Source: Bifidobacterium mizhiense
Lineage (GTDB): Bacteria > Actinomycetota > Actinomycetes > Actinomycetales > Bifidobacteriaceae
Assembly (NCBI RefSeq): GCF_020884755.1
Contig: NZ_BPWE01000003.1
Location: 248,001-312,000, forward strand
DNA length: 64,000 nt
Reading direction: 5' to 3'
Made by a program: the position numbers and the translations under genes. Each line of letters begins with the position of its first letter. Within the stretch, counting starts at the first letter, position 1. The notes beneath the pieces are model-generated. The model was not told the DNA's origin and ran no database searches. It saw only the letters and a program-made list of their open reading frames with translations. Shown piece by piece: positions 1 to 64,000 of this stretch.

Positions 1-92
1 GGTTGATTCCCCACAACCCGGCCTACTCCCCCATTGACGGCACCCACGCCGTCATCATGGGCAAGGTGGTCACCGTTCTGCGCAAGGTCTGA
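1..92 (+). CDS. lexA: LexA repressor, C-terminal fragment
   Basis: Only the last 29 codons are in the window (reading from base 3, stop TGA at 90-92). The visible residues include NPAYSPIDG and end in GKVVTVLRKV, which match the end of the LexA S24 peptidase domain as I know it from actinobacteria. LexA represses SOS genes and cleaves itself when RecA is activated. The DNA-binding domain and the catalytic Ser/Lys pair lie upstream of the window and cannot be judged. The gene converges on the cation-efflux gene, with three bases between the stop codons. Identification rests on a short tail, so it is good but not absolute. Confidence 0.8.
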   Translation, partial: LIPHNPAYSPIDGTHAVIMGKVVTVLRKV

Positions 93-95
93 GGG

Positions 96-1025
96 TTACA
101 TATCCAAGTGTTCGCCGCTGCTGTTCCGGTGACCCTGCGGTTCTATCTGAAAGGTCGTGTGTTCGACCGAGACCGGGAAATGATCGCGCAGACAGCGTTG
201 CATGCTGGTCAGAATACGTTCGTTTTCGACAGCCGTCGTGCCCTGACGCACTACCACATGTGCCGTCAGCTGCGGCAGACCAGTGGAAACGCTGTTGGCA
301 TGCAGATCATGAACCTCAAGTACGCCAGGCACTCCCTCCAGGTGCCTCCTGACCTTGGCCATGTCGAGCTCCGGCGGGGTTTCCTCAAGAAGCACAGAGA
401 CGCTGCTGGCCAGGAGCTTGATTGCGCGGGGAATCATCAGCAGAGCGATCAGAGCTCCCGCCACGGCATCGAACCCGGCCCAACCGGTGATCATCATGAC
501 CGCAGCTGATATCAGAACCGCCACCGAACCCAAGGCATCGTTGACCACTTCGAGAAAGGCGGCACGCATGTTCAGGTTGTCCTTATGCCCGGAGGCCAGG
601 ACCAGGATGGACCCTACATTGGCAGCCAGGCCCAAAATGCCGAAGAAGAGCAGCAACCCCTGCTGATGGACCTGATCCCGCCCAGGTGACCAGAGTCGCA
701 AGACGGCCTCCACAATGGCGTAGATGCCCACAGCCAGCAGAACCAGGGCACCGCCAGCCGCCGTGATGACCTCCAGACGGGACCAGCCCCAGGTACGTCG
801 GTTCGTGGGGCGACGCTCCATCAACACGGCAGTGACCGTGGAGGCGATCAGCACAGCCATGTCCGTCATCATGTGCCCGGCATCGACCAACAGAGCCAGG
901 CTACGGGTGACCACGGCGCCGACAACTTCAGCCACGAAGACCGATCCCGTCAGCGCCAGGGTCATCAGCAACTGTCGACGATGGGCGGATCCGCCACCCT
1001 GGACACCACCTTCATGAGCACTCAT
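96..1025 (-). CDS. Cation diffusion facilitator (CDF) family metal efflux transporter
   Basis: 309-residue membrane protein, predicted to export a divalent metal such as zinc or cobalt in exchange for protons. The N-terminal half is a run of hydrophobic helices. Helix 2 holds the HxxxD metal site (His51, Asp55). The C-terminal part from about residue 215 is the hydrophilic cytoplasmic domain, with a VHDLHANSVSTG-like stretch. In helix 5 the second metal motif reads ExxxD (Glu159, Asp163), where YiiP/ZitB-type exporters have HxxxD, so metal preference may differ. An ATG start begins MSAHEGG. The gene lies 71 bases downstream of ldh on the same strand. The family is certain; the substrate is not. 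Confidence 0.92.
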   Translation of the reverse strand: MSAHEGGVQGGGSAHRRQLLMTLALTGSVFVAEVVGAVVTRSLALLVDAGHMMTDMAVLIASTVTAVLMERRPTNRRTWGWSRLEVITAAGGALVLLAVGIYAIVEAVLRLWSPGRDQVHQQGLLLFFGILGLAANVGSILVLASGHKDNLNMRAAFLEVVNDALGSVAVLISAAVMMITGWAGFDAVAGALIALLMIPRAIKLLASSVSVLLEETPPELDMAKVRRHLEGVPGVLEVHDLHANSVSTGLPQLTAHVVVRQGTTAVENERILTSMQRCLRDHFPVSVEHTTFQIEPQGHRNSSGEHLDM

Positions 1026-1096
1026 GCATACCCCGATTCATCAGTCACCAAAGTATGTCACCAGGGGTCATAAGGCAAGAGTCTTCTGAGAAATAC

Positions 1097-2122
<1,026 letters not shown>

Positions 2123-2158
2123 TTACCCAGCATAGGTGACCTGGCGTGCACCTGCCCC

Positions 2159-3712
2159 TTAGGAGCCCAACCCGGCTGCTGGCGTGTCACCCGTTGGAGC
2201 CTGCAAGGGCTTCTCGTCGATGGCCTGGTCAAGCACGGCAGCCGCCAGCCGGTCGTCCACATCAGCGCTCAGCGCAACCCCATCGGCCCGGTATTCCAAC
2301 GAATTCACCCGTCCCAACTGCCGCACCTGTTCCAGCAGGGAGCCGCTGGTGTAGGGCAGGATGGCCTGGACATGCACAGCCGGGGCGGGCAGCAGCTCCT
2401 CCACCCGTCTGCGCAGGGACTCAAGGCCCTGACCCTGCCTGGCCGAGACCAAAAAGGCATCAGGCTCAAGGTTGGCGAGCCGCTGCCGGGCATCCTGATC
2501 GATCAGATCAACCTTGTTGAAAACCAGCAGACGAGGAATGGACTCAGCGCCGGGGATGTCTGCCAGCACGGCATCTACAGCCCTGATCTGCCCAAAGGGA
2601 TCGGGGTGGGAGCCGTCCACGACGTGCAGAATCAGGTCGGACTGCCCTACCTCCTCCAGGGTGGATTTGAAGGCTTCGACCAGCTGAGTGGGCAGGCGGC
2701 GGACGAACCCGACCGTGTCCACATAGACGTAGAGCCGACCGTCTGCCGCCTTGGTGCGCCTGACGGCCGTATCCAGGGTGGCGAAGAGGGCATTCTCCAC
2801 CAGTTCCTCGGACCCGGTCAGCCGGTTGGTCAGCGAGGACTTGCCGGCATTGGTGTACCCCACCACGGCCACTGCCGGCAGCTGGTAGCGCCGCCGGGAT
2901 CCACGCTTGACCTGACGCGAGGGGGCCATCTGGGCGATCTGACGCTTCAACCGGGAAATCCGTCGTCTGATGACCCGCCGGTCGGTCTCGATCTTGGTCT
3001 CTCCCGGGCCTCGGGAGCCTATGCCGCCGGCCTGCCCGGCAGCCTGTCCCCCGGCCTGCCGGGAGAGGGATCCGCCCCAGCCGCGCAGCCTGGGCAGCAT
3101 GTACTCCAGCTGGGCCAGCTCCACCTGGGCCTTGCCCTCACGACTGGTGGCGTGCTGGGCGAAGATGTCCAGGATCAGGGCTGTCCTGTCGACCACCTTG
3201 ACCTTGGTGACATCCTCCAGGGCCCGTCGCTGGGAGGGATGAAGGTCGTCATCGGTAATGATGGTGTCGGCGCCCAGCCGGGCCACGATATCCGCCAGCT
3301 CCCGCGCCTTGCCTGAACCCAGGTAGGTGGCAGGATCCGGCTTGACCCGCTGCTGCAGCAAGCCATCCAGCACCTGAGCCCCGGCAGTCCGTGCCAGGGC
3401 GGCCAGCTCGCGCAGGGACTCCTCGGCCTGACCGACCGTGGTCCGCGAACCCGACCAGACGCCGACCAGGACCACCCGCTCCAGACGGACCTTCCGGTAC
3501 TCCACCTCGGTCACGTCCTGGAGCTCGCCCAGCCCCTCGACATGGCGGAAGGCGTTGCGCCGGCTGCGCTCCTGCCATTCCTGATCCTGGTCCTGCCCGA
3601 CCTGCCCCTCGCTGCCGGTCAGCACCTCGGACTTGTGGGCGAGCGGGTCCTGGTGGGCATCGACAACTGTTGGGCCAAGCTCTTGGGTCGGTTGTTCTTG
3701 GGTCAAAGGCAC
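2159..3712 (-). CDS. hflX: GTPase HflX
   Basis: 517-residue ribosome-associated GTPase of the Obg-HflX superfamily, which in other bacteria splits stalled or stress-damaged 70S ribosomes. The HflX N-terminal domain covers about residues 75-275 and includes the glycine-rich GGxGxRGPGE stretch. The G domain follows: G1 GYTNAGKSS near 285, DTVGF near 332, NKVD near 399, and a SAR motif. The first 60 or so residues are Gln/Glu/Asp-rich and probably disordered. The start is a GTG at 3712 with no clear ribosome binding site, so a short leader or leaderless start is possible. It is divergent from the methyltransferase, with a 129-base gap. Confidence 0.95.
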   Translation of the reverse strand: MPLTQEQPTQELGPTVVDAHQDPLAHKSEVLTGSEGQVGQDQDQEWQERSRRNAFRHVEGLGELQDVTEVEYRKVRLERVVLVGVWSGSRTTVGQAEESLRELAALARTAGAQVLDGLLQQRVKPDPATYLGSGKARELADIVARLGADTIITDDDLHPSQRRALEDVTKVKVVDRTALILDIFAQHATSREGKAQVELAQLEYMLPRLRGWGGSLSRQAGGQAAGQAGGIGSRGPGETKIETDRRVIRRRISRLKRQIAQMAPSRQVKRGSRRRYQLPAVAVVGYTNAGKSSLTNRLTGSEELVENALFATLDTAVRRTKAADGRLYVYVDTVGFVRRLPTQLVEAFKSTLEEVGQSDLILHVVDGSHPDPFGQIRAVDAVLADIPGAESIPRLLVFNKVDLIDQDARQRLANLEPDAFLVSARQGQGLESLRRRVEELLPAPAVHVQAILPYTSGSLLEQVRQLGRVNSLEYRADGVALSADVDDRLAAAVLDQAIDEKPLQAPTGDTPAAGLGS

Positions 3713-3841
3713 CTCTGCACTGGTTTATGGACTAGGGAACGAATCCGGTATAGGCGGAATCATGACACAGTCTTTATTATCATCTTCTTAGCAGACATCA
3801 GTGAGTGCCCGAGGGACGGGCAGGATTCGAAGACGGACAGG

Positions 3842-4510
3842 ATGGACATGACGCACAGGGACCATGGCAGCAGCCGGGGGCAATCCTCCAGGACCGGGAC
3901 GGACGGAGGCGAACAGTACTTCGTAGCCCGTCCGGCCTCCCCCGACCAGCGGCGGACCATCCAGGTGGAGCTGGCCGGCCGTACCTGCCAGGTGGAGGTT
4001 TCCCACGGGGTCTTTTCGTCAGGAAGGCTTGACCTGGGCACTTCGGTCCTGCTCAAACGCGTCCCCCTGCCTCCGGCCGAGGGCGACTTTCTGGACCTGG
4101 GCTGCGGCTGGGGGCCCATCGCCCTGAGCATGGCCATGCAGTCGCCCAAGGCTGACGTCTACGCTGTGGACACCAACCTGCGAGCCCTGGACCTTACCGC
4201 CCGCAACGCACAAACCCAGGGTCTTGACAGGGTGCGCACCCTAACCCCGGAACAGGTGCCGGACGATCTGCACTTCGACCTGATCTGGTCCAATCCGCCC
4301 ATCCGGGTGGGCAAGGCGGCCCTGCACGACCTGCTGATGACCTACCTGCCCAGGCTAAAGCCCCAGGGCCTTGCCTATCTGGTGGTCCAGCGCAACCTGG
4401 GTGCCGACTCCCTGATTCCCTGGCTGGCTGAGGCCCTGGGCTCCGGCTGGACGGCGGAAAAGTACGCCTCAGCCAAGGGCTACCGGGTCATCGAGGTGGG
4501 CCAGGCATGA
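3842..4510 (+). CDS. Class I SAM-dependent methyltransferase, RsmC/RsmD-like
   Basis: About 222 residues. The SAM-binding motif I (DLGCGWGP) is near residues 85-92 and the NPPI catalytic motif is at 151-154. NPPI/NPPY marks N-methyltransferases acting on exocyclic amines, and RsmC-type 16S rRNA guanine-N2 enzymes are the closest recalled relatives. The reading frame is open far upstream, over the start of hflX, but that part is Arg/Pro-rich shadow. I place the start at ATG 3842, with ATG 3848 behind AGGA as an alternative. It overlaps hrpA by ATGA, so the two are translationally coupled. The RNA substrate is an inference. Confidence 0.88.
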   Translation: MDMTHRDHGSSRGQSSRTGTDGGEQYFVARPASPDQRRTIQVELAGRTCQVEVSHGVFSSGRLDLGTSVLLKRVPLPPAEGDFLDLGCGWGPIALSMAMQSPKADVYAVDTNLRALDLTARNAQTQGLDRVRTLTPEQVPDDLHFDLIWSNPPIRVGKAALHDLLMTYLPRLKPQGLAYLVVQRNLGADSLIPWLAEALGSGWTAEKYASAKGYRVIEVGQA

Positions 4511-7500
4511 GGTTCGAGTATCCAGCCGAGCTGCCCATCAGCGCGGCCAAGGAGGACATCGTCCATGCCGTGCAGTCCTCCCAGGTGGTCATCGTCTCGG
4601 GCCAGACCGGCTCGGGCAAGACCACCCAGATCCCCAAGATCCTCCTGGAAATGGGCCGTGGCGACCACGGCCACCAGATTGTGCACACCCAGCCCAGGAG
4701 GATCGCCGCCAGAACCGTGGCCGAGCGTATCGCCTCGGAGACGGGCACCAGGCTGGGCGACCAGATCGGCTACCAGGTGCGTTTCACCGACAAGTCCAGC
4801 CGCAGCACCCGCCTGCGAGTGGTCACCGACGGCATCCTCCTGGCGCAGATCCAGGGCGATCCGCAACTGCGGGCCTACGACACCATCATCATCGACGAGG
4901 CCCACGAGCGCAGCCTGAACATCGACTTTCTGCTGGGGTATCTGACCGCCCTGCTGCCCAAACGGCCCGATCTGAAACTGATCATCACCTCGGCCACCAT
5001 CGATTCGGTCAAGTTCCGGGATCACTTCGCCAAGGCTCTGCACACCCAGGTGCCCGTGCTGGAGGTCTCCGGCCGCACCTATCCGGTCCAGACCCTCTAC
5101 GAGCCTGCCGGATCGGCCCCTGCCCTGATGCGGCATGTCCCCGGGTTCGACTCCGAGGAGGAGGGCCAGGACAGGGAGGAGCCGGACATCCCCAAGGCGG
5201 TGGCCCGGGCCTGCACCGAACTGGTCATCCACTCCACCCATGTCGACGGCCCCAGGGACATCCTGGTCTTCGCCGCCGGCGAGCGCGACATCCGCGAGTA
5301 CGAGACCGCCCTGCGACGCCACTTCGGCCCGCGGACTTCCGACATGCGTCGCCCGGATGCCCTGGAGATCATCCCCCTCTTCGCCCGCCTGTCCGCCAAG
5401 GAGCAGCACCGGGTCTTCGAAAGCCACGGCCATCAGCGCATCGTCATCGCCACCAACGTGGCCGAAACCTCCCTGACGGTGCCGGGCATCCGATACGTAG
5501 TGGATCCCGGGCTGGCCAGGATCAGCCGCTATTCCAAGTCGGCCAAGGTCCAGCGGCTGCCCATCGAGCCCATCTCCCAGGCCTCGGCAGATCAGCGTGC
5601 AGGCCGCTGCGGACGTGTGGCCGACGGCATCGCCATCCGCCTCTATGCCAAGGACGACTACGACACCCGTCCCAAGTTCACCGATCCGGAGATCCTGCGT
5701 ACCTCCCTGGGGTCGGTCATCCTGCACATGCTCTCGGTGGGTGTGGCCCATACGGCCGAGGATGTCACCGACTTCGGCTTCATCGATCCGCCCGACACCC
5801 GTGCGGTCAGCGACGGTCTACGCGAACTGACCGAGCTGCAGGCCATATCACGCCAGCAGGGCCTCATCCGGCTGACCAATCTGGGACGGCGGCTGGCCAG
5901 AATCCCCATCGACATCCGCCTGGGCAGAATGATCCTGCAGGCCGGTCAGGACGCCACCCCGGACACCCTGGCCGCTGTTCTGGTGGTCGTGGCCTTCCTC
6001 TCCCTGCAGGACCCTCGCGAGCGCCCGGAGGAGAAGCGCGAGGAGGCCGACCGGATCCACGCCCGCTACGAGGACCCCTCCAGCGACTTCCTGACGGCCC
6101 TGAATATCTGGAACCGATTTTTCCCGCAGGACAAGGAGCCCTCCAACGGGACCCTGCGCAAGGCCTGCAAGCAGGAGTACATGGCCTTCCTGCGCATGCG
6201 GCAGTGGCATGACCTCTACCGGCAGCTGGCCCAGATGTGCCGAGGCTTGCACATGAAGGTAGGCTCCCCTGTCCCCGTCAAGGGACCGGACCAGGCCCTG
6301 CTGGACCTGCCTATTGGGCAGCAGGCAGCACACGCCCTGGTCTGCTCCTGGGACGACCAGGGCATCCACCGTTCCATGCTGGCTGGCCTGCTCTCCAGCA
6401 TGGGCATGCAGGTGGTTCACGAACCCAAGGCCTCCGATTTCGCCGGCCTGCATGGTGCGGCCCGGGCCAAGGCCATGAAGCGGGCGCGCCGGCAGGCCAA
6501 GAACGACTATCAGGGTGCGCGCGGCACACATTTCGCCATCTTTCCAGGTTCTGCACTCTCCAAGGCCAATCCGCCCTGGATCATGGCTGCTGAGCTGGTG
6601 GAGACCTCCCGGCTCTGGGCCCGCTGCTGTGCGGCCATTGATCCGACCTGGGCCGAGCCCCTGGCCAAGTCCCTGAGCAGAACCACCTACGCCGAACCCC
6701 ATTGGTCAGCCTCCCGTGGTGCCGCAGTGGCGACCTCCAAGGTCCTGCTTTACGGTCTGCCCATCGTGCGCGACAGGATGGTCCAGTGGGCCCGGATCAA
6801 CCCCAGCCAGGCCAGGGACATGCTGATACGCCAGGGCCTGGTCCAGGGTGACGTGCGCGAGCGCTTCCCCCATGACGGCTTCATCCAGGCCAACCGGCAG
6901 GTGCTCAACGAGGCTGGCGAGCGGACCAGCCGAACCCGCCAGGTGACCGGCACTGTCACCGAGGAGGACCTATACGATTTCTACCAGGAACGCATTCCCC
7001 AGGAAGCCACCTCCCTGGCCGCACTGGGCTCTTGGTGGCGGAAGCACCACGATGCGGACCCGCACCTGCTGGACTTCGACCCTGACAAGGTGGAGCGCCT
7101 GAACGACCAGTCCGCCTCCTACCGACCCGGAGACTACCCCGACCACTGGCACACCCTGGGCACCGACGGCCGGCCCATGGATCTGCCCCTGACCTATCGC
7201 TACCAGCCGGGAGAGCCTGACGACGGCATCACAGTCCACATCCCCCTGCACTGCCTGAACCAGCTGACGCCAGGGCAGTTCAGCTGGACTGTGCCCGGCC
7301 TTCTGGATGACCTGATCACAGCCACCATCAAGTCCCTGCCCAAGGCCCTCCGGGTCCAGTTCGTTCCCGCCCCTGACGCCGCCCGGACCATCCGCTCCTG
7401 GATAGACGGCCACTATCCCCTGCTGCCTGGTGCCGATCCTCCGTCGGCAGAGCAGGCCACCTACGGGTCGGCAGACCAGCATGCGGACGGAGACGAAAAC

Positions 7501-8574
7501 GGTGCAAGAGCCATCCCCAGCGGGGGCTGGCCGGACTTCGAGCAGGCCTTCACCGCCGCGGCTATTGATACTCTCGGAGCCCAGCTACACCCGGAGGTCT
7601 TCACCCAGGCCAGGCTGGAACGACTGCCCGGCTACCTGCGACCCACCTTCCAGGTGGAGGAGAAACGGCGCCACGGCCACCCCAAGGTCCTGGGCCGGTC
7701 CAAGTCCTTGACCGATCTGCAGCGAAACCTGGCTGGACAGGCCCGACAGTCGGCCCGGTCACGGGTGGACTCCCAGGCCAGCAAGGCCGCCCAACAGGGC
7801 CAGGTGGTCAAGAGCGCCGACCTCCTCCATCAGTCCGGCGCCACCACCAAACCGCGCGAGGAACTGATCTGGCAGGCCGCCCTGGACAAGCTCCACCTGC
7901 CTGCCCAGCGGATCTCCTCACGCTGGCTGAGCCGGGAGGCCCTGATGCTGGCTTCGGCCCCCTACCCGGACACCTCTGCCCTGGCCGAGGACCTGCAGAT
8001 GGCCGCTGTCAAGCGCCTGATCCCCCACACCGAGACCATCACCGACGATCAGACCCTGCAGGAGGCTGTGGCCGGCGTCAGCCAGGTCTACGAGGACACC
8101 GTGTATCAGGTGGCCAAGGATGTAGTCGCCATTCTGGAGACTTCGGCCCAGGTGGACAAGGCCGTGTCTGGCCCGGCCGATTTGCCCCTGCTCTCCGTCC
8201 TACAGTGGATACGCCAGCATTCGGCCAGCCTGGTGGCCAAGGGCTTCATCGGCGCCGACCCGCCCTATGCCCTTCCCCGCCTGCGCACATATCTGAAGGC
8301 GGACCTGATGCGCCTGGACAAGGCCCGCAGGGACAAGGACCGTGACGTACGATGGGCATGGCAGGCGCAGACCGCCCAGGATCTAGTGGATCAGGCGGCC
8401 AAGACGGCCCAGGCTCTGCCCGCCGGTCCCGGAAGAGACCAGGCCATGGACCGTGCGCGAAGGGGACGTTGGATGATGGAGGAGTACTTCGTCTCCATCT
8501 GGGCCCAGGAGTTGGGGACAGCCATCCCTGTCAGTCTGCAACGAATCAGGAAGGTGCTGGAAGGAAAGCCATGA
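4507..8574 (+). CDS. hrpA: ATP-dependent RNA helicase HrpA (DEAH box)
   Basis: 1355-residue DEAH/RHA helicase of the long bacterial HrpA type. Walker A GQTGSGKT is at residues 32-39, DEAH at about 129-132, a SAT motif follows, and motif VI QRAGRCGR is near 362. The region beyond about 450 carries the winged-helix and ratchet/OB domains, then the long C-terminal extension typical of bacterial HrpA. In E. coli HrpA rescues stalled ribosomes and processes mRNA; the role here is inferred. The start overlaps the methyltransferase stop and the stop overlaps the next gene's ATG, so all three are likely co-translated. Confidence 0.95.
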   Translation: MRFEYPAELPISAAKEDIVHAVQSSQVVIVSGQTGSGKTTQIPKILLEMGRGDHGHQIVHTQPRRIAARTVAERIASETGTRLGDQIGYQVRFTDKSSRSTRLRVVTDGILLAQIQGDPQLRAYDTIIIDEAHERSLNIDFLLGYLTALLPKRPDLKLIITSATIDSVKFRDHFAKALHTQVPVLEVSGRTYPVQTLYEPAGSAPALMRHVPGFDSEEEGQDREEPDIPKAVARACTELVIHSTHVDGPRDILVFAAGERDIREYETALRRHFGPRTSDMRRPDALEIIPLFARLSAKEQHRVFESHGHQRIVIATNVAETSLTVPGIRYVVDPGLARISRYSKSAKVQRLPIEPISQASADQRAGRCGRVADGIAIRLYAKDDYDTRPKFTDPEILRTSLGSVILHMLSVGVAHTAEDVTDFGFIDPPDTRAVSDGLRELTELQAISRQQGLIRLTNLGRRLARIPIDIRLGRMILQAGQDATPDTLAAVLVVVAFLSLQDPRERPEEKREEADRIHARYEDPSSDFLTALNIWNRFFPQDKEPSNGTLRKACKQEYMAFLRMRQWHDLYRQLAQMCRGLHMKVGSPVPVKGPDQALLDLPIGQQAAHALVCSWDDQGIHRSMLAGLLSSMGMQVVHEPKASDFAGLHGAARAKAMKRARRQAKNDYQGARGTHFAIFPGSALSKANPPWIMAAELVETSRLWARCCAAIDPTWAEPLAKSLSRTTYAEPHWSASRGAAVATSKVLLYGLPIVRDRMVQWARINPSQARDMLIRQGLVQGDVRERFPHDGFIQANRQVLNEAGERTSRTRQVTGTVTEEDLYDFYQERIPQEATSLAALGSWWRKHHDADPHLLDFDPDKVERLNDQSASYRPGDYPDHWHTLGTDGRPMDLPLTYRYQPGEPDDGITVHIPLHCLNQLTPGQFSWTVPGLLDDLITATIKSLPKALRVQFVPAPDAARTIRSWIDGHYPLLPGADPPSAEQATYGSADQHADGDENGARAIPSGGWPDFEQAFTAAAIDTLGAQLHPEVFTQARLERLPGYLRPTFQVEEKRRHGHPKVLGRSKSLTDLQRNLAGQARQSARSRVDSQASKAAQQGQVVKSADLLHQSGATTKPREELIWQAALDKLHLPAQRISSRWLSREALMLASAPYPDTSALAEDLQMAAVKRLIPHTETITDDQTLQEAVAGVSQVYEDTVYQVAKDVVAILETSAQVDKAVSGPADLPLLSVLQWIRQHSASLVAKGFIGADPPYALPRLRTYLKADLMRLDKARRDKDRDVRWAWQAQTAQDLVDQAAKTAQALPAGPGRDQAMDRARRGRWMMEEYFVSIWAQELGTAIPVSLQRIRKVLEGKP

Positions 8575-9458
8575 GCAAAAGACCATCGGGACGATCACGT
8601 AGGGGCGGCACCAAACGCGGAGGGACCAGCCTCCGCCGCGCGCAGACCCTGGGGGCCGCCCTGATGGCCGCAGTCCTGGTGGTCGCCCTATGCATCCTGG
8701 CTGTCCGTTTCGTCTCCTACAGGCTGATGGTAGGCCGCGTCATCCGCCACCAGGAGGAGCTGTCCCAGGAGTACGTTTTCAATCCAGGCAAAATCATCAC
8801 CGATCACCGTTTTCATGACACCGTGGACATGAACGCCGACGACGTCGAGGCCTTTTTAAACAACCACGAGGCCTCATGCAACGGATCCACCTGCCTGCGC
8901 AGCCTGCAGATGGATGTCCCCGACCGTCCCGGTGACGGTCTATGTGATGCCTACAAGGGCGGCAAGAAACAGAGCGCGGCTCAAATCATCGACGGGGCCG
9001 CCCGCTCCTGTGGAATCAGCCAGAAGGTCCTCCTGACCATGCTGCAAAAGGAGCAGCATCTAGTGGCCACCAATCATCCCCCCACCCAGGTCCAGCTTCG
9101 GTCGGCCATGGGCCTTTCCTGCCCAGATGATGCAGACTGTGACACCCGCTATGCCGGATTCTTCAATCAGGTCTACGGGGCTGCCCACCGATTCCGCTAC
9201 TACCAGGCCCATCGGGACCAGTATGCCTACCAGACCAAGGCTCTGAACGATGTACGCTTCAGCCCCGATGTCTCCTGTGGCAGCGGCAAAGTCTACATCG
9301 AAAATGATGCCACTGCCCTGCTCTACATCTATACGCCCTACCAACCCAACGAGGCAGCGCTGCAGGCAGGCGACGGCGAAGGCGACCGCTGCTCCAGCTA
9401 CGGCAACCGCAACTTCGTCATCATCTACAACAACTGGTTCGGCCGATCGGACCAGTGA
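8571..9458 (+). CDS. Membrane-anchored extracytoplasmic protein, lysozyme-like domain, cysteine-rich
   Basis: 295 residues, ATG overlapping the hrpA stop (ATGA). A basic N-terminus (residues 1-24, many Arg/Lys) precedes one membrane helix (about 27-50), so the rest should lie outside the cell. Eight cysteines follow (103, 108, 125, 147, 184, 190, 236, 274), enough for four disulphides. The stretch VLLTMLQKEQHLV (Glu161), then a CxxxxxC loop and FFNQVYGAAHRFRYY, resembles the catalytic helix and core of lysozyme-like or lytic transglycosylase folds. Relatives in actinobacteria are often loosely labelled hemagglutinin. Muralytic activity is my inference; no enzyme role is shown by the sequence alone. 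Confidence 0.75.
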   Translation: MSKRPSGRSRRGGTKRGGTSLRRAQTLGAALMAAVLVVALCILAVRFVSYRLMVGRVIRHQEELSQEYVFNPGKIITDHRFHDTVDMNADDVEAFLNNHEASCNGSTCLRSLQMDVPDRPGDGLCDAYKGGKKQSAAQIIDGAARSCGISQKVLLTMLQKEQHLVATNHPPTQVQLRSAMGLSCPDDADCDTRYAGFFNQVYGAAHRFRYYQAHRDQYAYQTKALNDVRFSPDVSCGSGKVYIENDATALLYIYTPYQPNEAALQAGDGEGDRCSSYGNRNFVIIYNNWFGRSDQ

Positions 9459-9467
9459 GCCCCGGTT

Positions 9468-10805
9468 TCAGAGCCTGGGCAGGTAGTAGGCCAGCTCGTA
9501 GGGGGTGACCTGCCGGCTGTATCCGGCCCACTCCCGGTGCTTGTTGCGCAGGAAGTACTCGAAGGTCTGCTCGCCAAGCACCTGAGCCACGAAGTCCGAC
9601 TTCTCCATGACCTTGAGCGCCGCGTCCAGGCTGTCAGGCAGGGGCTCGATGCCCATGGCCTGCCGCTCAGCGTCGGTCAGCTCCCAGACGTCGTCGCTGG
9701 TGGGCTCGCCCAGGGTCATCTTCTGCTCGATCCCATCCAGTCCGGCAGCCAACAGCACCGAGTAGGCCAGATAGGGGTTGGCCCCAGGATCCAGCCCGCG
9801 GAATTCCATCCTGGCCGAGTTGCCCTTGCCGGGCTTGTACTGGGGAATACGCAGGAGGGCGGACCTATTGTTGTGCCCCCAGCAGACGTAGCTGGGCGCC
9901 TCGGCCCCTCCCCAGAGACGCTTGTAGGAGTTAACGTACTGGTCGGTCACCGCGCAGATCTCGGCCGCATGGGCCAGGATGCCGGCGGCGAACTGTCGGG
10001 CCGTCTGGGACATGTTGAACTCCTGGCCCACCTCGTAGAAGGCGTTGGTGTCCCCCTCGAACAGGCTCAGATGGGTGTGCATGCCCGATCCCGGCTGGTC
10101 GGTGAAGGGCTTGGGCATGAAGCTGGCGTAGATCCCCCGCTCCAGGGAGATCTCCTTGACCACGGTCCGGAAGGTCATGATGTTGTCGGAGGTGGTCAGG
10201 GCATCGGCATAGCGCAGGTCGATCTCGTTCTGCCCCGGTCCGGCCTCGTGGTGGGAGTACTCCACCGAGATGCCCATCTGCTCCAGCATGTTGACGCAGG
10301 CCCGTCGGAAGTCCATCCCCGGGCTGCGGGGCACGTGGTCGAAGTAACCACCCTCGTCGATGGGGGTCGGGACCTGGGACCAGTCCTCCTGGTTCTCGAA
10401 CAGGTAGAATTCGATCTCCGGGTGGGTATAGAAGATGAAGCCCTTCTCCTTGGCCTTGGCCAGGGCTCGCTTGAGCACGTGCCGGGGATCCCCGCTGCTG
10501 GGCTCGCCATCCGGGGTGAGCACGTCGCAGAAGATGCGCGCCGTGCCCTGCGGCCCTCCCCTCCAGGGAAGGATCTGGAAGGTGGACGGGTCGGGCTTGA
10601 CGATCATGTCGTCCTCGGAGACCCTGGTCATGCCCTCGATGGCCGAGCCGTCAAAGCCCAGCCCCTCCTCGAAGGCCACCTCCAGCTCGGTGGGCGCTAT
10701 GGCCACCGACTTCAGGGTTCCCAAGACGTCGGTGAACCAGAGGCGAATGAACCGGACATCGCGCTCCTCGACAGTGCGCAGCGCGAACTCCTCTTGTTTA
10801 TCCAT
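9468..10805 (-). CDS. glnA: Glutamine synthetase, type I
   Basis: 445-residue GS-I enzyme making glutamine from glutamate, ammonia and ATP, expected as a cytoplasmic dodecamer. Visible are the N-terminal beta-grasp with GFDGSAIEGM, the active-site segments EIEFYLF, SHHEAGPGQNEIDL and GSGMHTHLSLF, and NRSALLRIP. The region that in GlnA1-type enzymes holds the adenylylated Tyr (NLYDLP) reads SDDVWELT, so it lacks that regulatory residue and resembles mycobacterial GlnA2. The frame is open up to 10907, but MDKQEEFALR at ATG 10805 fits the family start. It lies 46 bases after priA, with its own possible promoter (TATAAG/TATAGG-like) in the gap. Confidence 0.95.
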   Translation of the reverse strand: MDKQEEFALRTVEERDVRFIRLWFTDVLGTLKSVAIAPTELEVAFEEGLGFDGSAIEGMTRVSEDDMIVKPDPSTFQILPWRGGPQGTARIFCDVLTPDGEPSSGDPRHVLKRALAKAKEKGFIFYTHPEIEFYLFENQEDWSQVPTPIDEGGYFDHVPRSPGMDFRRACVNMLEQMGISVEYSHHEAGPGQNEIDLRYADALTTSDNIMTFRTVVKEISLERGIYASFMPKPFTDQPGSGMHTHLSLFEGDTNAFYEVGQEFNMSQTARQFAAGILAHAAEICAVTDQYVNSYKRLWGGAEAPSYVCWGHNNRSALLRIPQYKPGKGNSARMEFRGLDPGANPYLAYSVLLAAGLDGIEQKMTLGEPTSDDVWELTDAERQAMGIEPLPDSLDAALKVMEKSDFVAQVLGEQTFEYFLRNKHREWAGYSRQVTPYELAYYLPRL

Positions 10806-10851
10806 AGAGCTTATGCTCCCATTCCTATATTTCGCAGACTTGCTTATAGCG

Positions 10852-11583
10852 TTAACAATGTCCCGAGACCAGGTCCAGTGCCTGCTCCAGGGTGAAGGCC
10901 CCCTCATAGAGGGACTTGCCCAGAATAGCGCTGTCCACGCCCCGATCGAGCAGGTCCAGGATGTGACTCAGGTCATCCAGGCTGGAAATGCCCCCGGAAG
11001 CGGTCACCCTGGCCGGAGTCCGGTCAGCCACCTGCCCCAGCAGATCCAGGTTGGGGCCGGTCATCATCCCGTCGCGGGTCACGTCGGTGACCACGTACCG
11101 GCTGCACCCGTCCCGGTCCAATCGTTCCATGGCCTCGAAGAGATCTCCGCCCTGTCTGGTCCAGCCCCGGGCGGCCAGGGTGTGTCCACGCACGTCCAGA
11201 CCCACGCAGACCCTCTGTCCGTAGCGAGCCAGGACCTGGCTGGTCCACTCTGGATCCTCCAGAGCCGCCGTGCCGATGTTGACCCGGGTGGCACCTGCAT
11301 CCAGGGCGGCCTCCAAGCTGGCGTCGTCGCGAATGCCGCCGCTGAGCTCCACCTTGACGCGATCGCCCAGCTGGTTGACCAGGGCGGACAGCTTGTCGCG
11401 GTTGTCTCCAGTTCCGAAGGCCGCATCCAGATCAACCAGGTGGAGCCACTCGGCACCCTGGTCGACCCAGGCCTTGGCTGCATCGGCAGGCTCGCCGTAG
11501 ACCTTCTCGGAACCGGAGACCCCTTGCCTAAGGCGAACCGCCTTTCCGTCGCGGACATCGACAGCGGGTAGGAGCGTCAGCAT
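10852..11583 (-). CDS. priA: Phosphoribosyl isomerase PriA/HisA
   Basis: 243-residue (beta-alpha)8 barrel catalysing the ProFAR isomerisation of histidine synthesis. In actinobacteria lacking trpF the same protein (PriA) also isomerises phosphoribosylanthranilate in tryptophan synthesis. The first catalytic Asp is in [18 protein letters not shown], the second in GLDVRGH, followed by ARGWTRQG, where PriA uses Arg/Trp for dual substrates. An upstream in-frame GTG at 11592 overlaps hisH. I prefer ATG 11583 because AAAGG sits eight bases before it. Dual function is inferred from the lineage and these residues. Confidence 0.92.
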
Positions 11584-11584
11584 C

Positions 11585-12343
11585 TCATTCACCTTTCTCG
11601 AAGGGGAGTCCGGAAGCCCCGGGAAGGGTCCGCACCCAATTGGTCAGCAACCGTGCTCCGGCCTGACCGGACTTTTCCGGATGGAACTGGGTGGCGCTCA
11701 AGGGACCGCACTCATAGGCAGCCACGAACCTGCTACGCCCATAGGTGGACCAGGTAACCAGCGGTTCACCGAAAGTGACGCCCTGTGAGGTCTTACCTGA
11801 CTCCGGATGGCTGCCGCTTTGTTCTTTCAACGCCGAAACTCGTAGGGCCAGGTCGTGCTGTGTCACGCCGGCCCGGTCATCCCCCTGCACCGCCATGGCT
11901 GCATAGGAGTGGACGAAGTAGAAACGCTGGTCCTGAACCCCCGCCAGCAGTTGTGTTCCCTGAGGTGCCTGGACATGATCCCAGCCCATATGGGGCACGA
12001 CATCAGCGTCCAGCTTGGTCACCCGACCGGGGATCAGGCCCAGTCCGGGCTCGCTGCGGCCATCCTCGTCCCCGAACTGGAACATGATCTGAAGGCCTAT
12101 GCAGACCCCTAGAACAGGTAGGCCCTGTGCCAGACGGTCCAGGATGATCCGGTCGCCGCCGACGGCACGCAACCCCGCCATGCAGGCTCCGTAGGCCCCC
12201 ACGCCGGGAATGACCAGGCCGTCGGCCTTCATGGCCAGATCCGGGTCGGCGCTGATTTGGGCATCGACCCCGAGCTGAGAGAGGGCATGCACCATGGATC
12301 TGACATTGCCGAACCCATAGTCAAGCACCTGTATCCTGGTCAT
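11585..12343 (-). CDS. hisH: Imidazole glycerol phosphate synthase, glutaminase subunit HisH
   Basis: 252-residue class I glutamine amidotransferase that feeds ammonia to HisF. The nucleophile Cys81 is in LGVCIGLQ and the His221/Glu223 pair is in QFHPEKS. Most HisH proteins are near 200-210 residues. The extra length is a polar insertion at about residues 150-195 ([17 protein letters not shown] region), in front of the conserved [16 protein letters not shown] block. A very strong ribosome binding site (AGGAGG) precedes ATG 12343. The hisF partner is not in this window. Confidence 0.94.
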
Positions 12344-12374
12344 GTTCCTCCTAGCAGGTCTTTGGTCTCAACGA

Positions 12375-13127
12375 TCACTCGACGCGACCCTGGCGGGTCG
12401 ATCCTCCGGCCCCGAACCTGGTGTGCGAGGCGATGATGCCCATGGCCTTCTCGCGGTTGTACTCCCCCGAGTCGAAGATGGCGGCCCCATCCTGGCGCAG
12501 CCTGTCCACCGTAGTGGTCCCAATCATCAGGTCCTCCACGAAGTCGGCGGTGGCGGCAAAGAGGATGGGCGGCGCAAGTGTCTGCCCCGACTGTCCGCTG
12601 ATCCAGAGGGTCACTTCGAGCTTGTCGGCCCTGTTGACCGCCAGAATGGCACTGAGTCCGGATACGACGGTGGTCAGATCGCGGATGGCTGCCTCGGGTC
12701 CGTCACCATCCAGGTTTCTCAGGACAGCCACGGCACCCTCACGGGCCTGAATGCACCAGGCCGAGATATCGGAGATCTGGCAGAAGGCCGCCAGAAGCTC
12801 TGCCGAAGCCAGACGGGTCACCATGACGGCGGCCTTGGCCCGGTTGCCGATCAGACCTTCCAACTCTTGGTCGAAATCGGCAGCAACACCATCAGCCCCA
12901 TCTGGTTCCACCGACGATTCGCCAGTGGGCGCAGAATCCGAACCAGCCTCGTCATCCACGCCTGATGCGGACTGTTCAACAGGTTGATCCGCTTGATCCT
13001 GGCCTTCATTGAACTCGGCCTCAAAGCTGGCCAGGGCCCGCTCGACCTCCTCCTCGCTCAGATGATGGCCGGAATCCGGCAGGTCCTGATCCTTGCCGTC
13101 ATTGTTATCGTGTTCATCAGCGCTCAT
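12375..13127 (-). CDS. Conserved protein of unknown function in the his operon
   Basis: 250 residues; I do not recognise a named domain. Residues 1-100 are highly acidic and polar ([27 protein letters not shown], many Ser/Glu/Asp) and look disordered. Residues 105-235 look like a folded alpha/beta domain with several hydrophobic helices and no obvious catalytic motif. The ATG overlaps the hisB stop by ATGA, so it is made in step with hisB, and hisH follows 31 bases later. Position suggests a link to the histidine pathway, perhaps structural or regulatory, but that is context only. Confidence 0.85.
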
Positions 13128-13726
13128 AGCGACCCCTTGGTGCTGGGGATGCCCTTCACCCTGGGATCAGGCTCCACGGCGAAGCGCAGAGCCCTGGCCA
13201 GGGCCTTGAACTCAGCCTCGGCGATGTGGTGGGGATCCCTGCCCGACAAGAGGGTCAGGTGCAGGCAGATGCCGGCATGCAGGGCGATGGACTCCATGAC
13301 GTGCCTGACCAGGGAGCCGGTGAAGTGCCCGCCGATCATGGCGTACTCGAACCCCTCAGGCTCGCCGGTGCAGACCGCATAGGGCCTGCCGGAAATATCG
13401 ACCACGGCTCGGGCCAGGGCCTCATCCAAGGGTACGGTGGCGTCGGCGAAGCGTTTGATGCCCCGCTTGTCGCCCAGGGCCTGGGCCAGGGCCTCGCCAA
13501 AGACGATGGCCACGTCCTCGACGGTGTGATGGACATCGATCTGGGTGTCCCCGCTGGCCTTGATGGTCAGGTCGATCAGGGAATGCCTGCCCAGGGCCGT
13601 CATCATATGGTCATAAAAGGGAACCGAGGTGTCGATATCGGTCACTCCGGTGCCATCCAGATCCAGACTCAGGCTCACCTTGGATTCACTGGTCTGGCGG
13701 GTGATGGTGGCTGTTCTGCCTGCCAT
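13124..13726 (-). CDS. hisB: Imidazoleglycerol-phosphate dehydratase
   Basis: 200-residue monofunctional HisB, catalysing the sixth step of histidine synthesis in a manganese-dependent oligomer. The paired His motifs expected for the metal sites are present: [19 protein letters not shown] and [15 protein letters not shown]. The frame is open to 13780, but ATG 13726 (MAGRTATI) is preceded by GGAGGAG at a good distance and fits the family start. It is separated from hisC by 99 bases containing a small hairpin, and is coupled to the following unknown gene by ATGA. Confidence 0.95.
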
Positions 13727-13776
13727 TGCTGCTCCTCCGCTTTCTGCCGCACATTCCAGCTCGCACTGTTGCTCCT

Positions 13777-13808
13777 GCACGGCGTCTAGACCACCAGCAT
13801 AGCCGTGC
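13777..13808 (-). other. Intercistronic hairpin between hisC and hisB
   Basis: Seven-base perfect arms GCACGGC/GCCGTGC enclose an 18-base loop just after the hisC stop codon. There is no T-run, so it is not a typical terminator. It may protect or process the his mRNA. Low certainty of function. Confidence 0.35.
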
Positions 13809-13825
13809 CGCTGGTCTGCATCCTC

Positions 13826-14974
13826 CTAGAACCGCTTGAGGACATGGACCAGGGTTTGGCGGAATCGCTCCATCTCCGCGTCCGTACCCATGCAGACCCT
13901 CAGGTAGCCCTGAGGACCAACCGCCCGGATCAGCACGCCTTCATCCTTCATGGCCTCGAAGACGGCATCGCGGTCGGGGAAGGTGCCGAAGAGGATGAAG
14001 TTGGAGGCCGAGGGAACCACGGTCAAGGGCCGGCCATGGAACTTCTGCCCGGCCAGCCACTCGGCAGTCTGCCGACGGGTCTGACGAAGCTGATCCACCC
14101 GGGCCAGCTGGAGGTCCGTGTGCTCCAGGGCAGCCAGGGCAGCGGCCTGGGTCAAAGCGCTCAGATGGTAGGGCATCCGGACGATGCGAACCGCGTCAAC
14201 TATGCCCCTGGATGCGGCCAGGTAGCCCACCCTGGCGCCGGCGAAGGCGAAGGCCTTGGACATGGTCCGGCTGACTGCCAGGTGGTCGTACTGCCCGATC
14301 AGGCTGACCGCCGAGGGCGTGCCCGGATCGCGGAACTCGATGTAGGCCTCATCCACGACCACGATGGGGCGAGCGGACGGATCCGCGCCCGCCACAGGGA
14401 CCTGAGAGCAGACCTCAAGAAGCCTGGTCAGCTGATCCATGGGCAGGGGCGTCCCCGTGGGATTGTTGGGGCTGGTCACCAGAACCATGGCTGGCCTCAA
14501 AGCCTTGATGCGCTCGATGGTCGTATCCATGTCCAGGCTGAAATCGGGCCGCCGGTGGGCCAGTTCCCAGTCGGTGAAGGTGTCCCTGGCGTACTCGGGA
14601 TACATGGAATATGTCGGGTCACAGCCCAAGGCGGTCCTCCCCGGTCCGCCGAAGGCCTGGAAGAGCTGGAGCATGATCTCGTTGGACCCGTTGGCCGCCC
14701 AGATCTGCTCGGGCTGGAGCGAGGTTCCTGATTCCCTCTTCAGATAGGCCGCCAGGGCCCGCCGGAGTTCCTCATGCTCCCTGTCCGGATAGCGGTTGAG
14801 GCCGGGGGCCACCTGGCGCACACGCTGGCAGATGGCCTCGACCACCTCCTGATCCAGGGGGTAGGGGTTCTCGTTGACGTTCAGGCAGACCGGAACATCC
14901 AGCTGGGGGGCGCCGTAAGGCTCCTCCCCCACCAGGTCCGTGCGCAGGGGCAGATCGGCTGGTATGGCACTCAC
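13826..14974 (-). CDS. hisC: Histidinol-phosphate aminotransferase
   Basis: 382-residue fold-type I PLP enzyme converting imidazole acetol phosphate to histidinol phosphate. The PLP-binding lysine is Lys240 in RTMSKAFAFAGARVG. NVNENPYP near the N-terminus and SPNNPTG are the usual substrate and cofactor segments. The frame is open to 15052, inside hisD, but GTG 14974 overlaps the hisD stop as GTGA, giving the expected length and tight coupling. The paralogue that aminates phenylalanine (Pat) is similar in sequence, but the his operon context settles the assignment. Confidence 0.94.
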   Translation of the reverse strand: MSAIPADLPLRTDLVGEEPYGAPQLDVPVCLNVNENPYPLDQEVVEAICQRVRQVAPGLNRYPDREHEELRRALAAYLKRESGTSLQPEQIWAANGSNEIMLQLFQAFGGPGRTALGCDPTYSMYPEYARDTFTDWELAHRRPDFSLDMDTTIERIKALRPAMVLVTSPNNPTGTPLPMDQLTRLLEVCSQVPVAGADPSARPIVVVDEAYIEFRDPGTPSAVSLIGQYDHLAVSRTMSKAFAFAGARVGYLAASRGIVDAVRIVRMPYHLSALTQAAALAALEHTDLQLARVDQLRQTRRQTAEWLAGQKFHGRPLTVVPSASNFILFGTFPDRDAVFEAMKDEGVLIRAVGPQGYLRVCMGTDAEMERFRQTLVHVLKRF

Positions 14975-16368
14975 CGCAGACCGGCCCTCTCTTCGTTGGC
15001 TTCCAGGTCGGCCTTGTCGTAGGGGTCGTCCAGGAACCGGCTCAAGATGCACTCGCCGTGGGCGGGCAGGTCCTCGGCTACGGCAAAATCGTTGATTTTG
15101 GCCGCGATGGGCTTGAGCCCCTCCTCGTCATATTCGATGACTTCGACAGGCTTCATGAAGGTGTGAACGCCTAGGGCCACGTCGAACCTGGCGGTTCCGC
15201 CGGTGGGCAGGACGTGGTTGGATCCGGACATGTAGTCGCCCAGAGGCACAGGAGAGTAAGGACCGCGGAAGATGGCGCCCGCGTTTCGAATCCGGTCGAT
15301 GACGGCGTCAGGATCGGCCGTCTGAACCTCCAGGTGCTCGGCGGCATAAGCGTTGGCCACGTCGATGGACTGGTCGATTCCATCCGTCAGGATGATTCCC
15401 GACTGGTTGCCGCCCAGGGAGGTGCGCACCCGGTCGGCATGCTCGGTTCGAGGCACCCTCCGCTCCAGAGCCTCCTGTACGCCCTGGGCCAGGTCCTGGC
15501 TGTCGGTGATCAGCACCGAGCCGGCAAGCTCGTCATGCTCGGCCTGGCCGATCAGGTCTGCCGCAACCCAGTCGGGATTGGCCTGCCCGTCAGCCAGAAT
15601 GGCTATTTCCGTGGGTCCGGCCACAGCGTCGATGCCTACCATGCCGGAGACCATCTGCTTGGCTGTCGCCACAAAGATATTGCCCGGGCCGGTGATCTTG
15701 TCGACCGGGTCGCAGAGAATCTCCCCATCCTGAGGCTCGGAGCCCTTGGCTCCGTATGCGAACATGGCCACAGCCTGGGCACCGCCCACAGCATAGACCT
15801 CATCCACTCCCAGGATGGCGCAGGTGGCCAGAATGATGGCCGCCGGCAGACCGCGGGGGTCGTCGGAGGCGGGCGGAGTGGCCACGGCCAAGGATTCGAC
15901 GCCGGCAATCTGGGCAGGCACCGCATTCATGATGACCGAAGAGGGATACAGGGCCTTGCCTCCCGGCACATACAAACCCACCCGTTGAACCGGGATCCAC
16001 CGCTCGCTGACCCGGGCACCGGGGGCCAGATCAGTAGCCATGGGCTTGGGCACCTGGGTGGTGCAGACCTTGCGGATGCGGGCAACGGACTCCTCGATTG
16101 CCGCCCTGACCTTGGGATCCAGCTTATCCAAGGCCTCCTGCATGGCCGATGCCGGGACCCTCAGATCATGAGGGCGCACATGGTCGAACCTCTCCTCCAG
16201 GTCTCGCAAGGCCGCGGCCCCATGCTCACGCACCTGGTCCAGTATGGGCTGCACCTGGGCGCTGGCCTCCCGAGTACCCATATCGGCTCGGGGCATGGCG
16301 GCGAGGAGTTGGGCGCGGGACATGGTTTTCCCGCGCAGATCCATGGTTCTCATCATGAGCTTTGACAT
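14971..16368 (-). CDS. hisD: Histidinol dehydrogenase
   Basis: 465-residue zinc enzyme that oxidises histidinol to histidine in two NAD-dependent steps; first gene of the minus-strand his cluster. The signature segment AGPTEIAILADG, the QAEHDELAGSV zinc and active-site region and EHLEVQT are all present. Length is usual, with a slight N-terminal extension. The start is uncertain: MSKLMMRTMDLRG offers several ATGs and none has a strong ribosome binding site, so the first (16368) is given. An 82-base gap to dnaE holds a possible leader peptide. Confidence 0.95.
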   Translation of the reverse strand: MSKLMMRTMDLRGKTMSRAQLLAAMPRADMGTREASAQVQPILDQVREHGAAALRDLEERFDHVRPHDLRVPASAMQEALDKLDPKVRAAIEESVARIRKVCTTQVPKPMATDLAPGARVSERWIPVQRVGLYVPGGKALYPSSVIMNAVPAQIAGVESLAVATPPASDDPRGLPAAIILATCAILGVDEVYAVGGAQAVAMFAYGAKGSEPQDGEILCDPVDKITGPGNIFVATAKQMVSGMVGIDAVAGPTEIAILADGQANPDWVAADLIGQAEHDELAGSVLITDSQDLAQGVQEALERRVPRTEHADRVRTSLGGNQSGIILTDGIDQSIDVANAYAAEHLEVQTADPDAVIDRIRNAGAIFRGPYSPVPLGDYMSGSNHVLPTGGTARFDVALGVHTFMKPVEVIEYDEEGLKPIAAKINDFAVAEDLPAHGECILSRFLDDPYDKADLEANEERAGLR

Positions 16369-16410
16369 ACTTTGATGGTAGTGAACTTTTGTGTCGCCAA
16401 AGCCAGCGAC

Positions 16411-16449
16411 TCACCGCCGTCCCAAATGGTGAGACGGTTCCGGACGCAT
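16411..16449 (-). CDS. Possible 12-residue leader peptide with adjacent His codons
   Basis: The mini-ORF ATG...TGA begins one base after the dnaE stop codon and encodes MRPEPSHHLGRR. Two consecutive histidine codons (CAC CAT) sit 42 bases upstream of the presumed hisD start. The first His codon is inside the 5' arm of a hairpin (CTCACC/GGTGAG, 16410-16433), directly followed by a second small hairpin (TCGC/GCGA, 16394-16409). This layout suits ribosome-stalling control of a histidine operon. Against it: there are only two His codons, no own ribosome binding site (translation would depend on re-initiation after dnaE) and no terminator. Confidence 0.35.
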   Translation of the reverse strand: MRPEPSHHLGRR

Positions 16450-16450
16450 C

Positions 16451-19400
16451 CTAGGCTGACGGCAGACAGGAGGGCCCGAAGACGGACTTGATCTCGGCCA
16501 TCATAGAGGTGTCGTGCCTGGTGCGGAAACCGTCGCCAAAAGTCAGCAAGCGGACGTTGCCCCGGTCGTCGGTGACCGCCAGACGGACCTGGCAGTAGCC
16601 GGGATGGGACTTGAGTATCCGGGCCAGCCGCTCCATATGCCCCCGATCCAGGGCCTGCCTGGGCAGGGTGATGGTCAGCGGTCGCTCGTCCGCCGACTCC
16701 AGGACGGGCACCTCCATATCGTTGACGCGGATGTTGGTGGCCTCGTCACGCAGCTCGACCACACCCTTCACCCGGATGACCGAGTCCAGGACCAGGTCGT
16801 CGGAGTGGGCATCGTAGACCTTGCCAAAGAACATGCACTGGATGGAGCTCTCCAGGTCTTCGATGGTGACGATGGCCCAAGGATTGCCCTTCTTGGAGAC
16901 CCGTCGGTCCACAGCCGTGACCAGCCCAGCCAGGGTCACCGCCTTGCCATCCATGCCCTTGGACCGGTTGAGTAGCTGGGCAATGGACATGTCCCGCATG
17001 CCAGCCAGAACCGAGGTCATGCCACTCAGCGGGTGGTCAGACACGTACAGGCCCAGCATCTGCCGCTCGAAGTTGAGCTTGGTGGACTTGTCCCACTCGT
17101 CGATGTCGGGCACGGTCACCTGGGCGTCGCCCAAGGCATCCTGCTGGGGCACGTCGTCATCGGGGTCGGCGAAGAGATCGAACTGGCCCTCGGCCTGCTT
17201 GCGCTTGATGGGCATGACCTGGTCGACGGCCTCGTCATGAATTTGGAAGAGGGCCCTCCTGTTGGGGTCGATACCGTCGAAGGCACCGCCCTTGATCAGG
17301 GATTCCACGGTTCGCTTGTTGAGCACCTCCATGGGCACTCGCTTGACGAAGTCCATAAAGTTGACATACTTGCCGCGGGGCCCCTGGCGTTCCTTGATGA
17401 TGTCCGCCACCACCTTGTCGCCCACATTGCGGATGGCTCCCAGGCCGAAGCGGACCACGTCGCCGACAGCGGAGTACTCGGACACGGACTCGTTGATGTC
17501 AGGCGCCAGGATGCGGATGCCCATCCTTCTGGCCTCGCCCAGGTAGAGGGCGGTCTTGTCCTTGTTGGTCTTCTCGTTCTGCAGCAGGGCAGCCATGAAC
17601 TCCACCGGATAGTGGGTCTTCAGGTAGGCGGTCCAGTATGCGATCAGGGCGTAGGCCGCAGAGTGCGCCTTGTTGAAGGCGTAGCCAGAGAAGGGCACCA
17701 GGACGTCCCAGACCGCCTGGGCAGCCTCCTGGGAGTAGCCGTGCTCCTTCATACCCTCGAAGAAGGGGACCTGCTCCTTGGCCAGGACGTCAGGTTTCTT
17801 CTTACCCATGGCCCTCCGGAGCACATCGGCTCGACCTAAAGAGTAGCCGGCCAGAATTCGGGCTGCGGACTGGACCTGCTCCTGGTAGACGATCAGACCA
17901 TAGGTCTCGTCCAGCACGCCAGCCAGGGGCTTGGCCACCTCGGGGTGGATGGGCTCGATCTTCTGTAGCCCGTTCTTGCGCTTGGCGTAGTTGATGTGCG
18001 AGTTCATATCCATGGGCCCTGGCCGGTAGAGGGCGATCAGGGCGGATATGTCGTTGAAGTTATCGGGTTTGAGCATACGCAGCAGGGAGCGCATGCCGTC
18101 GCCATCGAGCTGGAAGACGCCCAGGGTGTCGCCCCGGGACAGCAGCTGGTAGGTCTCCTTGTCGTCCAGGGGAACCTTCTCGATGCTGATGGGCTCCTTG
18201 CCGTTGCGCTTGATGTTGGCGACCGTGTCCCTGATGACCGTCAGGTTGGACAGCCCCAGGAAGTCCATCTTGACCAGCCCCAGGGTTTCGCAGGTGTGGT
18301 ACTCGAAGGTGGTGGTCACCGTGCCGTCGGTGCGCTCCATCAGCGGCGATGTATTGGTGATAGGGTTGGAAGCCATGATGGTGGCGCAGGCGTGTACGCC
18401 GGTCTGGCGGATGATGCCCTCGATGCCCTTGGCCTCCTCGGTGATCCGCTTGACGTCCGGGTTGGACTCGTACAGATCGCGGAACTCCTTGGCCTCCGGG
18501 TAGCGCTTGGACTGGGGGTCGAAGATCTCCTTGAGGCTCATGTCCTTCCCGTTGACCGTCGGTGGCAGGGCCTTGGTGACCTGGTCGCCCACGGAGTACT
18601 CATAGTCCATGATCCTGGCCGAGTCCTTCAGGGCCTGCTTGGTCTTGATGGTGCCGTAGGTCACGCACTGGGCCACCTTGTCGGAGCCGTACTTGCGGCC
18701 CACGTAGTCCAGGACCTTCATGCGTCCCTCGGGGTCGAAGTCCACGTCGATATCGGGCAGGGAGACGCGCTCGGGGTTGAGGAAGCGCTCGAAGATCAGC
18801 CCGTGCTTGAGCGGGTCCAGCTCGGTGATGCCCATGGCGTAGGCCACCATGGATCCTGCCGCCGATCCACGGCCCGGACCCACCATGATCCCGTGATTCT
18901 TGGCCCAATTGATGTAATCGGCCACCACCAGGAAGTATCCGGTGAACTGCATCTGGCAGATGACTCCGCACTCGTAGTCGGCCTGGTGGGAGACCTCCTC
19001 GGGCACCCCGTCCGGGTAGCGGTTCTTTAACCCCTCGTCCACCTTCTTCAGGAAGAGGGAGGTCTCGTCCCAGCCCTCCGGGCAGTCGAAGCGCGGCATG
19101 AAGGCCCCGTCCTCGTGATCGTCGAACATGACGTTGCAGCGTTCCGCGATCTCCAGGGTGTTGTCACAGGCTTCAGGGAACTCCTTGAAGATCTCGCGCA
19201 TCTCCTGGGCCGAGCGGATGTAGTAGCCACTGCCGTCGAACTTGAAGCGCCCAGGATCGGTCAGCCGGGATCCCGAGTTGATGCAGAGCAGGGCATCCTG
19301 GGCCGAGGCGTCCTCCTTGCGCACATAGTGCGAGTCGTTGGTGGCCACCAAGGGCGCATCCAGACGACGGGCAATCTCCAGCAGGTCCTTGGTCACCCGA

Positions 19401-20008
19401 TGCTCGATCTCCAACCCGTGGTCCATCAGCTCCACGTAGTAGTTCTCCTTGCCGAAGATGTCCTGGAACTCCCCTGCTGCCCGCAGGGCCTCGTCGAACT
19501 GGCCCAGCCGCAACCTGGTCTGGACGATGCCCGAGGGGCAGCCGGTGGTGGCGATGACCCCCTGGTGGTAGGTGGACAGCAGGTCCTTGTCCATGCGGGG
19601 CCATTTGCCGACCAGGCCCTCCAGGTTGGCCACCGAGGAGGCCTTGATCAGGTTGACCAGGCCCGTGTCGTCGCTGGCCCAAAGGGTCATGTGGGTGATG
19701 AAGCCGCCGCCGGAGACATCGTCAGAACGCTGCTCGTCGGTTCCCCAGTGAACCCGGCTCTTGTCCTGGCGAGCCGTCTCAGGGGTCACGTAGGCCTCGA
19801 TGCCGATGATGGGCTTGATGTCGGCATCCACGGCCGTCCGCCAAAGCTCGTAGGCCCCGTGCATGTTGCCGTGGTCGGTGATGGCCACGGCCGGTTGTCC
19901 CAGCCGTCCCACCTCGGCAACCAGGTCGGGGATCCTGCTGGCCCCGTCCAGGGTGGAATAGTGGGTATGGGTGTGAAGGTGAACAAAATCTGACCGGGTT
20001 GAGGACAT
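16451..20008 (-). CDS. dnaE: DNA polymerase III alpha subunit (DnaE1)
   Basis: 1185-residue C-family replicative polymerase. An N-terminal PHP domain starts with VHLHTHTHYSTLDGA and keeps its metal-binding His/Asp residues. In mycobacteria this domain is the replicative proofreading exonuclease, which I infer here. The catalytic Asp motif PDIDVDFDPEGR lies in the palm. A C-terminal OB-fold (LAGLVTAVDRRVSKKG) precedes the tau-binding tail. ATG 20008 has a GGAG very close to it. It sits 43 bases after rluD and upstream of the his operon. Confidence 0.97.
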   Translation of the reverse strand: MSSTRSDFVHLHTHTHYSTLDGASRIPDLVAEVGRLGQPAVAITDHGNMHGAYELWRTAVDADIKPIIGIEAYVTPETARQDKSRVHWGTDEQRSDDVSGGGFITHMTLWASDDTGLVNLIKASSVANLEGLVGKWPRMDKDLLSTYHQGVIATTGCPSGIVQTRLRLGQFDEALRAAGEFQDIFGKENYYVELMDHGLEIEHRVTKDLLEIARRLDAPLVATNDSHYVRKEDASAQDALLCINSGSRLTDPGRFKFDGSGYYIRSAQEMREIFKEFPEACDNTLEIAERCNVMFDDHEDGAFMPRFDCPEGWDETSLFLKKVDEGLKNRYPDGVPEEVSHQADYECGVICQMQFTGYFLVVADYINWAKNHGIMVGPGRGSAAGSMVAYAMGITELDPLKHGLIFERFLNPERVSLPDIDVDFDPEGRMKVLDYVGRKYGSDKVAQCVTYGTIKTKQALKDSARIMDYEYSVGDQVTKALPPTVNGKDMSLKEIFDPQSKRYPEAKEFRDLYESNPDVKRITEEAKGIEGIIRQTGVHACATIMASNPITNTSPLMERTDGTVTTTFEYHTCETLGLVKMDFLGLSNLTVIRDTVANIKRNGKEPISIEKVPLDDKETYQLLSRGDTLGVFQLDGDGMRSLLRMLKPDNFNDISALIALYRPGPMDMNSHINYAKRKNGLQKIEPIHPEVAKPLAGVLDETYGLIVYQEQVQSAARILAGYSLGRADVLRRAMGKKKPDVLAKEQVPFFEGMKEHGYSQEAAQAVWDVLVPFSGYAFNKAHSAAYALIAYWTAYLKTHYPVEFMAALLQNEKTNKDKTALYLGEARRMGIRILAPDINESVSEYSAVGDVVRFGLGAIRNVGDKVVADIIKERQGPRGKYVNFMDFVKRVPMEVLNKRTVESLIKGGAFDGIDPNRRALFQIHDEAVDQVMPIKRKQAEGQFDLFADPDDDVPQQDALGDAQVTVPDIDEWDKSTKLNFERQMLGLYVSDHPLSGMTSVLAGMRDMSIAQLLNRSKGMDGKAVTLAGLVTAVDRRVSKKGNPWAIVTIEDLESSIQCMFFGKVYDAHSDDLVLDSVIRVKGVVELRDEATNIRVNDMEVPVLESADERPLTITLPRQALDRGHMERLARILKSHPGYCQVRLAVTDDRGNVRLLTFGDGFRTRHDTSMMAEIKSVFGPSCLPSA

Positions 20009-20051
20009 ATCTCCAACTTACCCAGGACCCTGGCCGAATCGCCGGAGTCCG

Positions 20052-20981
20052 CTAGCTGCGTATACCAGTGGCGCTCTGACGCTCGATCTGCAGGGAGCGG
20101 CGCAGGTCGGCCGGGTAGGAGGAGACCACTGTGGTCCAGATCTTGGTGCGGGGATGGCGGAATTCCAGACGCATGGCGTGCAACCACTGCCGCTTCAGAC
20201 CCAGCCTGTCCGCCAGGTCGGGGTTGGCCCCATACATGTGGTCGCCCACCAGGGGATGGCCTATGGAGGAGAAGTGCACGCGTATCTGATGGGTGCGCCC
20301 GGTCTCCAGATTGACGCTGACCAGGGTGGCCGAGCCGAAGCGCTCCAGCACATCCCAGTGGGTGATGGCCTCCTTGCCGGCAGGGGTGACCGTGAAGCGG
20401 AAGTCCGAGACCCGGGCCCGTCCGATGGGCGCCTCAATGGTGGCCTTGTCCTCGGAAAGATTGCCCTGGACCAGGGCGTGGTAGATCTTGACCACCTCAT
20501 GCCGGGCGAATTGCCGGCGCATCTCCTTATAGGCCAGGTCGGACTTGCAGACCAGCATGAGGCCGCTGGTGCCCGCGTCCAGGCGGGAGACGATGCCCTG
20601 ACGACCCTGGGCACCCATGGAGGTGATGTGGGTGCCCCGCTGCAGGAGGCTGCCCAGAACGGTTGGGCCGGTCCAGCCGATGGAGGGATGCGCTGCCACC
20701 CCCACTGGCTTGTCGACGACGACCACGTCCTCGTCCTCATAGACTACGGGCATGTCCTCGGCCACCGGCTCCACCTGTTTGGCTGGCTCGGGCTCGTCCA
20801 GCTCAATCAGATCGCCACTCATCAGAGTGGTGGCCTTGTTCACCCGACGGCCCATGATCCGCACATGGCCCTGGGCCACCAGATCGCTGGCCTTGGCCCT
20901 GGACAGGCCCAGCATCTTGGACAGGGCCATATCCAGGCGCCGACCCACCAGGGCATCCGGCGCGGGAAGAAGCCGGGTCAC
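20052..20981 (-). CDS. rluD: Pseudouridine synthase, RluA/RluD family
   Basis: 309 residues. An N-terminal S4 RNA-binding domain (residues about 10-75, LDMALSKMLGLSRAKASDLVAQGHV) is followed by the RluA-type catalytic domain. The catalytic Asp is in SRLDAGTSGLM, with HPSIGWTG and RTHQIRVHF also typical. It is expected to convert uridines in 23S rRNA. The GTG start overlaps the lspA stop as GTGA, the common lspA-rluD pairing in bacteria. Exact target positions (as for E. coli RluD) are inferred. Confidence 0.93.
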   Translation of the reverse strand: MTRLLPAPDALVGRRLDMALSKMLGLSRAKASDLVAQGHVRIMGRRVNKATTLMSGDLIELDEPEPAKQVEPVAEDMPVVYEDEDVVVVDKPVGVAAHPSIGWTGPTVLGSLLQRGTHITSMGAQGRQGIVSRLDAGTSGLMLVCKSDLAYKEMRRQFARHEVVKIYHALVQGNLSEDKATIEAPIGRARVSDFRFTVTPAGKEAITHWDVLERFGSATLVSVNLETGRTHQIRVHFSSIGHPLVGDHMYGANPDLADRLGLKRQWLHAMRLEFRHPRTKIWTTVVSSYPADLRRSLQIERQSATGIRS

Positions 20982-21508
20982 TTGGCCGCTCCCCCATGTT
21001 CTTCGGGCTTGTCCCTGTCCCTGAAGCGCACATTGCAGGCAATGAGCACCACTACGACAACACCGGCCAGAGTCAGATAGATGTCGGCCACATTGCCCAC
21101 CGACCAGCCGTAGTCCAGAAAGTCGACCACGGCACCGTCAAGAAAGCCTGATGCATAGGCCACCCGGTCGATCAGATTGCCCGCCGCCCCGGAGAAGGCC
21201 AGGGAGAGGGCCAGGATCCAGACCATGGAGGTGGTGCGCAGAGCCAGAGCAATAATGAGCAGACAGGCGGCCAGGGCAATCAGGGATATGACCCAAGTAC
21301 TCCCGGACCCCAATCCAAGGGAGGCCCCGGGATTCCGTACCAGACGCAGTCCACGCAACGGCCCAGGCAGAGCCACTCTGACCCCGTTGCCCAGCCGGGC
21401 CAGTGCCAGGGCCTTGGTCACCTGATCCAGAGCTATGGCCACTGCCGCCAGAGCGACGAAGACGGCCACGCGCCCGCGCAGCCGTCTCTTGTATATGTTC
21501 TTGGTCAT
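20978..21508 (-). CDS. lspA: Lipoprotein signal peptidase (signal peptidase II)
   Basis: 176-residue integral membrane aspartic peptidase that cuts the signal peptide from prolipoproteins. Four hydrophobic helices are visible. The catalytic aspartates are Asp114 (GNLIDRVAY) and Asp142 (NVADIYLT). The conserved loop reads NPGASLGLG (Asn59), a variant of the common NxGAAFS. The C-terminal tail is charged. It is coupled to rluD and starts 13 bases after the DivIVA-like gene. Confidence 0.95.
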   Translation of the reverse strand: MTKNIYKRRLRGRVAVFVALAAVAIALDQVTKALALARLGNGVRVALPGPLRGLRLVRNPGASLGLGSGSTWVISLIALAACLLIIALALRTTSMVWILALSLAFSGAAGNLIDRVAYASGFLDGAVVDFLDYGWSVGNVADIYLTLAGVVVVVLIACNVRFRDRDKPEEHGGAAK

Positions 21509-21520
21509 TACCGGATGGAA

Positions 21521-22828
21521 TCAGTGGGCCTGTTCGGACTTCTTTTCCATGGACTGGTAATTGCTGGTGTCCGAGATCTGGTTGATGAGCTGGTTGAGGA
21601 ACTCGGTCAGCTTGCTGCGGTAGCCCGCCTCGAACTGCTTGAGTCCCTGGATGTTCTCCTCCAGAACCTTGGACTGATCCATGAGCTTGTTCTTGACATC
21701 GGCGGCATAGCGGTCGGCGCTGTCGCGGGTGTTCTTGTCGTACTCCTGAGCCCGGGTCTGCACCTGGGTTTCGTACTCGTCGGCCTGGGTGTGCTGACGC
21801 TTGGAATAGGCGTCCGCATCGGAACGGGTCTTGACCGAGTACTCGTCGGCCTGGGAGCGTACACGCTGTGAGTAGCCATCGGCCTCGGAGTGGACTCGCT
21901 TGGAGTACTCGTCCACCTCGGCGCGGGTCCTCTTGGAGTAATCCTCTGCCTTCTTGACGATGTCGTCGTGCTGGGCGTGGCCCTCGGCCACCAGCTGGGA
22001 GGCGTTGGCCTTGCCCTTGTCTACGTACTGGTCGTGCAGCTGCATGGCCAGGGTGAGCATGGCGGTGGCCCTCTCGGGTTCGCTGCTGGCCTCGGCGCCA
22101 GCACCCGCAATCCGCTGCAGGCTGCCGGTTTCGGTGGAGGGCTCGGCCTTGGAGACCTGCTGGCGCAGCTGCTCCTCGCGCTTGCGGGACTCCTCCAGCT
22201 CCTTGTTCAGCTGCTCGGTGCGCTGTTGCTGCTCCTGAGAAGCCTTCTGGGCCTGGGTGACCTGCTGGCGGGCCGTGGCCATGCTCTGCTGGGAGGCATT
22301 GAGCTGGTTGGTCAGCGCCTGGACCTGCTGGCGGGCCTGGTCGCGCTCCTTTTGCATGGCCGTCAGCTGGTTGGTCAGCGCCTGGGTGTTGTTGCCCGCA
22401 GCGGCCTGGGCGGTAAGCTGGTCGATCTGGGAGTTGAGCTGCTCGACCTGACGCTTGAGCTGATCGTTCTGCGAGGCCAGGGTCTTGACCTGGCTCTGGG
22501 ACTCGGCCAGCAGTCGCTTGGTCTGGGCGTCCACGGCAGGCTGTTGCTGAGCGGCTGAACCCTGGGCCTGCTTCAGATCCCTGTTTTCCGTCTGCAGGGA
22601 TTCCACCTGTGCCGTCAGGTCGGAAATCTTGGAGTTCAGCGAGGCCACATCGGTACCCAAGGACTGGGTGGAAGCGGCGTTGCCCTGCATGGCCTGCTTA
22701 CCCAAAGCTTCAACTGTATCGGTGACCTGATCCAGGAAGTCGTCGACCTCGTCGACGTCGTAGCCTTCCTTAAACCGCACTGTCTGGAAGGTATGCTCCC
22801 TTATGTCATTAGGCGTCAATAGAGCCAT
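21521..22828 (-). CDS. DivIVA/Wag31-like polar coiled-coil protein
   Basis: 435 residues. The N-terminal DivIVA membrane-binding domain (about 1-40) starts MALLTPNDI and contains GYDVDEVDDFL. A very long Gln/Glu/Lys-rich coiled coil (about 65-230) follows, then a linker. Residues 294-378 are eleven-residue repeats, each beginning A-[DE]-x-Y. Wag31/DivIVA proteins organise polar growth and septation in actinobacteria by forming membrane-curvature-sensing oligomers. The GTG at 22840 is discounted because GAGGTGGAG lies just before ATG 22828. Neighbours yggT, sepF and ftsZ support a division or polar-growth role. Confidence 0.92.
   Translation of the reverse strand: MALLTPNDIREHTFQTVRFKEGYDVDEVDDFLDQVTDTVEALGKQAMQGNAASTQSLGTDVASLNSKISDLTAQVESLQTENRDLKQAQGSAAQQQPAVDAQTKRLLAESQSQVKTLASQNDQLKRQVEQLNSQIDQLTAQAAAGNNTQALTNQLTAMQKERDQARQQVQALTNQLNASQQSMATARQQVTQAQKASQEQQQRTEQLNKELEESRKREEQLRQQVSKAEPSTETGSLQRIAGAGAEASSEPERATAMLTLAMQLHDQYVDKGKANASQLVAEGHAQHDDIVKKAEDYSKRTRAEVDEYSKRVHSEADGYSQRVRSQADEYSVKTRSDADAYSKRQHTQADEYETQVQTRAQEYDKNTRDSADRYAADVKNKLMDQSKVLEENIQGLKQFEAGYRSKLTEFLNQLINQISDTSNYQSMEKKSEQAH
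21695..21949 (-). repeat. Eleven-residue tandem repeats in the DivIVA-like protein
   Basis: Seven complete units and one partial unit of 11 residues, following the pattern A-[DE]-x-Y-S-[KR]-x-[KR/V]-x-[ST/A]-x, occupy residues 294-378 (33 bases per unit). Unit starts include AEDYSKR, VDEYSKR, ADGYSQR, ADEYSVK, ADAYSKR and ADEYETQ. A hendecad period predicts a straight or right-handed coiled coil, unlike the heptad part upstream. Confidence 0.85.
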
Positions 22829-22919
22829 ATGTTTCTCCACCTCGCTTCAGGCCAACCAGCCCGATTGTGTTCTCTTACTGCATGCTAGCACGGAGTCTGC
22901 CGTATCCGCGGTCTTGCTC

Positions 22920-23204
22920 TTACCCCAGTAGCACCTGGATGATGATCAGGGCGGCGTAGAGCACCATGAAGGAGACGTCAAGCTGGATCCTGCCCATGGG
23001 CAGAGGCGGAATATACCGACGCAGCCAGCGCAGGGGCGGCTCAGTCAAGGCATAGATGACCCGAATGAGCGAGGCCACGAAGCCACGTGGGTACCAGCGG
23101 GGCGACAAAACCATGACCCAGTCAAGAATCATCCGTACAAAGAGAATCAACAGGTAGGTATCGATGAAGATGTCTACCAGATATCGAAGAAAAGCAACAA
23201 GCAT
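22920..23204 (-). CDS. YggT family membrane protein
   Basis: 94 residues with two membrane helices (about 5-32 and 74-94). The family segment LTEPPLRWLRRYIPP lies between them. YggT proteins are found beside sepF in Gram-positive division clusters. The molecular role is not settled, with proposals in envelope or osmotic functions. ATG 23204 has a GGAG upstream. It lies between sepF and the DivIVA-like gene on the same strand. Confidence 0.93.
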   Translation of the reverse strand: MLVAFLRYLVDIFIDTYLLILFVRMILDWVMVLSPRWYPRGFVASLIRVIYALTEPPLRWLRRYIPPLPMGRIQLDVSFMVLYAALIIIQVLLG

Positions 23205-23245
23205 GCGTCTTTAAGCTCCTGCGGACACGTCTATCGGGGCATCGC

Positions 23246-23713
23246 TCACTGAGCGAAAAGCCCCTTGGCTGAAGAGCCTGACTCGGGCTCCTCTACCTTG
23301 ATGTTGACCTGTGCAGGACTGAGCAGAAAGACCCGGGGGGTGACCCGCTCAATGGACCCGCGTACCCCGAAGACCACGCCGGCGGAGAAGTCGACGATCC
23401 TGTAGGCCACCGACTCGGACACGCCGGTCAGGTTGAGGACCACCGGCACCCCGTCACGCAGGGCCCTGCCGACCATCTGGGCATCCTCATAGGACTTGGG
23501 ATGGATGGTGGTGATGCGATTGATCCGGCTCTGGAAGGGTGTGGACTCGGTCTCCTGGCTGCTGGACGTGGATTGCGGAGCCATGGGGGTCACAGAGTGA
23601 TCGGTGTCGAAGCCATCGCTGGCCTCTTCATCGTCGGCCAGGTCGTCGTCATCGTCGTCCACAACGTCCGACATGCCGAAAAAGGACATTGCGTTCTTCA
23701 TCAATCCTGCCAT
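23246..23713 (-). CDS. sepF: Cell division protein SepF
   Basis: 155 residues. An N-terminal amphipathic helix (MAGLMKNAMSFFGM) for membrane binding is followed by an acidic linker (residues about 17-55, with a run of Asp). The SepF domain (about 60-140) contains RITTIHPKSYEDAQ, GVPVVLNLTGV and the FSAGVVFG segment. SepF tethers FtsZ to the membrane in actinobacteria, which lack FtsA. GGAG precedes the ATG. It lies 18 bases after ftsZ. Confidence 0.95.
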   Translation of the reverse strand: MAGLMKNAMSFFGMSDVVDDDDDDLADDEEASDGFDTDHSVTPMAPQSTSSSQETESTPFQSRINRITTIHPKSYEDAQMVGRALRDGVPVVLNLTGVSESVAYRIVDFSAGVVFGVRGSIERVTPRVFLLSPAQVNIKVEEPESGSSAKGLFAQ

Positions 23714-23731
23714 ACCTGCTCCTTCGCCTGA

Positions 23732-24904
23732 TTACCGCAGAAAGTCAGGGATATCCAGATATCCCGGGTCGGAGGTGCCGTCGTCGCCGGAGGCTGGGGG
23801 CACCACATCGTGTTCGGAAGTCTCATCGGATTCCGCTTGGACGGAAGGGGTTGTCAGCGGCTGCTGGGGCTCCTGGACCGGGGTGGCCGCTGCCGGTGCG
23901 GTGGTCGTGTCCACTGCAGGGGTCTGGGTCTCGTCCTTCTTTGGTGTGGGATCGAATCCGGCGGCGATGACCGTGACCCGCACCTCGTCCCCGTAGGCGT
24001 CGTCCAAGGCCAGGCCCCAGATGATCTGTGCCTCGGGATGGATGGCATCCTGAACCAGCTGGGCGGCAGCGGATGCCTCCTGCATGCTCAGGTCGGTGGG
24101 GCCGGCCACATTGATCAGGGCCCCATGGGCACCCTCGATGCTCTCCTCCAGGAGCGGGGAGGAGATGGCGATCTCGGCGGCCTGGGTGGCTCGATCCTCA
24201 CCCCTGGCTGCGCCGATGCCGAAGAGGGCGGTGCCGGCATCCTTCAAGATGGCGGTGACATCGGAGAAGTCCACGTGAATATAGGAGTTCATGGTGATCA
24301 GGTCGGTGATGCCCTGAACGCCGGCCAGCAGAGCCGTGTCGGCGGTCTTGAAGGCATCCATGACCGAGACCGTACGATCCGAGAGGTCCAGAAGCCGGTC
24401 ATTGGGAATAACGATAAGGGCATCGACCTCCTTGCGCAGGTTCTCGATGCCCGATTCGGCGGAAGCGGAGCGCCTGGGTCCCTCAAAGGTGAATGGCCGG
24501 GTGACTACGGCGATGGTGAGCGCACCTTGCTGACGGGCTGCACGCGCCACCAGTGGGCTGGCGCCAGTGCCTGTGCCGCCGCCCTCCCCTGCAGTGACGA
24601 AGACCATATCGGCGCCCTTGAGAACCTCTTCAATGTCAGACTGATGGTCCTGGGCAGCCTTGGCGCCCTTCTCCGGATCGGCTCCGGCCCCCAGGCCGCG
24701 ACTGTTGGCATCAGAAAGGGAGATCTTTACATCGGCTTCTGAGCGCAGGAGATCCTTGGCATCGGTATTGATGGCAACAAACTCGACATTCTGCAGACCC
24801 TCGGCGATCATGCGATTGACAGCATTGCCACCGGCTCCACCAACACCAACGACCTTGATGTTGGTCTTGTCATTGAAATTGTCATTCTGGGCAATCTCGC
24901 TCAC
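23732..24904 (-). CDS. ftsZ: Cell division GTPase FtsZ
   Basis: 390-residue tubulin homologue forming the Z ring. GVGGAGGNAVN is near residue 20, the GTP-binding signature GGGTGTGASP is at 108-117, and NDRLLDL and the T7-type DFSD segment follow. A Pro/Thr/Gln-rich linker (about 325-380) ends in the conserved tail DIPDFLR, the binding site for SepF and other partners. The start is GTG 24904, with GGGAG six bases before it. A 231-base upstream gap should contain its promoter. Confidence 0.97.
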   Translation of the reverse strand: MSEIAQNDNFNDKTNIKVVGVGGAGGNAVNRMIAEGLQNVEFVAINTDAKDLLRSEADVKISLSDANSRGLGAGADPEKGAKAAQDHQSDIEEVLKGADMVFVTAGEGGGTGTGASPLVARAARQQGALTIAVVTRPFTFEGPRRSASAESGIENLRKEVDALIVIPNDRLLDLSDRTVSVMDAFKTADTALLAGVQGITDLITMNSYIHVDFSDVTAILKDAGTALFGIGAARGEDRATQAAEIAISSPLLEESIEGAHGALINVAGPTDLSMQEASAAAQLVQDAIHPEAQIIWGLALDDAYGDEVRVTVIAAGFDPTPKKDETQTPAVDTTTAPAAATPVQEPQQPLTTPSVQAESDETSEHDVVPPASGDDGTSDPGYLDIPDFLR

Positions 24905-24984
24905 AGTATGCTCCCGTCACTCACGTTACGCTCAACTCTAGCGCAGGTCGTATACGCCAACACGCATTTGCCCACAGGCGTTCC

Positions 24985-25024
24985 GACCCTCCCTGACGGC
25001 CGTGGGCCTAGGGTCCGGGAGGTC
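24985..25024. other. Imperfect hairpin in the dusB-ftsZ gap
   Basis: Arms GACCCTCCC and GGGAGGTC enclose a GC-rich loop. No T-run follows on either strand. It may mark the end of the dusB message or the leader of ftsZ. Two TAGAAT boxes on the minus strand further upstream (about 25078-25095) are possible -10 elements for ftsZ, but no matching -35 is clear. Confidence 0.35.
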
Positions 25025-25135
25025 AGAGCCAACCGCCCTGGCCTTCCGAAAGAACCTCCACGCCGTTCTGTCCGTATTCTAAACCCTGATTCTAGACCCG
25101 GATGCGCATGGTTGGCGACGAGAATATTTTCGGCT

Positions 25136-26314
25136 TCAGTAGGAGGCATCCATGGGGTCATTGCCGAAGAGCGTCTCGCGCTCCTGATGGGTGGTGGTCC
25201 GCGAATCGAGCCAGCCATAGGGCAAACGGACCTTCTTGGCATAGCGGACCCGACCCCGGGGCTTGCCGGCCACGGCCCGCGGATAGGGCATGTCCTGATC
25301 CAGATCGGCGATGCAACGGTCCAGATCCTCCAGGCTCTCGCAGGCCATGAAGTCGCGGCGCACCTGGCCACCCACGGCGAAGCCCTTGAGATACCAGGCC
25401 ACATGCTTGCGCATATCGTGGACGGCCATGCGCTCGTCGCCGTCGTAGAACTCGACCAGAAGCCGGGCATGGCGGGCCATGATGGCCCCTACCTGGCCCA
25501 GGTTGGGTTCCTGCCGTTCCGGGGAGCCAGCCAAGGCCGCCGCGATGTCGGCGAAGAGCCAGGGACGGCCCTGGCAACCGCGGCCGATGGCCACGCCTGC
25601 GCAGCCGGTCTGGGCAAACATATCCAAAGCATCCTCGGCGGTCCAGATGTCGCCGTTGCCGAAGACGGGGATGTCAACGGCCTGGACCAGCTGAGCGATC
25701 CGGTCCCAGTCGGCATGGCCGCCGTAGTACTCAGCCGTGGTTCTGGCGTGCAGGGTCACGGCGGCGCACCCCTCCTCCTGGGCGATGTGGGCCGCCTCCA
25801 GGAAGGTCTCGTGCTGATGATCGATGCCCACCCGGATCTTTGCGGTGACAGGGATTCCGGCAGGCGAGCAGACAGCAACCACCCGATGAACCAGTTCGGC
25901 GAAAAGGTCGGTCTTCCAAGGCAGGGCGGATCCGCCGCCATGCCTGGTGACCTTGGGTACCGGGCAGCCGAAGTTCATGTCGATATGATCGACCCAGCCG
26001 GCATCAACCACCATCCGGGTGGCCTGCTCCATGATCTGAGGGTCCACCCCATACAGCTGCAGGGAGCGCACCTTTTCCTGGGGGGCGAAGCGGCAGAGCC
26101 GGAAGGCCTTGGGGTTGCGCGCCACCAGGGCCCGGGCCGTCACCATCTCCCCCACATACAGTCCGTCGGGTCCGTACTCGCGGCAGAGCAGGCGGAAGGG
26201 CCAGTTGGTCACGCCCGCCATGGGCGAAAGCATGACCGGCACAGGCACGGTTATCGGGCCCAGCTGCACAGGGGCAACCTTCGGGGTCGGGCGATCAGTC
26301 TCAGTACCGGCCAC
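25136..26314 (-). CDS. dusB: tRNA-dihydrouridine synthase (DusB-like)
   Basis: About 392 residues. A flavin TIM-barrel reduces uridine in the tRNA D-loop. The FMN and substrate segment [13 protein letters not shown] is near the N-terminus, and the catalytic Cys is in [30 protein letters not shown] and [10 protein letters not shown] form the phosphate-binding end, and a helical C-terminal domain follows. The frame is open to 26392 inside glyS. I prefer GTG 26314, which leaves a 14-base overlap with the glyS end and is only modestly supported. Subfamily naming (DusB) is by resemblance. Confidence 0.9.
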
Positions 26315-27818
26315 CGGCCTCGGCCACCTTGATGGGTTCGCTCTCGTCCGTGCCCGGCTCGCTGGCCAGGTCCGTGTAGCCGTCAGCGGCACGTGAGCCG
26401 GTCAGGTCGGATGGGCCCATGGGGTAACGCACCCGCTGCTCACCGACGACCCGGCGCACATAGTCCTCCACCTGGTCCAGGGCCACCCGGTCCTGCTGCA
26501 TGGAGTCGCGGTTGCGGATGGTGACCGCCTTGTCATCTAGAGTGTCGAAGTCCACGGTGATGCACAGGGGCGTGCCGATCTCGTCCTGGCGACGGTAGCG
26601 GCGGCCGATGGCGCCGGACTCGTCGTAGTCAACCATCCACTCGTTCTGGCGCAGGTCGGCGGCCAGGTCATGGGCGATCCGCTGCAGATCGGGCTTCTTG
26701 GACAGGGGCAGGACGGCGGCCTTGACCGGGGCCAGCCTTGGGTCCAGACGCAACACGGTGCGGCGGTCAACCCCGCCCTTGGTGTTGGGTGCCTCGTCCA
26801 CGTCATAGGCATCCACCAGGAAGGCCATCAGCGAGCGCGTCAGACCGGCCGCAGGCTCGATCACGTAAGGGATATACCGTTCCCCGCTGGCCTGGTCGAA
26901 GTAGCTCAGATCCTCGCCCGAGTGCTCAGCATGGGCCTTGAGGTCGTAGTCGGTGCGGTTGGCCACACCCTCCAGCTCGCCCCACTCGGAGCCCTGGAAG
27001 CCGAACCGGTACTCGATGTCCACAGTCCGCTTGGAATAGTGTGCCAGCTTCTCCTTGGGGTGCTCGTAATGGCGCAGGTTCTCGGGCTTGACGCCCAGGT
27101 CCACGTACCAACGGGTCCTGGCGTCGATCCAGTACTGGTGCCACTGCTCGTCGGTACCGGGGTGGACGAAGAACTCCATCTCCATCTGCTCGAATTCACG
27201 GGTGCGGAAGATGAAATTGCCGGGCGTGATCTCGTTGCGGAAGCTCTTGCCCATGTTGGCGATGCCGAAGGGGGGCTTGGAGCGGGAGGAGGCCATGACG
27301 GACTTGAAGTCCACAAAGATGCCCTGGGCGGTCTCGGGACGCAGATAGTGCAGGCTCTTCTCGTCCTGGACGGGCCCCAGGTGGGTCTGCAGCATCATAT
27401 TGAAGTCGCGCGGCTCGGTCCACTGTCCCTTGGTGCCACAGTCCGGGCAGGGAATGTCCTTGAGGCCGTTTTCCGGATCATGGCCGTGCTTTTCGACGTA
27501 GGCCTCCTCCAAGGTATCGGCCCGGTGCCGCTTGTGGCAGTTCAGGCACTCGATCAGGGGGTCATTAAATACGGACACATGGCCCGAGGCCTCCCAGACC
27601 GCCGTGGGCAGGATGACCGAGGTATCCACGCCGACCACGTCGTCGCGGGTGACCACCATGGTCCGCCACCACTCTCGCTTGATGTTGTCCTTGAGGGCCA
27701 CGCCCAGGGGGCCATAGTCCCAGGCCGAGCGCGTCCCGCCATAGATCTCCCCTGCGGGAAAGACGAATCCTCGGCGCTTGGCCAAGGAAATGACCTCATC
27801 CAGTTTCGATACTGCCAC
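26301..27818 (-). CDS. glyS: Glycyl-tRNA synthetase (homodimeric type)
   Basis: 505-residue class II enzyme of the alpha2 type, charging tRNA-Gly. [15 protein letters not shown] at the N-terminus, the motif 2 region ([10 protein letters not shown]) and [16 protein letters not shown] are characteristic. [13 protein letters not shown]-like motif 3 and the C-terminal anticodon-binding domain follow. A CxxC zinc pair occurs in ECLNCHKRH and in PCPDCGTKG. The start is GTG 27818 behind AAGGTG. Co-transcription with the overlapping dusB is likely. Confidence 0.96.
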
Positions 27819-28016
27819 TGATCACACCTTCTGCTCGGGAGCCCCTCCTGGGGACATACGACCTGATGACCGGCCTCCAGCATACCTTCGGCGGGTGACC
27901 TGCTGTCAGCGTAGAGGCCTACCATCAAGGCAGGTGCAGGAGGCCGCGCAGGTGACCGCAGGGGGACACCGGGCATCCTGCCTGCCAACCCCAGTCGACG
28001 AGGAAAGGTTCCCGAT

Positions 28017-28352
28017 ATGCCCGACATAAATGACCCATCCTACCTGAACACCGTAGCCGAGGTCACCATTGCGCCCTCCGGTCAGGGTGAGGAGCTGTCC
28101 ACCTATGTGGCCCAGGTCATCAAAGTCATCAGGGATTCGGGACTGCCCAATCAGACCAACGCCATGAGCACCGTCGTCGAGGGGGATCTGCATCGGGTCA
28201 TGGAGGTCGTGGAAGAAGCCACGCGGGTCTTGGCCGAACAGGGATACAGGACCGGCGTCAGTCTGAGACTGGACATCCGTCCCGGTAAGCGGGATCAAAT
28301 CCACGAGAAGGTGGAGCGGGTCGACCGGATCCTGGGCGGGGAAAACCGCTGA
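28017..28352 (+). CDS. Thiamine-binding-like protein, MTH1187/YkoF family (DUF77)
   Basis: 111 residues, a small alpha/beta ferredoxin-like fold. AEVTIAPSGQGEELSTYV at the N-terminus, TVVEGDLHRVMEVV in the middle and SLRLDIRPGKRDQ near the end are the family marks. Relatives bind thiamine or hydroxymethylpyrimidine and often accompany thiamine transporters, but no such transporter and no TPP riboswitch are visible here. AGGAAAGG precedes the ATG by about nine bases. It is divergent from glyS and upstream of the LacI gene. Confidence 0.88.
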   Translation: MPDINDPSYLNTVAEVTIAPSGQGEELSTYVAQVIKVIRDSGLPNQTNAMSTVVEGDLHRVMEVVEEATRVLAEQGYRTGVSLRLDIRPGKRDQIHEKVERVDRILGGENR

Positions 28353-28413
28353 AAGCACCCTGTCACTGAAGATCAGCCGGGCTGAAATCGCCTGAGCAAG
28401 TTAAGGTATGCCC

Positions 28414-29487
28414 ATGATCACGATGAAGCAGATCGCCGAACGCACAGGTGTATCCGTCTCCACTGTCTCTCTGGTGCTCAACGGCCGCGATAAGGGCAGA
28501 GTCAAATCGGAAACTGCCCGAAAGGTGCGCAGCACAGCCAAGACCCTGGGCTATCGGCCCAATCCCATGGCCCGGTCGCTGCGTACCAGCAAGACCGGCA
28601 TGTTGGGCTTTATCAGCGAAGAGGTGGCCACCACGCCCTACGCTGGCGCCATCATTCAGGGTGCCCAAGATGCGGCAGCCGAACGTGGTTACATGCTTCT
28701 CACTGTCTCCACCGATGGGGGCGCTCGGGAAGCCGAGCAGATCCAGGCCCTGAAGCGCTATGGAGTGGACGGATTCCTCTTCGCCAAGATGTACGACCAG
28801 GAGGTGGACCTGCCCCAGGCTCTGCGTTCCTGCCCTGCTGTGGTCGTCAACGCTTCGGAGCGGGTCAACCGCTGTCCCAGCATCGCCCCTGACGAATTTC
28901 TGATCGGCTACGATGCTACCCGCCACCTGATCGAATCAGGTTGTCATCGGGTAGCCTACCTGGGCACCACACAGGATCTGCCGGCGCAAGAAGACAGAAT
29001 GCGCGGATATCACACAGCTCTCAAGGAAGCTGGCTTACCCACAAGTCAGGCCTTGACCCGACTGGTCGGGTTCAACCAGGACGCCATGGATCAGGCAAAC
29101 GACCTGATGGATGACCAACACCCCGATGGGGTTTTCTGCTTCAATGACTCGCGTTCCTTCTACCTCTACCAGGCCGCCGCTGCGCGCCATCTGATCATCG
29201 GCAAGGACCTTAATTTGGTGGGCGTGGACAACCACCAGGTTATAGCCGAAACCACGGCACCACCCTTGACCACCGTCGAACTGCCCCATTACGAGATGGG
29301 CTTCTGGGCGGTACGGCGACTACTGGCGCAAATCAATCCCCGTCGCGTTTCCCTGCCCCTGCCCGAAACTCGTGCCACCCTGCCCCCGCTCGATCAAGCT
29401 GGCGGGGTACGTATCCATTGCGCGCTTATTCGCAAGGGCTCCACTCGCCTTGATGCCGCTTTGGACACGGTTCCAACAAGCCACTAA
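28414..29487 (+). CDS. LacI family transcriptional regulator, likely of the sucrose genes
   Basis: 357 residues. An N-terminal LacI helix-turn-helix (MKQIAERTGVSVSTVSLVLNG) and hinge are followed by a periplasmic-binding-protein-like sugar domain (LGFISEEVATTPY, DGFLFAKMYDQ, FNDSRSFYLYQAA). I choose ATG 28414 because AAGG lies seven bases upstream; ATG 28408 is too close to it. Position just upstream of the sucrose permease and GH32 genes, plus twin CG-centred palindromes before the permease, make it their probable repressor, with sucrose or a product as inducer. Confidence 0.93.
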   Translation: MITMKQIAERTGVSVSTVSLVLNGRDKGRVKSETARKVRSTAKTLGYRPNPMARSLRTSKTGMLGFISEEVATTPYAGAIIQGAQDAAAERGYMLLTVSTDGGAREAEQIQALKRYGVDGFLFAKMYDQEVDLPQALRSCPAVVVNASERVNRCPSIAPDEFLIGYDATRHLIESGCHRVAYLGTTQDLPAQEDRMRGYHTALKEAGLPTSQALTRLVGFNQDAMDQANDLMDDQHPDGVFCFNDSRSFYLYQAAAARHLIIGKDLNLVGVDNHQVIAETTAPPLTTVELPHYEMGFWAVRRLLAQINPRRVSLPLPETRATLPPLDQAGGVRIHCALIRKGSTRLDAALDTVPTSH

Positions 29488-29617
29488 AGCCGTACACACC
29501 CCTCCTCATCGCAAGATGGTGAAACAAGGCCGAAGTCTGGAGGGCTTCGTGCAAACTGCCAATAGGCCGGCATCCCCTGCTAGTTGCTAATCGTGCTCAC
29601 AGGCACCCACAGTATCC

Positions 29618-29645
29618 GTCAATCGTTTGACGTAAATCGATTGAC
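29618..29645. promoter_or_regulatory. Two abutting LacI-type operators before the sucrose permease
   Basis: Two 14-base palindromic sites stand side by side. The first (29618-29631) has arms GTCAA and TTGAC around TCGT. The second (29632-29645) reads GTAAATCGATTGAC. Both have the central CG typical of LacI-family sites, and their centres are 14 bases apart. They overlap the probable -35 element, which fits repression by the upstream LacI-family protein. Confidence 0.75.
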
Positions 29646-29655
29646 GACCTACTAT
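29627..29655 (+). promoter_or_regulatory. Probable promoter of the sucrose permease-hydrolase operon
   Basis: TTGACG at 29627-29632 and TACTAT at 29650-29655 are 17 bases apart. An overlapping alternative -10, TATACT, is at 29653-29658. The -35 lies inside the first operator. The transcript would have a leader of about 80 bases with a small hairpin (GCACTGC/GCGGTGC, 29703-29722) ahead of the ribosome binding site. Confidence 0.55.
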
Positions 29656-29745
29656 ACTTACCAGGATTCGCTCTGCACACAGGAAGTGCATCGAACCAGG
29701 AGGCACTGCGGAGAAGCGGTGCACAACAAGTGAGGGAGGGGCAGC

Positions 29746-31038
29746 ATGGCCGCCAAATCATCAGCATGGAGGAATCCATCATATTTGGAATCCTCTACCG
29801 GAATATTCTTCTTCTTCTGTGCCTGGGGCATCTGGTGGTCCTTCTACCAGCGGTGGCTGGTGACGGGCCTGGGAATGAACAACACGCAGGTAGGCAAGAT
29901 CTACTCCATCAATTCCGTGGCAACCTTGATCATCATGTTCGTCTACGGGGTCATCCAGGACGAGTTGGGCGTCAAGCGCCGTCTGGCCATCTTCATCGCC
30001 GCCATCGCCGCCCTGGTGGGACCTTTCGTCCAATTCATCTATGCTCCGCTCATGCACACCAACATGATGCTGGGCGCCATGTTGGGCGCAGTGGTCCTCT
30101 CTGCAGGCTTCATGTCTGGCTGCTCCCTGATAGAGGCCATCACCGAACGCTACTCACGCAAGTTCGGCTTCGAGTACGGACAGTCCAGGGCCTGGGGCTC
30201 CTTCGGCTACGCCATCGTAGCTTTGATCGCCGGCTTCGTTTTCAACATCAACCCCATGATCAACTTCTGGCTGGGCTCAGCCTTCGGTCTGTGCATGCTC
30301 CTGGTCTACGCCTTCTGGATCCCCGACGAGCAGCGCGAGGAGATCAGCCGTGAATCGACTCCTGAAGGAGAGAAGTCCCAGCCATCCCTGAGAGATATGC
30401 TCCACGTGCTGGGCATGCCAGCCCTCTGGCTGCTGATCGTCTTCATGATCTTCACCAACACCTTCTACACGGTCTTCGACCAGCAGATGTTCCCCACCTA
30501 CTACGCCAACCTCTTCGCCACGCCTCAGCTGGGCAACCAGGTCTACGGGATCCTCAACTCCTTCCAGGTCTTCCTGGAGTCGGCCATGATGGGCGTGGTT
30601 CCCGTCATCATGCGCAAGATCGGCGTGCGCAACTCACTTTTGTTGGGAGCCACGGTCATGTTCGCCAGGATCGGCCTGTGCGGTTTCTTCCACGACCCTG
30701 TCATGGTCTCCATCGTCAAGCTCTTCCACTCCATCGAGGTCCCGCTCTTCAGCCTGCCGGCCTTCCGCTACTTCACCCTGCACTTCAACCCCAAGCTGTC
30801 CGCCACCCTCTACATGGTGGGCTTCCAGATCGCCTCCCAGGTCGGCCAGGTGGCCCTGTCCACTCCGCTGGGCATGCTCCACGACCGGGCTGGCGACCGG
30901 ATCACGTTCTACACCATCTCATTGGTGGTGCTTGCTGCCCTGATCTACGGTATCTTCGTGCTCAAGCGCGACGACCAGCAGGTTGACGGTGATCCCTTCA
31001 TCAGGGATTCGCAGAAGTCCGCCGTGACCCAGGGCTGA
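29746..31038 (+). CDS. cscB: Sucrose:proton symporter of the LacY/CscB family
   Basis: 430-residue, 12-helix MFS permease of the oligosaccharide:H+ symporter family. FFFFCAWGIWWSFYQRWL at the N-terminus, YGQSRAWGSFGYAI (helix 5 region), EVPLFSLPAFRY and GFQIASQVGQVALSTPLGMLHDRAG match E. coli CscB more than LacY. It should import sucrose for the GH32 enzyme encoded 50 bases downstream. GGGAGG sits before the ATG. Other oligosaccharides as substrate cannot be excluded. Confidence 0.88.
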   Translation: MAAKSSAWRNPSYLESSTGIFFFFCAWGIWWSFYQRWLVTGLGMNNTQVGKIYSINSVATLIIMFVYGVIQDELGVKRRLAIFIAAIAALVGPFVQFIYAPLMHTNMMLGAMLGAVVLSAGFMSGCSLIEAITERYSRKFGFEYGQSRAWGSFGYAIVALIAGFVFNINPMINFWLGSAFGLCMLLVYAFWIPDEQREEISRESTPEGEKSQPSLRDMLHVLGMPALWLLIVFMIFTNTFYTVFDQQMFPTYYANLFATPQLGNQVYGILNSFQVFLESAMMGVVPVIMRKIGVRNSLLLGATVMFARIGLCGFFHDPVMVSIVKLFHSIEVPLFSLPAFRYFTLHFNPKLSATLYMVGFQIASQVGQVALSTPLGMLHDRAGDRITFYTISLVVLAALIYGIFVLKRDDQQVDGDPFIRDSQKSAVTQG

Positions 31039-31088
31039 TCCCCACATCAACCATCATCAGCACCCATCCAACCCGAAAGGATTCAAGG

Positions 31089-32612
31089 ATGAACCAGTCA
31101 GTAACCAAGGAAAACGCCGATATGAGCGCTCAGCTGGACAAGGCCCAGAAGAGCATCGATCGGCTCTTCGCCACCCGCAATGACCGCTGGTATCCCCAGT
31201 GCCACATCGCCTCCAAGGCCGGATGGATCAACGACCCCAACGGCCTGAGCTACTACAAGGGGCGCTATCATGCCTACTTCCAGCTCAACCCCTACGGGAG
31301 CGAGTGGGGAAACATGCACTGGGGTCACGTCTCCAGCGCCGACCTGGTCACCTGGCGGCGCGAGCCCCTGGCCATGGCGCCCACCCTTGAGGTCGAGAAG
31401 GACGGAGTCTTCTCCGGATCGGCCGTGGTGGGCGACGACGGCCGTCTGACCATCTACTACACCGGTCACCGCTGGCGCAATGGGGTCAACGATGATGACG
31501 GCAACCTCCAGGAGCAGTGCATGGCCGTCTCCTCCGACGGTATCCACTTCGAAAAGAAGGGTGTCGTGGTCCCCTGCCCCGACGACAAGATCCTGCACTT
31601 CCGTGACCCCAAGGTGTGGAAGATGGGCGGGCTCTGGTACATGGTCTTCGGAGTCAGCACCCCCGCCCACCGGGGCGAGATCTGGATGTATACCTCCAAT
31701 GACATGGAGCACTGGACCTTCGACCGTGTGATCTATCGGCACCCCGACCCCGAGGTCTTCATGCTGGAATGCCCCGATATGTTCCCCCTGGAGGACAAGT
31801 GGGTGATCTGCTACTCGGCCATGGGCTTGAAACCCCATGGATTCGAAGCCCGCAACCACAACAACGCCGGCTATGTGATCGGCAGCTGGCAGCCCGGGGG
31901 CGACTTCCATCAGGAGACGGACTTCCACCTCTGGGACGACGGCCACAACTTCTATGCCCCGCAGACCTTCCAAGCCCCTGACGGCCGCAGGCTGGTCTTC
32001 GGCTGGATGAGCCCCTTTACCGAACCCATCCCCATGCAGGATGACGGCTGGTGTGGCCAGTTCACCTTGCCCCGCGAGGTCACCCTGGCCGGTGATCATC
32101 TGCGCTGCCTGCCCATACGCGAGTTCTCCAACCTGGATCAGGACCAGCAGGACTTCGGCCCCATCGAGCTGGAGGTCAACGGCAGCCAGGATCTGGTGGA
32201 CGACGCGCAGACCGCCGACATCACCATGGAAATCGACCTGGCCAAGTCCCAGGCAGAGCGCATCGGTCTGGAGATTCACCGGACGCAATCCGGCGACCAC
32301 ACGCTGGTCTGCTATGACGACCAGCTGGGCCGCGTGGTGCTCGACCGCCACTGCAACACCTACGGGGACCGTGGCTACCGCACTGCTCCAGTCGACAAGT
32401 CCTCGGGAAAGCTCAAGCTGCGCATCATCGTGGACCGGGGCTCGATCGAGGTTGTCGTCAACGACGGGCTGGAGATCATGTCCTCCTACTCCTTCCCCGC
32501 CCAAGGGCCCCGCGGCATCCGCCTGATCGCCGAATCCGGCGAGGGCAAGGCCCTGATCGACTCCCTCTCCATCGCCAGGCTGGGCACCATCTGGGAAGAG
32601 CCGGATCGCTGA
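31089..32612 (+). CDS. cscA: GH32 beta-fructofuranosidase (sucrase)
   Basis: 507-residue cytoplasmic glycoside hydrolase family 32 enzyme, splitting sucrose to glucose and fructose. The nucleophile Asp49 is in WINDPNG, Asp173 (RDP) stabilises the transition state, and Glu227 (EC motif, MLECPDMF) is the acid/base. The five-bladed propeller is followed by a C-terminal beta-sandwich (about 350-507). There is no signal peptide. AAAGGA lies before the ATG. It is the second gene of the operon and is closed by a strong terminator. Short fructo-oligosaccharides are a possible extra substrate. Confidence 0.94.
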   Translation: MNQSVTKENADMSAQLDKAQKSIDRLFATRNDRWYPQCHIASKAGWINDPNGLSYYKGRYHAYFQLNPYGSEWGNMHWGHVSSADLVTWRREPLAMAPTLEVEKDGVFSGSAVVGDDGRLTIYYTGHRWRNGVNDDDGNLQEQCMAVSSDGIHFEKKGVVVPCPDDKILHFRDPKVWKMGGLWYMVFGVSTPAHRGEIWMYTSNDMEHWTFDRVIYRHPDPEVFMLECPDMFPLEDKWVICYSAMGLKPHGFEARNHNNAGYVIGSWQPGGDFHQETDFHLWDDGHNFYAPQTFQAPDGRRLVFGWMSPFTEPIPMQDDGWCGQFTLPREVTLAGDHLRCLPIREFSNLDQDQQDFGPIELEVNGSQDLVDDAQTADITMEIDLAKSQAERIGLEIHRTQSGDHTLVCYDDQLGRVVLDRHCNTYGDRGYRTAPVDKSSGKLKLRIIVDRGSIEVVVNDGLEIMSSYSFPAQGPRGIRLIAESGEGKALIDSLSIARLGTIWEEPDR

Positions 32613-32641
32613 TCCCGCTGTCCTGGTCGGCACAGGAAAGG

Positions 32642-32682
32642 CCTGCCCTCTGAATCACTCAGGGGGCAGGTCTTTTTGTTTT
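32642..32682 (+). terminator. Rho-independent terminator after the GH32 gene
   Basis: A stem of CCTGCCC plus CTGA pairs with TCAG plus GGGCAGG around a five-base loop, with one T-G pair. It is followed at once by TCTTTTTGTTTT. It closes the sucrose operon 30 bases after its stop codon. Confidence 0.9.
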
Positions 32683-32683
32683 G

Positions 32684-32718
32684 CAAGCATCGCTTTCAAG
32701 CATCGCCTTCAAGCATCC
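32684..32718. repeat. Three tandem copies of a 13-base repeat
   Basis: CAAGCATCGCTTT, CAAGCATCGCCTT and the shorter CAAGCATCC follow one another directly behind the terminator T-tract. They contain no gene. The remaining bases to 32866 hold partly self-complementary sequence (GAGACC/GGTCTC around 32796-32820) that may end the minus-strand transporter message. Confidence 0.8.
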
Positions 32719-32866
32719 ATGGTCAGAACCGATGAATCGGAAATCCTCGAGAAAGCACCGGTCCTTTGGCACTGACTCCTTGCCGGAGACCGCCAGTCAT
32801 GACTCGGTCTCAGTCCTTTGATCTGCGGGACCGGAAGCCATTGGTGCGGCCGATCCGACTTCGGCT

Positions 32867-34063
32867 TTACTTGCCGACCTTGACCAGCAGAGCCATCAGC
32901 CCGGAGGCGATGGCCGCCGCGCCCATGAAGAGGAAGGCTCCGACGAAGGAACCGCCGGCCGCCTTGACCAGGTAGCCGATGATCATGGGGGCCAGGAATC
33001 CGCCCAGGGTGCCGCCGGTATTGATGATGCCGATGGCGGAGCCGATGATGTGCGGGTCCATGATCTTGTGGGGCCAGGTGAAGATGCCGGTGAAGGCCAC
33101 CACGGAGACGCAGGATACCAGGATCAGCAGCAGGAGGGAGAGCCAGATGTTGCGCGAGAAGACGAAGCATACGACCAGGACGGCGCTGATCACCCCGGCG
33201 CCCAGAATGGCCAGCTTCTCCCTGCCCAGGAAGAGCTTCGAAAGCAGCTGACCGGCGTAGATGGTGGCGACGGTCGTGAAGACCGCGTTGACCGCCAGCA
33301 GGATGCCGGCCTGGCCAATCGTAAGGCCAAAGGTGTTTTTGATGAAGGTGGGCATCCAGGAGATATTGCCGTACAGGAGGATGTTCAGCAGCAGCATGGC
33401 CACGAAGAGGACCAGCACGTTCCTGTTCTTCAGAACCTCGAGGAAGCCTGCCCCCTTGGCTCCGGGCTTCTGGTCAGCCTCGGGCTGGCGGGGCTTGGAG
33501 GGCACGAAGATCAGGATGCAGACAAAGGCCAGCAGGTAGAGGGTGCCCAGCACAGCGTAGGCCAGGTGCCAGTTGATGGCGACCAGGTTGGCGCCCAGGA
33601 CGAAGGCCAGAATGCCGCCGATGCCCGAGGTCGACAGGATCAGCGACTGGACGAAGGTGCGCCGTTCCTGGGGGAAGTTCTCCGCGATCGACTTGGAGCA
33701 GGAGGGCGGGTAGCCGCCGTGGCCCATGCCAGCGAAGAACCGGACGATGATGAAGAAGGCCAGACCATTGGCCAGGCCGAACAGGTAGCTGAACAGACCG
33801 ATGATGATCATGGAGGCCATCAGCACACGCTTGGCCCCAAGCCGGTCGGCCAGCCAGCCGCTGGGAATCTGCATGAGCGAGTAGCCCAGGAAGAAGGCCG
33901 ACATGATGATGCCTGTCTGCCCCGAGTCAAGGTGGAACTGCTCGGAGATGGGGATGATGGCGGTCGAGATCATGTTCTTGTCCATGTACACGATCGAGTA
34001 ACCGGCCATCAGGGAAAAGATCAGCGTTCCGCTCGCCGTTTTTGAGGATTGCTTGATTGCCAT
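32867..34063 (-). CDS. MFS transporter, anion:cation symporter-like
   Basis: 398 residues, about 12 membrane helices. The signature between helices 2 and 3 (GYSLMQIPSGWLADRLGAKRVL) and the SIVYMDKNMISTAIIPI start resemble the ACS family, which carries organic acids, sugar acids or vitamins. I start it at ATG 34063 (MAIKQSSK, GAAGGA about ten bases upstream) rather than at 34105. It follows the AbgB-like gene by 91 bases, with a nested hairpin between. It may import the substrate of that hydrolase; the cargo is unknown. Confidence 0.87.
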   Translation of the reverse strand: MAIKQSSKTASGTLIFSLMAGYSIVYMDKNMISTAIIPISEQFHLDSGQTGIIMSAFFLGYSLMQIPSGWLADRLGAKRVLMASMIIIGLFSYLFGLANGLAFFIIVRFFAGMGHGGYPPSCSKSIAENFPQERRTFVQSLILSTSGIGGILAFVLGANLVAINWHLAYAVLGTLYLLAFVCILIFVPSKPRQPEADQKPGAKGAGFLEVLKNRNVLVLFVAMLLLNILLYGNISWMPTFIKNTFGLTIGQAGILLAVNAVFTTVATIYAGQLLSKLFLGREKLAILGAGVISAVLVVCFVFSRNIWLSLLLLILVSCVSVVAFTGIFTWPHKIMDPHIIGSAIGIINTGGTLGGFLAPMIIGYLVKAAGGSFVGAFLFMGAAAIASGLMALLVKVGK

Positions 34064-34090
34064 TGGTCTGTCATCCTTCAGTAGAAACCG

Positions 34091-34141
34091 GCCGCCGCCG
34101 GGCAAGGTGATCCCGCAAAGATCACAGGGCCTGGCGGCAGC
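34091..34141 (-). other. Nested hairpin between the M20 hydrolase and MFS genes
   Basis: Outer arms GCCGCCGCC (34091-34099) and GGCGGCAGC (34133-34141) enclose inner arms GTGATC (34107-34112) and GATCAC (34120-34125). There is no T-run. It lies in the only gap of this two-gene unit and may stabilise the upstream message or lower expression of the transporter. Confidence 0.5.
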
Positions 34142-34154
34142 CGAACAGTAGAGG

Positions 34155-35585
34155 TCAGTGGGGCATCACATCGTCAGGAATGACGACCTTGTACTCCTGA
34201 CCGGCGAAGGTCTTGTCGAAGTCCTCCTTGGCGGCCTTGACCAGATCCGAGTTGGTAAAGGCATCGTAGGCGGTCAGGGCCAGGGTCTTGCCCGCAGCCA
34301 GCAGGCCCTTGTGGGCCACCGAGGACTTGCCGTTGGCCGCCCACTGCCAGGAGTGGGCCGAGGTTCCCTGGGGCTCGAACCCGCCGCTGAACTGGGCGGT
34401 GGGCGTCTGCCAGCTGACATCGCCGACATCGGTGGATCCCGATGCCGTATCGGTGAAGACCAGTGGGTACTTCTTCAAGGCCATGGTGGACTCGGCCATC
34501 TTCCTGACTTCCTCATCCGTCAGATCAGGGAAGGCCTCCTTGGTGCGGCTGAGCACCCGCTGCTTGCCGGCCTCGGGGACCGTGTCCGTGTAGCGGCGCT
34601 CGTAGTCCAGCTCCTGCTGATCCAGGGGCAGGGGGCCGACGAGGTCCAGGTTCTTGTCTATGGCCTCGGTCAGCGGATGGTTGGGAATGAAGTTGTAGCA
34701 GGCCGCGTCGAACTCCTCCTTGACCTGGGTCTCGGTCATCAGGGCCGCACCCTGGGCGATCTTCTCCACACGCTTGAACAGATCTTGAGCCTGGTCCATC
34801 CTGGGGGCGCGCACGAAGTAGTAGAGCCGGGCATGGGACTGCACCACGTTGGCTGACTCGCCGCCTGCGTCGATGAAGGCGTAGTGCACGCGGGCCGCAT
34901 CGATCATGTGCTCGCGCAGGAACTGCACGCCCACGTTCATCAGCTCAGCGGCGTCCAGGGCGCTTCGGCCCAGCTCGGGAGCCGCAGCCGCATGCGCCGG
35001 CACACCGGTGAAGTCGAAGTAGGCCTGCAGGACCGCCAGGCTGGAGGAGCCCCAGGCCTGGGTCACATCCGAGGGATGCCAGGACAGGGCCAGATCCAGC
35101 CCGTCGAAGACCCCGTCCCTGGCCATGAAGGCCTTGCCGTAACCCGACTCCTCAGCCGGGCAGCCGAAGACCTTGATGGTCCCCTTGAGGCCCTTCTCCT
35201 GCATGAAGGTCTTGATGCCCACGCCTGCCGCGACGGCGGCCATGCCCAGGATGTTGTGGCCGCAGCCTTGCCCGTTGCCGCCTTCAACCAAGGGCTTGTG
35301 CTCGCCCAGGTCGGCCACCTGGCTGAGCCCTCCCAGGGCATCGTATTCGCCGGTGATGCCGATCACCGGACGGCCCGAACCCCAGGTCGCCACATAGGCA
35401 TAGTCCATATGGCCCACGCCCTTCTCGATCTCGAAGCCCTCCTGCTCAAGCACCTTGTAGTGCTGCTGGACCGACTCCTTGACTGCAAACCTGGTCTCAG
35501 GGGTGCCCCAAATATGATCGGCTGCCTCGATGAACTCCTGTGACTTGTCCTCGATGATCTGCATGATGCGTTGCTTGTCGTCCAC
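34155..35585 (-). CDS. M20 family amidohydrolase, AbgB-like (p-aminobenzoyl-glutamate hydrolase subunit B)
   Basis: 476 residues. ITGEYDALGGLSQ, NGQGCGHNILGMAA, GCPAEESGYGKAFM and WHPSDVTQ are the metal and active-site segments of M20 peptidases. Length and motifs follow E. coli AbgB closely, including the STDVGDVSWQTPT and TSAHSWQ regions. The frame is open to 35663. GTG 35585 is chosen because AAGGAG lies nine bases ahead and length then matches AbgB. E. coli AbgB works with AbgA, which is absent here, so this may be a stand-alone amidohydrolase or dipeptidase. Confidence 0.85.
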   Translation of the reverse strand: MDDKQRIMQIIEDKSQEFIEAADHIWGTPETRFAVKESVQQHYKVLEQEGFEIEKGVGHMDYAYVATWGSGRPVIGITGEYDALGGLSQVADLGEHKPLVEGGNGQGCGHNILGMAAVAAGVGIKTFMQEKGLKGTIKVFGCPAEESGYGKAFMARDGVFDGLDLALSWHPSDVTQAWGSSSLAVLQAYFDFTGVPAHAAAAPELGRSALDAAELMNVGVQFLREHMIDAARVHYAFIDAGGESANVVQSHARLYYFVRAPRMDQAQDLFKRVEKIAQGAALMTETQVKEEFDAACYNFIPNHPLTEAIDKNLDLVGPLPLDQQELDYERRYTDTVPEAGKQRVLSRTKEAFPDLTDEEVRKMAESTMALKKYPLVFTDTASGSTDVGDVSWQTPTAQFSGGFEPQGTSAHSWQWAANGKSSVAHKGLLAAGKTLALTAYDAFTNSDLVKAAKEDFDKTFAGQEYKVVIPDDVMPH

Positions 35586-35753
35586 GCCTGTCGACTCCTT
35601 CGTTTCGTTTGCTGCGCTGATTTCCACGGCGGACACATGGCCTGCTCCGCTGTGATAAGTCACAGACTACCTTTCATGGGCGTTACGAGGGTGTTCAGAC
35701 GTGTAAATTTGGACGACTATGGGTAACCTCACAAAATTGGAGGTTCTGTCTTC

Positions 35754-36548
35754 TCAGGCATTCTCCACGCCGCCAAAGCGCCTGTCCCGGTGGATGTAAT
35801 CGTCGATGGCCCGCCAGAGCACCTCTCGTCCGCAGTCCGGGAAGAGCTCAGGGACGAAATCCAGCTCCGCATAGGCCGCCTGCCAGGGCAGAAAATTGGA
35901 GGTGCGCTGCTCCCCAGAGGTGCGCATGACCAGGTCGCAATCCGGAATGTCGGGGTTGTAGAGGTGCTGGGCGATCATCTTTTCGGTCACCTTGGAACCC
36001 TTGATCTGCCCGGCCGCAACTTCTCGGGCGATGTCTGTGGCTGCATCGGCCAGCTCAGCCCTGCCCCCGTAGTTGATGCAGAAGATCACATCGATCCTGG
36101 TGTTGTGCCGGGTGCGCTCCATGGCCGCCTCCAGCTCGTCGATGACCGACTTCCAGAGCCGGGGCCGACGGCCAGCCCAGCGCACGCGCACCCCCCAGTC
36201 GTCCATCTGGGCCACCCTACGGTGGATGATGTCCCGGGAGAAGCCCATCAGAAAGCGGACCTCGGCCGGCGAGCGCTTCCAGTTCTCCGTGGAAAAGGTG
36301 TACAGGCTCAGGTAGCGGACCCCGGCCTCAATGGCCCCGGCTATGGTGTCGAAGACCACCGGCTCGGCGGCCCGGTGACCCTGGGTGCGCTCCATGCCCC
36401 TCTGCTTGGCCCAGCGGCCATTCCCATCCATGATCACACCCAGGTGCCGCGGGACTGAGCCCTTGGGGAACTGCGGGATACGCGCGGGGTCGGAGAAGGG
36501 GGCTGCGGGCACATCCAGGGAGGTGTAGTCGACGGGGTCAAAGCTCAT
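35754..36548 (-). CDS. uppS: Isoprenyl transferase (undecaprenyl diphosphate synthase type)
   Basis: 264-residue cis-prenyltransferase making the lipid carrier for cell-wall polymers. GVIMDGNGRWAKQR carries the catalytic Asp, SLYTFSTENWKRS and the C-terminal RTSGEQRTSNFLPWQ substrate-binding segments follow, and the dimer end is usual. About 35 extra residues precede the core, as in other actinobacteria. It starts three bases after recO stops. Actinobacteria may have two such enzymes with different chain lengths; which one this is cannot be told. Confidence 0.95.
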   Translation of the reverse strand: MSFDPVDYTSLDVPAAPFSDPARIPQFPKGSVPRHLGVIMDGNGRWAKQRGMERTQGHRAAEPVVFDTIAGAIEAGVRYLSLYTFSTENWKRSPAEVRFLMGFSRDIIHRRVAQMDDWGVRVRWAGRRPRLWKSVIDELEAAMERTRHNTRIDVIFCINYGGRAELADAATDIAREVAAGQIKGSKVTEKMIAQHLYNPDIPDCDLVMRTSGEQRTSNFLPWQAAYAELDFVPELFPDCGREVLWRAIDDYIHRDRRFGGVENA

Positions 36549-36551
36549 GCT

Positions 36552-37274
36552 TCAAGAATCTAATAGCCTCAGGGATCTGATGGGCCGCTCCAGGTAATAT
36601 TCGCCCCATTTCTCAACAAGACCGTCGCAGAGGGGGGTGGAACCCTTGCCGTCCAGCTTGGACCAGTCCCCGGTGCTCAGCGCCCGGAAGCGTGCCAGGG
36701 TGGCGGGATCCACCGCCACGGCGTCGGTAGGCCTGTCCCTACTGCAGACCACCCCACCGCCAGGCACCGAAAAGTGGGTCAGCTGGTCGGTCCGGCCGCA
36801 GACGATGCAGGAATCCAGCCGGGGCCTCCAGCCAGCCAGCGCCAGGGACCGCAGCAGGTAGGAGGCGCCGATGTCACGGGGTCCATGTCGGTGACCAGCC
36901 AGACTGGCCAGGGCGGAGGCCAGCAGACGGTATTGCTCAGGGGCCGGCTCGTGCTCGCCCACCACCAGCTTGTCGGCGGTCTCAAGCATGACGCCCCCGT
37001 TGGCATAGAGGTCATAGTCGGCGCATATGGCATCTGCATAGGCGGCTATGCTGACGGCCTGGGAGACGATGTCCAGGTTGCGGCCACGGGAGATGAGCAG
37101 GTCGTCACGCATGAATGGCTCCAGACGCGCGCCGAAGCGGGACTTGGTCCGTCGCACCCCCTTGGCCACGGCCCTGACCTTGCCGTGTCCCCTGGTCAGA
37201 ATGGTGACGATCCGATCTGCCTCGCCCAGTTTGACCGTTCTGAGGACCAGGCCCTCGTCACGATAGATAGCCAC
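36552..37274 (-). CDS. recO: DNA repair protein RecO
   Basis: 240 residues. An N-terminal OB-fold (YRDEGLVLRTVKLGEADRIVTILTRGHGKV) is followed by a helical domain. A zinc-finger-like stretch has three cysteines (CIVCG ... VVCSRD), one fewer than the four-Cys form in some relatives. RecO loads RecA onto SSB-coated DNA with RecR. The close pairing with uppS is usual in actinobacteria. Confidence 0.94.
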   Translation of the reverse strand: MAIYRDEGLVLRTVKLGEADRIVTILTRGHGKVRAVAKGVRRTKSRFGARLEPFMRDDLLISRGRNLDIVSQAVSIAAYADAICADYDLYANGGVMLETADKLVVGEHEPAPEQYRLLASALASLAGHRHGPRDIGASYLLRSLALAGWRPRLDSCIVCGRTDQLTHFSVPGGGVVCSRDRPTDAVAVDPATLARFRALSTGDWSKLDGKGSTPLCDGLVEKWGEYYLERPIRSLRLLDS

Positions 37275-37289
37275 GACGGCCCCGTCCTT

Positions 37290-39011
37290 TCATTGGTAGA
37301 TGAACAGGCCCCAGAAAGCGAAGATCAGCAGGACTCCGAACATGGCCAGGGTGGTGACGGTGAAGAGCGCGACGCCAAAGCGGGTGGAGGCCAGCACAGG
37401 CCTGGGATCCAAGTTGCGCATCTGCTGACGCAAAGTGGGGCCACCGGCCTTGCTTGTGCGGACCTGGTCGGGCAACCGGTCCAATCCCCTGAGTGAGGCT
37501 ACCTCGACCATACGGGCGAAGGTGCGCGACCAGGCCCAGATGACCAGGGCGCAGACCACCTGGATGACCGGCCAGCTCCAGTAGCTGACCCCAGCCTGGT
37601 CGGGCACGCCGCCCCAGCCCAGGCGCACCACGGCCATGATGACCTGGCCCAGACCAGCTCCGAAAAGGACCAGGGTAGCCAGGGTGGTGCCGGTAATGGT
37701 GACCAAGGTGCCGCCGAAGCCATGGCTGAAGCCCAGGACCGGGTCCTTGCGCCGGCGCAGACGGAATAATTTCATCAGACCGGCCGCCAAAGCCATAATC
37801 AAGGCCGCCAGCAAAAGCACCAGGGTCAGCAGGTGCAGGACCAGCATATAGATGGTCAGCGAGCGTCGCCCCCGCAGGTCAGTAGGCACGGCGATGGACT
37901 GGTGGATGGTGGCCCCACCCACGCTGGGGCTGGTCTGATGCAGGCCATGGACCTGACCCACCGCCCAGTCGACCATGTCCTGCTGGTAGTGGTCGGCCAG
38001 GGGCGTGCCGGTCCGGGCCTCATCTCCCAAACGCAGCACATGGTTGGAGACCGGGTAGGAACGCACAGTGACGTTCTCGTTGCCCGAGGCGTGGGCCTGG
38101 GCGAGCACGCGTTGCACCCCCTCCACCTGGGCGGTCATGACATCCTTGGCCCCGTAGGCCAGCAGGGTGGGAATGGCATAGGTGCTGCGGTCGGTGGGGT
38201 CGATGTCCAGATTATTCAGGCCCAAGAGGGAGGCATCGGTGCTGAAGAGCCGACGAACCACCGACTGGTAGCCCTGGTTGGCCCCGGCAATGGCGAAATC
38301 CTGGGCTACGAAGAAGCCCATCGCGTGCCGCGGCGAATAGACCATGGGGCTCAGCAGGATCTGGAAGGCGATCCGGTGGTCCATGGTCAGCAGCATGGCG
38401 GCGATCCAAGTGCTCTCGCTGGTGGCATAGATGCCTACCTTGGATGCATCCACATCAGCCCGGTCGCGCAGTAGATTGGCAACCCGCTCGTAGGCCTTGG
38501 CCGAGGCGGGATAGTCCCGGTCGGCATCATTGGTGGACCAGACCGGCTTGTCCAGCACGGCGGTGACGAAACCGGCGGAAGCCAGGGTTCGGGCCACGTC
38601 CCCGAAGGAGTTGTCGCAGGTGCCGTAACCGGCGCCGTGCATGAAGACTACGGCTGGCCGATGCCCTGAGGCCTCCTTGGGGGCGCGGATCAGTATTCGG
38701 ATGCGTTGGTGCTCGCCAGTGGCTGGCCGTTCCACGCTCAGTTCCTGGTGACGGGATTCGACCTGGTACTGCCCCATGGCCTCCCTGTCAACCCCGGCAG
38801 GCCAGTCGAAGGTGACCGCGGTGTCCGGAGTCAGCGTGGGAAAATTCTGATCCACTGGTTCGTATTTCCACGGGACGGCGGTCAAGTGGGAGACCGAGGC
38901 CAGCAGACCCATGAGAATGATGAAGACGGGCAGGCTGGTCATGAGCCGCCTGACCCTGCTCCACCCGCTTGCAGGGAGGGAACGCTCAACCTCTTGGGAC
39001 ACGTCGGCCAT
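37290..39011 (-). CDS. Membrane-anchored alpha/beta-hydrolase-fold protein, function unknown
   Basis: 573 residues. One N-terminal membrane helix (about 23-45) precedes an extracytoplasmic alpha/beta-hydrolase domain (about 100-370), which is followed by several helices (about 390-570). The oxyanion region MHGAGYG is present. The probable nucleophile elbow is ATSES in GIYATSESTWIA, where GxSxG is usual. YGAKDVM and SNHVLRLGDE could give the Asp and His of a triad. It lies between recO (15 bases) and ispG (32 bases), within an isoprenoid and envelope block. Lipid or peptide hydrolysis at the membrane is plausible but unproven. Confidence 0.85.
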   Translation of the reverse strand: MADVSQEVERSLPASGWSRVRRLMTSLPVFIILMGLLASVSHLTAVPWKYEPVDQNFPTLTPDTAVTFDWPAGVDREAMGQYQVESRHQELSVERPATGEHQRIRILIRAPKEASGHRPAVVFMHGAGYGTCDNSFGDVARTLASAGFVTAVLDKPVWSTNDADRDYPASAKAYERVANLLRDRADVDASKVGIYATSESTWIAAMLLTMDHRIAFQILLSPMVYSPRHAMGFFVAQDFAIAGANQGYQSVVRRLFSTDASLLGLNNLDIDPTDRSTYAIPTLLAYGAKDVMTAQVEGVQRVLAQAHASGNENVTVRSYPVSNHVLRLGDEARTGTPLADHYQQDMVDWAVGQVHGLHQTSPSVGGATIHQSIAVPTDLRGRRSLTIYMLVLHLLTLVLLLAALIMALAAGLMKLFRLRRRKDPVLGFSHGFGGTLVTITGTTLATLVLFGAGLGQVIMAVVRLGWGGVPDQAGVSYWSWPVIQVVCALVIWAWSRTFARMVEVASLRGLDRLPDQVRTSKAGGPTLRQQMRNLDPRPVLASTRFGVALFTVTTLAMFGVLLIFAFWGLFIYQ

Positions 39012-39043
39012 TGTAACCGGTGGCGGGGATGGCGCTTACGCCC

Positions 39044-40273
39044 TCAGCTGGCGCGGCCGGTGACCGGGACCACCATGGGCCCTGCCTCCGGCAAAGTTTC
39101 ACCCTGGGCCGCCGCCTTGGCATCCATCTGGGCGGCGATTTCCTTGGCCCGTTCCAGCAGCGTGGGGACAATCTGGTCCTCGGGCACGGTCTGCACCACC
39201 TTGCCCTTGATGATGATCTGGCCCTTGCCGTTGCCCGAAGCCACCCCCAGGTCGGCCTCCCTGGCCTCGCCAGGTCCATTGACGATGCAGCCCATGACGG
39301 CCACCCGGATGGGGGCGGTGATGTCCTTGAGCCCCTCGGTGACCTCCTTGGCCAGTTCGATCACATCCACCTGGGCTCTGCCGCAGGAGGGGCAGGAGAT
39401 GATGTCGAAGTGGCGCTGGCGCAACCCTAGGTACTCCAGAATCTTGCAGCCCACCTTGACCTCTTCCACAGGCGGTGCGGACAGGGAAACACGAATAGTG
39501 TCGCCGATGCCCTCGGCCAGAAGTGCGCCGAAGGCCAGGCAGGACTTGATGGTCCCCTGCCAGGAGGGCCCGGCCTCGGTCACGCCCAGGTGCAGGGGCC
39601 AGTCGCCCTTGGAGGCCAGAAGCCTGTAGGTCTGGACCGTGGTGACGGGATCGTGGTGCTTGACGGAGATCTTGAAGTCATGGAAGCCCACGTCCTCGAA
39701 CATGTGGGCCTCTTTCAAAGCCGAGGCGACCAGGGCCTCAGGGGTGGGTCCGCCGTAGCGGGCGTAAATGTCCTTGTCAAGGCTGCCGGCATTGACACCG
39801 ATGCGCAGGGAGATGCCTGCATCGGTGGCGGCCTTGCAGATCTCGGGGCCGACCTGGTCGAACTTGCGGATGTTGCCCGGGTTGACCCTGACGGCTGCGC
39901 AGCCCGCATCGATGGCCTGGAAGACGTACTTGCTCTGGAAGTGAATGTCGGCGATGACCGGGATGGGCGACTTCTTGGCAATGATGGGAAGCGCGTCGGC
40001 ATCGTCCTGGCTGGGCACAGCCACCCGTACGATGTCGCAGCCGGCGGCGGCCAGCTCGGCGATCTGCTGCAGGGTGGCATTGATGTCAGCGGTGACCGTG
40101 TTGGTCATGGACTGCACTGATATGGGGGCTCCCCCGCCGACCGGCACAGGCCCCACCATGATCCGACGGGAGCGGCGACGAGGATGCAGCGGAGTCTGGC
40201 TGATGGCCTGCTCGCCTGTCTTGCGGAACCCCTGAGAGGATGTTGACTGTTCGGTCTTGGGAATGCTACTCAC
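39044..40273 (-). CDS. ispG: 4-hydroxy-3-methylbut-2-en-1-yl diphosphate synthase
   Basis: 409-residue iron-sulphur enzyme (GcpE) for the sixth step of the MEP isoprenoid pathway. The TIM-barrel part begins [23 protein letters not shown]. The [4Fe-4S] cysteines are in [10 protein letters not shown] and [10 protein letters not shown], near the C-terminus. The first 35 residues are a polar extension. The GTG start overlaps the dxr stop as GTGA, so dxr and ispG products are made together. Confidence 0.96.
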
Positions 40274-41544
40274 GCTGTCATGTCTATCAAAGCATCGGCC
40301 CTTTGGCGTGCCTCATGCTCGACTTGCTCCATTACCTCCACGGATGTGAATGTTCCCGGAAGATGCGTTTCCATGGCATCCATGACCGAACGGATGGTTT
40401 CGACGATGCCCAGGTAGGGCAGCCGGTGATCCAGGAAGGCCCGGACCGCCTGCTCGTTGGCGGCATTGAAGACCGCGGTCATGGGCTCGCAGCTTCCCAG
40501 GGCCCGCCTGGCCAGGTTGACCGCCGGGAACGCCTGGTCGTCCAAGGGCTCGAAAGTCCAGGTGCTGGCCTTGGACCAGTCGCAGGCCATAGCCACATGG
40601 TCAAGACGGGCGGGCGCCGAAAGGCCCAGGGCGATGGGCAGGCGCATATCCGGAGGGGAAGCCTGGCTTATGGTGGCCCCGTCCTGGAACTGGACCATGG
40701 AGTGGACCACGGACTGGGGGTGGACCACCACGGTGATCCGCTCGGGCTCGATCCGGAAGAGCCTGCTGGCCTCGATGACCTCCAGCCCCTTGTTGACCAT
40801 AGTGGATGAGTTGATGGTGACCACCGGACCCATGGACCAGGTCGGATGATTCAGGGCCTGCTCAGGGGTGACCTCGCGCATGGCTTGGCGGCTCCAGCCC
40901 CGGAAAGGACCTCCCGATGCCGTGACCACCAGACGGGCCACCTCTCCATGCTGCCCCGAACGCAGAGACTGCCAGATGGCTGAATGCTCGGAGTCGACCG
41001 GGTTGATCTGACCCGGCCGTATCTCGGCATCAAAGAGCAGATGGCCGCCGGCCACCACGGACTCCTTGTTGGCCAGAGCCAGCTGGGATCCGGCCTGCAG
41101 GGCCGCAATGGACGGGCGCAGACCGACTGATCCGGTGATGCCGTTGAGGACCAGATCGCTGCCGGAGCCGGCCAGAGCCTGGACCGCATCCATGCCTGCT
41201 TCTACTTGGATACCAGTCAATCCCAAGGCCTTGAGCGCCTGCTGCAGGGCCGGAAGCTGGGCCTTGTCGGCCAGAGCCAGACGGGTCACGCCAAAATCAC
41301 GGGCCTGACGGGCCAACAGTTCGACATGGGCGCCACCGGCGGCCAATCCAGTCACCTGGAACCGATCCCTATGTCGACTGATCAGATCCAAGGCCTGTGT
41401 ACCGATGGATCCTGTGGATCCCAGGATGACCAGACTGCGAGACTGGTCGGCATCGGCCCTGGGCGACCAATCCGCCAGGGTACGTTCACGCTCGACCGGC
41501 AAACCGGCCTGCACGCCTTCGCTCATCACTGCCAACTGACTCAT
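40270..41544 (-). CDS. dxr: 1-deoxy-D-xylulose 5-phosphate reductoisomerase
   Basis: 424-residue NADPH enzyme, second step of the MEP pathway and target of fosmidomycin. The NADPH site [14 protein letters not shown] is near residue 42, followed by NKESVVAGG, the [10 protein letters not shown] metal and substrate segment, ASGGPFRG, and [12 protein letters not shown]. About 35 residues precede the core. The ATG overlaps the stop of the DivIVA-repeat gene (ATGA), which links envelope precursor supply to that protein in one operon. Confidence 0.96.
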
Positions 41545-43244
41545 CGACCGCCTTTATCCTGCTCCCCCTCGTCGCCGAAGGCCGGGAATGAAATATCAGG
41601 GATGTCCAGATCCATCTTGGGCAGATCCTGGTTGAGCAGGGAGTTCAGGTAGGAATCCGGATCCTGGTCCTGCTTGTTCCCCTGCGTGTTTTGTGAGTAC
41701 CGAGGCTTGGCCCAGTCGGGCGTATCCGTGCTGCTTTCGGCTGTTTCGGCCCAAGGACGCTCCTGGGTCTCAGGTGCTGCTGGTGCCGGCTCCTCGTAGC
41801 TGCCCAAGGGCCCGCCTGCGCCCAGAGGGCCGTCAACGAACGGCGAAGAGATAACTGAGGTGGATCCTGGCGCAGACGAGTTGTGAGCGTCAGCATCGCT
41901 CGAGGGGAACGCCGGCGATGCCGGACCTGTGGTAGGAACGAACGCAGCCCCCGTCGAGGTGGACGGGGCGGATGCGGCAAGTGTCGAAGGGGTCGGCTGG
42001 AATACCGTCGGCTCAGGAGTCTGCGGTGCTTGGGAAGGCGAAGAAGAGGCCGTCGAGTTGACAGGCATGGATTGCGCAGCCGACGCAGGTGCAGCTGATC
42101 CTGCAGCGGGGACTGCAGGTGTATAGCTGGCTAGCGCAGAGGTGGGCATGACTGATTCAGGCCGACCGGAGACAGCCGGATTTGCAGGAGCAACGGCCGC
42201 TCCGCCGCCGACATCGACTGAGGATGCAGACCGGGCTGAAGCTGTTGAAGGTGTATCAACACCAGTATCCACAGCCGCTCCAGCGCCGTCCTGAGCCAGT
42301 CGCTGGTTGACCGCTGAAGCCAGGGCACTCAGGGAGCTGTTGGGCTGGGCCGTCGGCACCGTCTGCGTGCTGGCAGCGGGAGCATCGAAGATGGCCCGTT
42401 CCGCCTGATGCAGTTGAGCGAAATCGTCCTGACTGCTTTGGTCCTCCGCAACAGGGGAAGCATTGGGGATGCTCCAAGCGGGTTCCTGACTCTGTCCGAT
42501 CAGCGGCTGAACGCCCGAGGCTGAAGAGTCCTGCACAGGAAGCTGCGATTGCGCAGGAACAGCGGCAGGCGCCGTTGAACTCGCGCTTGCTCTCTTGGCC
42601 CTCTCGCTGACCCTGGCGAAGGACTCCAGCTGCTCCAGAAGCTCGACGGCCTTGGCCAGGAAGAAGTCCACCTGGCGCTCGTCATAACCCTTGGGCCCCC
42701 GCCGCTGGGTGAAGATGACGTTGGAGACGCGGTCAGCCGTGATGTCGGTGTTCTTCGACTTGCCCGAGTCCGTCTTCCGCCCCTCCTGCAGGTTGAGCTG
42801 GTCAGAAGTCTTATTGAGGACCTGCTCGATCAGCCGCTCCACCTGCTTGCAGTCGTATGAGGGCATGCCGGGATCCCCGCGCTTGAAGACGCTGCCTGAG
42901 GGCCTGCCGGCATGAGTGGTCAGCTCCGATTGCAGACTGACCATTCTGGTCGTCCAACCATCCACGCCCACCCGGGCTATCTCCAGGCTGGTCTGCCTGT
43001 CGGAAATCACCCTCTCCAGTCGGGAGAGGGCTGCGTCCACCTGGGTGATGATGTAGCCGTTCTTGCACAGGTCGAAGGAGGCGTTGGCTATCTCCTCCTG
43101 GGTCAGATCAGGGTCCTGGCTCTCATAGAGCGAGTGCGCCCGCTCCAGGAAGGCATCCACCTGCTTGGTGTCATATCCCCACTTGCGCTTGCCCGAGCGC
43201 GCGATGGTCGCCTCGGTTCCACGGGCATCAGGCTTAGCTGACAT
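41541..43244 (-). CDS. DivIVA-domain repeat protein with long low-complexity tail
   Basis: 567 residues. Four copies of a short DivIVA-like motif of the pattern GYxxxQVDxxL occur at about residues 23-33, 63-73, 129-139 and 187-197, for example GYDTKQVDAFL and GYDERQVDFFL. From about 215 to 530 the chain is Ala/Ser/Pro/Thr/Gln-rich and probably disordered, with a charged end. I recall an annotated family of DivIVA repeat proteins in bifidobacteria. AGGAGG precedes ATG 43244; the frame is open to 43289. It leads a coupled operon with dxr and ispG. A role in organising polar or septal growth is inferred. Confidence 0.88.
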   Translation of the reverse strand: MSAKPDARGTEATIARSGKRKWGYDTKQVDAFLERAHSLYESQDPDLTQEEIANASFDLCKNGYIITQVDAALSRLERVISDRQTSLEIARVGVDGWTTRMVSLQSELTTHAGRPSGSVFKRGDPGMPSYDCKQVERLIEQVLNKTSDQLNLQEGRKTDSGKSKNTDITADRVSNVIFTQRRGPKGYDERQVDFFLAKAVELLEQLESFARVSERAKRASASSTAPAAVPAQSQLPVQDSSASGVQPLIGQSQEPAWSIPNASPVAEDQSSQDDFAQLHQAERAIFDAPAASTQTVPTAQPNSSLSALASAVNQRLAQDGAGAAVDTGVDTPSTASARSASSVDVGGGAAVAPANPAVSGRPESVMPTSALASYTPAVPAAGSAAPASAAQSMPVNSTASSSPSQAPQTPEPTVFQPTPSTLAASAPSTSTGAAFVPTTGPASPAFPSSDADAHNSSAPGSTSVISSPFVDGPLGAGGPLGSYEEPAPAAPETQERPWAETAESSTDTPDWAKPRYSQNTQGNKQDQDPDSYLNSLLNQDLPKMDLDIPDISFPAFGDEGEQDKGGR

Positions 43245-43344
43245 CAGGCATCGACCTCCTGACCTTTCTTGCCAACGATCGTCGTGCATCGATTCTACGT
43301 GAGCGCTAAGACGCGACTTCGGGCACGCCCCCTAAAAACCCCTG

Positions 43345-43418
43345 TGGTCCCGCCCGGACTCGAACCGGGGACATCCACCGTGTAAAGGTGGCGCTCTAAC
43401 CAACTGAGCCACGGGACC
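43345..43418 (-). tRNA. tRNA-Val (anticodon TAC)
   Basis: 74 bases folding as a complete cloverleaf. The acceptor GGTCCCG/CGGGACC carries discriminator A at 43345, the D arm GCTC/GAGC and the anticodon stem CCACC/GGTGG are paired, and the T arm is CCCGG-TTCGAGT-CCGGG. The anticodon loop is TTTACAC, giving TAC, which reads GTA and GTG valine codons. The CCA end is not encoded. A GGGGTTTTTAGGGGG run follows at 43325-43341 and may help end transcription. Confidence 0.96.
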
Positions 43419-43444
43419 AGCACACTACCTTAGCAGAATACACG

Positions 43445-43473
43445 GTGACAAGGCCGCACGGTGCGGCTATAAT
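43445..43473 (+). promoter_or_regulatory. Promoter of the 14-TM MFS exporter
   Basis: GTGACA (43445-43450) and a perfect TATAAT (43468-43473) are 17 bases apart, a near-consensus housekeeping promoter. Transcription would start near 43480, about 70 bases before the TTG start codon. Confidence 0.75.
43453..43467. promoter_or_regulatory. Palindromic operator candidate inside the exporter promoter
   Basis: GCCGCAC and GTGCGGC form a perfect 7-base inverted repeat around one central base, filling the spacer between -35 and -10. This placement is typical of repressor sites for TetR- or MarR-type regulators of efflux genes. No regulator gene of this kind is in the window. Confidence 0.6.
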
Positions 43474-43550
43474 CCACTAGGAATTCGCGGGCCTTGTCCG
43501 CAAAAAGAAGAGAAACACACCATATACACCGTATAAAAGGGGGGTTCGGA

Positions 43551-45095
43551 TTGTCACAGACAGTCGATACAGGCAGCGGCAGGAAGACCAACCGCACCCT
43601 GGTGACGGTGGCGGTCTTCATCGCCACCTTCATGACGGCCATCGAGGGGACCATCGTCTCCACCGCCATGCCCACCATCATCGGGGACCTGCATGGGCTG
43701 TCCATCATGAACTGGGTCTACTCCATCTATCTGCTCATGACAGCGGTCACCACGCCCATCTACGGCAAGCTTTCGGACCGCTTTGGCCGCAAGCCGCTGC
43801 TGACCATCGGACTGCTGGTCTTCGTGATCGGATCCACCCTGTGCGCCCTCTCCCAGTCCATGCCCCAGCTGATCGGCGCCCGTTTTCTGCAGGGCCTGGG
43901 GGCCGGCGCCATCCAGCCGCTGACCTACACGGTCCTGGCCGACATCTATCCCCTGGACAAGCGGGCGGGCATGATCGGCCTGAACGGCTCGGCCTGGGGC
44001 ATCGCCTCCATCATCGCCCCCCTGCTGGGAGGCTTCATCGTCCAGCAGATAAGCTGGCACTGGGTCTTCGCCATCAACGTGCCCATCGGCCTGCTGGTCA
44101 TCATCATGATCCAGATTTTCCTGAGCGAGCATATTAAGGCGCGTGAAACCCGCGTCGACTACATCGGCATCGGGCTGCTCAGCGTCTGCCTGATCTGCCT
44201 GATGCTCTGCCTGCAGAGCCTGGGATCGGCGGGCGATACGCGAATTACCCTGGTCCTGGCTGCGGCCACCCTGGTCACCTTTGCCCTGCTGCTTCATGTG
44301 GAGGGCCGCCAGGAGGATCCCATCCTGCCCCTGCGGCTCTTCCGCATCAGAACCTTCGTCATCCAGAACATCTGCATGCTCCTGGTGGCCGGATTCCTCA
44401 TGGGCTTTGACACCTACATGCCCATCTGGATGCAGTCTGTTCTGGGAATGAACCCTTCGCTGGGCGGCTTCGTGGTCACCCCCTCCTCCATTCTCTGGCT
44501 CCTGGGCGCCTACCTGGCCGGACCGCTGACCATGCACCACCCGCCGCACCGGGCCACCAACATCGGTCTGGCCTTCATTCTGACGGCCTGCATCTGCTAC
44601 ATAGCCGTCCCCCAAGCCACCGCCTACTGGGTCTTCCTGGTCATCTCGGCCGTGGTCGGCTTCGGCTTCGGCCTGACCATCACCACCTCGACCATCACCG
44701 CCCAGAGTGTGGTGCCCTCAGGCGACGTGGGCGCCTCGACCAGCTTCAACACCCTGGCCCGTTCCCTGGGGCAGACCCTGATGGTCTCCATCTTCGGCAT
44801 CGTCATGAATACGGTCATCGCCCGCGAGGTGCCTGAGCATAAGGGACTGACCGAGGACATGATGAACAGCATGATCAACCCGGCCACGGCAGGGAGCATT
44901 CCATCGCGTCTGCTGGGCCCGGCCCGCACCATCGTCTTCGACGGCCTGCATTGGATCTTCCTGGTGGGCCTGGTCATTCTGATCCTGGCCCTGGTGGCCA
45001 ACCTCTGCGATATCCGTTCGCGCACCCTGCTGGCCGAATATCAGAACAAGGCCACGACGGCTTCTCCGGCCATTGCTGAGAAGGGCGAGCAGTAA
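43551..45095 (+). CDS. MFS drug exporter, DHA2 (EmrB/QacA-like) family
   Basis: 514 residues, about 14 membrane helices. TFMTAIEGTIVSTAMPTI in helix 1, SDRFGRKPLL (motif A), GARFLQGLGAGAIQP (motif B) and GSAWGIASIIAPLLGGFI (motif C, antiporter) are clear. It should expel drugs or other amphiphiles using the proton gradient. The start is TTG 43551 with AAAGGGGGG seven bases ahead; an upstream TTG at 43494 has no ribosome binding site. The promoter palindrome suggests inducible control. Substrate unknown. Confidence 0.9.
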   Translation: MSQTVDTGSGRKTNRTLVTVAVFIATFMTAIEGTIVSTAMPTIIGDLHGLSIMNWVYSIYLLMTAVTTPIYGKLSDRFGRKPLLTIGLLVFVIGSTLCALSQSMPQLIGARFLQGLGAGAIQPLTYTVLADIYPLDKRAGMIGLNGSAWGIASIIAPLLGGFIVQQISWHWVFAINVPIGLLVIIMIQIFLSEHIKARETRVDYIGIGLLSVCLICLMLCLQSLGSAGDTRITLVLAAATLVTFALLLHVEGRQEDPILPLRLFRIRTFVIQNICMLLVAGFLMGFDTYMPIWMQSVLGMNPSLGGFVVTPSSILWLLGAYLAGPLTMHHPPHRATNIGLAFILTACICYIAVPQATAYWVFLVISAVVGFGFGLTITTSTITAQSVVPSGDVGASTSFNTLARSLGQTLMVSIFGIVMNTVIAREVPEHKGLTEDMMNSMINPATAGSIPSRLLGPARTIVFDGLHWIFLVGLVILILALVANLCDIRSRTLLAEYQNKATTASPAIAEKGEQ

Positions 45096-45112
45096 GGGCT
45101 GCTGGCCAGATT

Positions 45113-45130
45113 GGATTCCTGAGGGAATCC
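45113..45130 (+). other. Small perfect hairpin after the exporter gene
   Basis: GGATTCC-TGAG-GGAATCC, a seven-base perfect stem with a four-base loop, 17 bases after the exporter stop. There is no T-run, so termination is uncertain. Confidence 0.5.
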
Positions 45131-45141
45131 CTGATGAAAGA

Positions 45142-45188
45142 GAGCGAGGTGGTGGGCACGGTTGATCCTGATGTCCACCACCTCGTTC
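45142..45188. terminator. Long hairpin between convergent genes, probable bidirectional terminator
   Basis: A 14-base stem (GAGCGAGGTGGTGG with CCACCACCTCGTTC, one G-T pair) has a 19-base loop between the exporter (plus) and the DUF3052 gene (minus). On the minus strand it is followed by the pyrimidine-rich CTCTCTTTC. It probably ends transcription from one or both sides. Confidence 0.6.
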
Positions 45189-45214
45189 ATTGGCGCTTCT
45201 GCAGCCAGAGAAAC

Positions 45215-45631
45215 TTACTTGCCCTTGCCGAAAGCCCGCAGCTGGGTGGCGTTCCAATCCTTGCTGGCGGTGGTGGGCATCAGGGCGTTCATGCCCGCGG
45301 TCTTGGCCGCATTGGAAACGACCCCTGGCGCCGATGCCCCCGGTCTGCCGGGTTTGGGAGTCAGCACCCAGAAGGGCGCACCCTTGTTGACCATGGCCGA
45401 GGCATCCATGATGGTATCTGCCAGATCGTCCTCGGCATCGCCGTCCCGCCACCAGATGATGACCCCATCCACGGCTGCGTCATAGTCCTCGTCCACCAGC
45501 TCTTCGCCGGTCAGATCCTCGATCCTGGTCCGGATCCCGTCGTCGACATCATCGTCCCACATCCATTCCTGAACGATATCGCCGGGATGGAAACCGAACT
45601 CTTCCGCTGTATAGGTTGTAGTCTCAGCCAC
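45215..45631 (-). CDS. DUF3052 family protein
   Basis: 138 residues, a small acidic actinobacterial protein. FHPGDIVQEWMWDDDVDD near the N-terminus, DGVIIWWRDGDAEDDLAD in the middle and GPFWVLTPKPGRPG-like sequence are the family marks. In mycobacteria and streptomycetes relatives lie near pyruvate dehydrogenase aceE and have been linked to cell division or regulation, but no activity is established. The position here, between an exporter and the Lon-type protease, differs from that pattern. Confidence 0.9.
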   Translation of the reverse strand: MAETTTYTAEEFGFHPGDIVQEWMWDDDVDDGIRTRIEDLTGEELVDEDYDAAVDGVIIWWRDGDAEDDLADTIMDASAMVNKGAPFWVLTPKPGRPGASAPGVVSNAAKTAGMNALMPTTASKDWNATQLRAFGKGK

Positions 45632-45645
45632 GGCTTCAGCATAAC

Positions 45646-45688
45646 AAGACTGCCGGAATTCACCAATTGGACCGGCCTTGTCTTATCT
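45646..45688 (-). terminator. Weak hairpin after the Lon-type protease gene
   Basis: Arms AAGAC plus GCCGG, separated by a bulge, pair with CCGGC plus GTCTT around a loop, reaching into the stop codon of the protease gene. The minus strand continues GTTAT. It may be a partial terminator before the DUF3052 gene. Confidence 0.35.
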
Positions 45689-46549
45689 GCCCTTGGCGGC
45701 TGTGCAGCGGGGCAGCCCCTCCCCCTGGCCATGGCCGATGGCCACCAGGGCCTTGTAGGCCTCGTCCAAGGTGGATACCCGCACGTCGCGCAGGCCCTGT
45801 GGCACATGGCCTGCCACCTGTGGGCAATTAGCCGCCGGGGCCAGGAACCAGGTGGCGCCGTCCCGCCTGGCGCCCAGCATCTTCAGCTGGATGCCGCCGA
45901 TGGCACCGACCCGTCCCTTCTGGTCCATAGTGCCGGTACCTGCGATGGTCAGACCGCCTGTCTCCTGCTCCGGAGTGATCTTGTCGATGGCTCCCAGGGT
46001 GTACATGAGCCCGGCCGAGGGACCGCCGATGTCGGCCACCCTCATGCTGAACTGCAGGCCTGAGACGTCATATCCCCGGGCCTTGAGGAAGGCCAGAGCC
46101 TGGGCCGAGGCAGCCTTCTGGGAGCCGTGCATATCACCCTGCTCCTGGCGCTTGTACTCCTCCACACTCTGCCCGGGAGGCACCACGGCCTCCTGGGGAA
46201 GCACCGTGGCGTGGGGGTCGGCCCAGCCCACCAGAGCATCCAGATTGGAGGCCGGATAACCGGGGATTCCGCGGGCATTGACCGTGGTCATCAGCAGACG
46301 GCCCTTGTCATGGTGGACCTGGCCGCCCTTGACCTTGATGACCGGTGAGCCTTTTGAACTTCCCAGCACATCCTGAGTGGGTCCGGGCGTCTCGATGGTA
46401 TAGGGCGAGGGGAGGAAAAGCACCAGGAGGGCCAGAATGATCAGAAGACCGCCGACCAGCATTTTGCGGGTGGGTCCGCCAAGCGTCCCGATTTGCCTTT
46501 CGGGTGCGCCTGTGGCGCAGTGATCCGATTTCCCGTGCGGAAGTGTCAT
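45683..46549 (-). CDS. YlbL-like membrane-anchored Lon-type (S16) protease lacking a PDZ domain
   Basis: 288 residues. One N-terminal membrane helix (about 29-48) is followed by an extracytoplasmic part opening with TIETPGPTQDVLG. The Lon catalytic dyad is Ser178 (DIGGPSAGLMYTL) and Lys223 (GAIGGIQLKMLGA). YlbL-type proteins such as mycobacterial Rv3194c carry a PDZ domain just before the protease. Here the chain runs from AFLKARGYDVSG directly into the protease, so about 80 residues are missing. ATG 46549 has GGAG only two bases upstream; the longer frame to 46675 is antisense to the next gene. It is divergent from the zincin-like gene. Confidence 0.87.
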   Translation of the reverse strand: MTLPHGKSDHCATGAPERQIGTLGGPTRKMLVGGLLIILALLVLFLPSPYTIETPGPTQDVLGSSKGSPVIKVKGGQVHHDKGRLLMTTVNARGIPGYPASNLDALVGWADPHATVLPQEAVVPPGQSVEEYKRQEQGDMHGSQKAASAQALAFLKARGYDVSGLQFSMRVADIGGPSAGLMYTLGAIDKITPEQETGGLTIAGTGTMDQKGRVGAIGGIQLKMLGARRDGATWFLAPAANCPQVAGHVPQGLRDVRVSTLDEAYKALVAIGHGQGEGLPRCTAAKGR

Positions 46550-46643
46550 AGCTCCAATATTATGGTTGATGAAGACGATAATCCCGGCAGACGTCGACCT
46601 CGATGGCGGACGGCCTGCCTTGGCGAGGACTGGAATCAAAGCA

Positions 46644-48281
46644 ATGGACGAGAATGCAATCCACCAATGGCTCATCGAGTGCTTCGGCCCGGTGCAGGGC
46701 GAGCTGGCCTGGAGTCAGTTCTCACAGCTGCCTGAGTCCATCCGCTCGCAGATGGCGGCCCAGGGAGCCGATCAGCTGCCCAAACCCGCCGAGGTCCAGG
46801 CCCTGATTCAGGCTTTCACGGCCGGAGGGCTGAACACGCCGGCTGACATGCAGGCCCAGGCCGACCAGGGGCCCATCAACGTTGCCCTGGCCAAGAACAT
46901 CGCCCTGGGACGCACCAGGGCCGACCAGTCCGATACCACCGTCACAGCCGAGGACAGCGAGCGGGTGGCCCGGGTCATGAGCGAGGCCAACCTCTGGCTG
47001 GACGCCGTCTGCTCCTTCGACCCCGCCCCAGGCCAGACAGAAGCCTTGACCCGTGCCGGATGGATCGAGGGCAGCATAGACGCCTGGGTCCAGTTCGCCT
47101 CGCCTGTGGCCCAGGCGGTCAGCGAGGCCCTGACCTCCGTCATAAACCAGCGCTTCCAAGGTTTCGATCAGGGCGAGATTTCGGGGATGTTCGCCGGACC
47201 TGTGCCCATCCCCCTGCCCGACAATCTCAAGGATCCGACCACGCTGATGAGACTGCTGGGGAACACCTCGTTCGCCATGCAGCTGGGGCAGGCCGCCGGC
47301 GAGCTGGCCAAGGAGGTCCGCGGAGGATTCGACCAGGGCATCCCGTTGCTGAAGAACCCCGCCGGAGCCCTCATACCCCAGAACATCAAGGCCTACGCCA
47401 AATCATTGGAACTGGATCTGGACGAGGTCACCCGTTACATGGCCCTCAAGGAGGCCGCCCACGCCCGGCTCTACGCCGCCGTCCCCTGGCTGATGCCGCG
47501 CTTCGAGGCCCTGATCGGCAAGTACGCCCGGGGGGTCTCCATCGACCTGGACGCGGTGGAGGATCAGCTGCGCGACGCCGACCAGATCAATCCCGAATCC
47601 ATCGCCGGCGCCATCAACCTCAGCAATGTCGGCATCGAGGACACCCCTGAGCAGAAGGAGGCCCTGCACAGCCTGGGCGACCTGCTGGCCCTGGTGGATG
47701 GCTGGGTGGATTGCGTGGTCTGGAATGCCGGCATGGCCCACCTGCCCCACCTGGAGCAGCTGCGGGAGATGACCCGACGCGAGCGCGCCGTGGGAGGGCC
47801 GGCCGAGCAGACCTTCGAGTCCCTGCTGGGCCTGCATCTTCACCCCAAGCGGCTGCGCGAGGCCGCCGACCTCTGGGAGCGCATCACCGCCGAGGAGGGA
47901 GTCCAGGGCCGTGACGGCCACTGGTCCCATCCTGACCTGCTGCCTTCCATGCCTGTCAAGGACGAAGGCGGACAGGGCGGAACATCCACCTCTACAGATG
48001 GGCAATCCGAGCAGAAGGCCTCCACTTCCGCCACCTCGGTGGACTGGGATGCCGAGCTGGACAAACTGCTGAATGCCGAAGACAAGGATTCCTCTGCCGA
48101 TCTGGCCACCCCTGCAGACTCCGACGCTTCCGATTCCGACGCTTCAAATGACCAGGAGCATTCAGACCACGAAGCCCCCGGCAATCAGAAAAGCGCCGGC
48201 ACCGATCCCAAGGACCCCGACAGCGGTCACCCGGACCAGAACAACTCAGACAAGGGCGATTCGGACGGCAACCAAGCTTGA
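46644..48281 (+). CDS. Zincin-like putative metalloprotease (DUF2342/zincin_2 family)
   Basis: 545 residues. The motif LKEAAHARLY (Glu270, His273) matches the ExxH core of a zincin helix, but Lys stands where HExxH enzymes have the first His. DQGEISGMFAGPVPIPLPDN, QLGQAAGELAKEV and LLALVDGWVDCVVW are family segments. The last 110 residues are Asp/Ser/Gly-rich and disordered. Two starts are possible: ATG 46644 (used, MDENAIHQWL) and ATG 46566, which begins in the promoter-like AT-rich patch. In actinobacteria this gene regularly neighbours the YlbL-type protease. Activity and substrate are unknown. Confidence 0.85.
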   Translation: MDENAIHQWLIECFGPVQGELAWSQFSQLPESIRSQMAAQGADQLPKPAEVQALIQAFTAGGLNTPADMQAQADQGPINVALAKNIALGRTRADQSDTTVTAEDSERVARVMSEANLWLDAVCSFDPAPGQTEALTRAGWIEGSIDAWVQFASPVAQAVSEALTSVINQRFQGFDQGEISGMFAGPVPIPLPDNLKDPTTLMRLLGNTSFAMQLGQAAGELAKEVRGGFDQGIPLLKNPAGALIPQNIKAYAKSLELDLDEVTRYMALKEAAHARLYAAVPWLMPRFEALIGKYARGVSIDLDAVEDQLRDADQINPESIAGAINLSNVGIEDTPEQKEALHSLGDLLALVDGWVDCVVWNAGMAHLPHLEQLREMTRRERAVGGPAEQTFESLLGLHLHPKRLREAADLWERITAEEGVQGRDGHWSHPDLLPSMPVKDEGGQGGTSTSTDGQSEQKASTSATSVDWDAELDKLLNAEDKDSSADLATPADSDASDSDASNDQEHSDHEAPGNQKSAGTDPKDPDSGHPDQNNSDKGDSDGNQA

Positions 48282-48327
48282 ATCGCACTCCCTCTCCCCG
48301 CGTTCCGAGGGGCCGAATCGATAGCGC

Positions 48328-49818
48328 TCAGCGGTGAATGAACCGGCTGGGAGCGCGCCGGGCAAAGGCGCTGCCATCCTTGTGCTCTGCATAGGAAAGA
48401 TGCAGGGTGTCCTCTGCTCGGGTCACCCCTACATACATAAGGCGGCGCTCCTCCTCCAGAGCATCCCCCTCGGGCGGTGAGCCAAAGGGAATCAGCCCCT
48501 CGGCACAGCCCACGATGAAGACATGGGCGAACTCCAGCCCCTTGGCAGCATGAATGGTGGAGACCGTGACCCTCCCCTGGCCCATGCCGCTCTCCAGCTG
48601 CTCCAGCACCTCATGTTTGCTCAGATCGACCGACTGGTTCTGCCAGCCCGACTCCGTGCGCACCCGGTAGCCGATTCCGCGTTCGTGCAGGGCACGGCAG
48701 ATCAGGGTCTGCTGGGCGTTGATCCGCGTCAGGATTGCAAACTGGCCTGGCCGGGCCCCCTTCCGGATCATGGAGGATATACGGGAGGCCACGGCCCCAG
48801 CCTCATCACCATCGTCCTCGTAACGGGTCATCGCGACCCTGCTGCCCTCCTGACGGGCTGATTTCAGCTTCAGGTAGTCGTCACGCACCGGCGAGCGAGC
48901 CAGAATGCCATTGGCGTAGTGAACCACCCTTCCCGTGGACCGGTAGTCGGTGGACAGGTCCAGATCGGCCTTGATGCCCGGAAATTCCTGGGGGAAATTC
49001 AGCAAATAGTAGGAGGTGGCTCCAGCGAAGGAGTAGATGGTCTGGGCCGGGTCCCCCACCACGCACAGGTTCTGCCTGCCGTTGAGCCAAAGCTTGAGCA
49101 GGCGGTGCTGGAGGGGCGAGACATCCTGGTACTCGTCCACAGTCAGCCAGCCGATGCGGTCTCTAATGTCAGCAGCAGCCCGGCCGCCCTCTTCCAAAAT
49201 GTGGCAGACCAGCAGAAGAATATCGTTGAAGTCCATCTGATTGTGGGCGGCCTTGGAGCTCTCGAAGACCGTGTACAGGTCGGCCATCCGATCAGCCTCC
49301 AGACCGGCCGGCGGCAGACGGTGGCTGGCCGCACAGACCCGAACGTAATCCTGGGGGGCGATCAGCCCCACCTTGGCCCAGTTGATCTCCGCAGTCAGGT
49401 CCCTGACCTGGCCCGGGTCGGCCTCCTGCCCGCAGACCCGCTGGTAGGCGGAGGACACCAGGGGACCCACATCCTCAATCAGGTCGGGAGGGTAGGTCTC
49501 GCTGACCTGGGGCCAGACCCGCCTGAGCTGGTGCAGGGCCGCCGAGTGAAAGGTCGCCGCCTGCAGAGAGGCCGACACGCCAAGCTTGGTGAGACGATCA
49601 CGCATCTCGGCTGCGGCACGGACCGAAAATGTCACTGCCAAGGTTCTGGAGGGCTCCCAGCTTCCACTGGCGCAGGCATAGGCCATCCGCCGGGTGATGG
49701 TTCTGGTCTTGCCAGCCCCGGCGCCCGCGACGATTCGCACAGGCCCGTCGAGCACGGTGGCCGCCTGCCGCTGGGCGGGGTCCAGACCCTCCAGCAATCG
49801 TTCCTCATCCTCTTGCAC
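48328..49818 (-). CDS. Compact UvrD/Rep-type DNA helicase (UvrD2-like)
   Basis: 496-residue SF1A helicase. Q-motif LDPAQRQAA, Walker A VAGAGAGKTRT, DEYQD, GDPAQTIYSFAGA, LSTDYRST, TIHAAKGLEFAHVF and YVGVTRAEDTLHLSYA are all present, so both RecA-like domains look complete. Mycobacterial UvrD2 is about 700 residues with a C-terminal HRDC domain; this protein ends just after motif VI and lacks that part. GTG 49818 is the start. It is divergent from the APH-fold gene, with 103 bases between starts. Confidence 0.92.
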   Translation of the reverse strand: MQEDEERLLEGLDPAQRQAATVLDGPVRIVAGAGAGKTRTITRRMAYACASGSWEPSRTLAVTFSVRAAAEMRDRLTKLGVSASLQAATFHSAALHQLRRVWPQVSETYPPDLIEDVGPLVSSAYQRVCGQEADPGQVRDLTAEINWAKVGLIAPQDYVRVCAASHRLPPAGLEADRMADLYTVFESSKAAHNQMDFNDILLLVCHILEEGGRAAADIRDRIGWLTVDEYQDVSPLQHRLLKLWLNGRQNLCVVGDPAQTIYSFAGATSYYLLNFPQEFPGIKADLDLSTDYRSTGRVVHYANGILARSPVRDDYLKLKSARQEGSRVAMTRYEDDGDEAGAVASRISSMIRKGARPGQFAILTRINAQQTLICRALHERGIGYRVRTESGWQNQSVDLSKHEVLEQLESGMGQGRVTVSTIHAAKGLEFAHVFIVGCAEGLIPFGSPPEGDALEEERRLMYVGVTRAEDTLHLSYAEHKDGSAFARRAPSRFIHR

Positions 49819-49921
49819 ACCCCCATTGTGTCAAAGGCCGGTACCGGAACCGGCGGCGGCGTGCCCATGTGGTCAAGTGGACAACCATATCCACAACGGT
49901 CCTTGTATTATCCTTGAGAAT

Positions 49922-51550
49922 GTGAGTGAACGAACGAAGCTGACCCTGGCCGCCCTGGCGTCGGCCGCCATGCCCGAGGTGCCCATGACCGGCGCGCGGG
50001 ACTGCGACCAGCTCAGCAGCCTGGACCGTGCGCAGGGCGTGGACTGCGCCGTGGTCCAGGACGCGACCGGCAATGTCTATGACGTCTGGGCCACCAGCTC
50101 GGAGGCCGGCAAGCGTCGGTTGGGCGCTCGGGTCAAAGCGGCTCAGGCCCTGGCCGATGCCAAGGAGATGGCGGCCATGGGCTTCCGGGTCGAGCGCATC
50201 CTGGCCTACCAGCCCGGCGAGAAGGCGGACAGTCCGACCGGCACCACCGCTGTTGCCGTCATGACCCACTGCCCAGGGCGAATCCGTCCCCTCCACCTGC
50301 TGACCCTGAACGAATGCACCGCCGCGGGCACCGCCATCGGCGCCATCCACCGGGTGCGCCCTGATTTTCTGAAAACCCACGGCTATCCGGCCTTCTCCAC
50401 TGCCCAGATCGCGGCCCAGCTGCGGGGATGGATCAAACGGCTGCGCATGGATGGCCATGTGCCCAAGGAAATCACCGATTCCTGGGCCTCCATCGTGGCA
50501 ACCGAGGGGCTCTGGTCCTTTGAAACCTGCACCGTACACGGAGGCTTCTCCGACGGCGATTTGCTCTACGCGGGCTCCGGACTCAGCGGGGTCTACGGCT
50601 GGCAGGACATGCAGGTCAACGATCCTGCCCGTGACCTGGCCTGGATCTTCGCCAAGCTGGACGGGTCCCGCCGCAACGCCGTCATCGCGGCCTACGGCAG
50701 GATGATGGGGGCCCGGCTGGACGACCTGATCATGCTCAGGGCCAACCTCTGGCTGCAGATGGAGCAGGTGGGCGACTTCATCACCGCCCTGGATCATGCC
50801 GACAACGAACGGATCATCCAATTCAAGGCCCAGGTGGAGCGTCTGGCCCAGCAGTTGGGCGACCACGAGCAGAACCAGCGCGCCCGTCGTCAGCAGCAGA
50901 CTTCCGGTTCGTCACCCACTGGGGCACCCTCCACCATCACCGTGGGCACCCTGCTCGGCGACGACAATGCCGAGAATCCGGCATCAAAACAGGGCCTCGC
51001 CGCGGCAGATGCGGCAACCTCACCTAAGGAACCCTCCTTCGAACCCTCGGATGAGAGCTCGGCCACCATCGCCATCAGCAGGGCAGAAATGGCTGACCTG
51101 GCTCAGACCCAGACCGCCATGGACCATTCCGAAGCCAGGAATAAGCCCATCAGACAGGCCCAGAGCACAAACCTTGGCAGCGACAATCAACCCAAGCCAC
51201 CAGCTGTTGCTCCTGTTGCCCAAGAAGAGGAATCAGGCCTGAGCGATCACTTCCGCGGCATCGGCAGTCCAGCCACCGGCGACAAGGATACGGGTGGCGA
51301 GGCGAATCCAAAGGCTGCAACGAGCGACGCGTCCGTAGACAGCCAGTCCTCGACTGAGGCAGGAGAGACCGCTTCCCAGCCGCATGATGCCTCGTCAGCT
51401 CAAGCCCTCGCCAACGATCAGGCTGAGACCGTCGTCATTCCCAGAAAGCCCCTGCCCGAGCAGACCCCCACGCTCACTGCAGACGGACAGGCATCGGCAT
51501 CACCGCCAGAAAGCGGCTCTTCCCCGGAGGAGCATCAGGGAGACGCTTAG
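49922..51550 (+). CDS. APH-fold phosphotransferase-like protein, probably catalytically inactive
   Basis: 542 residues. The first 310 or so follow the aminoglycoside phosphotransferase fold. The catalytic loop, normally HGDxxxxN, reads HGGFSDGD (His206 onward), so the catalytic Asp is Gly and the Asn is Asp. The metal-binding DWE/D segment reads GWQD before the conserved DPARDLAW. Residues from about 325 to the end are Ser/Pro/Glu/Ala-rich and disordered. GTG 49922 is ten bases after a TATTAT box, so a leaderless message is possible. The gene stands between a UvrD-type helicase and DUF3107, suggesting a binding or scaffold role. Confidence 0.8.
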   Translation: MSERTKLTLAALASAAMPEVPMTGARDCDQLSSLDRAQGVDCAVVQDATGNVYDVWATSSEAGKRRLGARVKAAQALADAKEMAAMGFRVERILAYQPGEKADSPTGTTAVAVMTHCPGRIRPLHLLTLNECTAAGTAIGAIHRVRPDFLKTHGYPAFSTAQIAAQLRGWIKRLRMDGHVPKEITDSWASIVATEGLWSFETCTVHGGFSDGDLLYAGSGLSGVYGWQDMQVNDPARDLAWIFAKLDGSRRNAVIAAYGRMMGARLDDLIMLRANLWLQMEQVGDFITALDHADNERIIQFKAQVERLAQQLGDHEQNQRARRQQQTSGSSPTGAPSTITVGTLLGDDNAENPASKQGLAAADAATSPKEPSFEPSDESSATIAISRAEMADLAQTQTAMDHSEARNKPIRQAQSTNLGSDNQPKPPAVAPVAQEEESGLSDHFRGIGSPATGDKDTGGEANPKAATSDASVDSQSSTEAGETASQPHDASSAQALANDQAETVVIPRKPLPEQTPTLTADGQASASPPESGSSPEEHQGDA

Positions 51551-51639
51551 AGCGTAATCACCCGGGCCAGCGAATAATGAGACCGGAAGAACCGTGGGCC
51601 GGCAGGTCTGGGCGACGGAGAACAACCTTGGAGGTAGCA

Positions 51640-51879
51640 ATGGATATCGAATTCGGCATCAAAAATGTGGCCCGCACGGTCAACTTCAGCACCAATGCCA
51701 AGGCGGATGAGGTGGCTGCCCACATCGCCCAGGCCCTGAACGAGGGCGGACCCATCGATCTGGTGGACGACAAGGGCCGTCACATCATCGTTCCCAAGGA
51801 GTCCCTGGGCTACGCAGTGGTCGGTTCAGACACCACCCATCCGGTCGGCTTCGGTGTCCTGGGAGGCTCCGCCGACTGA
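51640..51879 (+). CDS. DUF3107 family protein
   Basis: 79 residues. MDIEFGIKNVARTVNFSTN, ALNEGGPIDLVDDKGRHIIVP and the Gly-rich end GFGVLGGSAD are typical of this small actinobacterial family (TB9.4 of mycobacteria is a member). GGAGG lies before ATG 51640; the frame is open to 51577 but without a ribosome binding site. It is 89 bases after the APH-fold gene and probably co-transcribed. The function is unknown. Confidence 0.9.
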   Translation: MDIEFGIKNVARTVNFSTNAKADEVAAHIAQALNEGGPIDLVDDKGRHIIVPKESLGYAVVGSDTTHPVGFGVLGGSAD

Positions 51880-51895
51880 GACTGTGATCGCCTGA

Positions 51896-51932
51896 CGGGG
51901 GCGGCTGGATCCTTGTAGTCCGACCGCCCCCG
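51896..51932. terminator. GC-rich hairpin between convergent DUF3107 and PHP genes
   Basis: Nine-base perfect arms CGGGGGCGG and CCGCCCCCG around a 19-base loop, lying midway in the 64-base convergent gap. There is no T-run on either strand. It is a probable transcription barrier for both genes. Confidence 0.5.
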
Positions 51933-51943
51933 ATCCGTATCCG

Positions 51944-52831
51944 CTAACCCTTCCAGGCCACCGGACGGCTCCCCCGGGCCCTGTCCACGATTTGGGCCAC
52001 CACCTCGCCACTGGTGCTGTTCTCCCCCATGCGATTGGGCTTGCCTTGGCCGTGCCAGTCCGATCCTCCGGTTACCAGCAGCCCCCAACGCTGGGCCAGG
52101 GCCATGAGCCGTCGACGCTGCTCAGGCGGATTGTCCCGATGCCAGACCTCCAGTCCGCCCAGTCCCTCTCTGGCCAGCGTGGCAATCTGTTGGTCGGAGA
52201 GCAGGACGGGATTACGGTTGACCGCACCAGGGTGGGCGACGACCAGGACACCGCCTGCGTGGTTGACGGCCGCCAGCACCTGGTGGGTGGTCGGCGAGGG
52301 AGTAGGCAGGTAGTAGGCGCTCCTGGAGGAGCAGACCCCGGCGAAGGCCTGGCTCCGGTCGGCATAGACACCGGCCTTGACCAGGGCATCGGCGATATGC
52401 GGGCGGCCCACCGTGGTCTTCGACCCCTCCTTGACCTGGTCCAGCACATCCTGCCAGGTGATCGGATAATCCCGGGAGATCCGCTCAACCATGGTCCTGG
52501 TTCTGGTCAGCCTGGCCTCCCTGGTCTTGGCGAAGAGCCCGGCGATGACTGGATCCTTGGGATCGTAGAGGTAGGCCAGCATGTGAACCGAGACACGGCC
52601 ATCCTGCGCAGTGATTTCGGTGCCCGGCAGCAGGGGCATTCCCAGGGACTGGGCCGCCTGACGGGCCTCATCCCAGCCCGCATTGGTGTCATGGTCGGTG
52701 ATGGCCAGACCTTCCAGTCCCAGCTGCCGCGCCTGCTCGACCATCCCCCGGGGCGTCACGGTGCCGTCGGAGAACACGGTGTGGCAATGCAGGTCCCAGC
52801 CGGAGACCGTGACAGTATCCTCATGCGTCAT
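51944..52831 (-). CDS. PHP-domain metal-dependent phosphoesterase (YciV-like)
   Basis: 295 residues. The PHP metal motifs are clear: DLHCHTVFSDGT (His15, His17), AITDHDTNAGW, the downstream VVAHPGAV and GGSDWHGQ. The closest recalled relatives are YciV/RNase AM and 3',5'-nucleoside bisphosphate phosphatases, which process RNA 5' ends and nucleotides. The exact substrate cannot be read from the sequence. An ATG start at 52831 is divergent from the VKOR gene. Confidence 0.9.
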   Translation of the reverse strand: MTHEDTVTVSGWDLHCHTVFSDGTVTPRGMVEQARQLGLEGLAITDHDTNAGWDEARQAAQSLGMPLLPGTEITAQDGRVSVHMLAYLYDPKDPVIAGLFAKTREARLTRTRTMVERISRDYPITWQDVLDQVKEGSKTTVGRPHIADALVKAGVYADRSQAFAGVCSSRSAYYLPTPSPTTHQVLAAVNHAGGVLVVAHPGAVNRNPVLLSDQQIATLAREGLGGLEVWHRDNPPEQRRRLMALAQRWGLLVTGGSDWHGQGKPNRMGENSTSGEVVAQIVDRARGSRPVAWKG

Positions 52832-52902
52832 GCCTCCATCCTAAACTCGTGAACGCGTTCCCGTCTCAGAGAACCCTCCCGACCATTGAGGTGATGGACC
52901 CC

Positions 52903-53511
52903 ATGAGCGAACCGACCTCGTCAGCCCCTTCCAGCTATCTGATTGCCGCCCTGACCTCGTTTGCGGCGCTCTACGCCAGCCTGGTTCTGTCAGCGGAAAC
53001 CCTGCAACTGGCGCGTCACCCCCAGGGCCAGCTCAGCTGTGACATCAACTCGGTGGTCTCCTGCTCAGCCGTGGCCCAGTCCCCCCAGGCCGAACTGATC
53101 CGCCTGGGGACCCTGCCGATCCCCAATGCCTTCCTGGGGCTGGTCGCCGAGGCCGTCTTCCTGACGCTGGCCGTAGTGGGCCTGTGCCGGATCAAGATGC
53201 CTACGCTGCTGGCGGCAGGGACCTGGCTGGCCTCGCTTGCCGCTCTGGCCTACGCGCTCTGGCTGTTCACCCAGTCGCTCTTCGTCATCCACGCCCTCTG
53301 CCCCTGGTGCCTGGTCATGACCTTCGCCACCAGTCTGCAATTCATGGCCTTCAGCCACGCCACAGTCATCCAGCAGGGTCTGCCGCGCAAGAGGTCGGGA
53401 TGGCTGCTGACATACTATCAGCGGCATTTCGATCTGATGGTCGACCTGGTCTGGCTGGTCGCCCTGGCCACTATCGTCCTGGCTGTGGAAGGATCCGCCC
53501 TCTTCGGCTGA
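52903..53511 (+). CDS. Vitamin K epoxide reductase family protein (VKOR)
   Basis: 202-residue membrane protein that passes electrons to quinone to re-oxidise a DsbA-like partner during disulphide formation. The active-site CPWC pair is Cys133/Cys136, and the loop cysteines are Cys46 and Cys54. About five helices are visible. There is no fused thioredoxin domain. GAGG precedes ATG 52903 (MSEPTSSAP) at a better distance than the other in-frame starts. Its stop abuts the dapF stop directly. A secreted cysteine-rich protein at 8571-9458 could be a client. Confidence 0.93.
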   Translation: MSEPTSSAPSSYLIAALTSFAALYASLVLSAETLQLARHPQGQLSCDINSVVSCSAVAQSPQAELIRLGTLPIPNAFLGLVAEAVFLTLAVVGLCRIKMPTLLAAGTWLASLAALAYALWLFTQSLFVIHALCPWCLVMTFATSLQFMAFSHATVIQQGLPRKRSGWLLTYYQRHFDLMVDLVWLVALATIVLAVEGSALFG

Positions 53512-54477
53512 TCAGCAGTCTGGCACATGCTCCAGGGTCAGACGGGCGACCATCCTGGCCGGTCCAGTCAGCCACACATCCTGCGGATCCACATCCACCT
53601 GCAGACGGCCCCCGCCCACCTGGATGGTCCAGTGGTCAACCCCGGTCAGGGCTCGCAACAGCACGCCGCTGGCGCACAGACCGGTCCCGCAGGACAGGGT
53701 CTCGCCCACCCCACGCTCATAGACCCTCATGGTGGCCCGACCGCTGCCATTGTCGGCATCCAGGGCATCCAGACGCAGGAATTCCACATTCTGCCCCTCA
53801 GCCAGCCCGGGCCTGACCCGCGGCGGGGCCGACAGGTCCAGATCGCCCGGATCGGGCAGATCGGTCCTGGCCAGCAGATCGGTCACGGTCCCGGGCAGTC
53901 CACCGGCCTCCAATTCGGCAGCGACTGCAGTGAGAACGACTGCATGAGGATTGCCCATATCCACCATGGTGCCAGGAGCCGAGCCTCCCAGGGCGCCGCC
54001 GTCGACCAGCTGCTGCCCCACCGGACCCATCCGCCAGGCCCCGACCTTGACCTTGAACACATGCTCGCCGTCGCACTTCATCGGACTGCGCGAGACGATC
54101 CGCTTGACCCCGGCCCGGGTCCCCAGCAGGAAGGAGGAACCTTCCATAGTCGGTGTCAGCCCCTGCTTCTGGGCGAAGAGGGTGATGGCCCGGGTCCCGT
54201 TGCCGCACATCTGAGCCAGTGATCCGTCCGCATTGCGGTAGTCCATGAACCACTGACAGCCGAAACGATCGCAGGCATCCACCTGGTCCTGATTCAAGTC
54301 GCTGACATCAGCCGGATGGGTCAGCCGGATGACCCCGTCGGCCCCGACCCCGAAATGACGGTCGCACAGCCAGCGCACCTGGTCGGCCGTAGGCTCCAAA
54401 TCCCCCCGGGGATCGGCGTAGACCACAAAATCGTTGCCGGTGGCTTGCATTTTGTAAACAGTCCGGGGAATACTCAT
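53512..54477 (-). CDS. dapF: Diaminopimelate epimerase
   Basis: 321-residue enzyme interconverting LL- and meso-diaminopimelate for lysine (and, in some bacteria, peptidoglycan). The two catalytic cysteines are Cys91 (MCGNGTRAI) and Cys263 (LSCGTGLCASG), one in each half of the duplicated fold. QATGNDFVVYAD is the usual start. It converges on the VKOR gene with no base between the stop codons. Confidence 0.95.
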   Translation of the reverse strand: MSIPRTVYKMQATGNDFVVYADPRGDLEPTADQVRWLCDRHFGVGADGVIRLTHPADVSDLNQDQVDACDRFGCQWFMDYRNADGSLAQMCGNGTRAITLFAQKQGLTPTMEGSSFLLGTRAGVKRIVSRSPMKCDGEHVFKVKVGAWRMGPVGQQLVDGGALGGSAPGTMVDMGNPHAVVLTAVAAELEAGGLPGTVTDLLARTDLPDPGDLDLSAPPRVRPGLAEGQNVEFLRLDALDADNGSGRATMRVYERGVGETLSCGTGLCASGVLLRALTGVDHWTIQVGGGRLQVDVDPQDVWLTGPARMVARLTLEHVPDC

Positions 54478-54544
54478 GCTTGTAGCGTACGGCCCTTCGG
54501 CGACAGGCTAGGCTGGTTCTTCGGCTGTGAAAGGAGCGGATCAG

Positions 54545-55330
54545 ATGACATCAGATGCACCGATCGGGATCTTCGACTCCGGACTCGGCGGTCTGAGCGT
54601 CACCGCAGCCATCCGTAACCTCCTTCCTCAAGAAAACCTGCTCTACTTCGGCGACTCCGCCTACGCCCCCTACGGCACCAAGGAGCCAGCACAGATCGCC
54701 CAGCGCTGCCAGGTTATCGGCGACCGATTCATGGACCAGGGCATCAAGGCCATGGTCATCGCCTGCAACACCGCCACCAGCGTCTGCGTGGATGACATGC
54801 GCCGGCGCTACCCGATCCCGGTCATCGGCATGGAGCCGGCACTGAAACTCGCTTGCATGCGCGGCGGAGGCCGACCCCAACGCGTACTGGTCACGGCCAC
54901 CCCGCTGACCTTGAAGGAAGCCAAGTTCTCACGCCTGATGGCACGGTTCTCCGGCAGGCACACCATCCTCACCCAGCCCTGCCCGGACCTGGTGACCATT
55001 GTGGAGTCTGACAGGCTGAACGACCAGGCCCTGGTCGATGCCACCCTGCACCGTTATTTGGACCCCTATGATCTGCAGACCCTGGATGCCCTGGTCCTGG
55101 GCTGCACCCACTTCGTCTTCTTCCGACAATCCATCGCCCGCATCTGCCCGCCGGGCCTGGCGCTGATCGACGGCAACCCTGGGACGGCCCGCCACCTCAA
55201 GGATCTGCTGGCCCAGGCCGATGCCCTCAACCCGGGCCCGGGCCCCGGCAGCGTACAGATCGCCAACTCCGATCCCTCACCGGCCATGCTGGATCTGTCC
55301 AAGCGGCTGCTGGCCTCCTGCCGTCCCTGA
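54545..55330 (+). CDS. murI: Glutamate racemase
   Basis: 261-residue cofactor-independent racemase supplying D-glutamate for peptidoglycan. IGIFDSGLGGLSV is near the start. The catalytic cysteines are Cys74 (IACNTATS) and Cys187 (LGCTHFVF). GAAAGGAG lies eight bases before ATG 54545, which sets the start rather than the ATG at 54527. It is divergent from dapF, so two cell-wall precursor genes share a 67-base promoter region. Confidence 0.95.
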   Translation: MTSDAPIGIFDSGLGGLSVTAAIRNLLPQENLLYFGDSAYAPYGTKEPAQIAQRCQVIGDRFMDQGIKAMVIACNTATSVCVDDMRRRYPIPVIGMEPALKLACMRGGGRPQRVLVTATPLTLKEAKFSRLMARFSGRHTILTQPCPDLVTIVESDRLNDQALVDATLHRYLDPYDLQTLDALVLGCTHFVFFRQSIARICPPGLALIDGNPGTARHLKDLLAQADALNPGPGPGSVQIANSDPSPAMLDLSKRLLASCRP

Positions 55331-55398
55331 ACGGCTTGTCCTACGTTCACGCATAAGCTGACATCAAGCGCGGATACTTGTCAGGAAACGAGGTGCCC

Positions 55399-56250
55399 AT
55401 GGCACGCAAAAGAACAGCCGTCATCGACGTAGGCGGCGGCTACCGGTCCATCTTCGGCGCCGGCGTCTTCGACCGCTGCATGGAGCAGGGCATCACCTTC
55501 GATCACTGCTACGGGGTCTCGGCCGGCAGCGCCAATCTGGCCTCGTTCCTGTCGGGCCAGCTCAGACGCTGCTACCGCTTTTACACGGTGTACTCCTCCC
55601 GCAAGGAGTACGCGAGCGTGAGCAACTTCCTGACCAAGCACACCTTCGTTGATCTGGACTACGTCTATGGCAAACTGTCGGCCCACGATGGGGAATGCCC
55701 GCTGGATTACCAGGCTTTGAAGGCCAATCCGGCCCTGTTCACCGTAGTGGCCTGCAAGGCCACTGACGGATCCACTGTCTACTTCGACAAGTCCGACCTG
55801 GCCCAGGACAACTACGATATCCTCAAGGCCTCATCCACCGTGCCCGTGGCCAACAAGCCCTACATGATCGATGGCGTGCCCTATCTGGACGGCGGTATCG
55901 CCGACCCGGTTCCGGTTCGCAAGGCCATGGACGAGGGCTACGAGCGTATCGTCCTGGTTCTGACCCGTCAGAGGGATATTCTGCGCGAGCAGAAGAAGGA
56001 TGTCCTGCCGGCCCGAATCCTAGCCAGAACTTATCCGGCGGCCGGCGAGCGCCTGATGGAGCGCTACCGCACCTACAACGACGAGGTGGCCCTGGCCAAG
56101 CAGGCCGAAAAGAAGGGCCAGGTGCTCATCCTGGCCCCGGACAGCCTGTGCGGGCTGACCACGCTGAGCAAGTCGCTCAAGGGACTCAACGCCATGTATG
56201 ACAAGGGCTACCGGGCAGCCGAGGCCATAGCCGACTTCCTGGAAAGCTGA
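55399..56250 (+). CDS. Patatin-like phospholipase family protein
   Basis: 283 residues. The Ser/Asp dyad is Ser41 (GVSAGSAN) and Asp164 (YLDGGIADP). The oxyanion-hole glycines come from DVGGGYRSIFGAG. It resembles the YjjU/RssA-type bacterial patatins that deacylate lipids; no signal peptide, so probably cytoplasmic. GAGG precedes ATG 55399; the open frame from 55378 starts with TTG and has no ribosome binding site. It follows murI by 68 bases and could share its transcript. Confidence 0.92.
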   Translation: MARKRTAVIDVGGGYRSIFGAGVFDRCMEQGITFDHCYGVSAGSANLASFLSGQLRRCYRFYTVYSSRKEYASVSNFLTKHTFVDLDYVYGKLSAHDGECPLDYQALKANPALFTVVACKATDGSTVYFDKSDLAQDNYDILKASSTVPVANKPYMIDGVPYLDGGIADPVPVRKAMDEGYERIVLVLTRQRDILREQKKDVLPARILARTYPAAGERLMERYRTYNDEVALAKQAEKKGQVLILAPDSLCGLTTLSKSLKGLNAMYDKGYRAAEAIADFLES

Positions 56251-56258
56251 GCAAGGCC

Positions 56259-57227
56259 TTACAGAACCGGCATCTCGGCCCCGCCCTCTGTGCCCGCGCT
56301 CCTGCGGCCATGGCGGGGATCCGCACTCCCCTGGGTGCTCTGGGCGGTCATCAGCGCTGCGGTCATCTGGTTGAAGAGTTCGTTGTAGCCACCGGGGGTC
56401 GCCGCTGGCAGAACCAAGGTCTTGGCATTGTCGGACTCGGCCAGCGAGCGCATCACATCCAGATATTGGTTGAAGAGCACCACATTGTTGACGGCATCGA
56501 TATCCATGCCCACGGCCCGCAGACTGTTGATCTGATCCACTATGCCGTTGGCGATCTCCCGCCGGTAGTTGGCCTGGCCCTCGCCTTGCATCCTGGTCTT
56601 CTCGGCATCGGCCCTGGCCTGGGTCTCGATCTCGATCCGTCGGGCTTCGGCACGCTCCCTGGTGGCCTCCTTCTCACGCTGGGCCGCATTGATGGAGTCC
56701 ATGGCCTGCTTGACCTGGGTGGAGGGGTCGATGGCCGTGACCAGGGTCTTGATGACCGAGAACCCGAAGCGCTGCATCTCCTGGCCCACAGTCTGCTGCA
56801 CATCGGAGGCGATGTCATCCTTGCGGGCGAAGGCGTCATCCAGGCTCAGGGCCGGAATGGCCGACCTGAGAGCGTCCTCCATGTAGGAACGCAGCTGGCC
56901 CGCCGGGTCGACCAGCTCGTAGTAGGCCGTGGATACGTTGGCCGCCTCCACCCGGAACTGTGCGGAGACCTCGACGGTGACGAAGACGTTGTCCTTGGTC
57001 TTGGTCTCCAGCTTGACATTCAACTGGTTGACCCGCAGGTTGGTCTTGGCGACTATCCGGTCCACCAGGGGAATTTTGGCGTGAATACCTGCCAGCGCCA
57101 CGCGGTGGTACTTGCCGAAGCGCTCAATGACGTCCGCCTGCTGCTGGGGTACCACGAAAATCCCCAGAAGGAAGATGATCAGCGCCAGAACCAGCACGAC
57201 GATCACAATGGCGATGCCCAGATGCAT
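56259..57227 (-). CDS. SPFH/Band 7 (stomatin, QmcA-like) membrane protein
   Basis: 322 residues. A single N-terminal membrane helix (about 4-26) precedes the SPFH domain (VPQQQADVIERFGKYHRV to about 190). A Glu/Arg/Ala-rich coiled coil (190-240, REKEATRERAEARR) and an oligomerisation tail follow. Such proteins form large membrane cages that organise microdomains or guard FtsH-type proteases. No NfeD-type partner is adjacent. It converges on the patatin-like gene with eight bases between. Confidence 0.93.
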   Translation of the reverse strand: MHLGIAIVIVVLVLALIIFLLGIFVVPQQQADVIERFGKYHRVALAGIHAKIPLVDRIVAKTNLRVNQLNVKLETKTKDNVFVTVEVSAQFRVEAANVSTAYYELVDPAGQLRSYMEDALRSAIPALSLDDAFARKDDIASDVQQTVGQEMQRFGFSVIKTLVTAIDPSTQVKQAMDSINAAQREKEATRERAEARRIEIETQARADAEKTRMQGEGQANYRREIANGIVDQINSLRAVGMDIDAVNNVVLFNQYLDVMRSLAESDNAKTLVLPAATPGGYNELFNQMTAALMTAQSTQGSADPRHGRRSAGTEGGAEMPVL

Positions 57228-57393
57228 GAGTGTTCTCCTTCGAGCTTAAAACCCTTGGGGCCGGACTTGAAAACCGCACCATTCCGGCCTTTCCTCCCAT
57301 CACCATACATGATGGACTCGTCTGAATACTCGGTTCGGGCACACAAGGGGTAATAGACTCGGCTTAACAAGGCTTCAACCCGAAAGGATGAAT

Positions 57394-58341
57394 ATGGCAA
57401 AACTACGCGGCATCGACGCCGATATCTTCCCCTTGGTTCTAGGCGGCAACACCTTCGGATGGACCAGCGACGAGTCCGAATCTGACCGGGTCCTGGACGC
57501 CTACACGGCAGCCGGAGGCAACCTGATCGACACAGCTGACGTCTATTCGGCCTGGGCCCCAGGCCACTCCGGCGGCGAGTCCGAGATCGTCCTGGGCCGC
57601 TGGCTGGCCAAGAACGGCAACCGCAACAAGGTCCTGGTGGCCACGAAGGTCAGCCAACACCCCCAGTACTCAGGCCTGTCAGCCAAGAACATCGAGGCCG
57701 CTGCCGATGCCTCTCTGCTCAGACTGGGCCTGGATGTGATCGACCTCTACTACGCCCACTTCGACGACAGCTCCACCCCCTTGGAGGAGACTGCGGCAGC
57801 CTTCGACAAGCTGGTCAAGGAGGGCAAGGTCCGGGCCATCGGAGTGTCCAACTACACACCGGACCGGATCCGTGAATGGTTCAGCATTGCACGCAAGGAG
57901 GGCCTGACCCTGCCGGTGGCCCTGGAGCCCCAATACAATTTGGTCTACCGCAAGACCTATGAGGGTGGCCTTATGCAGGTCGCCAAGGACGAGGACCTGG
58001 CTGTCTTCCCCTACTTCTCGCTGGCTTCAGGCTTCCTGACGGGCAAGTACCGGACCATGGATGACCTCAAGGGCAAAAAGCGCGAGGGCATGGTCAAGGA
58101 CTTCTTCACCCAGGAGGGGCTGGACGTGGTCGCCGCCATGGACGACATCGCCAAGGCTCACGGGGTCGAACTGGCCACCGTCGCCCTGGCCTGGCTCAAC
58201 CACAGGCCTGGGATCGCGGCACCCATCGCCTCTGCACGCACCCCTGAGCAACTGCCAGCCCTGCTGGCCGCTGCTCATCTGGAACTGAGTGACCAGGATA
58301 TGCAGACCCTGGATCAGGTCAGCGACAAGGTCAAGGGCTGA
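57394..58341 (+). CDS. Aldo/keto reductase
   Basis: 315-residue NADPH-dependent oxidoreductase of the AKR superfamily, a TIM barrel. The catalytic set is visible: Asp and Tyr in DTADVYSAW, Lys in VATKVSQHP and His in YYAHFDD. The cofactor-binding [12 protein letters not shown] is near the end. AAAGGA precedes ATG 57394 (MAKLRG); the ATG six bases earlier is too close to that site. Reduction of reactive aldehydes is likely; the substrate is not known. It is closed by a strong terminator shared with ileS. Confidence 0.93.
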
Positions 58342-58387
58342 TCTGCAGCCGGTACCCCATCGCAGTTGCCTGCAGCAGGGCTTAATA

Positions 58388-58425
58388 AAAAGGGCTTCCA
58401 TCCGATACGGGATGGAAGCCCTTTT
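58388..58425. terminator. Bidirectional rho-independent terminator between the AKR gene and ileS
   Basis: Perfect 12-base arms GGGCTTCCATCC and GGATGGAAGCCC enclose loop GATACG. AAAA on one side and TTTT on the other serve as T-tract for both strands. It ends both converging transcripts. Confidence 0.93.
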
Positions 58426-58437
58426 GTGCAACGATGA

Positions 58438-61400
58438 TCAGGCCTTAACCAAGTCAACCCGGGGCTGGTCCACATCGCCGGCATTGACGGTCAGGCTGGT
58501 GGCCAGGGTCTCGTGTGCGATCAGGTCGCTGAACTGCTGGGCCTTGGGGGCATCCTCCCTAGGCAGGGTCAGGGTCAGCCGGATCCGGTCAGCGATGTCC
58601 AGGCCAGCGGTCTTCCGGGCATCCTGAACCTGGCGGATCAGATCTCTGGCATAGCCTTCGGCCAGGAGGTCGTCGTCCAGCTGGGTGTCGAGGATGACGA
58701 AGCCGCCGGTGGGCAGGGCTGCGGAGGCCGAACGGTCAGCCTGGGAGCCATCCTCCTGCTCGATCCTGTTGTCCAGTTCGTATTCGCCTGGCTCCAAGGC
58801 CACAGGTCCGTCGGGGGTAGTGACGACCACATGGCCGTCCTGCTCCGACCAGTCGCCCTGCTTGGAGGCCCGGATGACGAACTGGACCTGCTTGCCCAGG
58901 CGAGGCCCGGCCACACGGGCGTTGACCTTGAGATCGTGGATGATTCGCAAGCCGTGCTGTCCGGCCTGATCCAGGGTGCAGAATTCCACATCCTTGATGT
59001 TGAGCTCGGACTTGAGCACGTCCACGTAGGGGCGGGCCGCATCGGGGTCACGAACCACCACCGTCAACCGGGACAGGGGCTGGCGGACGCGGATCTGCTC
59101 GGCCTTGCGCAAGGCCAGGGTGGCCGAAACCACCTCGCGAACTTTCTCCATGGCGGCTACCAGGGCAGGATCGTCACGCAGGACCTGTCCCAGTTCGGTC
59201 TCCTGCCCGGTGGCCTCATCGGCCAGGAAGGGCCAGTCAGCCAGATGGACCGACTCGCCGCCGGTCAGACCACGCCAGATCTGCTCGGCCTCCATGGGCG
59301 CCAGCGGGGCCAAAACTCGGGCGAAAGCCTCCAGGACCGTGTAGAGGGTGTCGAAGGCCTGGTGGTCCTCGCCCCAGAAGCGGTCGCGGTTGTTGCGGAT
59401 GTACCAGTTGGTCAGCACATCGATGAAGTCGGTCACTGCATCGCAGGCATCAGAGATGGCAAAGTCATCCAGGGCCTTCTGCACCGACTGGATCAGCCGC
59501 CGGGTCCGTGCCAGCAGGAAGCGGTCCATCTCCGGCAGGCTCGCCACCCGATCCGGCGTTAGCGCCTGGGCCTGGTAGCCGGCGCCCTTGTTGGCCGCGT
59601 TGGCGTAGAGCGTGTAGAAGTAGTAGGAGCTCCAGACCGGCAGCATGACCTGGCGGACCGTGTCGCGAATGCCATCGGCAGTGACGACCAGGTTGCCGCC
59701 GCGCAGGATGGAAGAGCTCATCAGGAACCACCGCATGGCATCGGAACCATACTTGTCGAAGACCTCGTTCACATCCGGATAGTTGCGCAGGTGCTTGCTC
59801 ATCTTCTGGCCGTCGGAGCCCAGAACAATGCCATGGCAGATCACGTTCTTGAAGGCCGGCCGGTCGAAGAGGGCCGTGGACATGATGTGCATGGTGTAGA
59901 ACCAGCCACGGGTCTGGCCGATGTACTCCACCACGAAATCGCAGGGATCCCTGTCCTCGAAGTACTGCTTGTTCTCGAAGGGGTAGTGGAACTGGGCGAA
60001 GGGCATGGAGCCCGACTCGAACCAGCAGTCCAGCACATCGGTGATCCTGTGCATAGTGGACTTGCCGGTCGGGTCGTCAGGGTTGGGCCTGGTCAGCTGG
60101 TCGATCCAGGGCCGATGCATGTTGATCTGCCCCTTGTCGTCAGTCGGGTAACGTCCGAAGTCCTTCTTGAGCTCATCCAGGGACCCGTAGACATCCACCC
60201 GGGGGTACTTGGGATCATCCGAGACCCAGACCGGGATGGGCGAGCCCCAGAACCTGTTGCGGGAGATGGACCAGTCGCGGGCGTTGGCCAGCCACTTGCC
60301 GAACTGGCCGTCCTTGACATTCTCGGGGATCCAGTTGATCTGCTGGTTGAGTTCCAGCAGGCGGTCCTTGATCTTGGTCACGGAGACGAACCAGCTGGAG
60401 ACCGGCTTGTAGATCAGGGGGGTGCCACAACGCCAGCAGTGGGGGTAGGAGTGGACGTAGCTCTTCTCCTGGAAGAGGAGGGCACGATGCTCGACAGGGA
60501 TCTGTGCCAGGGGGCCGTCGCCTGCGCGCAGGTTGCGCACGATGGGCATATTGGCATCGAAGGCCTGCAGGCCCTGATAGTCAGGGCACTGCTCGGTGAA
60601 GACGGCCCCGGCATCGAGGACATCCACGCTGCGGATGCCCTTGGCGTTCAGGGTGTTCATATCGTCCTCGCCATAGGGAGCCTGGTGGACCAGGCCGGTG
60701 CCCTCCACAGTGTCGACGTAGTCAGCCGTGTAAATGGTATAGGCATTGGGGCCGGGGGTGCCGCCCTCGGATTCGGCCTGCTCTCCGGCGAAGTAGGGGA
60801 AGACCGGCCAGTACCGCCAGCCTTCCATCTGGGAGCCCTTGAGGGTGCGAACCACCTGGTAGTCCTCCCCCAGCTGCTTGGCGTAGTCGCCCAGACGGGC
60901 CGTGGCGATGTAGAAGCGCTTGCCGGCGAAGGACCCCGACACCGGGCTGACCTCCGAGTATTCGATATCGGCGCCGACCACGATGGCCAGGTTGGTGGGA
61001 ACAGTCCAGGGGGTGGTGGTCCAGAAGACCGCATAGGCATCTTCGTCCCTGAGCTTGACGGCCACGGAGACGGTGGTGTCCTGCCGGTCCTGATAGACAT
61101 CGGCATCCATACGCAGCTCGTGGTTGGACAGCGGGGTCTGATCCTTCCAGCAGTAGGGCAGCACCCGGTAGCCCTTGTAGGCCAGGCCCTTCTCGTAGAG
61201 GGTCTTGAAGGCCCACATGACCGACTCCATATAGGAGACGTTCAGAGTCTTGTATCCGTGGTCGAAGTCCACCCATCGGGCCTGACGATGGACGTAGTCC
61301 TTCCACTCGTTGGTGTACTTGAGCACTGAAGCGCGGCAGGCGTCATTGAACTTCTCGATGCCCATCTGCTCAATCTGATCCACGCTGTCGATGCCGAGCT

Positions 61401-61782
61401 CGCGTTGGGCCTCCAGCTCGGCGGGCAGACCGTGGGTGTCCCAGCCAAAGACCCGGTTGACCTTGTGACCCTTCATGGTCTGGTAGCGGGGAATGACATC
61501 CTTGACGTAGCCTGTCAGCAGGTGCCCATAGTGGGGCAGGCCGTTGGCGAAGGGCGGGCCATCGAAGAAGACGAACTCGTTGTCGGCATGATCGCCGGAA
61601 GGGCGACGATCCACAGATTTGTTGAAGGTGTCGTCCTGATCCCAGTAGTCCAGAACGGACTCCTCCATATCAGGGAAGGAAGGATTGGGCTTCACCTTAG
61701 CCAGAGCCGGGTCCACCACCGCCTTGGGATAAACTTCCCCATCCCGATTTGTCGCATCTGAGGTATCAGTGGTCTGATTCAC
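58438..61782 (-). CDS. ileS: Isoleucyl-tRNA synthetase
   Basis: 1114-residue class I synthetase. The HIGH-equivalent HYGH is at residues 84-87 (ANGLPHYGHLLTG) and the KMSKS-type KMSK at 660-663. The editing domain sits between them, and the C-terminal tRNA-binding region follows. Length and sequence fit the eukaryote-like IleS2 class, which is naturally tolerant of mupirocin; bifidobacteria are known for this resistance, so the assignment is expected. GTG 61782 with GAGGAG eight bases ahead is the start. Its leader is a T-box. Confidence 0.96.
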   Translation of the reverse strand: MNQTTDTSDATNRDGEVYPKAVVDPALAKVKPNPSFPDMEESVLDYWDQDDTFNKSVDRRPSGDHADNEFVFFDGPPFANGLPHYGHLLTGYVKDVIPRYQTMKGHKVNRVFGWDTHGLPAELEAQRELGIDSVDQIEQMGIEKFNDACRASVLKYTNEWKDYVHRQARWVDFDHGYKTLNVSYMESVMWAFKTLYEKGLAYKGYRVLPYCWKDQTPLSNHELRMDADVYQDRQDTTVSVAVKLRDEDAYAVFWTTTPWTVPTNLAIVVGADIEYSEVSPVSGSFAGKRFYIATARLGDYAKQLGEDYQVVRTLKGSQMEGWRYWPVFPYFAGEQAESEGGTPGPNAYTIYTADYVDTVEGTGLVHQAPYGEDDMNTLNAKGIRSVDVLDAGAVFTEQCPDYQGLQAFDANMPIVRNLRAGDGPLAQIPVEHRALLFQEKSYVHSYPHCWRCGTPLIYKPVSSWFVSVTKIKDRLLELNQQINWIPENVKDGQFGKWLANARDWSISRNRFWGSPIPVWVSDDPKYPRVDVYGSLDELKKDFGRYPTDDKGQINMHRPWIDQLTRPNPDDPTGKSTMHRITDVLDCWFESGSMPFAQFHYPFENKQYFEDRDPCDFVVEYIGQTRGWFYTMHIMSTALFDRPAFKNVICHGIVLGSDGQKMSKHLRNYPDVNEVFDKYGSDAMRWFLMSSSILRGGNLVVTADGIRDTVRQVMLPVWSSYYFYTLYANAANKGAGYQAQALTPDRVASLPEMDRFLLARTRRLIQSVQKALDDFAISDACDAVTDFIDVLTNWYIRNNRDRFWGEDHQAFDTLYTVLEAFARVLAPLAPMEAEQIWRGLTGGESVHLADWPFLADEATGQETELGQVLRDDPALVAAMEKVREVVSATLALRKAEQIRVRQPLSRLTVVVRDPDAARPYVDVLKSELNIKDVEFCTLDQAGQHGLRIIHDLKVNARVAGPRLGKQVQFVIRASKQGDWSEQDGHVVVTTPDGPVALEPGEYELDNRIEQEDGSQADRSASAALPTGGFVILDTQLDDDLLAEGYARDLIRQVQDARKTAGLDIADRIRLTLTLPREDAPKAQQFSDLIAHETLATSLTVNAGDVDQPRVDLVKA

Positions 61783-61998
61783 CGTTCACGCTCCTCGCTG
61801 GTCGTTCATATCGCCATGCCGAGGACGAGGGACCCAGGGGGCCCACCGCGGTACCACCTCGCTTGCCCGGCCAATGACCCGCGCCGGACCGCTTGATCTG
61901 GGCTATGCGGGCCCACCCGTCGGTTCTACTGAGGATCGCCGCAAGCAGTCCCGTTCTTCCGAGGGCTCCCCGCTGATGACGGATCAAGGCCCATTGGT
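61783..61998 (-). promoter_or_regulatory. T-box riboswitch of ileS, translational type
   Basis: The leader contains the T-box core GGTGGTACCGCGG (minus strand, 61848-61860). A stem I is formed by GACTGCTTG and CAAGCGGTC, with AGTA on its 5' side and, on its 3' side, ATC followed by A (ATC at 61895-61897), the expected isoleucine specifier. CCTCG shortly after the T-box can pair with CGAGG of the ileS ribosome binding site, and there is no terminator T-run. Uncharged tRNA-Ile should therefore free the ribosome binding site, as known for actinobacterial ileS T-boxes. Confidence 0.88.
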
Positions 61999-62004
61999 GA
62001 ACAG

Positions 62005-62010
62005 ATTATA
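62005..62010 (-). promoter_or_regulatory. -10 box of the ileS promoter
   Basis: A perfect TATAAT on the minus strand, seven bases before the expected transcript start of the T-box leader. No good -35 hexamer is seen at 16-18 bases upstream. Confidence 0.6.
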
Positions 62011-62057
62011 CCATCTTCAGGAAACCGGACCCGCACGTTCGCATAACGAAACAGTCG

Positions 62058-63332
62058 TCAGGACTGGAAGCGATCGGGATGGCGTGGATCACCCGGCAGG
62101 TTATCCAGAGTGTTTTCGACACCTAGTGCCTGCCTCCAGAAGTCCAGGGAATGGCCATAGGGGCTGGCCTGGCCGCCGCGGACCTGCAGGTCGGCCTTGG
62201 CCTGGAGCACATCCTCCTCGCTCACCCCGTCCATGAGTCCGACAAGTCTGCCGAATCGTTCCGAGTCGTAGAAGATACCGCCGACGACCTCAAGAAGTCT
62301 GCTGGCCCGTTCCATGGGCAGGGAATCCCAGTGCCTGAGCTCGATGTAGTTCTTCAGGCGGACGTCATTGAAGTGCGTAGTCAGGATGTGCGCTATCTCG
62401 GCGTCGTTGAGCCGGCGGTCAGGATAGATTTCCCCGGCGTTTTCGTGCCAGGCGATGAAGACCTGCTTCCCCTGCGGTCCATCCACCTCAGGGGTGTGGG
62501 AGACATCGGCGACCATGAGCGGAGTGGAGAGTATGTCCACGGCATAGTCCTCCCAGCCGAAGCCATCCTCGAACAGCCCGGGAATCAGGCCTGTGCGCTG
62601 GGTGTCGAGCCAGTCCCAGATCCGCTGGCGCCGTAGGGGCATGCGGTTGGGCTTCCCCTCAAAGATCGGAGTGTTGCGGAAGAAGTAGGCCAAGATGGGA
62701 CCGATGGCCGTGCCCAGACGGATCTTGGCGATGGCATCCTTCTCGTCCTGATAATCGATGCTGATCTGAGTGGAGGCGGTGCTACGCATCATCATGGGTC
62801 CACACTGACCAATGCGACCCAGGTAGGTGTTCATGACCGCATAGCGTTCCTTGGGATTGACGCCCACATCCGCGTAGGAACCAGCCGGACGGTACCCGTA
62901 CTCGACCAGCCGGAACCCCAAGCGCTCGGCAATGGGGTCGACCTCGGCACGGAAGCGACGGTAGAGGTCCTCGAATTCTCGGCTGTCCCGCACCACACCC
63001 AGGGAGCACTCCACCTGGCTGCCGGGCTCCAAGGAGACCACACAGCCCGGCCTGCTCAGCCCCACCAGGTGTCCGTCCTCCCGGTACTCCTTATCGCCGT
63101 CGTAGCAGGGCTCCAAGGCAGACAGCAGGGCCTCGATGCCCCGCTCCCCCTCATAGGGAACCGGGGCATCGGATCCGTCGTTGCGGACCGGCAGATGCTC
63201 AATCTCGATGCCGAACCGCCACTGGGACCGCGGCTTAGACCCGCGCGAAAAGTAGTCGACCAGGCTGGCTACATGCCGCGGATTAGGGACCGTCAACAGG
63301 TGCGCGTACCCAGCGCCTACGCTTTTCCTCAT
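62058..63332 (-). CDS. Glutamate-cysteine ligase-like protein (GCS2/EgtA type)
   Basis: 424 residues of the ATP-grasp-like glutamate-cysteine ligase superfamily. FGIEIEHLPV, the substrate stretch SLEPGSQVECSLG and MMMRSTASTQISIDYQ match plant-type and EgtA-like ligases, which make gamma-glutamylcysteine. No gshB, egtB or other thiol gene is adjacent, so the end product is open. The open frame starts with TTG at 63368. I use ATG 63332 (MRKSVGAGY), although no clear ribosome binding site precedes it. It lies upstream of the ileS T-box promoter on the same strand. Confidence 0.85.
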   Translation of the reverse strand: MRKSVGAGYAHLLTVPNPRHVASLVDYFSRGSKPRSQWRFGIEIEHLPVRNDGSDAPVPYEGERGIEALLSALEPCYDGDKEYREDGHLVGLSRPGCVVSLEPGSQVECSLGVVRDSREFEDLYRRFRAEVDPIAERLGFRLVEYGYRPAGSYADVGVNPKERYAVMNTYLGRIGQCGPMMMRSTASTQISIDYQDEKDAIAKIRLGTAIGPILAYFFRNTPIFEGKPNRMPLRRQRIWDWLDTQRTGLIPGLFEDGFGWEDYAVDILSTPLMVADVSHTPEVDGPQGKQVFIAWHENAGEIYPDRRLNDAEIAHILTTHFNDVRLKNYIELRHWDSLPMERASRLLEVVGGIFYDSERFGRLVGLMDGVSEEDVLQAKADLQVRGGQASPYGHSLDFWRQALGVENTLDNLPGDPRHPDRFQS

Positions 63333-63406
63333 GCTGCAATCGTAGGAGCGGACGAGGGCCCTGGGCAATCAACACGCGAGGAGTTCCGCTACCGGATGGC
63401 GGTCAG

Positions 63407-64000
63407 TCAGCCCACGGTCACCGTCACGGCCTGCAGGTCTTCCCTTCGTGAGGAGGACCCCACCAGTACCTGGAATTGGCCGGGTTCGACCCTGCGGTTG
63501 CAGTCGGCATCAACCAGGGTCCACTCGGCCACAGGGAGGTCAAAGACCACCTTCCGAGTCTGCCCTGGATCCAGCTGAATCCTTTGGAAGGCCTTGAGTT
63601 CGCGGTCAGCCCAGCTGACGGAGGTCACCAGGTCGCTAATATAAGCCTGAACGACCTCGGTGCCCGGCCGCTGGCCGGTGTTGGTCAGGTCCACGGTCAC
63701 CCTGACCGTGTCCTCTGGGCCAACGGTGTCTGGTCCATCGACCCGAGGCTTTCCGTATGCAAAGGTGGTGTAGCCCATCCCCTGGCCGAAGGCGAAGGCA
63801 GGATCCTGGGTCAGATCGGCATAGCGGTTTCCATGCTGGCCCCGGATCTGGTTGTAGTAGACCGGCAGCTGCCCGGCATGCCTAGGGAAGGTGATGGGCA
63901 GTCTGCCTGTGGGCTCGACCTTGCCGACGAGAATCCTGGCCAGGGCACGACCGCCCTGCATGCCCGGGTCGGGCTGCCAGATCAGAGCCCTAGCCGACTG
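63407..64000 (-). CDS. GH3 family beta-glucosidase, C-terminal part (runs off the window)
   Basis: 198 codons to the window edge with no start in view. ALIWQPDPGMQGGRALARILVG, then TGRLPITFPRHAGQLPVYYNQ and FAFGQGMGYTTFAYG are the end of the GH3 alpha/beta-sandwich domain. From about residue 90 a fibronectin-III-like domain follows (VRVTVDLTNTGQRPGTEVVQAYI). Such enzymes release glucose or other sugars from plant glycosides. The catalytic Asp lies in the missing N-terminal part. Confidence 0.9.
   Translation of the reverse strand, partial: QSARALIWQPDPGMQGGRALARILVGKVEPTGRLPITFPRHAGQLPVYYNQIRGQHGNRYADLTQDPAFAFGQGMGYTTFAYGKPRVDGPDTVGPEDTVRVTVDLTNTGQRPGTEVVQAYISDLVTSVSWADRELKAFQRIQLDPGQTRKVVFDLPVAEWTLVDADCNRRVEPGQFQVLVGSSSRREDLQAVTVTVG

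Follow-up and report, generated by a model that had tools for sequence, protein, structure and literature searches.

This study indicates that the protein encoded at positions 49922-51550 of the window (the whole 64,000-nucleotide stretch of Bifidobacterium mizhiense DNA that was analysed) is probably a pseudokinase of the Mph/APH fold, in which binding is the conserved family function and which acts as an adaptor or scaffold; we put the probability of this reading at about 0.65. Given that catalysis has been lost repeatedly while the gene has been retained almost universally, the function common to the family should not be phosphotransfer. As the parts needed for phosphate transfer have gone independently in several lineages and the bifidobacterial protein carries a tail with conserved motifs, its most likely mode of action is the binding of other molecules, not catalysis. 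An earlier note on this DNA had proposed a binding or scaffold role, perhaps in DNA repair. The first part is still the inference that best follows from the data, and the motifs in the tail strengthen it; for the second, gene adjacency is the only support.

Gene layout and predicted fold

The gene lies on the forward strand (49922..51550), starts with GTG and encodes 542 residues, with its stop codon at 51548-51550 and orthologs in relatives. The nearest named orthologs, from Bifidobacterium choladohabitans, Bifidobacterium asteroides and Bifidobacterium mellis (asteroides group), are 97% identical over the domain. The reading frame had been described as APH-fold, and this was borne out by a match of PF01636 (Pfam APH) to residues 74-260 with an E value of 1.1e-12 and 48.6 bits, the curated cut-off being 23.2. 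A Glyco_trans_4_4 match in Pfam on residues 76-169 fell below its own cut-off and was judged spurious. Sigma-70-like promoters and terminators were searched for around the gene, and none were found, a result that is uninformative.

In the AlphaFold model, which was built with 61 sequences, residues 1-327 (49922..50902, forward strand) adopt the two-lobed APH/Mph fold with a pLDDT mostly above 90. LAALASAAMP (residues 9-18) forms part of the N-terminal helix of this domain. The remaining 215 residues (328-542; 50903..51547, forward strand), previously described as a long disordered tail, are indeed predicted to be disordered, with a pLDDT below 60, and below 50 for most of residues 346-542.

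Foldseek and VIA-align grouped the domain with macrolide 2'-phosphotransferases. The best solved match was MphH of Brachybacterium faecium (PDB 5uxb/5uxc), with a Z score of 22.9, an rmsd of 4.0 and 15% identity for 283 residues aligned over residues 1-308. This match and the high-confidence model support the claim that the fold has been retained. The order-wide family profile likewise matched MphA (5igh), with an E value of 2.6e-30. The cut-offs of the NCBIfam Mph models were missed by far, with 12-15 bits compared with the 500-640 needed. The fold is therefore common to MphH, MphA and the pseudokinase domain, whereas the disordered tail is a feature of the pseudokinase.

Loss of the active-site residues

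With regard to the active site, the order-wide profile aligns the family loops to those of MphA (HGDLYVGHVL...MIDWSEARVDDPA) and of MphH (HGELYPAHTL...VLDWTTAAVGDPA), and the window protein aligns with MphH there without gaps. These alignments place Gly208 on the position of the catalytic Asp and Gly226 on that of the metal Asp. The degenerate catalytic loop, H206GGFSDGD213 (50537..50560, forward strand), thus reads HGG in place of HGD, and the metal strand reads V-Y-G226-W-Q-D, the degenerate metal site GWQD occupying 50597..50608 of the forward strand (relatives have N, H, R or K in place of the metal Asp). The earlier reading of GWQD as a replacement for a DWE/D metal site is therefore upheld. 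Its description of the catalytic loop as HGGFSDGD instead of HGDxxxxN was correct for the change of Asp to Gly208 but not for the Asn as a fixed residue, since family members with apparently intact kinase residues have H, N, S or Q there, a variability that resembles Mph enzymes. The Asp of GWQD was considered as a substitute catalytic Asp and ruled out, as relatives have N, S, G or E at this position.

The losses extend throughout the family. Among 96 Bifidobacteriaceae sequences, the catalytic Asp (D208) is present in two and the metal Asp (D226) in none, while the beta3 basic residue (R/K56; W56 in the window protein) is found in one and the alphaC acidic residue (E/D70; R70 in the window protein) in three. 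In comparison with MphH and MphA, the pseudokinase thus lacks the catalytic Asp, the metal Asp, the beta3 basic residue and the alphaC Glu. The replacements are nearly fixed in the same set, with G208 in 92 sequences, G212 in 92, D213 in 93 and R237 in 93; HGGFxDGD and NDPARDLAW are near-invariant. H143, H206, D234, P235 and D238 are retained, and DPARDLAW (residues 234-241; 50621..50644, forward strand), which includes the structural Asp, is the most conserved stretch of the domain. Outside the Bifidobacteriaceae, both Asp residues are kept in only 31 of 93 sequences, and the metal Asp is lost more widely than the catalytic one.

Judged by its sequence, the protein is a pseudokinase: it has a kinase-like fold from which the canonical catalytic residues are gone, and it is retained under selection. 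The suggestion that phosphotransfer has been lost appears strongly supported by the four residues missing family-wide, the fold, purifying selection and the independent losses described below.

Selection on the domain and the former pocket

Among close species of the asteroides group, dN/dS is approximately 0.01-0.1 for the domain and 0.3-0.5 for the tail. Within the Bifidobacteriaceae, entropy is 0.83 bits for residues 204-214 and 0.53 bits for residues 225-241, compared with 1.29 bits for the whole domain; beta3 (1.56) and the hinge stretch (1.80) vary more than the domain does overall. Conserved loops next to a variable beta3 and hinge suggest that the site is kept for a purpose other than nucleotide turnover.

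One such purpose, a sub-case of the binding role, would be to sense a nucleotide or a small metabolite without turning it over and to signal through the tail. Around the former pocket, the rim residues (G207, G208, D213, W227 and DPARDLAW) rank with the best-conserved positions of the domain, which speaks for a sensor. However, these residues may instead be structural or touch a protein, and the genomic context indicates no ligand, so that a sensor is possible but on the unlikely side.

The strong conservation of the loop, with Asp213 in nearly every sequence, could also point to an atypical active enzyme, in which D213 (or D211) of HGGFxDGD would take part in metal binding or catalysis of some other transfer chemistry. 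Asp213 stands at the second metal ligand position and, together with Asp211, does allow atypical chemistry, which counts against a purely binding protein. Pseudokinase-like enzymes with other chemistry exist, and SelO AMPylates with altered residues. SelO, however, has kept its nucleotide and metal site more fully than the present pseudokinase, in which the beta3 basic residue, the alphaC Glu and the first metal Asp are gone in nearly all members and the hinge and beta3 show comparatively high variability. We therefore regard an active enzyme as quite unlikely.

Distribution and evolutionary history

The gene was present in all 53 well-assembled relatives of a first set and in 158 of 159 genomes of the order, 153 of them with a clear match and five with weak matches in fragmented assemblies; orthology of distant members was assigned by synteny for the loci read and by profile for the remainder. 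Across the phylum outside the order, only generic APH matches were found. In a quickly built tree without bootstraps, from which the active-site columns had been left out, nearly all families were recovered and 19 groups required 19 changes, the minimum possible being 18, which indicates vertical inheritance. The gene is thus a core, syntenic and vertically inherited gene of the order.

On the same tree the catalytic Asp underwent at least nine changes of state, Glu at this position not being scored as a loss because MphH itself has Glu there. The residue is lost in the Bifidobacteriaceae (family f1), in 8/8 members of f19, 6/8 of f6 and 5/8 of f17, and in single members of f8, f9 and f11. AU tests rejected single clades of f1 with f19 (p 0.00036), f1 with f17 (p 1.7e-5) and f19 with f17 (p 0.014). 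On these sequence comparisons, the catalytic Asp has been lost independently several times across the order. That the direction was loss rather than gain rests on the Mph relatives, which have Asp or Glu.

The disordered tail and its motifs

The tail averages 254 residues in named species; A, D, T and S are abundant, and aromatics and Cys are scarce. Its background has diverged freely and is too divergent for a good alignment. Motifs were counted in 77 named tails and compared with shuffled sequences, which ignore shared ancestry. Soon after the domain, motif 1, [TS][IVLM]T[VI]x[TDSN]LL (also written [ST]T[IVL]TV[GN][TD]LL), occurs in 69/77 tails against a shuffled mean of 0.0; in the window protein it is STITVGTLL (residues 337-345; 50930..50956, forward strand). 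Motif 2 occurs in its loose form, T-x-[IVLM]-[IVLM]-P-[LRKHV], in 54/77 tails (0.4 in shuffles) and, when defined strictly as T..[IVL]PLLE, in 43/77 (0.0 in shuffles). T..IPLLE is the version of most species, and the window protein has ETVVIPR (residues 502-508; 51425..51445, forward strand). Two further patterns are [ST]xT[IVM]x[ILV], found in 53 tails compared with 3.9 in shuffles and represented here by SATIAI (residues 380-385; 51059..51076, forward strand), and DxTG[ED], in 39/77 tails compared with 2.2. As far as the sequences tell, conserved motifs 1 and 2 are new in the present analysis.

A DNA pattern for T-x-T-V-G-x-L-L matched only the pseudokinase gene in the genome, and motif 1 was not seen among the non-bifidobacterial tails read. 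Four of those tails (L058, L059, L061 and L071) have acidic, Thr-rich ends with T-x-x-hydrophobic motifs (MTQAFLPDF, DDTAEVPL, DTPTAEFPP and EETAEIDVSP), which may be a looser motif 2. Folding of the tail back onto the domain as a pseudosubstrate was also considered and is unsupported, the pLDDT of motif 1 being approximately 50-57 in the full-length model. In one genome (G022, L041/L023), the reading frame is interrupted past approximately residue 305, and two overlapping frames encode the domain and the tail; an assembly error, a true frameshift or a separate tail are candidate causes.

These features suggest how an adaptor or scaffold could operate. The rigid domain would dock one partner or ligand through the remodelled active-site cleft and the N-terminal helix, and the tail would recruit further partners through its linear motifs. 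The absence of motif 1 from 8/77 tails, and the displacement of the G022 tail into another frame, count against this scheme. More speculatively, the Thr motifs of the tail may be sites of the genome's own Ser/Thr kinases and be read by FHA proteins, a possibility that arises because the same genome has five domain matches to Ser/Thr kinases and four to FHA. The most elaborate version would be a core adaptor that already acted by binding across the whole order, which made kinase activity expendable and allowed its repeated loss. In the Bifidobacteriaceae it would have become a hub, with Ser/Thr-kinase/FHA signalling connected to a conserved process through phosphorylation of the tail motifs (STITVGTLL, TxxIPLLE and acidic Thr motifs). 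In this full form the proposal is unlikely.

Genomic neighbourhood and the helicase

The neighbours named by the earlier note, a UvrD-type helicase and DUF3107, were confirmed. The UvrD2-like helicase gene (48328..49818, reverse strand) is divergent, with a gap of 103 bp, and the DUF3107 reading frame (51577..51879, forward strand; its true start is possibly the ATG at 51640) is co-directional and possibly on the same transcript. The gap between the pseudokinase and DUF3107 is about 108 bp or less in 63/76 named loci. The cluster had been called conserved-looking, and the order YlbL/Zincin_2/UvrD/APH/DUF3107 is in fact shared by most of the 80 named loci from Bifidobacteriaceae; across the order the cluster is also kept, with other genes in between. 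DUF3107 is followed by a PHP-domain gene (51944-52831) and a VKOR gene (52849-53511), in an order conserved in many Bifidobacteriaceae. A helicase-nuclease of the UvrD/PDDEXK (AdnA/B) type stands beside the APH gene in two order relatives checked; in the present genome an AdnAB-like helicase-nuclease pair lies away from the cluster, at C2:94180-101903.

The UvrD2-like helicase has intact SF1A motifs, and structurally it most resembles UvrD, Rep and PcrA (Z approximately 39-41). It has no 2B subdomain, only 61 residues separating the flanking 2A segments compared with 131-156 in order relatives, and it is missing the HRDC domain of those relatives; residues 390-413 are disordered in the model. 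Removal of 2B activates the Rep helicase. By this analogy, the bifidobacterial protein, a natural form without 2B and HRDC, could be constitutively active.

The pseudokinase might be a cofactor of this helicase, perhaps replacing the missing regulatory parts 2B and HRDC, and the close divergent placement of the two genes in almost every member of the Bifidobacteriaceae would fit such a partnership. However, the two are neighbours within a broader cluster that also includes proteases and DUF3107, and outside the Bifidobacteriaceae the two genes are often more than 1 kb apart. Strict coupling of APH death to helicase truncation is ruled out by families f6 and f17, in which dead or half-dead APH proteins occur together with full-length UvrD2 of 700-722 aa. 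A cofactor role is thus improbable. The proposed role in DNA repair has no support beyond adjacency: YlbL (a Lon-type protease), a zincin and DUF3107 are encoded in the same cluster, the APH gene does not extend beyond a single order, and the loss of kinase residues is untied to changes in the helicase.

Least credible of all, and close to negligible, is a decaying gene, a former resistance-type kinase heading for loss: the fast-evolving tail and its frame break in one genome would fit, but purifying selection on the domain, retention in all well-assembled relatives and the fixation of new residues across the Bifidobacteriaceae already contradict it.

Significance and comparison with known pseudokinases

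As a near-universal gene of a large order in which the enzyme function is repeatedly dead, the gene points to a cellular function that bifidobacteria and related genera have conserved. Species with an intact active site and species with a dead one constitute a natural experiment on what the protein binds, and the conserved tail motifs are ready-made baits. Such genes should not be annotated as antibiotic phosphotransferases. The main text of a paper on essential genes of B. breve UCC2003 names no phosphotransferase (PMC5514069).

With regard to known systems, the families ActPs1-3, GLW, CP1, DYD and DLHK are also bacterial pseudokinases, many of them actinobacterial and several with all canonical motifs degraded, but all belong to Ser/Thr-kinase (bSTK) families; the text of the review describing them mentions aminoglycoside kinases solely as targets of drugs (PMC12599244). 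A functional parallel for the proposed adaptor is the mycobacterial MviN (MurJ) pseudokinase, described as a docking module with a phospho-Thr that is read by the FHA protein FhaA (PMC10166564, citing Gee et al. 2012). Both are actinobacterial pseudokinases, and phospho-Thr/FHA recognition is the analogy proposed for the tail. In contrast, the MviN pseudokinase is, according to the same source, part of a membrane flippase whose role in the cell wall is known, whereas the conserved Thr motifs of the bifidobacterial tail are candidate phosphosites.

The bacterial spore kinases YtaA/CotI, CotS, YutH and YsxE, compared here by description, offer an evolutionary parallel; the nearest solved relatives of the pseudokinase are Mph enzymes. 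They belong to the APH/choline-kinase-like superfamily, and several lost the catalytic Asp independently while keeping the fold-stabilising His and Asp (PMC2860764). They differ in being spore-coat proteins of Bacillales and Clostridiales, whereas the present protein belongs to the bifidobacterial order, is encoded beside UvrD2 and bears a tail with motifs. From the repeated emergence of pseudokinases among the spore kinases, their authors infer a common non-enzymatic function (PMC2860764), which is the same reasoning as that followed here: where catalysis is lost repeatedly, the shared function is non-enzymatic.
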